From positions 1-36,741 of the forward strand of contig JAEEIN010000158.1 of the NCBI GenBank assembly GCA_016281385.1: a DNA stretch of 36,741 nt. The letters run 5' to 3'. The stretch is from Lachnospiraceae bacterium. GTDB taxonomy: Bacteria > Bacillota > Clostridia > Lachnospirales > Lachnospiraceae. The notes under the pieces are model-generated. The model made no database searches and was not told where the DNA came from. It saw only the letters and a list, made by a program, of their open reading frames with translations. Made by a program: the position numbers and the translations under genes. Of the stretch, positions 1 through 36,741 are shown one piece after another. Each line of letters begins with the position of its first letter. Within the stretch, counting starts at the first letter, position 1.

Positions 1-702
<702 letters not shown>

Positions 703-714
703 AGGAGGCTGTCT

Positions 715-1116
715 ATGGCGACATTTCCGATACGTATAGGTACACCTGACGGCCTTTTGTTCGAAGGCGAAGTCGAGCGTGTTAAATGCCGCGGCATCAC
801 AGGTGACCTTGCCATTTTGGCCGGCCATACGAATTACTGCACTGCACTGGGCATGGGAGAGGCCTACATAGTCCTTCCCGACGGCACCAGAAGAACTGCT
901 GCCTGCATCGGCGGAATGCTGTCCGTGATGGACGGTTCCTGTCATCTGCTCGCAACCACATGGGAGTGGGCCGAGGACATCGACGCAGAGCGTGCACAGC
1001 GTGCAAAAGAGCGTGCGGAGCAGAAGATCGCACAGGGTAACCTTGACGACAAGGAGTTAAGGATTGCCGAAGCAAAGCTTGGCCGTGCTCTTGTAAGATT
1101 AAGTGTAAAAGGATAA
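715..1116 (+). CDS. atpC: F1F0 ATP synthase subunit epsilon
   Basis: Directly after atpD with aaaggagg SD; FPIRIGTPDGLLFEGEVERVKCRGITGDLAILAGHTNY typical of AtpC. Confidence 0.95.
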   Translation: MATFPIRIGTPDGLLFEGEVERVKCRGITGDLAILAGHTNYCTALGMGEAYIVLPDGTRRTAACIGGMLSVMDGSCHLLATTWEWAEDIDAERAQRAKERAEQKIAQGNLDDKELRIAEAKLGRALVRLSVKG

Positions 1117-1128
1117 ATAAAAATGTTA

Positions 1129-1157
1129 AAAACCCCGAGAGTCATTCCCGGGGTTTT
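1129..1157 (+). terminator. Intrinsic terminator of the atp operon
   Basis: AAAACCCCG...CGGGGTTTT hairpin; overlaps the 5' extension of the ORF called at 1123. Confidence 0.75.
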
Positions 1158-1176
1158 GGACTATTGTGGGGTAAAA

Positions 1177-2082
1177 ATGAAAGTTTTCACGGTGACATTG
1201 AATACGGCCCTTGATGTTGTGGTAAGGGAAGACGATTACAAAGAAAGCAGACTGAAAAAGGCAATAAGGATACCTGCGGGCAAAGGTATCAACGTTTCCA
1301 GAGCCTTAAAAAGTAACGGGATCCCCTCCACCGCCATCGCACTGGTGGGTGAATCCGAGGAGGAATTGTTTTCCTCCGTGGCGGATGATCTTATCTCTCT
1401 TCATCTCATTCCCGTTAAAGGAAAAACAAGGTCAAACATAACGCTTTCTTTTTGCGAAGACGGTAAAGAACACCATACAAGGACGAAGGGCTACAAAGCA
1501 GGAGAAAAAGAACTTGACGCGGTGAGGGATTATCTCTCGGAAAACGTATGCGAAGGAGACTGGGTGATCTTTTCGGGAAGCCTTCCCGAAGGAATGCCTG
1601 CGGATGCCTATGCTTCACTTATAAAGCTCTGCAAACTGAGGGATGCCTACACTCTTCTCGATTCGTCAAAGCTTGCGCTGCTGCGGGGGATCACCGCGGG
1701 ACCCTTTGCCATTAAACCCAACCGTGAGGAGCTTGAAGATATCCTTTCCGCAAAGTTCCCACGGGATGAAGAGATACTTGAATATTTACGGAAACTTTCG
1801 GATAATTACGGTATAAAGATAATCCTTACGACTCTCTCCGAAGAGGGAGCCATTCTGTATTCGAGAGATCGTGACACGGTGATAAGGCTGGATGCTTACA
1901 AGCCCAAAGAAGCCGTGGTTTCCAGTGTGGGCTGCGGAGACTCCGCAGTTGCGGGACTGGTATACGGTTTTCTCAATTACTTGTCCTTCGAGGAATGCCT
2001 GAAGGAATCCATGCTGTTTGCAAACGCAAATCTTTACACACCCGTTCCGGGTGAACTTAAATGGGGAAAAAAGGAATCATGA
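1177..2082 (+). CDS. PfkB-family sugar kinase, 1-phosphofructokinase/tagatose-6-phosphate kinase-like
   Basis: MKVFTVTLNTALDVVV..., AGKGINVSRAL, IKPNREELEDIL, GCGDSAVAGL; start placed at 1177 because the upstream part of the ORF is a terminator hairpin. Confidence 0.85.
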   Translation: MKVFTVTLNTALDVVVREDDYKESRLKKAIRIPAGKGINVSRALKSNGIPSTAIALVGESEEELFSSVADDLISLHLIPVKGKTRSNITLSFCEDGKEHHTRTKGYKAGEKELDAVRDYLSENVCEGDWVIFSGSLPEGMPADAYASLIKLCKLRDAYTLLDSSKLALLRGITAGPFAIKPNREELEDILSAKFPRDEEILEYLRKLSDNYGIKIILTTLSEEGAILYSRDRDTVIRLDAYKPKEAVVSSVGCGDSAVAGLVYGFLNYLSFEECLKESMLFANANLYTPVPGELKWGKKES

Positions 2083-3125
2083 AACTTCTGATCAGGGCGG
2101 ATGCCAACAAAAAAGTGGCAATGGGCCATGTAATGCGCTGTCTTTCCGTTGCGGATGCATTCAGAAGCCCGGATGCGGACGTTATCTTTGTGTGTGCATC
2201 ATCGGATGCCAGGAAGATGATAACGGAAAGAGGCTACGAGTGCATAGTGATGCACACGGACTTTTCAAAAACCATGAATGAGCTTGACAAACTCGTATCC
2301 ATAATCCGGAGCACGGAAGCCGACATGGTGCTCTGTGACGGATATTATTTTTCCACACCTTATTTCGAACGTCTAAAGAAGCATGTCAGTGTGGCATATA
2401 TGGATGACTACGGCAAGGATCCTTATCCCGTGGATGTCCTTATAAACTACAACATATACGGTGACGGCATCGACTATGAGCGTCTGTATCTTGACGCAGG
2501 TATTCCGATGCCGAAGATGCTGATCGGGCCGGAATATGCTCCCTTAAGAAGGGCATTTCTTGATGCGGAGCCCATAAAGATAAAGAAAAAGGGAGTCTTT
2601 AACATCCTTGTTTCCACGGGGGGAGCCGATCCCTGCGGTATCGCCAAGGTCATCTGCGAACGGTTCCTTTCCGATACGGTGGGTGAGTCGAAATTGGGAG
2701 TTTTGATCGGACCTTTCTCACCGGACCTTGAGAAGATAAAGAAACTTGCCGCAGGAAGTGACGGAAGCATTGTTGTGCATCAGAACATAATAGACATGCC
2801 CACCTTCCTAAGCGGTTTTGATATAGCACTCAGCGCTGCGGGAAGCACTACTTACGAGCTTTGCCGCATGGGAATACCCACCTGTCTGTTTTCTTCTGCG
2901 GACAATCAGAACATGATAAATCAGACCTTCAGTGACAGGGATATCTGTGCCAGCGCCGGAAATGCGGACAGAGGCCGCGATGCCGTTGTAGACAGGCTTA
3001 TTGAGTTTGCGGACAAATGCATTCATTCTTATGAATTAAGAAGCAAAATGGCTGAAAGGATGAGGAGCACGGTGGATGCTCTGGGAGCCGCCAGGATCGC
3101 AAAAGAGATGATGAATGTTCTTTAA
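2079..3125 (+). CDS. PseG/SpsG-like nucleotide-sugar hydrolase or glycosyltransferase (GT-B fold)
   Basis: MKLLIRADANKKVAMGHVMRC N-terminus and LSAAGSTTYELCRMGIPTCLFSSADNQ C-terminal motif as in PseG; ATGA overlap with the upstream kinase. Confidence 0.8.
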   Translation: MKLLIRADANKKVAMGHVMRCLSVADAFRSPDADVIFVCASSDARKMITERGYECIVMHTDFSKTMNELDKLVSIIRSTEADMVLCDGYYFSTPYFERLKKHVSVAYMDDYGKDPYPVDVLINYNIYGDGIDYERLYLDAGIPMPKMLIGPEYAPLRRAFLDAEPIKIKKKGVFNILVSTGGADPCGIAKVICERFLSDTVGESKLGVLIGPFSPDLEKIKKLAAGSDGSIVVHQNIIDMPTFLSGFDIALSAAGSTTYELCRMGIPTCLFSSADNQNMINQTFSDRDICASAGNADRGRDAVVDRLIEFADKCIHSYELRSKMAERMRSTVDALGAARIAKEMMNVL

Positions 3126-3144
3126 TGGGAATGCTCACAGTCCC

Positions 3145-3172
3145 TTGACTTTGAAGATACATAAACTACAAT
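3145..3172 (+). promoter_or_regulatory. Putative sigma-A promoter for mscL
   Basis: TTGACT-N16-TACAAT. Confidence 0.5.
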
Positions 3173-3215
3173 GAATCTGTAGGATATTTTTATTGCACCG
3201 GGAGGAGGAAGGTAC

Positions 3216-3650
3216 ATGAAAAAGACATTTGAAGATTTCAAGAAATTTATCGCAAGAGGAAACGTCATTGACATGGCAGTCGGTGTTATCATCGGCGGAG
3301 CTTTCGGTAAGATCGTTACCAGCCTTGTAAACGACATTCTGATGCCCCTTTTGGGTATCATCACCGGCGGAGCTGATTTCAGCACGAAGAAGATTGTTTT
3401 AAGCCCCGCTGAAATCGACGCCGCAGGCAACGTCATCAAAGAAGAAGGCGCCATACTTTACGGAAGCTTCATTCAGAATATAATCGATTTCCTTCTTATC
3501 GCGCTTTGCATCTTCTTTATCACAAAGGCCATCACAAAGGCATCCGAAAAGCTTAAGAAGAAGGAAGAAGAAAAGCCCGAAGAGAAGAAGCCCACAAGCG
3601 AAGAGCTTCTTACGGAGATAAGGGATCTTTTAAAGGAAAAGAAGGACTGA
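3216..3650 (+). CDS. mscL: Large-conductance mechanosensitive channel
   Basis: FKKFIARGNVIDMAVGVIIGGAFGKIVTSLVNDILMPLLG; SD gggaggagg. Confidence 0.97.
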   Translation: MKKTFEDFKKFIARGNVIDMAVGVIIGGAFGKIVTSLVNDILMPLLGIITGGADFSTKKIVLSPAEIDAAGNVIKEEGAILYGSFIQNIIDFLLIALCIFFITKAITKASEKLKKKEEEKPEEKKPTSEELLTEIRDLLKEKKD

Positions 3651-3671
3651 TCCTTAAAAGGATGATCTGAT

Positions 3672-5129
3672 ATGTATTTTAATTCCTACTATTTTGTTCT
3701 TTACTATCTGCCGGTATTGCTGGTGGGATATTATATACTGGGAAAACATTATAAACCGGCAGTCGCGCATATGTGGCTGCTGGCTTTTTCCGTTATATTT
3801 TGCCTCTCTCACGGAGCCTGGCAGACGCTGATCCTTGCAGCGGATATAGCTGCAAACTATTTCATTTCCCGCGGTATTTCACAAAAGTCCGGAAAAAATG
3901 ACAAGGTTCGCAAACTGCTTCTTGTTACTGCGATCCTTTTTAATATCGGTGTTCTTTTTGCCTTCAAATATCTCGGTTTCTTTGCCTCTGTTCTGGATAT
4001 GTTCACAAAGAAGGGGTATTCCGTTACGATCCTCATCATGCCGCTTGGACTTAGCTATCTTGCCTTCAGGATGATAGGCTATGTGGCGGATGTTTATAAA
4101 GGAGAGCAGGAAGTGCCGTCATTTGGGGATTTTCTGCTTTATGCCTTCTATTTTCCCATGATCGTTCAGGGTCCCATCACTTCCTCCGAACTGTTTTTGA
4201 ATGCTCTCAAAGATGAGAACCATGTAAAGTTTAACAGCGACAGATTTGCGAAAGGTCTTTATCTGTTTGCAATGGGTTTGCTAAAGAAGATGCTTATTGC
4301 CGATACCCTGGCAAAGTCGGTTACATGGGGATTTGAAAATGCGGGAAGGATAACCTCTGCGGATACGATACTGGTGATCATCGCCTACACATCCCAGCTG
4401 TATTTTGATTTTTCGGGATACTGCGATATGGCAAACGGAATATCCGAAATGTTTGGAATAACACTGCCGCTTAACTTTGATTCACCGTATAAATCAAAGT
4501 CCCTGAGTGAAGAGTGGCGAAGATGGCACATAACTCTCGGAGATTTCCTCAGAAAATATATTTATATTCCTCTCGGAGGCAGCAAAAAAGGCACTGTAAG
4601 GACTTATATAAATATTGTGCTTGTTTTTACCATAAGCGGTTTCTGGCACGGCGCTGACTTTACATACATCCTATGGGGACTGGCAAGCGGTGTCATACAG
4701 TGTTTTGAGAGGGCCTTTGATAAAGGCCTTTCAAAGATAAACGGTGTTATACGGTGTATCGGTACCTACATTCTTTGGAATATCACCGTTCTGATCTTCA
4801 GGTCGGAAAGCCTGCCCCAGTTTTGGTATCTGTTTTCCGGAATCTTTATCAGACACGATTTCTCGGTAACACATGAACTTCTGCAGACTGCAACGACCTT
4901 TGAGATAGACTATCTGGAAGAACATATGGGAGCATTGGGGGAACATTTGTCCCTTCTTCATCTTCCCGTATTTCTGCTGATCTCTCTTATTATCATTTTC
5001 GGAATGAAAAATCTGTATGAAAAAGAATTTAAGCCCGGGGTGTTTAAGGCAGTATTTGTTGCCTTATCACTTTTCTGGTGCATTTTATCCATGGGCGGAA
5101 TGACCACATTCCTTTATGCGGTTTATTAA
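3672..5129 (+). CDS. MBOAT-family O-acyltransferase (AlgI/DltB-like)
   Basis: Polytopic protein with SEEWRRWHITLGDFLRKYIYIPLGGSKKG and FWHGADFTYILWG motifs. Confidence 0.93.
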   Translation: MYFNSYYFVLYYLPVLLVGYYILGKHYKPAVAHMWLLAFSVIFCLSHGAWQTLILAADIAANYFISRGISQKSGKNDKVRKLLLVTAILFNIGVLFAFKYLGFFASVLDMFTKKGYSVTILIMPLGLSYLAFRMIGYVADVYKGEQEVPSFGDFLLYAFYFPMIVQGPITSSELFLNALKDENHVKFNSDRFAKGLYLFAMGLLKKMLIADTLAKSVTWGFENAGRITSADTILVIIAYTSQLYFDFSGYCDMANGISEMFGITLPLNFDSPYKSKSLSEEWRRWHITLGDFLRKYIYIPLGGSKKGTVRTYINIVLVFTISGFWHGADFTYILWGLASGVIQCFERAFDKGLSKINGVIRCIGTYILWNITVLIFRSESLPQFWYLFSGIFIRHDFSVTHELLQTATTFEIDYLEEHMGALGEHLSLLHLPVFLLISLIIIFGMKNLYEKEFKPGVFKAVFVALSLFWCILSMGGMTTFLYAVY

Positions 5130-5138
5130 GGAGAATAG

Positions 5139-6200
5139 ATGGAAAGCAAAGCTTTTAACAAGACGGTACTTCTGATCCTCGGAAGCCTCATTCTTATAAC
5201 GACGGTATTTATGGTCGTCATCGATCCCTATTTTCATTATCATACGGGACTTTCGGGTCTGGGATATCCGATGCAGAAGGAGTTTTACCAAAACGCAGGG
5301 GTTGCAAGGAATTATAAGTACGACATTCTCATAGCGGGTGATTCGGAAACACAGAATATAAAAACAAGCAAGGTCGAATCGCTCTGGGGAGGTACTGCGG
5401 TCAAACTTCCGAATCCGGGGGCACCCTTTAACGAAACGGATATGGTGGTGCGCACAGCCCTCAAAAAGAATCCGGATCTTAAGCTGGTCATAAGACCTCT
5501 GGACGGCTACTATATCCCCACGGACCCATACACCATGAGATACGCCGGCTACGACCTGTATCTGTATGATGACAATTTATTTAACGATGTCAGATATGTT
5601 CTGGAAAAAGAAACCATCGTCGATGCCATTACGGTCCTGACTTATACAAGGGCAGGGAAAAGCACCATCAGCTTTGATGAATATTCAAATGTGGAAGCAA
5701 GCGAGATCTACGGCAATTACGACAATCTGCGGATCATGCTTGAAGAGACGGTGGATTACGGTTTTGGCGAGCCGGAAGAAGTGATATATGAGCGGGCAAA
5801 AACAAATGTCTGTGAGAACATAAAGAAAACGGCTCTCGAGTATCCTGACGTGGAATTCATCTATTTTATGCCCCCTTACAGTGCGGCTTACTGGAAACGG
5901 CTTCAAAATTCCGGGCTTACTGAAGTGGCCTTAAACTGCGAAAGGATCGCCCTTGAGGAAATTGCGGGGGTTGGGAATATCAGCGTGTTTTCCTTTGAAG
6001 ACCTGTATGAAGTTACAAACGACTGGCATCATTATTCCGATTCGATCCATTTTGACGGAGGAGTGGATGATGCGATGTTTGAACTCATATATAAAGGCGA
6101 ACACGAGATAAAGGCCGAAGATATAGATGATTATATCTTACGGCTGAAGGATCATTATGCCGGATTTGACTACGATTCCTTGTTTTTGTCGGAAGACTGA
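5139..6200 (+). CDS. Membrane-anchored SGNH-like O-acetylation partner (AlgJ/DltD-like)
   Basis: N-terminal TM; ILIAGDSETQNIK (GDS-type Ser) and YSDSIHF (DxxH); adjacent to the MBOAT gene. Confidence 0.7.
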   Translation: MESKAFNKTVLLILGSLILITTVFMVVIDPYFHYHTGLSGLGYPMQKEFYQNAGVARNYKYDILIAGDSETQNIKTSKVESLWGGTAVKLPNPGAPFNETDMVVRTALKKNPDLKLVIRPLDGYYIPTDPYTMRYAGYDLYLYDDNLFNDVRYVLEKETIVDAITVLTYTRAGKSTISFDEYSNVEASEIYGNYDNLRIMLEETVDYGFGEPEEVIYERAKTNVCENIKKTALEYPDVEFIYFMPPYSAAYWKRLQNSGLTEVALNCERIALEEIAGVGNISVFSFEDLYEVTNDWHHYSDSIHFDGGVDDAMFELIYKGEHEIKAEDIDDYILRLKDHYAGFDYDSLFLSED

Positions 6201-6293
6201 TATGAATATTTGCATTGTTTTATGAGAAAGGGGCTACACATCGGGGCTTTTCGTTGTATAATTGTCTGTGGGGTATAGACGGAGAATCAAACC

Positions 6294-7751
6294 ATGAAAA
6301 TGACGGAGGGTCTGTTCGACAATATAATTAACACCGCGCAGGACTGCGTGTTCTGGAAGGATAAAGAACGCCGTTTCGTAGGCGTAAATCAGGCTTTTCT
6401 GGATTTTTACGGCTTTGAGTCCGCGGATGTTCTCATAGGAAAAACCGACGAGGATATGGGCTGGCACAGCGATCCGGAACCTTACATGCAGGATGAGATC
6501 AGAGTGCTCGAGGGACACAGTACTTACAAAGTCCAGGGCAAGTGCTATATCCGCGGTGAGGAAAGAGATATCATCGCTTCGAAACGTCCTATTTACGAAG
6601 GTGATAAGATAGTGGGGCTTGTAGGAAGCTTTGTTGACATCACGGAGGTCCTTAAGAGGAACAACGCTTCCGACAGAAAGCAGCGTCTTTATACGAGGGA
6701 GGAGCTTTGCAGATATCACTACTTTGACACGCTTCTTAACGAGTATTCCGCGGATGAGATACTGGATCCCCTTACGGGACTGATATCCAGAGGTTTTTTT
6801 CTTGATCTTGCCAAATCTCTCATAGCTGAAGGCACGCCTTTTTCTTTTTCCATAATCGATCTTGATAACTTTAAATACATAAACGACACCTACGGACATC
6901 ACACAGGCGATGAAGTGCTGGCGGATATGGCGAAGGGTATTGCCGACTATGTCAGGGGCTTCGGTCTTGCGGGCAGGTTTGGAGGAGATGAACTTCTTCT
7001 TATCAATTTCCGCGACCTTGACTATATAGCCAAAGAAGATTTTTTTGAAAAGGCCTACGGTGAGGAAGCCGTCCTTCGGAAAAGAATGCAGATCGACGAC
7101 CACGTCCTTTATATAACCGCTACTACGGGCTGTGCTACTTTCCCGGCGGATGCGGACAATTATGACACTCTTTTTTCCTATATAGACAAGACACTTTACA
7201 GGGGAAAAACAAAGGGCAGGAACTGCTATACCGTTTACTCGGAGGCCCTTCACAAGAATCTGGACATGCAGAAGCTTGCGAGGCAGGATCTGTATACGAA
7301 CATGAGCAGCGTTATCGGCTGCCTGGGAGATGCCATAGGCTTCAGGGACAGAGCTATTTCCATAGAGAACATCGTCCTGAAGGAACTGAACATAACCGAG
7401 ATGCTCTACTGCGGCAAAGGGATGAAATTACGATCCACCATAGATATGGATTTCTGCGAGGATATCAGCGATATCGAGGATGTCATGGGAGACGACGAAG
7501 TTCTTGCGGAGACCGATTGCGAATTGTTAAAGGAAAAGTGTCCGCGCTTTTACGAAGCCATAAGAAAGAAGGATGCGTACTCCGTACTTGCTGCAAAGAT
7601 CGGTCTTAACAGAGAGACGGACGGATATCTTGTTTTTATAAATGCGGGAACGCAGCATGTGTGGAAACAGGATGAGATAGGACTTCTTTATTTTGCGGCC
7701 AAATCCCTTGCGGGATATTTAAGGCTCAACGATGAGAAGATTCCGGAGTAG
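6294..7751 (+). CDS. PAS-GGDEF protein with extra C-terminal domain (possibly GAF-like); variant GGDEL motif
   Basis: CVFWKDKERRFVGVNQAFLDFYGF (PAS); DPLTGLISRGFF...IIDLDNFKYINDTYGHHTGDEVL...GRFGGDEL. Confidence 0.88.
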   Translation: MKMTEGLFDNIINTAQDCVFWKDKERRFVGVNQAFLDFYGFESADVLIGKTDEDMGWHSDPEPYMQDEIRVLEGHSTYKVQGKCYIRGEERDIIASKRPIYEGDKIVGLVGSFVDITEVLKRNNASDRKQRLYTREELCRYHYFDTLLNEYSADEILDPLTGLISRGFFLDLAKSLIAEGTPFSFSIIDLDNFKYINDTYGHHTGDEVLADMAKGIADYVRGFGLAGRFGGDELLLINFRDLDYIAKEDFFEKAYGEEAVLRKRMQIDDHVLYITATTGCATFPADADNYDTLFSYIDKTLYRGKTKGRNCYTVYSEALHKNLDMQKLARQDLYTNMSSVIGCLGDAIGFRDRAISIENIVLKELNITEMLYCGKGMKLRSTIDMDFCEDISDIEDVMGDDEVLAETDCELLKEKCPRFYEAIRKKDAYSVLAAKIGLNRETDGYLVFINAGTQHVWKQDEIGLLYFAAKSLAGYLRLNDEKIPE

Positions 7752-7758
7752 TTTTCCC

Positions 7759-7788
7759 TTGACATATGGGTAAATGCGACAATATAAT
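7759..7788 (+). promoter_or_regulatory. Putative sigma-A promoter of the ileS T-box transcript
   Basis: TTGACA-N18-TATAAT. Confidence 0.65.
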
Positions 7789-7795
7789 ACGATAA

Positions 7796-8073
7796 CGGAA
7801 TGTAAAGATTCCGAAAACATCATTAAAAGCAATGACGAAGACAGTACCTTAGGGATAAAAGGTTCAGCGAGTCGGGGACGGTGCAAGCCCGATGCGAGTA
7901 GTCCGTAGGGGAAGATCACTTCCGAGCTTCGGTCCAAAAGGCAATGCCGAGTAGATACCGACGGATTCCCACCGTCAAAGGGGAAGAGTATAAACCGAAA
8001 GGGAGTACTTCTAAAAAGGTGGTATAACGAGCATATTCAGGAACTCGTCCTTTTTAGGAAGAGTTCCTTTTTC
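7796..8073 (+). ncRNA. T-box leader (tRNA-Ile responsive), 5' boundary approximate
   Basis: Likely AUC specifier at 7915-7917 (GAAGATCACTTCC); antiterminator CTAAAAAGG[TGGTATA]ACGAG...CTCGTCCTTTTTAG (8011-8057); competing terminator AGGAACTC...GAGTTCCTTTTT (8039-8072); immediately before ileS. Confidence 0.93.
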
Positions 8074-8095
8074 ATTTGTTTTATGGAGGTGCAGA

Positions 8096-11000
8096 ATGTA
8101 CAAACAGGTCTCTTCAAACATGAACTTCGTTGAGAGAGAAAAAGAAACACTGAAGTTCTGGAATGACAACGAAATCTTTGAACAGAGTATGAAAAAGCGT
8201 GAGGGATGTCCCACATATACTTTCTATGACGGTCCCCCCACCGCAAACGGCAAGCCCCATATCGGACATGTGCTTACCCGCGTTATCAAGGATATGATCC
8301 CCAGATACCGTACAATGAAGGGCTACTATGTTCCCAGAAAGGCCGGATGGGATACCCACGGTCTTCCCGTAGAGCTGGAAGTTGAGAAATTACTCGGTAT
8401 CGACGGAAAGGAACAGATCGAAGAATACGGTCTCGATCCCTTCATTCAGAAATGTAAGGAATCCGTCTGGAAATACAAGGGAATGTGGGAGGATTTCTCC
8501 GGCACCGTAGGTTTCTGGGCAGATATGAACGAGCCTTACGTTACCTATCACGATGACTATATCGAGTCTGAATGGTGGGCATTAAAGGAGATCTGGGACA
8601 AAGGTCTTTTATACAAGGGCTTTAAGATCGTGCCTTACTGCCCCCGTTGCGGAACCCCTCTTTCATCTCACGAGGTTGCGCAGGGCTATAAGACATTAAA
8701 AGAGCGTACCGCAGTTGTACGTTTCAAGATCGTAGGTGAAGATGCATACTTCCTTGCATGGACCACCACCCCCTGGACACTTGCATCCAACATCGCACTC
8801 TGCGTAAACCCCGATGAGACATACGCAAGGGTTAAGGCAGCAGACGGATTTACATATATCATGGCAGAAGCTCTGCTTGACAGCGTTCTGGGAACCATCG
8901 AGAGAGAAGAAGGCACTCCCGCTTATGAAGTTCTTGAAACATATAAGGGTAAGGATCTTGAATACAAAGAGTACGAGCCCCTTTATCAGTGCGCTAAGGA
9001 CAGCGTTGACAAACAGCACAAGAAAGCTTTCTTCGTATACTGCGATGACTATGTAACAATGTCAGACGGTACCGGTATCGTACATATCGCTCCCGCCTTC
9101 GGTGAAGACGATGCAAGAGTGGGACGTAAATACGACGCTCCCTTTGTTCAGATGGTTGACGAGCACGGTGTTATGAAGCCCGAAACTCTTTTTGCAGGCA
9201 TGCGCTGCAAGCCCACCAAGAAGGAAGTTGAAGCAGGTGCCATCAACTGTGACGTTGAAGTATTAAAGGAGCTTGAAGCAAGGAACATCCTCTTCTCCGC
9301 TCCCAAGGTTGAGCATGATTATCCTCATTGCTGGAGATGTTCAACACCCCTTCTTTACTACGCAAGAGAGTCCTGGTTCATCAAGATGACCGCCGTAAGG
9401 GACGACCTTGTAAGGAACAACAAAACCGTTAACTGGATCCCCGCCACCATCGGTGAGGGACGTTTCGGCAACTGGCTTGAGAACATTCAGGACTGGGGTA
9501 TCTCAAGAAACCGTTACTGGGGAACTCCTTTGAATATCTGGGAGTGTGAAGACTGCGGACATCAGGAGGCCATCGGTTCAAGGGCACAGCTTAAGGAACT
9601 TTCCGGCAATGACAAGGCTCTTACCGTTGAACTCCACAGACCTTATATCGATGAGATCACCTGCACCTGCCCCAAGTGCGGAAAAACAATGAGGAGAGTA
9701 TCGGAGGTTATCGACTGCTGGTTTGACTCAGGCGCAATGCCTTTTGCACAGCATCATTATCCTTTCGAGAACAAGGACCTTTTTGAGAAGCAGTTCCCCG
9801 CACAGTTCATCTCCGAGGCAGTTGACCAGACAAGAGGATGGTTCTACTCCCTTATGGCTGAAGGAACCCTTCTTTTCAACAAGTCTCCCTATGAGAATGT
9901 AATCGTTCTCGGACTTGTACTTGACGAAAACGGTGAAAAGATGAGTAAGTCAAAGGGTAATGCGGTAGATCCCTTCGATGCGCTTAAGACTTACGGTGCA
10001 GATGCCATCAGATGGTATTTCTACACCAACTCAGCTCCCTGGCTTCCCAACAGATTTGCCGGAGACACCGTACTTGAAGGACAGAGAAAGTTCATGGGAA
10101 CTCTTTGGAACACCTACGCATTCTTTGTTCTTTATGCAAACATCGATAATTTTGACGCCACAAAATATACCCTTGAATACGATAAGCTTCCCGTAATGGA
10201 CAAGTGGCTCCTTTCCAAGATGAACACCATGGTAAAGACCGTGGATTCAAATCTTGAGAATTATCGTATCCCCGAGGCGGGACGTGCTCTTGATGAGTTC
10301 GTCGACGATATGAGTAACTGGTATGTTCGTCGTTCCCGTGAACGTTTCTGGGCTAAGGGAATGGAGCAGGATAAGATCAATGCATATATGACTCTTTACA
10401 CCGCTCTCGTTACCGTTGCCAAGGCAGCAGCGCCCATGATCCCCTTCATGGCAGACGATATCTACAGAAACCTGGTTTGCTCACTTGATGACAAGGCACC
10501 CGTAAGCGTACATCTCTGTGACTTCCCCGTATGTGACGAAGCACATGTGGATGCAGAGCTTGAAAAGAACATGGACGCTGTTCTTAAGACCGTTGTTATG
10601 GGACGTGCCGCAAGAAACGCTTCCAACATCAAGAACCGTCAGCCCATCGCAAAGATGTATGTTAAGGCTCCTTTCGAGCTTAACGAGTTCTATAAAGAGA
10701 TCATCGAAGACGAACTTAATGTGAAGGATGTTGTTTTTACGGACGATGTTAGAGAGTTCACTTCATATACCTTCAAGCCTCAGTTAAGGACCGTAGGTCC
10801 CAAGTACGGCAAGCAGCTCGGCGGAATTCAGAAATTCCTTGCATCCGTTGACGGAAATGCCGCAATGGATGACCTTAAGGCCAAGGGCGCCCTGGTATTT
10901 GATGTGGACGGAGCAGAGGTAAGCCTTGCAGAGGAAGACCTTCTTATCAGCATCTCCCAGAAGGAAGGCTACGTAACCGAAGCGGACAATACGGTGACTG

Positions 11001-11287
11001 TTGTTCTTGATGCAAACTTAACACCCGAACTTATCGAGGAAGGCTTCGTATACGAGATGATCTCCAAGATCCAGACCATGCGTAAGGACTCCGGATTTGA
11101 GGTAATGGATCACATCAAAGTATCCGTTAACGGAAACGACAAGCTTGCAGAGATCGTATTGAAGAACAAGGATTCTATCTCGACCAAGGTTCTTGCAGAC
11201 GATATTTTGAAAGATGCGGAACTTGCCAATACAAAAGAGTGGAATGTTAATGGTGAAAATGTTAAAATTGGAATTGAACGTGTTTAA
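8096..11287 (+). CDS. ileS: Isoleucyl-tRNA synthetase
   Basis: [23 protein letters not shown] (HIGH), [14 protein letters not shown] (KMSKS), [13 protein letters not shown]. Confidence 0.98.
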   Translation: [1063 protein letters not shown]

Positions 11288-11333
11288 GTCATGATTTGTA
11301 CATAGGGGAAATACAAATGGCGCGGAGGTAAAC

Positions 11334-13796
11334 ATGAGCAAATTTACACCTGTTTTTGATAAGGAATTATTCAAAAGAAGCGTTCTTTATAACGTAAAGA
11401 CCCTTTACCGCAAGACCATAGAAGAGGCTACGGACCAGCAGATCTTCCAGGCTGTGGCCTATGCAGTGAAGGACCAGATCATTGACTGCTGGTTAAAGAC
11501 CCAGAAGGAATATGATGAGAAGGACCCGAAGATCGTTTACTACATGTCCATGGAATTTTTGATGGGCAGAGCTTTGGGAAACAACATGATCAATTTAAAG
11601 GCTTACAAGGAATGTGCGGAAGCACTTAAGGAGCTTGGAGTCAATATTGATGTAGTTGAGGACCAGGAGCCGGATGCGGCTTTGGGAAACGGCGGTCTTG
11701 GAAGACTTGCCGCATGTTTCCTTGATTCCCTTGCGACTTTGGGATACCCGGCATATGGATGCGGTATCAGATATCGCTACGGAATGTTCAAGCAGGTGAT
11801 CAAAGACGGTTATCAGGTAGAGGTTCCGGATAACTGGCTCGAGGACGGAAATCCTTTCGAATTGAGAAGACCGGAATACACAAAGGAAGTCCGTTTCGGC
11901 GGATATACCACCTTTGATACCGATGAGAACGGAAGAAACCACTATCGTCTCGAAGGCTATCAGTCGGTAAATGCCGTTCCTTACGATCTTCCCGTTTTCG
12001 GCTACGGAAACGGAATCGTCAACACCTTAAGGATCTGGGACGCACAGCCCATGGAGTGCTTCAAGCTCGATTCCTTCGACAAGGGTGATTACCAGAAGGC
12101 CGTTGAGCAGGAGAACCTGGCAAAGAACATTGTCGAGGTCCTTTATCCCAACGACAATCACTACGCCGGCAAAGAGCTGCGCCTGAAGCAGCAGTATTTC
12201 TTCATTTCCGCATCTGTTCAGGAAGCGGTTGAGAAGTACATGAGAAAGCACAAAGATATCAGGAAGTTCTACGAAAAGAACGTATTCCAGTTAAATGATA
12301 CACATCCCACGGTAGCCATCGCCGAGCTCATGAGGATCCTCATGGACGATTACGATCTTACCTGGGACGAGGCATGGGATGTAACCACAAAGACCTGTGC
12401 TTACACCAACCACACCATCATGGCGGAAGCTCTTGAAAAGTGGCCCATCGAGCTCTTCTCAAGACTCCTTCCCAGAATTTACCAGATCATCGAAGAGATC
12501 AACCGCCGTTTCCTTATCCGGGTTGAAGAGAAGTATCCCGGTAACCACGAGAAGATCCGCAAGATGGCCATCATCTATGACGGACAGGTCAAGATGGCAA
12601 ACCTCGCTATCGTAACCGGCTTTTCCGTAAACGGTGTTGCAAGGCTCCATACGGAGATCTTAAAACACCAGGAGCTTAAGGACTTCTACGAGATGTTCCC
12701 CGAGAAGTTCAACAACAAAACAAACGGTATCACACAGAGACGTTTCTTATTACATGCAAATCCTTTGCTTGCGGACTGGGTAACCTCCCATATCGGAGAC
12801 GAGTGGATCACGGATCTTTCCCAGATCGCCCGTTTAAAGATCTATGCGGAAGACACCAAGTGCCAGCAGGAGTTCATGAACATCAAGTATCAGAACAAGG
12901 TACGTCTCGCTAAATATATCAAAGAGCATAACGGTATCGATGTTAACCCCAGATCCATCTTTGATGTGCAGGTTAAGCGTCTTCACGAGTATAAGAGACA
13001 GCTTCTTAACATCCTTCACATCATGTACCTTTACAACAGGATAAAGGAAGATCCGGGAATGGATTTTTATCCCAGAACCTTTATCTTCGGAGCAAAGGCC
13101 GCTGCAGGTTATCGTACCGCCAAGCAGACGATCAAGCTTATTAATTCAGTTGCGGATGTGATCAACAATGATGAGTCCATCGGCGGAAAGATAAAGGTTG
13201 TATTCATTGAGAACTACCGTGTATCCAATGCCGAGATCATCTTTGCGGCAAGTGATATTTCCGAGCAGATTTCCACTGCTTCCAAGGAAGCCAGCGGAAC
13301 CGGTAACATGAAGTTCATGTTAAATGGTGCCATCACTTTGGGAACCATGGACGGTGCCAATGTTGAGATAGTTGAAGAAGTGGGAGCCGACAATGCGGTT
13401 ATCTTCGGACTTTCCTCCGATGAGGTAATAGGTTTTGAAAATAACGGCGGCTACAACCCCATGGATATCTTCAACAACGATGCGGACGTAAGAAAGGTTC
13501 TCATGCAGCTCATCAACGGAACCTATTGCGAGGATACCGAGGAATTCAAGTCCCTTTACAATTCACTCTTAAATACCCAGGAGACCGACAGGGCGGACAG
13601 ATACTTTATCTTAAAGGATTTCCGTTCCTATGCCGAAGCTCAGGAGAAGATCGGCAAGTGGTATTTAAACGAATCCGAATGGGCAAAGAAGGCGATCCTC
13701 AACGTTGCATGCTCAGGAAAGTTTTCATCGGACCGTACGATCAAGGAATACGTGGACGACATCTGGCATCTTGACAAGGTCACACTTGAGAAATAA
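11334..13796 (+). CDS. glgP: Glycogen/starch/maltodextrin phosphorylase
   Basis: YYMSMEFLMGRALGNN, NDTHPTVAIAELMRIL, pyridoxal site EASGTGNMKFMLNGAITLGTMDGANVEI. Confidence 0.97.
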   Translation: MSKFTPVFDKELFKRSVLYNVKTLYRKTIEEATDQQIFQAVAYAVKDQIIDCWLKTQKEYDEKDPKIVYYMSMEFLMGRALGNNMINLKAYKECAEALKELGVNIDVVEDQEPDAALGNGGLGRLAACFLDSLATLGYPAYGCGIRYRYGMFKQVIKDGYQVEVPDNWLEDGNPFELRRPEYTKEVRFGGYTTFDTDENGRNHYRLEGYQSVNAVPYDLPVFGYGNGIVNTLRIWDAQPMECFKLDSFDKGDYQKAVEQENLAKNIVEVLYPNDNHYAGKELRLKQQYFFISASVQEAVEKYMRKHKDIRKFYEKNVFQLNDTHPTVAIAELMRILMDDYDLTWDEAWDVTTKTCAYTNHTIMAEALEKWPIELFSRLLPRIYQIIEEINRRFLIRVEEKYPGNHEKIRKMAIIYDGQVKMANLAIVTGFSVNGVARLHTEILKHQELKDFYEMFPEKFNNKTNGITQRRFLLHANPLLADWVTSHIGDEWITDLSQIARLKIYAEDTKCQQEFMNIKYQNKVRLAKYIKEHNGIDVNPRSIFDVQVKRLHEYKRQLLNILHIMYLYNRIKEDPGMDFYPRTFIFGAKAAAGYRTAKQTIKLINSVADVINNDESIGGKIKVVFIENYRVSNAEIIFAASDISEQISTASKEASGTGNMKFMLNGAITLGTMDGANVEIVEEVGADNAVIFGLSSDEVIGFENNGGYNPMDIFNNDADVRKVLMQLINGTYCEDTEEFKSLYNSLLNTQETDRADRYFILKDFRSYAEAQEKIGKWYLNESEWAKKAILNVACSGKFSSDRTIKEYVDDIWHLDKVTLEK

Positions 13797-13807
13797 GAAA
13801 ATACAAT

Positions 13808-13837
13808 ATGAGGGAGGGCGGTTATACCCTCCCTCAT
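13808..13837 (+). terminator. Hairpin after glgP (no strong U-tract)
   Basis: ATGAGGGAGGG-cggttata-CCCTCCCTCAT. Confidence 0.6.
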
Positions 13838-13858
13838 TATCTATGAAAGGATAAGGAC

Positions 13859-16168
13859 ATGATCAATCTCTACGACGGCGGAGCATACCTTGTTAACGGT
13901 AATGAACTGGTAAAGGACGATTCCGAAGCTTCCGCAAAACTTAAAGCCATGACAGGCAGTGAGGTTTCAAGGGAAGCTGCCAAAGAAGCCACGATGGCTT
14001 ATTCCATCTTAAAGTCTCACAATACATCGGGAAACATGGATAAGCTTAAGATCCGTTTTGACAAGCTGACATCCCATGATATCACCTTTGTCGGCATCAT
14101 TCAGACCGCAAGGGCTTCGGGACTGAAGAAATTCCCTATTCCCTATGTTCTCACCAACTGCCACAATTCACTCTGCGCAGTGGGCGGAACGATAAACGAG
14201 GATGACCACATGTTTGGTCTTTCCTGTGCAAAGAGATACGGCGGTATCTATGTACCCCCTCATCAGGCTGTAATTCATCAGTTTGCCCGTGAGATGCTCG
14301 CAGGCGGCGGAAAGATGATCTTAGGATCCGATTCCCATACCCGTTACGGTGCTCTGGGCACCATGGCCATGGGTGAAGGCGGACCGGAACTTGTTAAGCA
14401 GCTGTTAAATCAGACTTATGATATCAACATGCCCGGTGTGGTTGCGGTTTATATGACCGGAGCTCCCATGAAGGGTGTGGGTCCCCAGGACGTGGCCCTT
14501 GCAATAATCGGGGCAGTTTTCTCAAACGGCTATGTAAAGAATAAAGTAATGGAATTTGTAGGCCCCGGCGTTTCAAATCTCTCCGCGGATTTCCGTATCG
14601 GAGTTGATGTAATGACCACCGAGACCACCTGTCTTTCTTCCATCTGGAGAACGGATGAGGAAATAAAGGATTTCTACGACATTCACGGAAGAGTGGATGA
14701 GTATAAGGAATTGAATCCCGGAAGCGTGGCATATTATGACGGAGTGATCGAGATCGATCTTTCGAAGGTTAAGCCCATGATCGCCATGCCCTTCCATCCC
14801 AGTAACGTATATACCATCGACGATGTTAATGCCAATCTTTCAGACATTCTTGCGGATGTTGAAAAGAAAGCCCTTGTAAGCCTTGACGGTCAGGTTGAGT
14901 ACGATCTTCACAACAAGATAAAGAACGGAAAGCTTGTTGTTGATCAGGGTATCATAGCAGGCTGTGCCGGCGGCGGATTTGAAAACATCTGTGCTGCGGC
15001 TGATATCTTAAAGGGCGCAAACATCGGAAACGATGCGTTCACGTTAAGTGTTTACCCCGCTTCCATGCCCATATACATGGAGCTTATCAAAAACGGATGT
15101 GCGGCAACCATCATGGAGACAGGTGCGGTGCTTAAGACGGCATTCTGCGGTCCCTGCTTCGGTGCAGGTGATACACCTTCCAACAATGCCTTCAGTATCC
15201 GTCATTCAACAAGAAACTTCCCCAACCGCGAAGGTTCGAAGCTTCAGAACGGTCAGATCGCTTCCGTTGCACTTATGGATGCACGTTCCATTGCAGCAAC
15301 CGCAGCAAACAAGGGAATCCTTACTCCCGCTACGGAGGTTCCGGACGTTATCGGAAAGTACAAGTATCACTTTGATGCAAATATCTATAAGAACCGTGTA
15401 TTCGATTCTCACGGTGTTGCGGATGAAAATGCAAAGATCATTCAGGGACCCAATATCAAGGACTGGCCTTCAATGATCGCCCTTCCCGAGAACTATCTTC
15501 TGAAGGTGGTTTCCGAGATCCATGATCCCGTAACAACAACGGACGAGCTTATCCCTTCCGGCGAGACTTCTTCTTACAGATCTAATCCTTTGGGACTTGC
15601 GGAGTTTACACTTTCCCGTAAGGATCCCGAGTATGTGGGTCTTGCAAAGGAAGTTCAGAGAGCCGAACTTGCAAGAGAAGCCGTACTTAACGGAGATGAA
15701 AGTGCTGAGCGTCCCTGTCAGGTAATGCCCGAACTTCATGAGGTCATGAAGGTTGTAAGGGAGAAGTTCCCCGATGCGTCTCACGAGAACTTCGGTATCG
15801 GTTCAACCATCTTTGCGGTTAAGCCCGGCGACGGTTCTGCAAGAGAGCAGGCTGCAAGCTGCCAGCGAGTTCTCGGCGGATGTGCAAACATTGCAAACGA
15901 GTATGCAACAAAGAGGTATCGTTCAAACCTTATCAACTGGGGTATGCTTCCTTTCCTTATCCCTGCGGGAGATCTTCCTTTTACGAAGGGTGAATATATT
16001 TACATTCCCGGTATCAGGAAGGCAGTGGAAGAAAAGGCCGATGAGATAAAGGCATATGCTGTCAAGAAAGACGGGCTTAAGGAATTTACCATGAGGCTCG
16101 GTGAACTCACAAATGAGGAAAGAGAGATCATCTTAAAGGGATGTCTCATCAATTACAACAGGATTTAA
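13859..16168 (+). CDS. Aconitase-superfamily [4Fe-4S] hydratase, YbhJ-like, substrate unknown
   Basis: [56 protein letters not shown] (cluster Cys), [16 protein letters not shown] swivel motif. Confidence 0.85.
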
Positions 16169-16174
16169 GGCAAA

Positions 16175-16206
16175 AAAGGCCTCTCGGATGATTCCGAGAG
16201 GCCTTT
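16175..16206. terminator. Bidirectional terminator between convergent genes
   Basis: AAAGGCCTCTCGG-atgatt-CCGAGAGGCCTTT with A/T tracts on both sides. Confidence 0.85.
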
Positions 16207-16211
16207 GTTTA

Positions 16212-17312
16212 TTATGAAACAAGATCGATATGCTGCATTGTGCCTGCGGCGCCGTCTTCGTAGAGGAAGAATCCTGTCTGACGGACATATCCCTGAGTGG
16301 CGTTATCCGCATCGTTTAAGGAAAACTGTGTATCCACCGCACCTGTAAAGAGTGCACCGATATCCAGCTCCTTAAGGCTGTAGAGGATATCGTTTCCGTT
16401 TTGGTCCTTGGACCAGATCTTCAGCTTTTCAAAGATCGCATCACCTTCGTCTATCCAGCCGTTTTTGTCTTCATCATAAGAAGCCAGATCGGAGAAACCG
16501 TCACCGGATCTGGGACCGAAGAGCTCGGAACCGTCGTTGATGACACCGTCTTCATTAAGATCCAGTGCAAGAAAACCGCTTCCGGAAGTGAGCTTTGCGA
16601 TCTTTTCTTCCTGACCGTCCGCATCCAGATCGAAGAAGAAACTGTACTCCTTGTCAAGGCCTGCGGGGTTACCGTCAAAGTTGATCACTAACGGATCGCA
16701 GACCTGAAGGGTCTCGATACTGTGGTGTTCCTCGTAGTAGGATGCAAAGCTGCGGCTCATGAGAAGGTTCATGTTGATGTCAATGCTCCTTCCGTCCGCC
16801 GTCCTTACATTTCCGGCTACCCGAAATCTTGTGGTTTCGGATTCTGAGTAGTAACCGCTTGATGTGAATTGCCTTGTTACCATGCGATAGCTGTTTCCCG
16901 AAGGAAGCTGCAACATGGGTTGTTGTTCCTCGGCGGCAGTTTCATCACACACTTCTTCGTCTTCAAGGGAACCCTTATGGGCTCCGAAAAGAAGATAGAA
17001 AAGTGAGCGGAACATCATCTGGTGAAGCCGGTGAAATTCATTCGAGGCCTCTCTGGCCGATGTGGAAAAGAAATCGATATTTCTTGCTTTGAAGCTGTCA
17101 AAGGGGTTTGCGAGCAGATCCTTACTCACTTTCTTGTCGGCTTCCTCCTTGTCATTCTCTCCCTCATCCGTTAACAGGTTACCAAATGGCATGAGCGCAT
17201 CCTCATTCCCTTGAGCGCTTATGTCTGCCCCGGCGTAAGATGTACGCAGGGCGCTTGCAGACTTGTACAGTCTGGCGGAATCCATTCCTATGTTACAGGA
17301 ATCAATTCTCAA
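16212..17312 (-). CDS. Signal-peptide-less protein with EF-hand-like calcium-binding loops
   Basis: Start placed at TTG 17312-17310 after AAAGGAGGTAAATAT (SD), giving MRIDSCNIGMDSARLYKS...; loops FDLDADGQEE, LDLNEDGVINDGSELFG, DEDKNGWIDEGD. Confidence 0.8.
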   Translation of the reverse strand: MRIDSCNIGMDSARLYKSASALRTSYAGADISAQGNEDALMPFGNLLTDEGENDKEEADKKVSKDLLANPFDSFKARNIDFFSTSAREASNEFHRLHQMMFRSLFYLLFGAHKGSLEDEEVCDETAAEEQQPMLQLPSGNSYRMVTRQFTSSGYYSESETTRFRVAGNVRTADGRSIDINMNLLMSRSFASYYEEHHSIETLQVCDPLVINFDGNPAGLDKEYSFFFDLDADGQEEKIAKLTSGSGFLALDLNEDGVINDGSELFGPRSGDGFSDLASYDEDKNGWIDEGDAIFEKLKIWSKDQNGNDILYSLKELDIGALFTGAVDTQFSLNDADNATQGYVRQTGFFLYEDGAAGTMQHIDLVS

Positions 17313-17341
17313 ATATTTACCTCCTTTTGGTGAAAAATAAT

Positions 17342-17389
17342 AAGGACGGCTTACAGAAAAGAGGGATCCTTTCCCAATAAGTCGTCCTT
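17342..17389 (-). promoter_or_regulatory. Stem-loop in the 5' leader of the EF-hand-like gene
   Basis: Minus strand AAGGACGACTT...AAGCCGTCCTT, 11-bp stem with one G-U pair, inner GGG...CCC. Confidence 0.6.
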
Positions 17390-17398
17390 GTATTATAT

Positions 17399-17425
17399 TT
17401 ATCGGCAAAAATGTTGAAATGTTTA
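17399..17425 (-). promoter_or_regulatory. Sigma-28/SigD-type promoter
   Basis: Minus strand TAAA-CATTTCAACATTTTT(15)-GCCGATAA. Confidence 0.8.
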
Positions 17426-17495
17426 TGGAAATTTAATAAAATACTCCTTGGGGAGTTTGAGACCCTAAACTATCTTATAATGGAGGATTTGTGAT

Positions 17496-18458
17496 ATGGC
17501 ATTTTGTCCACATTGCGGAACGCAGATCGAAGACGGAGCACAGTTCTGTCCCAACTGCGGAAAGGCAACAGTAATCGTAGCGGCAGCTCCTGCAGCAACT
17601 GCTCCTACAGTAAAATCAACAGACATTCTTAAGAGAGCATTCAGTGTTCTTGCAAAGAAACCCATTTATCTTTGGGGACTTTCACTTCTTGCAACATTCC
17701 TTACCGCTCTTTCAAAGACCCTCGGCGGTGCGGTTCCGCTTATCGGTATCGCAGTTGCTTTGGTACTTGAATTCGGTATGGCGTGGGTATACCTTGAGGG
17801 ATACCGCGGAAACGAAGTTAAGGTAGATCAGATCTTTGAAGGATTTAAGAACTTTAAGCACGTTCTTGCAGCTATGGGCTGGAGAGCCATCGTTGTTCTT
17901 CTTTGGTTCATCGTTCCCTTCGCAGCATGCGCAGGCGTAGCATTTGCGATCGGTAAGGTAGCATTCGGCGGAATACTCACAATGCTTACAAATTCCTTAA
18001 CAAGCTCTCTTATGGGCGGATACGGCTCAAGCAGCTTTGGCAGAAACTTCGGCAGAGGCATTAAGGGCATGGGCGCTTTGGTAGTGATCATGGTCATCCT
18101 TATCATTGCAGGTCTTATTGCAGGTTTGGTATTCTACTGCATTAAGTACTATGCATACTCACTTGTTCCTTATATCACAGCTGAAAAGGCAGATCTTGAC
18201 GCTCTTAACATTGCAAGAGAGTCCGATGCCAAGACAAAGGGCTACAAGGGTAAGATGTTCGGAACCGATATCCTTATCGTTCTCATGATCGCAGGTGTAG
18301 GTATCGTATTCGGTATCTTCGGAAAGATCCCCGCAATCGGCGGATTCTTCGCTTTCCTCGGAAACCTTGTTGATCTTTGCATCTCTCTTGTTACACCTTT
18401 ACTTTTCGGTCTTGTTCGTGCTGCCTGGTATGAAGAGATCAACAACGCAAACAAATAA
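17496..18458 (+). CDS. Zinc-ribbon membrane protein (DUF975-like)
   Basis: MAFCPHCGTQIEDGAQFCPNCGKA followed by about six hydrophobic segments. Confidence 0.75.
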   Translation: MAFCPHCGTQIEDGAQFCPNCGKATVIVAAAPAATAPTVKSTDILKRAFSVLAKKPIYLWGLSLLATFLTALSKTLGGAVPLIGIAVALVLEFGMAWVYLEGYRGNEVKVDQIFEGFKNFKHVLAAMGWRAIVVLLWFIVPFAACAGVAFAIGKVAFGGILTMLTNSLTSSLMGGYGSSSFGRNFGRGIKGMGALVVIMVILIIAGLIAGLVFYCIKYYAYSLVPYITAEKADLDALNIARESDAKTKGYKGKMFGTDILIVLMIAGVGIVFGIFGKIPAIGGFFAFLGNLVDLCISLVTPLLFGLVRAAWYEEINNANK

Positions 18459-18501
18459 TTTGAATTAAGATTTTTAGCAGATATCTCAGGAGGATACAGA
18501 A

Positions 18502-18960
18502 ATGAAGTTTTGTCCACAGTGCGGTACACAGTTAGATGACGCCGCAGTTATGTGCCCCAATTGCGGAGCAAATTTTGCAATGCCTCAGCCTAACATGGCT
18601 TATCAGGCAACGCCTGAATATGATCATACGGCCGAGTTCGATGCAAAGGATATTTCCGACAATAAGGTCGTAGCAATGGTTGTTTATCTTCTCGGTACCA
18701 TCGGTATCATCATCGCAGCAATTCTTGCAGGTGATTCCAAGTATGCGGGATTCCACGTAAGACAGCAGTTGAAGATCGTAGTTTTATCGGTACTTCTTTC
18801 AATCTGCGCCGCAGTTCTCTGCTGGACCATCATCGTTCCCATCGCCGCAGGTGTCTGCTGTGTGATACTTTTTGTTGTAAGGATCATCTGCTTCTTCAAC
18901 GTATGTTCCGGCAAGGCTGTTGAGCCCGCCATCGTAAGAAGTTTTGGTTTCTTAAAATAA
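18502..18960 (+). CDS. Zinc-ribbon membrane protein with a DUF4870/TM2-like domain
   Basis: MKFCPQCGTQLDDAAVMCPNCGAN then DNKVVAMVVYLLGTIGIIIAAIL and C-terminal TM segments. Confidence 0.7.
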   Translation: MKFCPQCGTQLDDAAVMCPNCGANFAMPQPNMAYQATPEYDHTAEFDAKDISDNKVVAMVVYLLGTIGIIIAAILAGDSKYAGFHVRQQLKIVVLSVLLSICAAVLCWTIIVPIAAGVCCVILFVVRIICFFNVCSGKAVEPAIVRSFGFLK

Positions 18961-18973
18961 AAACGTTTAAAGA

Positions 18974-19004
18974 GAGGGCGCTTCATTGTGAAGCGTCCTT
19001 TTTT
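18974..19004 (+). terminator. Intrinsic terminator after the zinc-ribbon genes
   Basis: GGGCGCTTC-attgt-GAAGCGTCC-TTTTTT. Confidence 0.8.
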
Positions 19005-19014
19005 GTTGTATAAT
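18986..19014 (+). promoter_or_regulatory. Putative sigma-A promoter overlapping the upstream terminator
   Basis: TTGTGA-N17-TATAAT. Confidence 0.55.
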
Positions 19015-19050
19015 TGTGTGGATTTATATGACCGGTCTGCGGAGGGAAGG

Positions 19051-20529
19051 ATGAAGAGGAAGAAAACTGCATACAGCATAATATCGCTTGTTCTTGCAGC
19101 CTCTCTTTCTTTGACCGCATGCTCGAAGCAGGGAGGCTTGGTAAATGTCCCGGGACATGTCGGAACCGAGGAAGGCTCCGGTCAGGTAAAGACTATGCTT
19201 TCCGAAGCCCGGATAGAATACGACAGGGTTCCCATGAGCCCCGGAATTCTGGTGGATCTTGTGGGCTACGAGCCGGATGCGGAGAAGATAGCCGTATTTG
19301 AAGGAGATATACTTCCCAGATCCTTTTCCGTTGTAGACAACAAAACGGGGGAGAAGATCTTCCACGGAGTGGTTGAGGAAAAGATAGAGGCGGCGGAAGG
19401 GACACTGGCCTGCGGTATCGGTGATTTTTCTAAGATCATCGAGCCCGGCGATTATCATATAGAAGCGGAACTTTTAGGCTATTCAAAGGATTTTTCCATA
19501 TCGGAAGGAATATATGAGAAGCTCCTTAAAGAGAAATTTGAGAGCTTAAGGGCTCTACGCTCAGATGACAGTACCGCTGAATATATTCCTCTTGAAGACA
19601 AGCCCGAAACCAGGCTTGAGGTCTCCGGAGGCTGGACTACGGGAGAGGGAGGACAGCGCGACGTTGTTGATTGCTGTCTTGCCATATTTGATCTGATAAA
19701 GGCTTATGATTACTTTTCGGATGCACTTGACGGTGTTCTTCTTGCGGAGGGCTCCGATAAGAGGTCACCAATCCTTGACGAGATCATTTATGAAGCAAAC
19801 TGGCTTACGAAGCTTCAGAATCGGGAGACCGGCGGCGTATATACTTCCGTAACCCTGAAAAAAGAAAACGAGAACGATGCAGGCAAACTGGTCATAGTGG
19901 GTGAGACCACCCGTGCGACGGCTTACTACTGTGCGGTGATGGCAAATCTTTCCTATTTCCTGTCAAAGACGGAACCGGAGCTTTCAAAGGACTGCCTTTT
20001 AAATGCGGTGCTTGCATGGAACTGTCTTGAGGCTAACAGGGAACTTGTTACGGAAAGCCAGAAATTCCGTGCTGCGGTGGAACTTTACAGGGCCACCGGA
20101 AATGCGTCCTATAAAGAGGCACTGGATGAATATTTAAAGGTACACGCGGACCGTGATTTTGAGGAAAGACTGGAGATCGACGGTGCAATGTCCTATATGT
20201 CGACTTCCAAGAGTGTAAACCTTGATTATTGTACGACGCTGATGAGGCATTTTATGTCCAAGGCCGAAAGGAACGCCATCAGCTCAAAAGAGGCCAGGTA
20301 CCTGGTGGAGGACGGCGTGGAGGATGAAGCCACATTGCTTAGGGACGTTTCCGAACTTGTGGAAGCGGATTTCATTCTCACCAGTCAGGAATATTACAAA
20401 ATAGAGATCAATTATTTACATTACTTCTGCGGAAGGAATCCGGAGAGCGGGATATGTACTTCATTTTCCGAAAACCCGGATACTTACGCCCAGTTCATGA
20501 TACTTCTGGGCAATCTTCTTTCGAAGTGA
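19051..20529 (+). CDS. Lipoprotein with CelD_N-like Ig domain and degenerate GH9-like (alpha/alpha)6 domain
   Basis: Lipobox LSLTACSKQ; VPMSPGILVDLVGYEPDAEKIAVF...DFSKIIEPGDYHIE resembles CelD_N; VSGGWTTGEGGQRDV, GGVYTSVT, NYLHYFCGRNPESG resemble GH9 without catalytic residues; start at 19051 with ggaggga SD. Confidence 0.72.
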   Translation: MKRKKTAYSIISLVLAASLSLTACSKQGGLVNVPGHVGTEEGSGQVKTMLSEARIEYDRVPMSPGILVDLVGYEPDAEKIAVFEGDILPRSFSVVDNKTGEKIFHGVVEEKIEAAEGTLACGIGDFSKIIEPGDYHIEAELLGYSKDFSISEGIYEKLLKEKFESLRALRSDDSTAEYIPLEDKPETRLEVSGGWTTGEGGQRDVVDCCLAIFDLIKAYDYFSDALDGVLLAEGSDKRSPILDEIIYEANWLTKLQNRETGGVYTSVTLKKENENDAGKLVIVGETTRATAYYCAVMANLSYFLSKTEPELSKDCLLNAVLAWNCLEANRELVTESQKFRAAVELYRATGNASYKEALDEYLKVHADRDFEERLEIDGAMSYMSTSKSVNLDYCTTLMRHFMSKAERNAISSKEARYLVEDGVEDEATLLRDVSELVEADFILTSQEYYKIEINYLHYFCGRNPESGICTSFSENPDTYAQFMILLGNLLSK

Positions 20530-20550
20530 CAAACAAGGAGAAACAAAGAT

Positions 20551-21579
20551 ATGAAGATAGTAGTTTTGGCAGGCGGTATCAGTACGGAAAGAGATGTTTC
20601 GCTTTCTTCCGGCGCAAAGATCTATAAGGCATTAAAGAGTCTCGGGCATGATGTTTTGCTTCTTGACGTTTTCTTAGGTCTTGATATCGAGGATACTTCC
20701 GATGTATTTAAAAGGGGCGATGAGTTTTTGGGCGACATCGCTGCGGTCAAGCAGAGCGCACCCGACCTTGCTGCGGTAAGGGCACTGAGAAAGGACGGAG
20801 GAAAGGTATTCTTCGGACCAAATGTATTAAAGATCTGCGCTGAAGCGGATGTTGTTTTTATGGCTCTTCACGGTGAGAGCGGAGAAAACGGAAAGGTTCA
20901 GGCTACCTTTGACCTTCACGGAATAAGATATACCGGAAACGACTATTTAAGCTCCGCCCTTGCAATGGACAAGGCTCTGGCAAAGGAACTTTTTGTTCTT
21001 CACGGAATCTCCACTCCCAAGGGATATACCCTTAAGAAGAATGAGATCGATGACAACGAGCCAAAGTTCCCGGTTGTTGTTAAGGTTACCGACGGCGGCT
21101 CCAGCATCGGCGTATATATCGTTAACGATATGGCTGAGTATGCACAGGCCAAAAAGGATGCTTTTGAATACGGAAACGAGCTCATCGTCGAGCAGTATAT
21201 AAAGGGCAGGGAATTCTCCGTAGGTGTGATAAACGGTGATGCACTTCCCGTTATCGAGATCGCACCCAAGACGGGATTTTACGATTATAAGAACAAATAT
21301 CAGGCAGGGGCAACGGACGAGATCTGTCCCGCCAGGCTTTCCGATGAAAAAACAAAGACTATGCAGAAGATGGCCGAAAAGGTATTTAAGGTCTTAAGGC
21401 TCGATCAGTATGCCCGCATGGACTTTATGATGGACAGTGATGAAAATATCTACTGTCTTGAGGCAAATACTCTTCCGGGAATGACGCCCACTTCACTGGT
21501 TCCCCAGGAAGCCCAGGCGGTTGGAATGTCCTATGAAGAACTCTGTGAGAAGATCATTTCTCTGGCAATGAACAAGTAA
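20551..21579 (+). CDS. ddl: D-alanine--D-alanine ligase
   Basis: LAGGISTERDVSLSSG, GENGKVQATFDLHGIRYTG, DGGSSIGVYIV, EANTLPGMTPTSLVPQ. Confidence 0.96.
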   Translation: MKIVVLAGGISTERDVSLSSGAKIYKALKSLGHDVLLLDVFLGLDIEDTSDVFKRGDEFLGDIAAVKQSAPDLAAVRALRKDGGKVFFGPNVLKICAEADVVFMALHGESGENGKVQATFDLHGIRYTGNDYLSSALAMDKALAKELFVLHGISTPKGYTLKKNEIDDNEPKFPVVVKVTDGGSSIGVYIVNDMAEYAQAKKDAFEYGNELIVEQYIKGREFSVGVINGDALPVIEIAPKTGFYDYKNKYQAGATDEICPARLSDEKTKTMQKMAEKVFKVLRLDQYARMDFMMDSDENIYCLEANTLPGMTPTSLVPQEAQAVGMSYEELCEKIISLAMNK

Positions 21580-21590
21580 AGAGGTAACAA

Positions 21591-23144
21591 GTGGCTGAAT
21601 CGAAATTTTACAGGATGATCGAATGGATATACGCCATATTCGTCATAGGCGTTCTTGTTGTCATCACTGTACTGGACAATAACTGGTATTACATCTACAA
21701 GAATGACTGCAAGGTTCCGAATATCGTTTTTCTGGTGATCTTTGTCATCGTGGCGGGCATCATTGTTTTTGCAAGGATGTCGTATATCGAGTCTCACAAG
21801 GAGATTCCACAGCCCGCACCCATGAAGCTTCAGGATTCCATGAAAATGATAGGCTATCTTTCGATAGTCCTGTTTTTGTTCCAGCTTTTTTATGCGGTGG
21901 CCATCTGGTTTGAGACCGGCTGGGACTGCAGGGAACTGGTGACTGCCGCTCAGGATATGGCCCTTAACGGGACTCCCATCGGCGATTCACATTACTTTTC
22001 GATTTATCCCAATAACGTTTTTCTTACCGGCATATTTGCGGGAATAATAAAAGGTGTCTCCATGTGCGGTATCCCTGCCGCCTATTTTCCCCTTATCGCC
22101 ATCGGATGTGCTCTTGTTTCCGCAACGGGCTATTTCTTTGCGGATTGCATCAGGGTGCTTACTGCGAGGAAATCCCTTATGTATCTTTCATGGATCCTTT
22201 ACGTGATCCTGACGGGGCTTTCTCCCTGGATCAGCATTCCCTACTCCGATACCTACAGCATTTTCTTCCCCACCTTCTGCATATGGCTTTACCTCACAAA
22301 GGATGACAAGAATTACCTGCCGACCTGGTTTTCCATCACGGTTGCGGCTTTTGTGGGCTATTTCATCAAGCCCACGGTTCTTCTTACGTTTATCGTTTTG
22401 TTCTTCTTCCAGATCGTGCATGGAGCGAGCATAAGGAAGTCGGTGCCCAAGATGGTGAGATATAAACATACCATAGGCTTTCTTCTTACGGTGCTTCTGG
22501 GGGTGACGGTTGCTTATGCCATGAAGTTCGGAATGGAGAAGATAACGGGCTTTACACCGGATGAAAATAAGCATTTTACCGCGGCACATTACCTTATGAT
22601 GGGTGCCAATTACGAATACGGCGGCGGTTACAATCAGACGGATGTGAATGCTTCGGCGTCCTATGCAACCGTAGCGGAGCGTAATGCCGGTGACATTAAG
22701 GAAGCTGCAAGAAGAATAGGTGAGATGTTCCCTTTTAAGCTGGTTAAGTTTGCTTCACAGAAATGCCTGACCAACTTTAACGACGGAACCTATGCGTGGG
22801 GAAACGAAGGGGCATTTTACTGGGAATATTACGAACGAAATGACGGCTTTTCAAAATTTGTGAGAAGCTTTATATATCACATCGGCGACAGACATGACAT
22901 ATGGGTCGCTTTCTGCCAGGCTTTCTGGTATGTGAATCTTTGTTTCTGTGCACTCCTGTGCCTTAAAGGAAGGAGACATAAGAACTACAAGGAAACCGCT
23001 ATCCTGACCTTAATGCTTGCGATAATGTGTTTCCTGATGGTATTTGAGGCAAGGGCCAGATACCTTTATCTTTACAGCCCCATCATTTATATGTGCGGTG
23101 CGCTGGGGCTTAACAGGCTTTTGCTGGGAAAGGACGCAAAATGA
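21591..23144 (+). CDS. Polytopic membrane protein, GT-C glycosyltransferase-like
   Basis: GTG start; FETGWDCRELVTAAQDMALNG...HYFSIYPNNVFLTG, many TM segments. Confidence 0.6.
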   Translation: MAESKFYRMIEWIYAIFVIGVLVVITVLDNNWYYIYKNDCKVPNIVFLVIFVIVAGIIVFARMSYIESHKEIPQPAPMKLQDSMKMIGYLSIVLFLFQLFYAVAIWFETGWDCRELVTAAQDMALNGTPIGDSHYFSIYPNNVFLTGIFAGIIKGVSMCGIPAAYFPLIAIGCALVSATGYFFADCIRVLTARKSLMYLSWILYVILTGLSPWISIPYSDTYSIFFPTFCIWLYLTKDDKNYLPTWFSITVAAFVGYFIKPTVLLTFIVLFFFQIVHGASIRKSVPKMVRYKHTIGFLLTVLLGVTVAYAMKFGMEKITGFTPDENKHFTAAHYLMMGANYEYGGGYNQTDVNASASYATVAERNAGDIKEAARRIGEMFPFKLVKFASQKCLTNFNDGTYAWGNEGAFYWEYYERNDGFSKFVRSFIYHIGDRHDIWVAFCQAFWYVNLCFCALLCLKGRRHKNYKETAILTLMLAIMCFLMVFEARARYLYLYSPIIYMCGALGLNRLLLGKDAK

Positions 23145-24508
23145 GAGAGATAACCATAGATGAAGCGGTTAAAGCCGTGGGAGGTTCAAAACAGATCGCC
23201 GGTGCTCCGAAGCTTACGGGCATATCCGGAGTTACCATGGATTCAAGGCTTGTAAAGAGCGGAGATCTGTTTGTTGCCATCAAGGGCGAGAGAGTTGACG
23301 GACATGATTTCATGGCCGAGGTATTTGACAAGGGCGCGGCAGCAGTGCTGTGTGACCACGTTCCGGAAAACGTTAAGAACGGTGTATGCATTCTTGTTGA
23401 CAATACTGTAAAGGCATTGCAGGATCTGGCCGAGTGGTACAGACAAAGCCTTGACGTTAAGGTCGTGGGTATCTCCGGAAGCGTAGGAAAAACAAGCACC
23501 AAGGAAATGGTGGCAAGTGTTCTTTCTGCGGGATTCAGTGTTTTAAAAACAAAAGGAAATTACAATAACGAGATCGGACTTCCCCTTACGGTCCTTTCCA
23601 TCGAACCCGAGAATGAAGTTGCGGTTCTTGAAATGGGTATCAGCGATTTCGGGGAAATGAGACTTCTGGCTCGCATTGCAAGGCCGGATATCTGCGTTCT
23701 TACAAATATTGGGCAGAGTCATCTCGAAGCTTTGGGAACCAGAGACGGGATACTTAAGGCAAAGAGCGAGATGTTTGAGTACAGAAATCCCGACGGTCCC
23801 GTTTTCTTAAACGGCGATGATGACAAACTTTCCCGTGTAAAGGATATCAACGGTACAAAGCCCACATTTTACGGACTTTCCGAAGGCAATCATATTCATC
23901 CCGAAAACGTGGAATCCCTCGGACTTGCCGGAACAAAAATGATGATCTGCATCGGAGAAGATAAGTTTGATGCATCAATAAAGATGATTGGAAACCATAT
24001 GGTTGCCAATGCTCTTGTGGCGGCTGCCATAGGTAATTATCTTGGAATGACCAATGAGCAGATCCGCGAAGGACTTGCCAACGCCGACACCATAGGCGGC
24101 CGTTCCCACCTTATCCCTCACGGCAAGGGCTTTGTGATCGATGACTGCTACAATGCAGCGCCCACGTCCATGAAGGCCGCTGTCGACACCCTTTGCCTCG
24201 CAACGGGCCGCAAGGTCGCCATCCTCGGGGATATGTTCGAACTGGGCAAGGATTCAGATGCCATGCATTACGATATGGGTGTTTACGCCGCAGGCAAGCC
24301 CATCGACATGCTCATTTGTGTAGGTGAAAACTCCCGCCACATGTACGAGGGTGCCCTTTCAAAGAAGCCTGTCTTTGAAGTGATCTACTGTCATTCCCTG
24401 GAAGATCTCTTATCCAAGATTGACAGTTTCATTTCCGCCGACGACAACGTTCTGGTGAAGGCTTCCAACGGAATGCATTTCTCGGAAGTGGTTGACAGAT
24501 TGAAATAA
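23141..24508 (+). CDS. murF: UDP-N-acetylmuramoyl-tripeptide--D-Ala-D-Ala ligase
   Basis: GISGSVGKTSTKEMVASVL P-loop, GNYNNEIGLPLTVL, IDDCYNAAPTSMKAA; ATGA overlap with the upstream gene. Confidence 0.97.
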   Translation: MREITIDEAVKAVGGSKQIAGAPKLTGISGVTMDSRLVKSGDLFVAIKGERVDGHDFMAEVFDKGAAAVLCDHVPENVKNGVCILVDNTVKALQDLAEWYRQSLDVKVVGISGSVGKTSTKEMVASVLSAGFSVLKTKGNYNNEIGLPLTVLSIEPENEVAVLEMGISDFGEMRLLARIARPDICVLTNIGQSHLEALGTRDGILKAKSEMFEYRNPDGPVFLNGDDDKLSRVKDINGTKPTFYGLSEGNHIHPENVESLGLAGTKMMICIGEDKFDASIKMIGNHMVANALVAAAIGNYLGMTNEQIREGLANADTIGGRSHLIPHGKGFVIDDCYNAAPTSMKAAVDTLCLATGRKVAILGDMFELGKDSDAMHYDMGVYAAGKPIDMLICVGENSRHMYEGALSKKPVFEVIYCHSLEDLLSKIDSFISADDNVLVKASNGMHFSEVVDRLK

Positions 24509-24513
24509 AAATA

Positions 24514-24550
24514 GGAGGTACACTTCGTTTTGAAGTGTACCTCGTTTTTT
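24514..24550. terminator. Terminator between convergent murF and plsC
   Basis: GAGGTACACTTC-gttt-GAAGTGTACCTC-gTTTTTT. Confidence 0.85.
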
Positions 24551-25286
24551 ATACCAGTGTCTGGTTCTTTCTGTAGGTTTCCTCGATTATATCATGGATC
24601 TTTGAACTTAACTGTCTGCATTCCTGCTTGGAAAGGCCCTTGGTCTCGATGGGTTTGCCGTATTCGATGATGACGTGGCATTTGCGGACCTTGGGGAAGT
24701 GGGCTTCGAAGACATCCTCCGAGTTGTTTATGGTTACGGGAACGATGGTACATCCCGTCTTTTCCGCAATCTTGAAGCTTCCTTCGTGGAACTCCATTAC
24801 ATCCTGTTCGTAAGTTTTGTTTCTGGTGCCTTCGGGGAAGATGCAGACGCTGGAGCCGTCGTTTATGAGCTCGACACAGCGGTTTATCATCTTAAGGCCC
24901 TCACGAAGGTCGGAACGGTCAAGGAACTGACAGTTCATAAAGAGCATCCAGAGGCTGAAGATCGGGATCTTTTTGATCTCCTTCTTGGCAACGTAACCGG
25001 TTTGCCTCGGACATTTGATATAGGTTATTATTATGTCGAAAATGCTTCGATGATTCGGAGTGTAGAGAACCGGTCTGTCCTTCGGAACGTTTTCCTCACC
25101 GATGAAAGTTACCTTGGTTCCTGCAATAAAAACAAGAACTGCGAAAGCTCTGGTAACGATCCACTGGGAGGACCTTGATTTGGCGTGGGGCCATATAAAA
25201 CCGATGAGCCACTCTATTATAATGATCGGAATGGACAGAACAAGAAAGATCACCGTCCATGCGATCGCAAGAACAAAACGTATCAT
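24549..25286 (-). CDS. plsC: 1-acyl-sn-glycerol-3-phosphate acyltransferase
   Basis: NHRSIFDI (HX4D) and IFPEGTRNKT motifs, N-terminal TM. Confidence 0.92.
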   Translation of the reverse strand: MIRFVLAIAWTVIFLVLSIPIIIIEWLIGFIWPHAKSRSSQWIVTRAFAVLVFIAGTKVTFIGEENVPKDRPVLYTPNHRSIFDIIITYIKCPRQTGYVAKKEIKKIPIFSLWMLFMNCQFLDRSDLREGLKMINRCVELINDGSSVCIFPEGTRNKTYEQDVMEFHEGSFKIAEKTGCTIVPVTINNSEDVFEAHFPKVRKCHVIIEYGKPIETKGLSKQECRQLSSKIHDIIEETYRKNQTLV

Positions 25287-25409
25287 TAAATACTACCTCA
25301 TACTGCTTTGAAAATGATAATGAAATTATAAGATGATAATCAAATATGTGCAAGACAGAGCGGAAAAATTCTGTTATTGTTAAGAAAAAACAAAGAAAGG
25401 AAGCAGACT

Positions 25410-26681
25410 TTGATAATCTCAAACGTTAACTTTGTGGATCCGGTTACGGAAACCATAAACAACTGCGATATAAAGATAGATCTGGGAAGGATAACGGCTT
25501 TTGCAGCTGCGGGCAGCTTAAAGGACGACGGCGACGGCTTTATTGATGCAACGGGACTTTGCGCGTCCCCTTCTTTTTGCGATATCCACTCCCATTTCAG
25601 GGATCCGGGATTTACATATAAAGAAGATATCCTTTCGGGAGCGGAATGTGCCAAGAGGGGTGGATATACGGATATCATCCTGATGGCAAACACAAACCCG
25701 GCGGTTGACAATGCCGAGACTCTTCTATATATTCAGAACCGGTGCCTGGAAACGGGTATACATGTTCAGACCTGTGGCTCCGTTACAAAAGGGCTTAAAG
25801 GCGAGGAACTTACCGACATGGCTGATCTTAAAGCCCGGGGCGCTGTGGGATTTACCGATGACGGTATTCCCCTTATGGACGAGATCCTTCTTGAGAAGGC
25901 CATGGAGATATGCAAGTCCCTTGATGTACCGATCTCACTTCATGAGGAGGATAAGAATCTCATAAAGGAAAGCGGTGTCAATACGGGAGAAGCCAGTGCC
26001 CATTACGGTATCGGAGGTGCTCCGAGAGAGGCAGAGTACAAGCTTGTTGCCCGGGATATAGAACTTGCCAAGAAGACCGGTGTACGCCTCGATGTTCAGC
26101 ATGTAAGCTGCAAGGAGACGGTGGAACTGGTGAGAAAGGCAAGAAAAGCAGGCTTTAAGAATATCTATGCGGAGGCCACGCCCCATCACATCTCAATGAC
26201 CGAAACCGCATTGTTTGAATACGGAAGCAATGCCAAGATGAATCCGCCCCTTCGTACCGAGGAGGACAGGCAGGCAATCATAGAAGGCATTAAAGACGGG
26301 ACGATCTCCTTCATCGCAACGGACCATGCGCCTCATTCGAAAGAAGAAAAAGACCGCCCGCTTTTGAAAGCTCCTTCCGGAATCCTGGGCCTTGAAACCG
26401 CATTCAGCATCGGCTATGAGTTCCTGGTTGAATCCGGTGCAATAAAGCTTCCGAAGCTTATAAGGCTCTTAACCCTGGAGCCCAGGCAGTTCTACAACAT
26501 GAAATGTCCCGCTGTCGGTGTCAACGATCCGGCGGATCTTGTTATTTTTGATATAAAAGCCAAGTGGAGATTTACGAAGAGTAAGTCCAAGTCCTTCAAC
26601 ACACCGTTAAAGGATCGTGTGATGCACGGAAAGATAAAATATACTCTCTGCGGAGGAAAGATCGTATATGAAGAAATATGA
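25410..26681 (+). CDS. pyrC: Dihydroorotase
   Basis: DIHSHFRDPGFTYKED, ATPHHISMTE, IATDHAPHSKEEK; TTG start after aaaggaag placed at 25410. Confidence 0.92.
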   Translation: MIISNVNFVDPVTETINNCDIKIDLGRITAFAAAGSLKDDGDGFIDATGLCASPSFCDIHSHFRDPGFTYKEDILSGAECAKRGGYTDIILMANTNPAVDNAETLLYIQNRCLETGIHVQTCGSVTKGLKGEELTDMADLKARGAVGFTDDGIPLMDEILLEKAMEICKSLDVPISLHEEDKNLIKESGVNTGEASAHYGIGGAPREAEYKLVARDIELAKKTGVRLDVQHVSCKETVELVRKARKAGFKNIYAEATPHHISMTETALFEYGSNAKMNPPLRTEEDRQAIIEGIKDGTISFIATDHAPHSKEEKDRPLLKAPSGILGLETAFSIGYEFLVESGAIKLPKLIRLLTLEPRQFYNMKCPAVGVNDPADLVIFDIKAKWRFTKSKSKSFNTPLKDRVMHGKIKYTLCGGKIVYEEI

Positions 26682-27441
26682 AATGGGAAAAGTGAGGGAG
26701 ATCAAGTCTCTTGCTCCCGGAATATTTGATATGAAGGTGGAATGTACATTGTCCGAATATGCCCTTCCCGGGCAGTTTGCGATGCTGTATCCAAAGAGTG
26801 CTTCAACGCTTCTTCCCAGGCCCATCAGTATCTGTGAGGTTGAAAAGGGCGCTCTCAGATTTGTGTTCAGGGTTGCGGGAAAGGGTACGAAGGAATTTTC
26901 CGGTTACTCGGCAGGGGATGAGATAAGGGTTATGGGCCCAATCGGAAACGGCTATCCCCTCGATGCCGCAAAGGGCAGGAAAGCAGTGCTTCTCGGCGGA
27001 GGAATCGGCGTTCCTCCCATCCTTGAGCTTGCCAGGCAGTTATCGGAAAAAGAAAGCGACGTGACCGTTATTCCCGGTTACAGGGATTCAAATATGTTCC
27101 TTAAGGAAGACTTCGAGAAGTATGCAAAGACCCTTGTTGCTACTGAAGACGGAAGCTTCGGAACAAAGGGAAATGTCATGGACGCCATCAGGGAGAACGG
27201 TATTAAGCCCGATGTGATCTATGCCTGCGGCCCCATGCCCATGTTAAAGGCGATAAAGAAATATGCCGAAGAGAACGGTATAGAGGCGTATATTTCTCTC
27301 GAAGAGAGAATGGCCTGCGGAGTCGGTGCATGCCTTGGCTGTGTCGTAAAAACAAAGGAACCGGACCATCACTCCCATGTAAACAACACCCGCATATGTA
27401 CCGAGGGACCGGTTTTTGAAGCAAGGGAGGTGGAAATCTGA
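26668..27441 (+). CDS. pyrK: Dihydroorotate dehydrogenase electron transfer subunit
   Basis: LLPRPISI, LLGGGIGVPPILELA, [2Fe-2S] motif ACGVGACLGCVV...RICTEGPVF. Confidence 0.95.
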   Translation: MKKYEMGKVREIKSLAPGIFDMKVECTLSEYALPGQFAMLYPKSASTLLPRPISICEVEKGALRFVFRVAGKGTKEFSGYSAGDEIRVMGPIGNGYPLDAAKGRKAVLLGGGIGVPPILELARQLSEKESDVTVIPGYRDSNMFLKEDFEKYAKTLVATEDGSFGTKGNVMDAIRENGIKPDVIYACGPMPMLKAIKKYAEENGIEAYISLEERMACGVGACLGCVVKTKEPDHHSHVNNTRICTEGPVFEAREVEI

Positions 27442-28343
27442 TGAATACAAAGGTAACCATAGCGGGAGTTGAGTTTAAAAACCCCGTTACCACCGCTTCC
27501 GGAACCTTCGGATCGGGAATGGAATATTCTGAATTTGTGGATCTTTCAAAGCTTGGAGCAGTAACAACAAAAGGTGTTGCAAGCACACCCTGGCCCGGAA
27601 ATCCCACGCCCCGTGTCTGTGAAGTATACGGCGGAATGTTAAATGCCATAGGTCTTCAGAATCCCGGTATCGATGTTTTCTGTGAAAGGGATATTCCTTT
27701 CTTAAAGAATTATGACACGAAGATCATAGTAAACGTCTGTGGAAAAACAGTGGAAGAATATGTGGCCGTAGTGGAAAAACTTGCTGATCAGCCCGTAGAT
27801 ATGCTTGAGATCAACGTTTCCTGTCCCAATGTTAAGGAAGGTGCCATCGCCTTTGGTCAGGATGCAAAGGCTCTTGAAAATATCACAAAAGAGATAAAGA
27901 AGGCGGCAAAGCAGCCGGTTGTAATGAAATTAAGCCCCAACGTAACCAGGATCGCCGACATGGCGAAGGCTGCGGAGGCAGCGGGTGCAGATGCGATATC
28001 TCTTATCAATACCATCACCGGTATGAAGATCGATATTGAAAGAAGGAAGTTTGTTCTTGCGAACAAGACAGGCGGAATGTCGGGACCTGCCATCAAGCCG
28101 GTGGCTGTGAGGATGGTTTATGAAGCCGCTCATGCGGTAAATATCCCAATCATCGGAATGGGAGGTATCGCAACTTATGAGGATGCCATAGAGTTTATAC
28201 TTGCGGGAGCCACCATGGTAGCCGTGGGAGCATACAATTTTGTGAATCCCAATGCTACAGTCGAGGTGGTTGACGGAATAGAAGATTATATGAAGAGACA
28301 CGGGATCGAGGATATCAATTCGATCCGGGGCGCTGTTGAATGA
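27441..28343 (+). CDS. pyrD: Dihydroorotate dehydrogenase catalytic subunit (class 1B)
   Basis: FKNPVTTASGTFGSG, NAIGLQNPG, EINVSCPNVKEG, GMGGIATYEDAIEFILAGA. Confidence 0.96.
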   Translation: MNTKVTIAGVEFKNPVTTASGTFGSGMEYSEFVDLSKLGAVTTKGVASTPWPGNPTPRVCEVYGGMLNAIGLQNPGIDVFCERDIPFLKNYDTKIIVNVCGKTVEEYVAVVEKLADQPVDMLEINVSCPNVKEGAIAFGQDAKALENITKEIKKAAKQPVVMKLSPNVTRIADMAKAAEAAGADAISLINTITGMKIDIERRKFVLANKTGGMSGPAIKPVAVRMVYEAAHAVNIPIIGMGGIATYEDAIEFILAGATMVAVGAYNFVNPNATVEVVDGIEDYMKRHGIEDINSIRGAVE

Positions 28344-28347
28344 TAAT

Positions 28348-28384
28348 AAAAGGACCGAAGCCTTTATGACTTCGGTCCTTTTTA
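28348..28384. terminator. Terminator of the pyrC-pyrK-pyrD operon
   Basis: AAAAGGACCGAAG...CTTCGGTCCTTTTT. Confidence 0.85.
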
Positions 28385-28399
28385 TTTGGGTTGGGCTGT

Positions 28400-28999
28400 T
28401 TAGCTTTCAGCTTTTTGATTCTCTTCGGCGATAGCGTCGAATTTCTTCATCACGGCGTCGTAGGTCTTCTGGGAAATCTCGGGAAGTTTGCCTCCCCAGG
28501 TCTTCTCGGCCTGTTCATAGCCCGTCTTGAATGCTTCACGCATACTTTCGAGCTTTGAAGGATCGCCGCCGGTGAGAGCCATTGCAAAATCCACGATACG
28601 GTCGGAGGTCTGTTCAACTCCCCAATATCCGTCTTCTGCGATGTCCTTTTCTGCCAAAGCCTTCGTCTCGGGATCAACCTCGAACTTGCCTTCACGAAGG
28701 AAGTTCCACATGTCGTTTGCATCGGCATAAGCGCCTGCCTGCTTGGAAATAAGCTGCTGGACTATGCTCTGCAACTGCTGTACGTGGGCCTCGGCATCGG
28801 TTTTGAGCTTAGTGATAAGCTCCTGGTTTGCCTTGTAGGTTTTCGTCGGAACTTCAAGCTTGGGTTCGTAAACGGCTGCCGCTTCCTCCTTCTGAGTCGT
28901 GTTCTCGGCAGCAGTCTTTTCAACCGTCTCGGTTTCCTTTACTGCATTGGCATATGCAGAATAACTATCACCTACGTTCGTAATTCCGTTTACGTTCAT
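28400..28999 (-). CDS. Conserved hypothetical, signal-peptide-less; C-terminal half DUF5610-like (tentative)
   Basis: MNVNGITNVGDSYSAYANAV...SDRIVDFAMALTGGDPSKLESMREAFKTGYEQAEKTWGGKLPEISQKTYDAVMKKFDA; SD aaaggaaa before ATG at 28999. Confidence 0.7.
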   Translation of the reverse strand: MNVNGITNVGDSYSAYANAVKETETVEKTAAENTTQKEEAAAVYEPKLEVPTKTYKANQELITKLKTDAEAHVQQLQSIVQQLISKQAGAYADANDMWNFLREGKFEVDPETKALAEKDIAEDGYWGVEQTSDRIVDFAMALTGGDPSKLESMREAFKTGYEQAEKTWGGKLPEISQKTYDAVMKKFDAIAEENQKAES

Positions 29000-29051
29000 A
29001 GTGTTTCCTTTCTTCGCATCCATGCGATGGTGATTGGTGAATAGTTAATCT

Positions 29052-29066
29052 CCCCTTAAACAGGGG
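29052..29066 (-). promoter_or_regulatory. Short stem-loop in the leader of the 28999 gene
   Basis: CCCCT-taaac-AGGGG. Confidence 0.4.
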
Positions 29067-29088
29067 CAGTTTATGGTTTCTATCCTTA

Positions 29089-29115
29089 TTATCGGCTATC
29101 TTTCGGAAAAAAGTA
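29089..29115 (-). promoter_or_regulatory. Candidate sigma-28/SigD-type promoter
   Basis: Minus strand perfect -10 GCCGATAA with TACT 15 nt upstream (poor -35). Confidence 0.5.
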
Positions 29116-29133
29116 ACCCCCTTTTTGAAAAAA

Positions 29134-29161
29134 TTGAAAAAAATTTTATTTATTATATAAT
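29134..29161 (+). promoter_or_regulatory. Putative sigma-A promoter for ispE
   Basis: TTGAAA-N16-TATAAT. Confidence 0.6.
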
Positions 29162-29179
29162 TGTTTAGAGAATATTGTA

Positions 29180-29207
29180 TACAAAGTACAGGATACAGGG
29201 TACAAAA
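29180..29207 (+). repeat. Heptanucleotide tandem repeat, 4 units
   Basis: TACAAAG TACAGGA TACAGGG TACAAAA, exact 7-nt period. Confidence 0.85.
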
Positions 29208-29208
29208 C

Positions 29209-30069
29209 ATGATAAAAGAAGACGCATATGCAAAAATAAACCTATCCCTCGATATAGTGGGAAAGCGTCCCGACGGATATCACGAGGTGTGCATGATAAT
29301 GCAGACCATCGATCTTCACGATACCCTCACATTTGAAGAATGTGATGAAGGCATTGTTCTTGTTACGGACTCGGAGGAGTTAAATGCGGAGAGTGATTCC
29401 GGAAAGGACAATCTCATCGTAAAGGCGGCAAAAGCGTTGTTTTTACGGAAGGGGGAAAACAGGGGAGTTAAGATAACCCTTACGAAGCGCATACCCATTG
29501 CAGCGGGAATGGCCGGGGGAAGTACCGACGCGGCTGCCGCATTAAGGGGCATAAACAGGCTATTCGGATACGGACTTACCGATGAGGAACTGGAAGAGAT
29601 CGGTGTGAAGCTTGGAGCGGACGTGCCCTACTGTGTCAAGGGCGGTACAAAGCTGTCCGAGGGTATCGGTGAGGTGCTGACGGAGCTTCCCGCACCCGGA
29701 AAAACGGCACTTGTGATCTGCAAGCCTCCGGTGAACATATCCACAAAGGAAGTTTATGAGAAGTACGATGCACTCAGGGATCCGTTCCATCCTGACGTAA
29801 AGGCCATGGTTGAAGCCATAAAGGCGGGAGAGTCTTCCAAGATCCCCGGACTTTGCGGCAATTCCCTTGAAAAGGTAACTAAGGAGATCTATCCACGTAT
29901 CGGTGAGATAGAGAGATTTTTTGAAGAAAACGGTGCGATACGTGCCGTAATGACGGGCTCGGGCCCTACGGTATTTGCTTTTGTGCCCAAGGAAGATCAG
30001 GCCCGCATTGAGAGCCTTGTGAAGGACCGTTTCCCCGATTGTTATGTGAAAGGACATTTTTATGGATGA
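29209..30069 (+). CDS. ispE: 4-diphosphocytidyl-2-C-methyl-D-erythritol kinase
   Basis: DAYAKINLSLDIVGKRPDGYHEV, IPIAAGMAGGSTDAAAALRGIN, MTGSGPTVFAF; start at 29209. Confidence 0.96.
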   Translation: MIKEDAYAKINLSLDIVGKRPDGYHEVCMIMQTIDLHDTLTFEECDEGIVLVTDSEELNAESDSGKDNLIVKAAKALFLRKGENRGVKITLTKRIPIAAGMAGGSTDAAAALRGINRLFGYGLTDEELEEIGVKLGADVPYCVKGGTKLSEGIGEVLTELPAPGKTALVICKPPVNISTKEVYEKYDALRDPFHPDVKAMVEAIKAGESSKIPGLCGNSLEKVTKEIYPRIGEIERFFEENGAIRAVMTGSGPTVFAFVPKEDQARIESLVKDRFPDCYVKGHFYG

Positions 30070-30733
30070 TATTATTCTCGATATGGATCAATACCTTCCC
30101 TTGCGTGACGTTGTATTCCACGCGCTGAGAAAGGCGATACTGACAGGCAAGCTTAAGCCCGGAGAAAGGCTGATGGAGATACATCTTGCCAAGCAGCTGG
30201 GCGTAAGCCGTACTCCGGTCCGTGAAGCGATCCACAAGCTTGAACTGGAAGGCCTTGCGACAATGATCCCCAGAAGGGGCGCACAGGTAGCCCAGATCTC
30301 GGAAAAGGGCTTAAAGGATGTACTGGAACTTCGGCGTGCGCTTGACGTTTTCTGCGCGCAGATAGCCTGCGAGAGAATGACTCCGGAAGAAGAAAAAGAA
30401 CTTCGGGAGACCTGCAAAGCCTTTGAAGAGGCGACCGGAACAAAAGACACTACTGTCATTGCGAAAGCAGACGTGGCTTTCCATGATGTGATAATCAATT
30501 CCACCAGAAACGAAAGGCTCATCACCACCATCAACAATCTGGCGGAGCAGATCTACAGATACAGATTCGAATATATAAAGGATGATTCCCAGCATTCCCG
30601 TCTCATAGAAGAGCACAGGAGGCTTGTTGATGCGATCCTTAACAAGGATCCCGAAAAGGCCGGAAAGGCGGCGGGGATCCACATCGACAATCAGGAACAT
30701 TCCATATTGAGCCAGATAAATTTAGAGGACTGA
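30062..30733 (+). CDS. GntR-family transcriptional regulator with FCD domain
   Basis: LKPGERLMEIHLAKQLGVSRTPVREAIHKLELEGLATMIPRRGAQV; helical C-terminal FCD region. Confidence 0.93.
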   Translation: MDDIILDMDQYLPLRDVVFHALRKAILTGKLKPGERLMEIHLAKQLGVSRTPVREAIHKLELEGLATMIPRRGAQVAQISEKGLKDVLELRRALDVFCAQIACERMTPEEEKELRETCKAFEEATGTKDTTVIAKADVAFHDVIINSTRNERLITTINNLAEQIYRYRFEYIKDDSQHSRLIEEHRRLVDAILNKDPEKAGKAAGIHIDNQEHSILSQINLED

Positions 30734-30735
30734 CT

Positions 30736-31164
30736 ATGTTAAGAGATGTAAAAATAACCGTCATCGGAGAATCCGACAGCGGAAACCCCTTCGAGGCTCC
30801 GGACCGTACCGTTACAAACGCGGTGGGCTCACTGGAGGATTCGGGGGAGCACATTCTTGTTTCTTTTGAGGAGACCGACGAGGAATCGGGGCAGGTACTT
30901 AAGACCACTCTCCGCTTCAACGGGGATATGCTTGAGGTAACAAGAAGAGGATTACTTGAATCGGTTCTTACCTTTAAGAGAGACGAACGCTGGGAATCGG
31001 CCTACGAAACACCCTACGGAAGCTTTCTCATGGCAACCCGGACCGGACATTTCGAAAAAGTCGAAAATGAGGACAAAATAAATCTCCATGTCGGTTATGA
31101 CATGGAGATCAATAATGATTTCGTATCGAAGAACAAAACTTTCATCGAGATCGAATTTATTTAA
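30736..31164 (+). CDS. DUF1934 (YwiB-like) beta-barrel protein
   Basis: Family-like sequence SFEETDEESGQVLKTTLRF...YGSFLMATRTGHF...LHVGYDMEINNDFVSKNKTFIEI. Confidence 0.8.
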   Translation: MLRDVKITVIGESDSGNPFEAPDRTVTNAVGSLEDSGEHILVSFEETDEESGQVLKTTLRFNGDMLEVTRRGLLESVLTFKRDERWESAYETPYGSFLMATRTGHFEKVENEDKINLHVGYDMEINNDFVSKNKTFIEIEFI

Positions 31165-31633
31165 CGGGCGTTGCACCTGCTTTTTCCTGAAGCTTCTCAA
31201 CCCAGGCTTTGAAGCCCTTCTTCTTGACGGGAGCGGCGCTTGTGTTCTTTCCGTGAAGGCCCTTAACGCCGGTAATGTAAATACCGCTTACGGTTGCCTT
31301 TACTTCCTTCTTTACGGGAACCTCGTCGAAGATCTTCTCGTCACATACAAGGCTCATGACCTGAGGGCCGACCTTGGCTTTGACAATGGGAAGCTTTGCG
31401 CGTCTCATAAGCTTGGGAGTCTGCTCGATCACCGACTGGGGCAGGCCCGATTCGGTAAGCTTCATCCGTTTCTTGTCTATGATCAGCATTGAAACCGTCT
31501 GCTTATACTGCTCCATCTGAGCTTCCTGCTCAGCCTGTTTCTTTTCAGCCTTCTTACCAAAGATATATAATGCAACGATCGCGGCGATCAGAATGACCGC
31601 AATTACAATAGTGATTATCCATCCTGTACTCAT
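31157..31633 (-). CDS. Conserved hypothetical single-TM protein
   Basis: N-terminal TM WIITIVIAVILIAAIVALYIFG, coiled-coil-like linker; SD ggaggta before ATG; upstream TTGCAT-N17-TATACT. Confidence 0.65.
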   Translation of the reverse strand: MSTGWIITIVIAVILIAAIVALYIFGKKAEKKQAEQEAQMEQYKQTVSMLIIDKKRMKLTESGLPQSVIEQTPKLMRRAKLPIVKAKVGPQVMSLVCDEKIFDEVPVKKEVKATVSGIYITGVKGLHGKNTSAAPVKKKGFKAWVEKLQEKAGATPVK

Positions 31634-31780
31634 GGGTGGTACCTCCTTCGTTCAATACACGTGAAAGTATAGCATTTACTATTTTCTCATGCAATAAAAA
31701 ACGATAATAAAAAACTTTATTTTTCCGTCAAACTGTGCTATAAAAGCATTATTGTTTGTTTAATACGGAAGGATGTACAT

Positions 31781-32866
31781 ATGAAGAAAAAATTGACGGC
31801 GCTGATCCTTGTTGCGGCCTGTCTGCTTTCTTTCGGGGCATGCGGGAAAAAGAACGCATCCGGAGACACTTCAACGGATGTAAGCACAGAGAATACGGCA
31901 AATGCCGAAGGCGTCGGGATCATAAGCCTGGGTAATTACAAAGGACTTACTGTGGAAGTTGCAAAGACAACCCCCTCGGAAGCCGAAATAAAGAATTATT
32001 CGGAATATTATTATCAGATGAAAGCGGCCGATATGAACTGGAATCGTAAGGCTGAACTCGGTGACACGGTTGTCATTGACTTCGAAGGGAAGATCGACGG
32101 AGAAACCTTTGAAGGCGGTTCGGCTCAGGATTATACCATTGTTCTCGGTTCCCACACATTCATCGACGGATTTGAAGACGGAATGGTGGGTATGGCGGTC
32201 GGAGATGTATGGGACCTGGATCTTCAGTTCCCTGAGAATTATAAGAGTGAGGAATATGCCGGAAAGCCCGTTGTTTTTACGGTAACATGTAAGAGTATAG
32301 TTCCTCCCATGAGCGATGAGACCATCGCGGCCCTTCAGGATGAGAATTATTCGGATCAGGCCGAATTTGAAGCATATGTCGGAACTCTTGTAGAGTCATA
32401 TTACACGGAAGATTACAATACTTCCGTCATTGCAGCCGTTCTTGAGCAGATCCTTGCGGATTCCGTGATCGGAACTCTTCCCGAGGACAGAATGACTGAG
32501 ATGAAGGAATATGTTATTGAGACATATATGTCGACGGCTGAATCCTACGGTGTGGATATCGATACGTATTTTTCTTATTACGGAACCACGCTTGAGGAGA
32601 TGGCTTCGGTATTTGTTAAGAGAGACCTTGTGTTTGAGGCGATTGCCGAGGCGGAAGGCTTCACATATACGGATGACGAGGTTGATGCCTATGTTCAGCA
32701 GGGCATAAACGAGATCGATGACTCAGTGTCGCTTGAGGAATTGTACGCCGTAGAATCAAGGGATAAGTACAGACAGTATATGATCCTTGACAAGGTGCAG
32801 GAATTCCTAGTTGCCAACACTGTCGTCAACGAACCTTCGACAGCGACCGAAACATCCGGGAAATAA
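31781..32866 (+). CDS. Lipoprotein, trigger-factor-like FKBP peptidyl-prolyl isomerase
   Basis: Lipobox LLSFGACGKK; LGDTVVIDFEGKIDGETFEGGSAQDYTIVLGSHTFIDGFEDGMVGM FKBP domain and helical C-terminus. Confidence 0.85.
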   Translation: MKKKLTALILVAACLLSFGACGKKNASGDTSTDVSTENTANAEGVGIISLGNYKGLTVEVAKTTPSEAEIKNYSEYYYQMKAADMNWNRKAELGDTVVIDFEGKIDGETFEGGSAQDYTIVLGSHTFIDGFEDGMVGMAVGDVWDLDLQFPENYKSEEYAGKPVVFTVTCKSIVPPMSDETIAALQDENYSDQAEFEAYVGTLVESYYTEDYNTSVIAAVLEQILADSVIGTLPEDRMTEMKEYVIETYMSTAESYGVDIDTYFSYYGTTLEEMASVFVKRDLVFEAIAEAEGFTYTDDEVDAYVQQGINEIDDSVSLEELYAVESRDKYRQYMILDKVQEFLVANTVVNEPSTATETSGK

Positions 32867-32889
32867 AAGAAAAGTGAGGAGATATAGCT

Positions 32890-34281
32890 ATGGAACTTAC
32901 AGACATCAGAGATCTGTACAAGGAAACAGACAAATACGTTGGTAAAGAAGTTACCATCGGCGGATGGGTAAGGAACCTCCGTGATTCAAAGACCTTTGGG
33001 TTCATCGTTATCAATGACGGAACCTATTTTCAGCCTTTACAGGTTGTATATTCCAATGAACTTGATAATTTCGACGTGATCTGCAAGCAGAATGTCGGTG
33101 CCGCACTTGTGTGCACCGGAACCATCGTGGCTACACCCGATGCAAAGCAGCCCTTTGAGATGCAGGCTAAGCACATTGCGGTTGAAGGAACATCGACTCC
33201 CGATTTTCCCATTCAGCCCAAGAGACACAGCCTTGAGTTCTTACGTACACTTCCCCATCTTCGTGCAAGAACAAACACATTCGAAGCGGTATTCCGTGTT
33301 CGTTCGCTTGTTGCTTTTGCGATTCATCTGTTCTTCCAGGAGAGAGGATTTGTTTATGTACATACACCCATCATCACGGGAAGTGACTGTGAAGGTGCCG
33401 GCGAGATGTTCCAGGTAACCACTCTTGACCTTAACAACCTTCCCATGACAGAGGATGGAAAGGTTGACATGAGCAAGGACTTCTTCAACAAGTCCACAAA
33501 CCTTACGGTTTCCGGTCAGTTAAACGGTGAGACCTATGCTTTCGCATTTAAGAACATCTACACCTTCGGACCTACATTCCGTGCCGAGAATTCCAACACT
33601 ACCCGTCATGCGGCTGAGTTCTGGATGATCGAGCCCGAGATGTGCTTCGCAGATCTTACGGATGATATGGAGGTTGCGGAAGCGATGATCAAGTTCATCA
33701 TCAACTATGTACTTGAGAATGCTCCCGAAGAGATGGAGTTCTTCAACAGCTTTGTTGACAAGGGACTCATCGAGAGACTTAAGCATGTTGCAAGCTCCGA
33801 CTTCGGACGCGTTACCTACACCGATGCCATTGCTATCCTTGAGAAGCATAACGATCAGTTCGAATATCCCGTTCACTGGGGCTCCGATCTTCAGACCGAG
33901 CATGAGAGATACCTTACAGAGGTTGAGTTTAAGCGCCCCGTATTCGTTACGGATTATCCGAAGGAGATCAAGGCCTTCTATATGAAGTTAAACGAGGACG
34001 GAAAGACCGTGGCCGCTATGGACTGCCTTGTTCCCGGTATCGGAGAGATCATCGGCGGATCACAGCGTGAGGACGATCTTGAGAAACTTTCCAAGAGAAT
34101 GGAAGAGTGCGGACTTAAGAAAGAGGATTACGATTTCTATCTCGATCTCAGAAGATACGGTTCCGCACGCCACGCAGGTTTCGGTCTCGGATTTGAGCGT
34201 TGCGTAATGTATGTTACCGGTATGGGCAACATCAGAGACGTAATTCCTTATCCCAGAACAGTAAATAACTGTGAATTATAA
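32890..34281 (+). CDS. asnS: Asparaginyl-tRNA synthetase
   Basis: [77 protein letters not shown]. Confidence 0.97.
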
Positions 34282-34319
34282 TTTGAATGTGATACAATAC
34301 ATATTGGAATGAGAGGTTG

Positions 34320-34342
34320 GGACACCGCTTATTGCGGTGTCC
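34320..34342 (+). promoter_or_regulatory. Stem-loop between asnS and the Hpt gene, lacking a U-tract
   Basis: GGACACCGC-ttatt-GCGGTGTCC, followed by TACACTATTTATTA. Confidence 0.5.
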
Positions 34343-34371
34343 TACACTATTTATTAAGGGGACAATTTTAT

Positions 34372-34971
34372 ATGGAAAACGCAATACCTTTTATTGACGG
34401 GATCGACACCGCCTCTGCGGTGGCAAAGCTGGGCGGCAATACAGGGGCTTATTTCGAGATGCTCGGAAGTTTTAAGCGGGAAATCGCCAAAAAGACGGAG
34501 CTTATTCGTGAAAAAGCACAATTGCCCGACCTGTCGGAATTTGTTATTCTTGTTCACGGAGTAAAGGGTTCCGCAAGAATGCTCGGAATGAACGATCTGG
34601 GCGAAGAAATGTATGAACTTGAATGCGCCGGTAAAGGTGAACAGAGAGATTTTATCGGTAACAATCTCGATCGTATCCTTTCGGATTACTCTTCCTATGA
34701 GGAGAAACTGGCATCCTATGACAATCGTGTCACCCCTTCGGGGAGCGAAGGAGTCGGTTCTCAGGCGGTGGAACTTTTAAAGAAGCTTCGCATGGCATTG
34801 GAGGATTTCGAATCCGAGGAAGCTGAGAGGATCGTTTCCGAGATCGGCGCTTTTTCTTTTTCCGGCGAGGCCAAAGAACTTTTCGAGGACCTTTACGACG
34901 CCATTGACAACATTGATTACTTCGCATCCATAGAATGCGTTGATAAACTTCTGGAGGTACTGAATTCGTGA
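34372..34971 (+). CDS. Hpt (histidine phosphotransfer) domain protein
   Basis: [24 protein letters not shown] is the phospho-His helix of Hpt domains; start ATG 34372. Confidence 0.85.
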
Positions 34972-36548
34972 TTCAGGATAAGGAAAAAGTGATCGTCATT
35001 GATTTCGGCGGTCAGTACAATCAGCTTGTGGCAAGGCGTGTGCGTGAATGCAACGTTTACTGCGAGATCTATTCTTACAAAACACCGCTTGAAAAGATAA
35101 AGGAGATGGCTCCGAAGGGCATCATCTTAACCGGCGGTCCGAACAGCTGTTATGAGGAGGGCGCTCCCACCGCGGGACGAGAACTCTTTGAAATGGGAGT
35201 TCCGGTTCTCGGTCTTTGCTACGGCGCTCAGCTAATGATGCATGTACTCGGCGGCAAGGTTGAACGTGCCGACGCAAGAGAGTACGGAAAAACAAAGACC
35301 TACTTCAAAAATGACAATACACTTTTTAACGGCATCAAGGATGAGAACATCGTCTGGATGAGCCATTTTGATTACATTTCAAAGCTTGCTCCCGGATTTG
35401 AAGTCATTGCGCATACCGATAACTGTCCGGTGGCTGCCGCTCAGAACGTGGCAGCAGGGCTTTATGCGATCCAGTTCCATCCCGAGGTACTTCACACCGT
35501 TGACGGATCGAAGATGCTTTACAACTTCGTTCGCAACATCTGCGGCTGTGCAGGTGATTGGAGAATGGATACTTTCGTTGAGGATTCCATAAAGGCTATC
35601 CGCGAGAAGGTTGGAGACGGAAAGGTTCTTCTTGCCCTTTCCGGCGGTGTTGATTCTTCCGTTGCTGCAGGCCTTCTTTCAAGGGCCATCGGCAAGCAGC
35701 TTACCTGCGTATTTGTTGATCACGGCCTTCTTCGTAAAAACGAAGGTGACGAGGTTGAGGCGGTATTCGGAAACAACGGAATATTCGATCTTAACTTCAT
35801 CCGTGTCAATGCCCAGCACAGATTCTATGTAAAGCTTGCGGGTGAGTCCGAGCCCGAGAGAAAAAGAAAGATTATCGGCGAAGAGTTCATACGGGTATTC
35901 GAAGAAGAAGCAAAGAAGATCGGAGCCGTTGATTTCCTTGCACAGGGAACCATTTATCCCGATGTTGTTGAGTCGGGGCTTGGCGGTGAATCCGCAGTCA
36001 TAAAGTCACATCACAACGTGGGCGGTCTTCCCGATTACGTTGATTTTAAAGAGATAATCGAACCCTTACGGGATCTTTTCAAGGACGAGGTCCGCAAGGC
36101 AGGTCTTGAACTGGGAATTCCGGAGCGTCTGGTATTCCGTCAGCCCTTCCCCGGCCCGGGTCTTGGTATCCGTATCATCGGTGACATCACCGAAGAGAAG
36201 GTCAAAATCGTTCAGGATGCAGATTTCATTTATCGCGATGAGATTGCCAAGGCAGCCGATGCATATAAGGCAGAGAACGGAACCGCCGCTCCCTGGATGC
36301 CCGATCAGTACTTTGCAGCCCTCACCAACATACGAAGCGTCGGCGTTATGGGCGATGAACGCACCTATGACTACGCCGTTGCACTTCGCGCAGTCCGCAC
36401 CGTCGATTTCATGACCGCCGAGTGTGCCGACATTCCCTTCACCGTCCTTCAGACGGTTATGAGCCGTATCATCAACGAAGTCCGCGGAGTAAACCGAGTA
36501 TTCTTCGACCTCACCAGCAAGCCTCCGGGCACCATAGAGCTGGAATAA
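34968..36548 (+). CDS. guaA: GMP synthase (glutamine-hydrolysing)
   Basis: [67 protein letters not shown] start. Confidence 0.98.
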
Positions 36549-36589
36549 TACCGAGTGGTTTGCAGGTAGGAATTAAATAGCAGTAAATA

Positions 36590-36633
36590 AAGGCTTTCGA
36601 TAGCGTTGCTAGTTCGCTATCGGAAGCCTTTTT
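36590..36633 (+). terminator. Terminator after guaA
   Basis: AAGGCTTTCGATAGCG...CGCTATCGGAAGCCTTTTT. Confidence 0.85.
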
Positions 36634-36663
36634 GCGCCCAATGCTATGCTTCGAGAATGTACG

Positions 36664-36692
36664 TTGACAACGTACATAATTAGTTCTATACT
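36664..36692 (+). promoter_or_regulatory. Strong sigma-A promoter with overlapping palindromic operator candidates
   Basis: TTGACA-N17-TATACT; ATGTACGTTgacAACGTACAT covers the -35, ATACTTTattAAAGTAT covers the -10. Confidence 0.75.
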
Positions 36693-36725
36693 TTATTAAA
36701 GTATGAAAAATACGGAGATTATGTT

Positions 36726-36741
36726 ATGAACATTTCAGATA
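36726..36741 (+). CDS. Start of a gene truncated by the window end (product unknown)
   Basis: ATGAACATTTCAGAT preceded by cggagatt SD and the promoter above. Confidence 0.5.

Follow-up and report, generated by a model that had tools for sequence, protein, structure and literature searches.

A sigma-28-type promoter and a GGA-rich leader upstream of a stand-alone relative of the FrpC self-processing module in a Lachnospiraceae bacterium

The 36,741-nt stretch of Lachnospiraceae DNA analysed here, hereafter termed the window, carries at 17399-17425 on the minus strand a site whose features support a sigma-28 (SigD/FliA) promoter of working type that drives a late flagellar gene as a monocistronic unit. 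The gene behind it (16212..17312, minus strand, TTG start) encodes a protein of 366 residues combining long N-terminal beta strands with a C-terminal domain of SPM type, SPM standing for the calcium-dependent self-processing module of FrpC (PDB 6sjw, 6sjx). Between promoter and gene lies a structured, GGA-rich leader. Promoter, domain and leader are each supported by the comparisons presented below. The initial annotation of this DNA had left the function of the gene unassigned, and the SPM-type domain and the GGA-rich leader are additions to it. A previously unnamed gene family of many motile gut Clostridia is thereby linked to the flagellar regulon and assigned a chemistry that can be tested.

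Promoter site and sigma-28 regulon

The minus strand of the site reads TAAACATTTCAACATTTTTGCCGATAA, an exact instance of TAAA-N15-GCCGATAA of which dinucleotide shuffles predict 0.03 matches per window. The -35 element TAAA (17422..17425, minus strand) is an exact match by direct reading and is conserved in homologues; the -10 element GCCGATAA (17399..17406, minus strand) is likewise exact, and its CCGATA core is intact in 16/16 same-genus orthologues, which match at least 10 of the 11 consensus positions. The initial annotation had described this motif and strand correctly, and its distance of about 90 nt to the TTG start is also right, since the last motif base lies 86 nt before the TTG at 17312. 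It had further proposed a scan of the whole genome. The draft searched (2.67 Mb, 193 contigs, 89.7% complete), in which TAAAN14-16GCCGATAW was also scanned for, holds two exact copies of TAAA-N15-GCCGATAA, the second of which, at C143:4733, precedes flgM (PF04316, 1.7e-20) and flgN (PF05130).

FliA/SigD, to whose presence the initial annotation had tied its reading, is encoded at C29:31078-31740 (261 bits against a TIGR02479 cut-off of 189.6), and the genome also encodes FlhA, six flagellin-domain genes and CsrA, with csrA located in the flagellar region of contig C24. A looser family form of the motif, TWAA-N14-17-CCGATAT, yields 37 genome matches against 7 for a reversed-pattern control. Intergenic matches include three flagellins, a FlaG gene (PF03646, 7.5e-28) and an MreB/Mbl gene; further ones lie upstream of genes for a metallo-beta-lactamase-fold protein and a cytidylate-kinase-like protein and of an uncharacterised small gene. 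The motif at 17399-17425 is one that the flagellin, flaG, mbl and flgM promoters of this genome have in common. An excerpt of PMC3720852 places mbl at the head of a flgF-flgG motility locus in related species and gives the Butyrivibrio sigma-28 consensus as TAAA-N16-17-MCGATAa.

Two observations concern other loci. A sigma-28-type motif at G000:C135:16288-16314 (plus strand, L091) is followed after 69 nt by a small gene (MAINGIGYGGFANYRV...) for which Pfam gave no match, possibly another regulon member of uncharacterised kind. Two adjoining sigma-factor-like genes of ~385 aa (G000:C105:24397-26203; L006, L007) match TIGR02479 below its cut-off and are perhaps duplicated RpoD-like sigma factors.

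Start codons of the homologues were picked by N-terminal motif and ribosome site, independently of the promoter, and the best TWAA-N14-17-CCGATAW within 300 nt upstream was scored by the same rule for all gene sets. The perfect motif was found at 66 of 119 homologues and 13 of 26 flagellins, compared with 3 of 582 other genes from the same loci; at 10/11 positions with an intact CCGATA core, a rule that every same-genus orthologue passes, the counts were 86/119, 17/26 and 17/582. A class-wide search recovered the perfect motif in 7 of 11 scorable homologue loci, most of them from other families. Homologues of the protein itself are present in 24 of 60 relatives; cultured carriers include Acetatifactor muris DSM 23669 and Roseburia sp. 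1XD42-69 (loci L156 and L192). Among 249 Lachnospiraceae genomes (mostly one per genus), FlhA occurs in 123 and the gene family in 65, and 64 of these 65 encode FlhA (Fisher p 1.3e-23, uncorrected for shared ancestry), or 60 of 62 when partial matches are dropped. In G258 the family is present and FlhA missing, and in G291 FlhA is only a weak partial match; these are either incomplete genomes or cases of flagellum-free use of the gene. Conservation of the motif together with its function and co-occurrence with FlhA, added to the presence of FliA and of the motif before flagellar genes, thus support the sigma-28 reading made in the initial annotation, and the gene at 16212-17312 is very probably under sigma-28 control.

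The gene stands alone. Of those window proteins that were scanned, none was recognised as a flagellar or chemotaxis protein, in agreement with the initial annotation, and the conserved neighbours are metabolic or cell-wall genes (glycogen phosphorylase, hydratase, Ddl, MurF). A bidirectional terminator (16175..16206, minus strand; 14 pairs, T runs on both strands) is common to the gene and the convergent hydratase gene. On the other side lies a divergent zinc-ribbon/DUF975-like gene (17496-18458), whose sigma-70-type match at 17414-17442 (plus strand) overlaps the sigma-28 site; the two promoters may therefore interfere.

The encoded protein

Pfam and NCBIfam assigned no family to the 366-residue protein (one chance Pfam match fell below cut-off), neither gave a significant match to glycine-aspartate nonapeptide (RTX) repeats, and Pfam gave none to the flagellin N-terminal domain PF00669. 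A profile of 21 homologues run against PDB sequences with hmmsearch did retrieve the FrpC SPM (6sjw, E 6.3e-9). Two AlphaFold2 models were built (mean pLDDT 69.7 and 78.6), and Foldseek placed the FrpC SPM (6sjx) on top for both, with E 3e-11 and 1e-10 and TM 0.72-0.73 by target. The likeness spans the C-terminal 160 residues (207-366; 16215..16694, minus strand), and homology to plasmid-borne calcium-binding proteins mostly begins at the Asp-Pro boundary, around residue 200-207. Judged from sequence profiles and predicted models, an SPM-type fold of this domain is nearly certain.

Since phmmer puts L208 on FrpC L416, D206-P207 (codons 16692..16697, minus strand) falls on the scissile D414-P415 bond; D206, P207 and L208 are all invariant in 124/124 homologues. 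Two EF-hand-type loops are essentially invariant in the same 124 proteins, D251-E263 (16524..16562, minus strand), equivalent to FrpC D462-E474, and D280-D291 (16440..16475, minus strand), equivalent to FrpC D499-D511. They are two intact loops out of three, the third being shorter than that of FrpC by three residues. The label "EF-hand-like" given to the protein initially was therefore apt as far as these loops go and incomplete otherwise, as they sit within an SPM-type domain. Compared with FrpC, D478 is replaced by T, A or P, D579 by H or Q and W451 by I. In FrpC itself, D478A weakens cleavage and D478N does so mildly, while D579A abolishes it and D579N is without effect (PMC7078468). An alternative pairing of FrpC D579 with the invariant D363 was dropped, the ungapped match via a Nostoc bridge sequence being H361; a Tistrella bridge sequence offered no usable Asp-Pro anchor. 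The fold is thus established by comparison, and because some residues important in FrpC differ, cleavage can only be inferred. We regard the protein as a stand-alone, divergent homologue with the SPM fold and candidate SPM activity; the chances that it performs calcium-dependent Asp-Pro cleavage appear evenly balanced.

SPM-type domains were also seen within open frames of 1168-3713 aa in other Lachnospiraceae (G123:C13:5312-5758, G179:C131:3493-3927, G216:C20:29427-29837); large SPM proteins thus exist in Gram-positives as well.

The module sits behind three long beta strands. AlphaFold2 predicts very long strands at residues 3-32 and 143-202, the latter forming a long hairpin (16707..16886, minus strand; pLDDT ~87-94) that bears a TADGRxI...MSRSF motif and stands immediately before the Asp-Pro. 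For the N-terminal half Foldseek gave no meaningful structural relative, and comparison with viral structures gave nothing. The first 16 residues (17265..17312, minus strand) follow the motif M-[RK]-I-x-S-S-x-I-G-M-x-S-x-R-x-Y, derived from 119 unique homologue N-termini, and their likeness to flagellin N-termini holds in register only. In this respect every one of the 119 homologues scores above the 95th percentile of other genes, as do 5% of shuffles, whereas the predicted structure is a strand and not a helix. The flagellin-like N-terminus may be a signal for the flagellar exporter, or may reflect convergence.

The leader RNA

The promoter position would place the transcription start near 17392, giving a 5' leader of ~80 nt (UACAAGGACG...; 17313..17392, minus strand) common to the same-genus orthologues. 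Its computed fold contains a hairpin (17342..17389, minus strand; MFE about -21 kcal/mol) followed by AUUAUUUUU. A first ANGGA site, AAGGA in UACAAGGA (17385..17389, minus strand), can be compared with the CsrA SELEX sequence RUACARGGAUGU (PMC7652899); a second, AAGGA in GGGAAAGGAUCCC (17367..17371, minus strand), lies in the apical part of the hairpin. A third AAGGA is overlapped by the Shine-Dalgarno AGGAGG (17320..17325, minus strand), read directly 7 nt upstream of the TTG, so that the leader carries ANGGA over its Shine-Dalgarno and others in its hairpin. Placement of ANGGA in hairpin loops is a known feature of CsrA sites (PMC7652899).

Same-genus leaders begin with UACARGGA, and 13 of the 14 examined fold into a hairpin at the presumed transcription start, with differing stem sequences. 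In other leaders of the family two hairpins recur: the first has a GGCC loop, and the second reads CCACGGAUGG...CCAUC-U-run. Of 10 pairs in the second, 4 have changes on both sides; covariation is given for this hairpin only, because the first is not correctly aligned by MAFFT. The leaders contain 301 ANGGA sites against 95+-9 in shuffles (3.2-fold), a ratio that drops to 1.2 for the sequence upstream of the promoter and to 1.4 in front of other genes. The sites average 2.9 per leader with the Shine-Dalgarno region excluded and are loop-placed at 41% against 21%, and the mean folding z is -3.6 against -1.0. Rfam returned only chance matches for the leader, none at gathering score. A covariance model built from the MAFFT alignment found further family leaders, whereas flagellin loci and the window gave no match; elsewhere among the loci searched it gave only a weak antisense match (L182) and a chance-level one (L135). 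The leaders of the window and of L133-L209 may thus be targets of CsrA and possibly yield a short terminated RNA, and on these sequence features CsrA binding is rather probable. We regard this structured RNA as a candidate for a new element controlled by CsrA.

Small hairpins with GGA in the loop, such as GGCAUGGAUGCC, also occur in the flagellin leaders L213, L221, L222 and L227 and are consistent with CsrA control of flagellin there.

Proposed mechanism and known systems

Taken as a whole, our best explanation, which we hold with slightly better than even confidence, combines a sigma-28 gene, an SPM relative, export, clip-and-link chemistry and CsrA. The protein would be made together with the late flagellar proteins and stay unfolded in the calcium-poor cytosol, and its most plausible exit would be the flagellar type III exporter, since it has no hydrophobic signal segment. 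The FrpC module remains unfolded for secretion as long as calcium is low, as in the cytosol, and is triggered by calcium outside the cell (PMC7078468); the flagellar exporter would here replace the type I secretion of FrpC. In the calcium-rich gut lumen the SPM would fold, strain and break the D206-P207 bond, upon which the activated C-terminal Asp of the N-terminal beta fragment would join a lysine of a neighbouring protein. CsrA bound to the GGA hairpins of the leader would probably repress translation until FliW frees the leader, in the manner of flagellin control in Bacillus subtilis. Flagellar export is put forward tentatively, and so, to the same degree, is cross-linking. An extended version, in which motile gut Clostridia export through the flagellum a self-cutting, calcium-triggered protein that attaches its beta-rod covalently to flagella or nearby proteins while the GGA-rich leader titrates CsrA and thereby tunes flagellin, is a long shot.

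Several other readings have to be weighed. We give appreciable weight, short of even, to the view that the SPM-type domain has lost cleavage and is only stabilised by calcium, for example in a structural protein associated with the surface or the flagellum; the sigma-28 promoter would then be real and the invariant Asp-Pro structural. The non-conservation of FrpC D478, D579, W451 and the third EF-hand (PMC7078468) speaks for it, but the Asp-Pro is invariant in 124/124 proteins exactly at the FrpC scissile bond, and a polar H or Q may serve in place of D579, since FrpC D579N is active. A membrane pore built of the long N-terminal strands and set free or activated when the SPM cleaves is scarcely credible. 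Long-hairpin pore proteins do come next after FrpC in Foldseek, but at TM-scores of 0.1-0.16 and 30-50 A rmsd, without a sequence match; the likeness amounts to long hairpins in both and nothing more, and this reading was dropped. A coincidental promoter match, with a housekeeping promoter driving the gene, is highly improbable: any motif may be idle, but this one is conserved at 35-58% protein identity and reaches only 3/582 in controls, the family co-occurs with FlhA, and the sole minus-strand match in the sigma-70 scan lies within the 16212-17312 gene.

As regards the leader, U runs follow the hairpin in many homologues, for example CCAUCCUUUUUU, as expected if it were an attenuator in which hairpin and U run end most transcripts early and some signal relieves the stop. 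We consider this rather unlikely as the explanation, given the 3.2-fold enrichment and loop placement of ANGGA and the resemblance of the +1 motif UACARGG to the CsrA SELEX site, although attenuation and CsrA control are compatible and can both hold.

A literature search on a link between flagella and SPM found nothing relevant, and the descriptions of FrpC-type modules that we found concern large Gram-negative exoproteins. SPM-type modules are wanted as protein-ligation tools (NeissLock). A version that is small, stands alone and is regulated with the flagella suggests that commensal gut bacteria may use calcium-triggered Asp-Pro chemistry, and that motile ones may produce, together with their flagella, a protein linker triggered by calcium. 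With the FrpC SPM (PDB 6sjw, 6sjx) the protein has in common its fold, the Asp-Pro in register at the N-terminal edge and two EF-hand-type loops, but it is a stand-alone 366-residue Gram-positive protein without RTX repeats, has a flagellar promoter and a putative activity, and differs in its shortened third EF-hand and at the positions of D478 (T/A/P), D579 (H/Q) and W451 (I).

The promoter fits the Butyrivibrio consensus given in the excerpt of PMC3720852, which deals with the sigma-28 regulon of Lachnospiraceae (Butyrivibrio, Roseburia, Eubacterium) and makes no mention of the gene family in that portion; the gene stands outside any motility locus, alone between metabolic genes in conserved synteny. 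As in CsrA-FliW control of Bacillus subtilis hag (PMC7652899), the leader has GGA sites, one of them over the Shine-Dalgarno, and csrA lies in the flagellar region, whereas many homologues here have more GGA sites, a larger structure and a terminator-like hairpin, with binding being putative. Several hairpins with ANGGA in their loops also recall the CsrA-sequestering RNAs of CsrB/RsmZ type, from which the present element, whose existence as a free RNA and titration of CsrA are hypothetical, differs in being part of an mRNA leader in a motile Clostridium.
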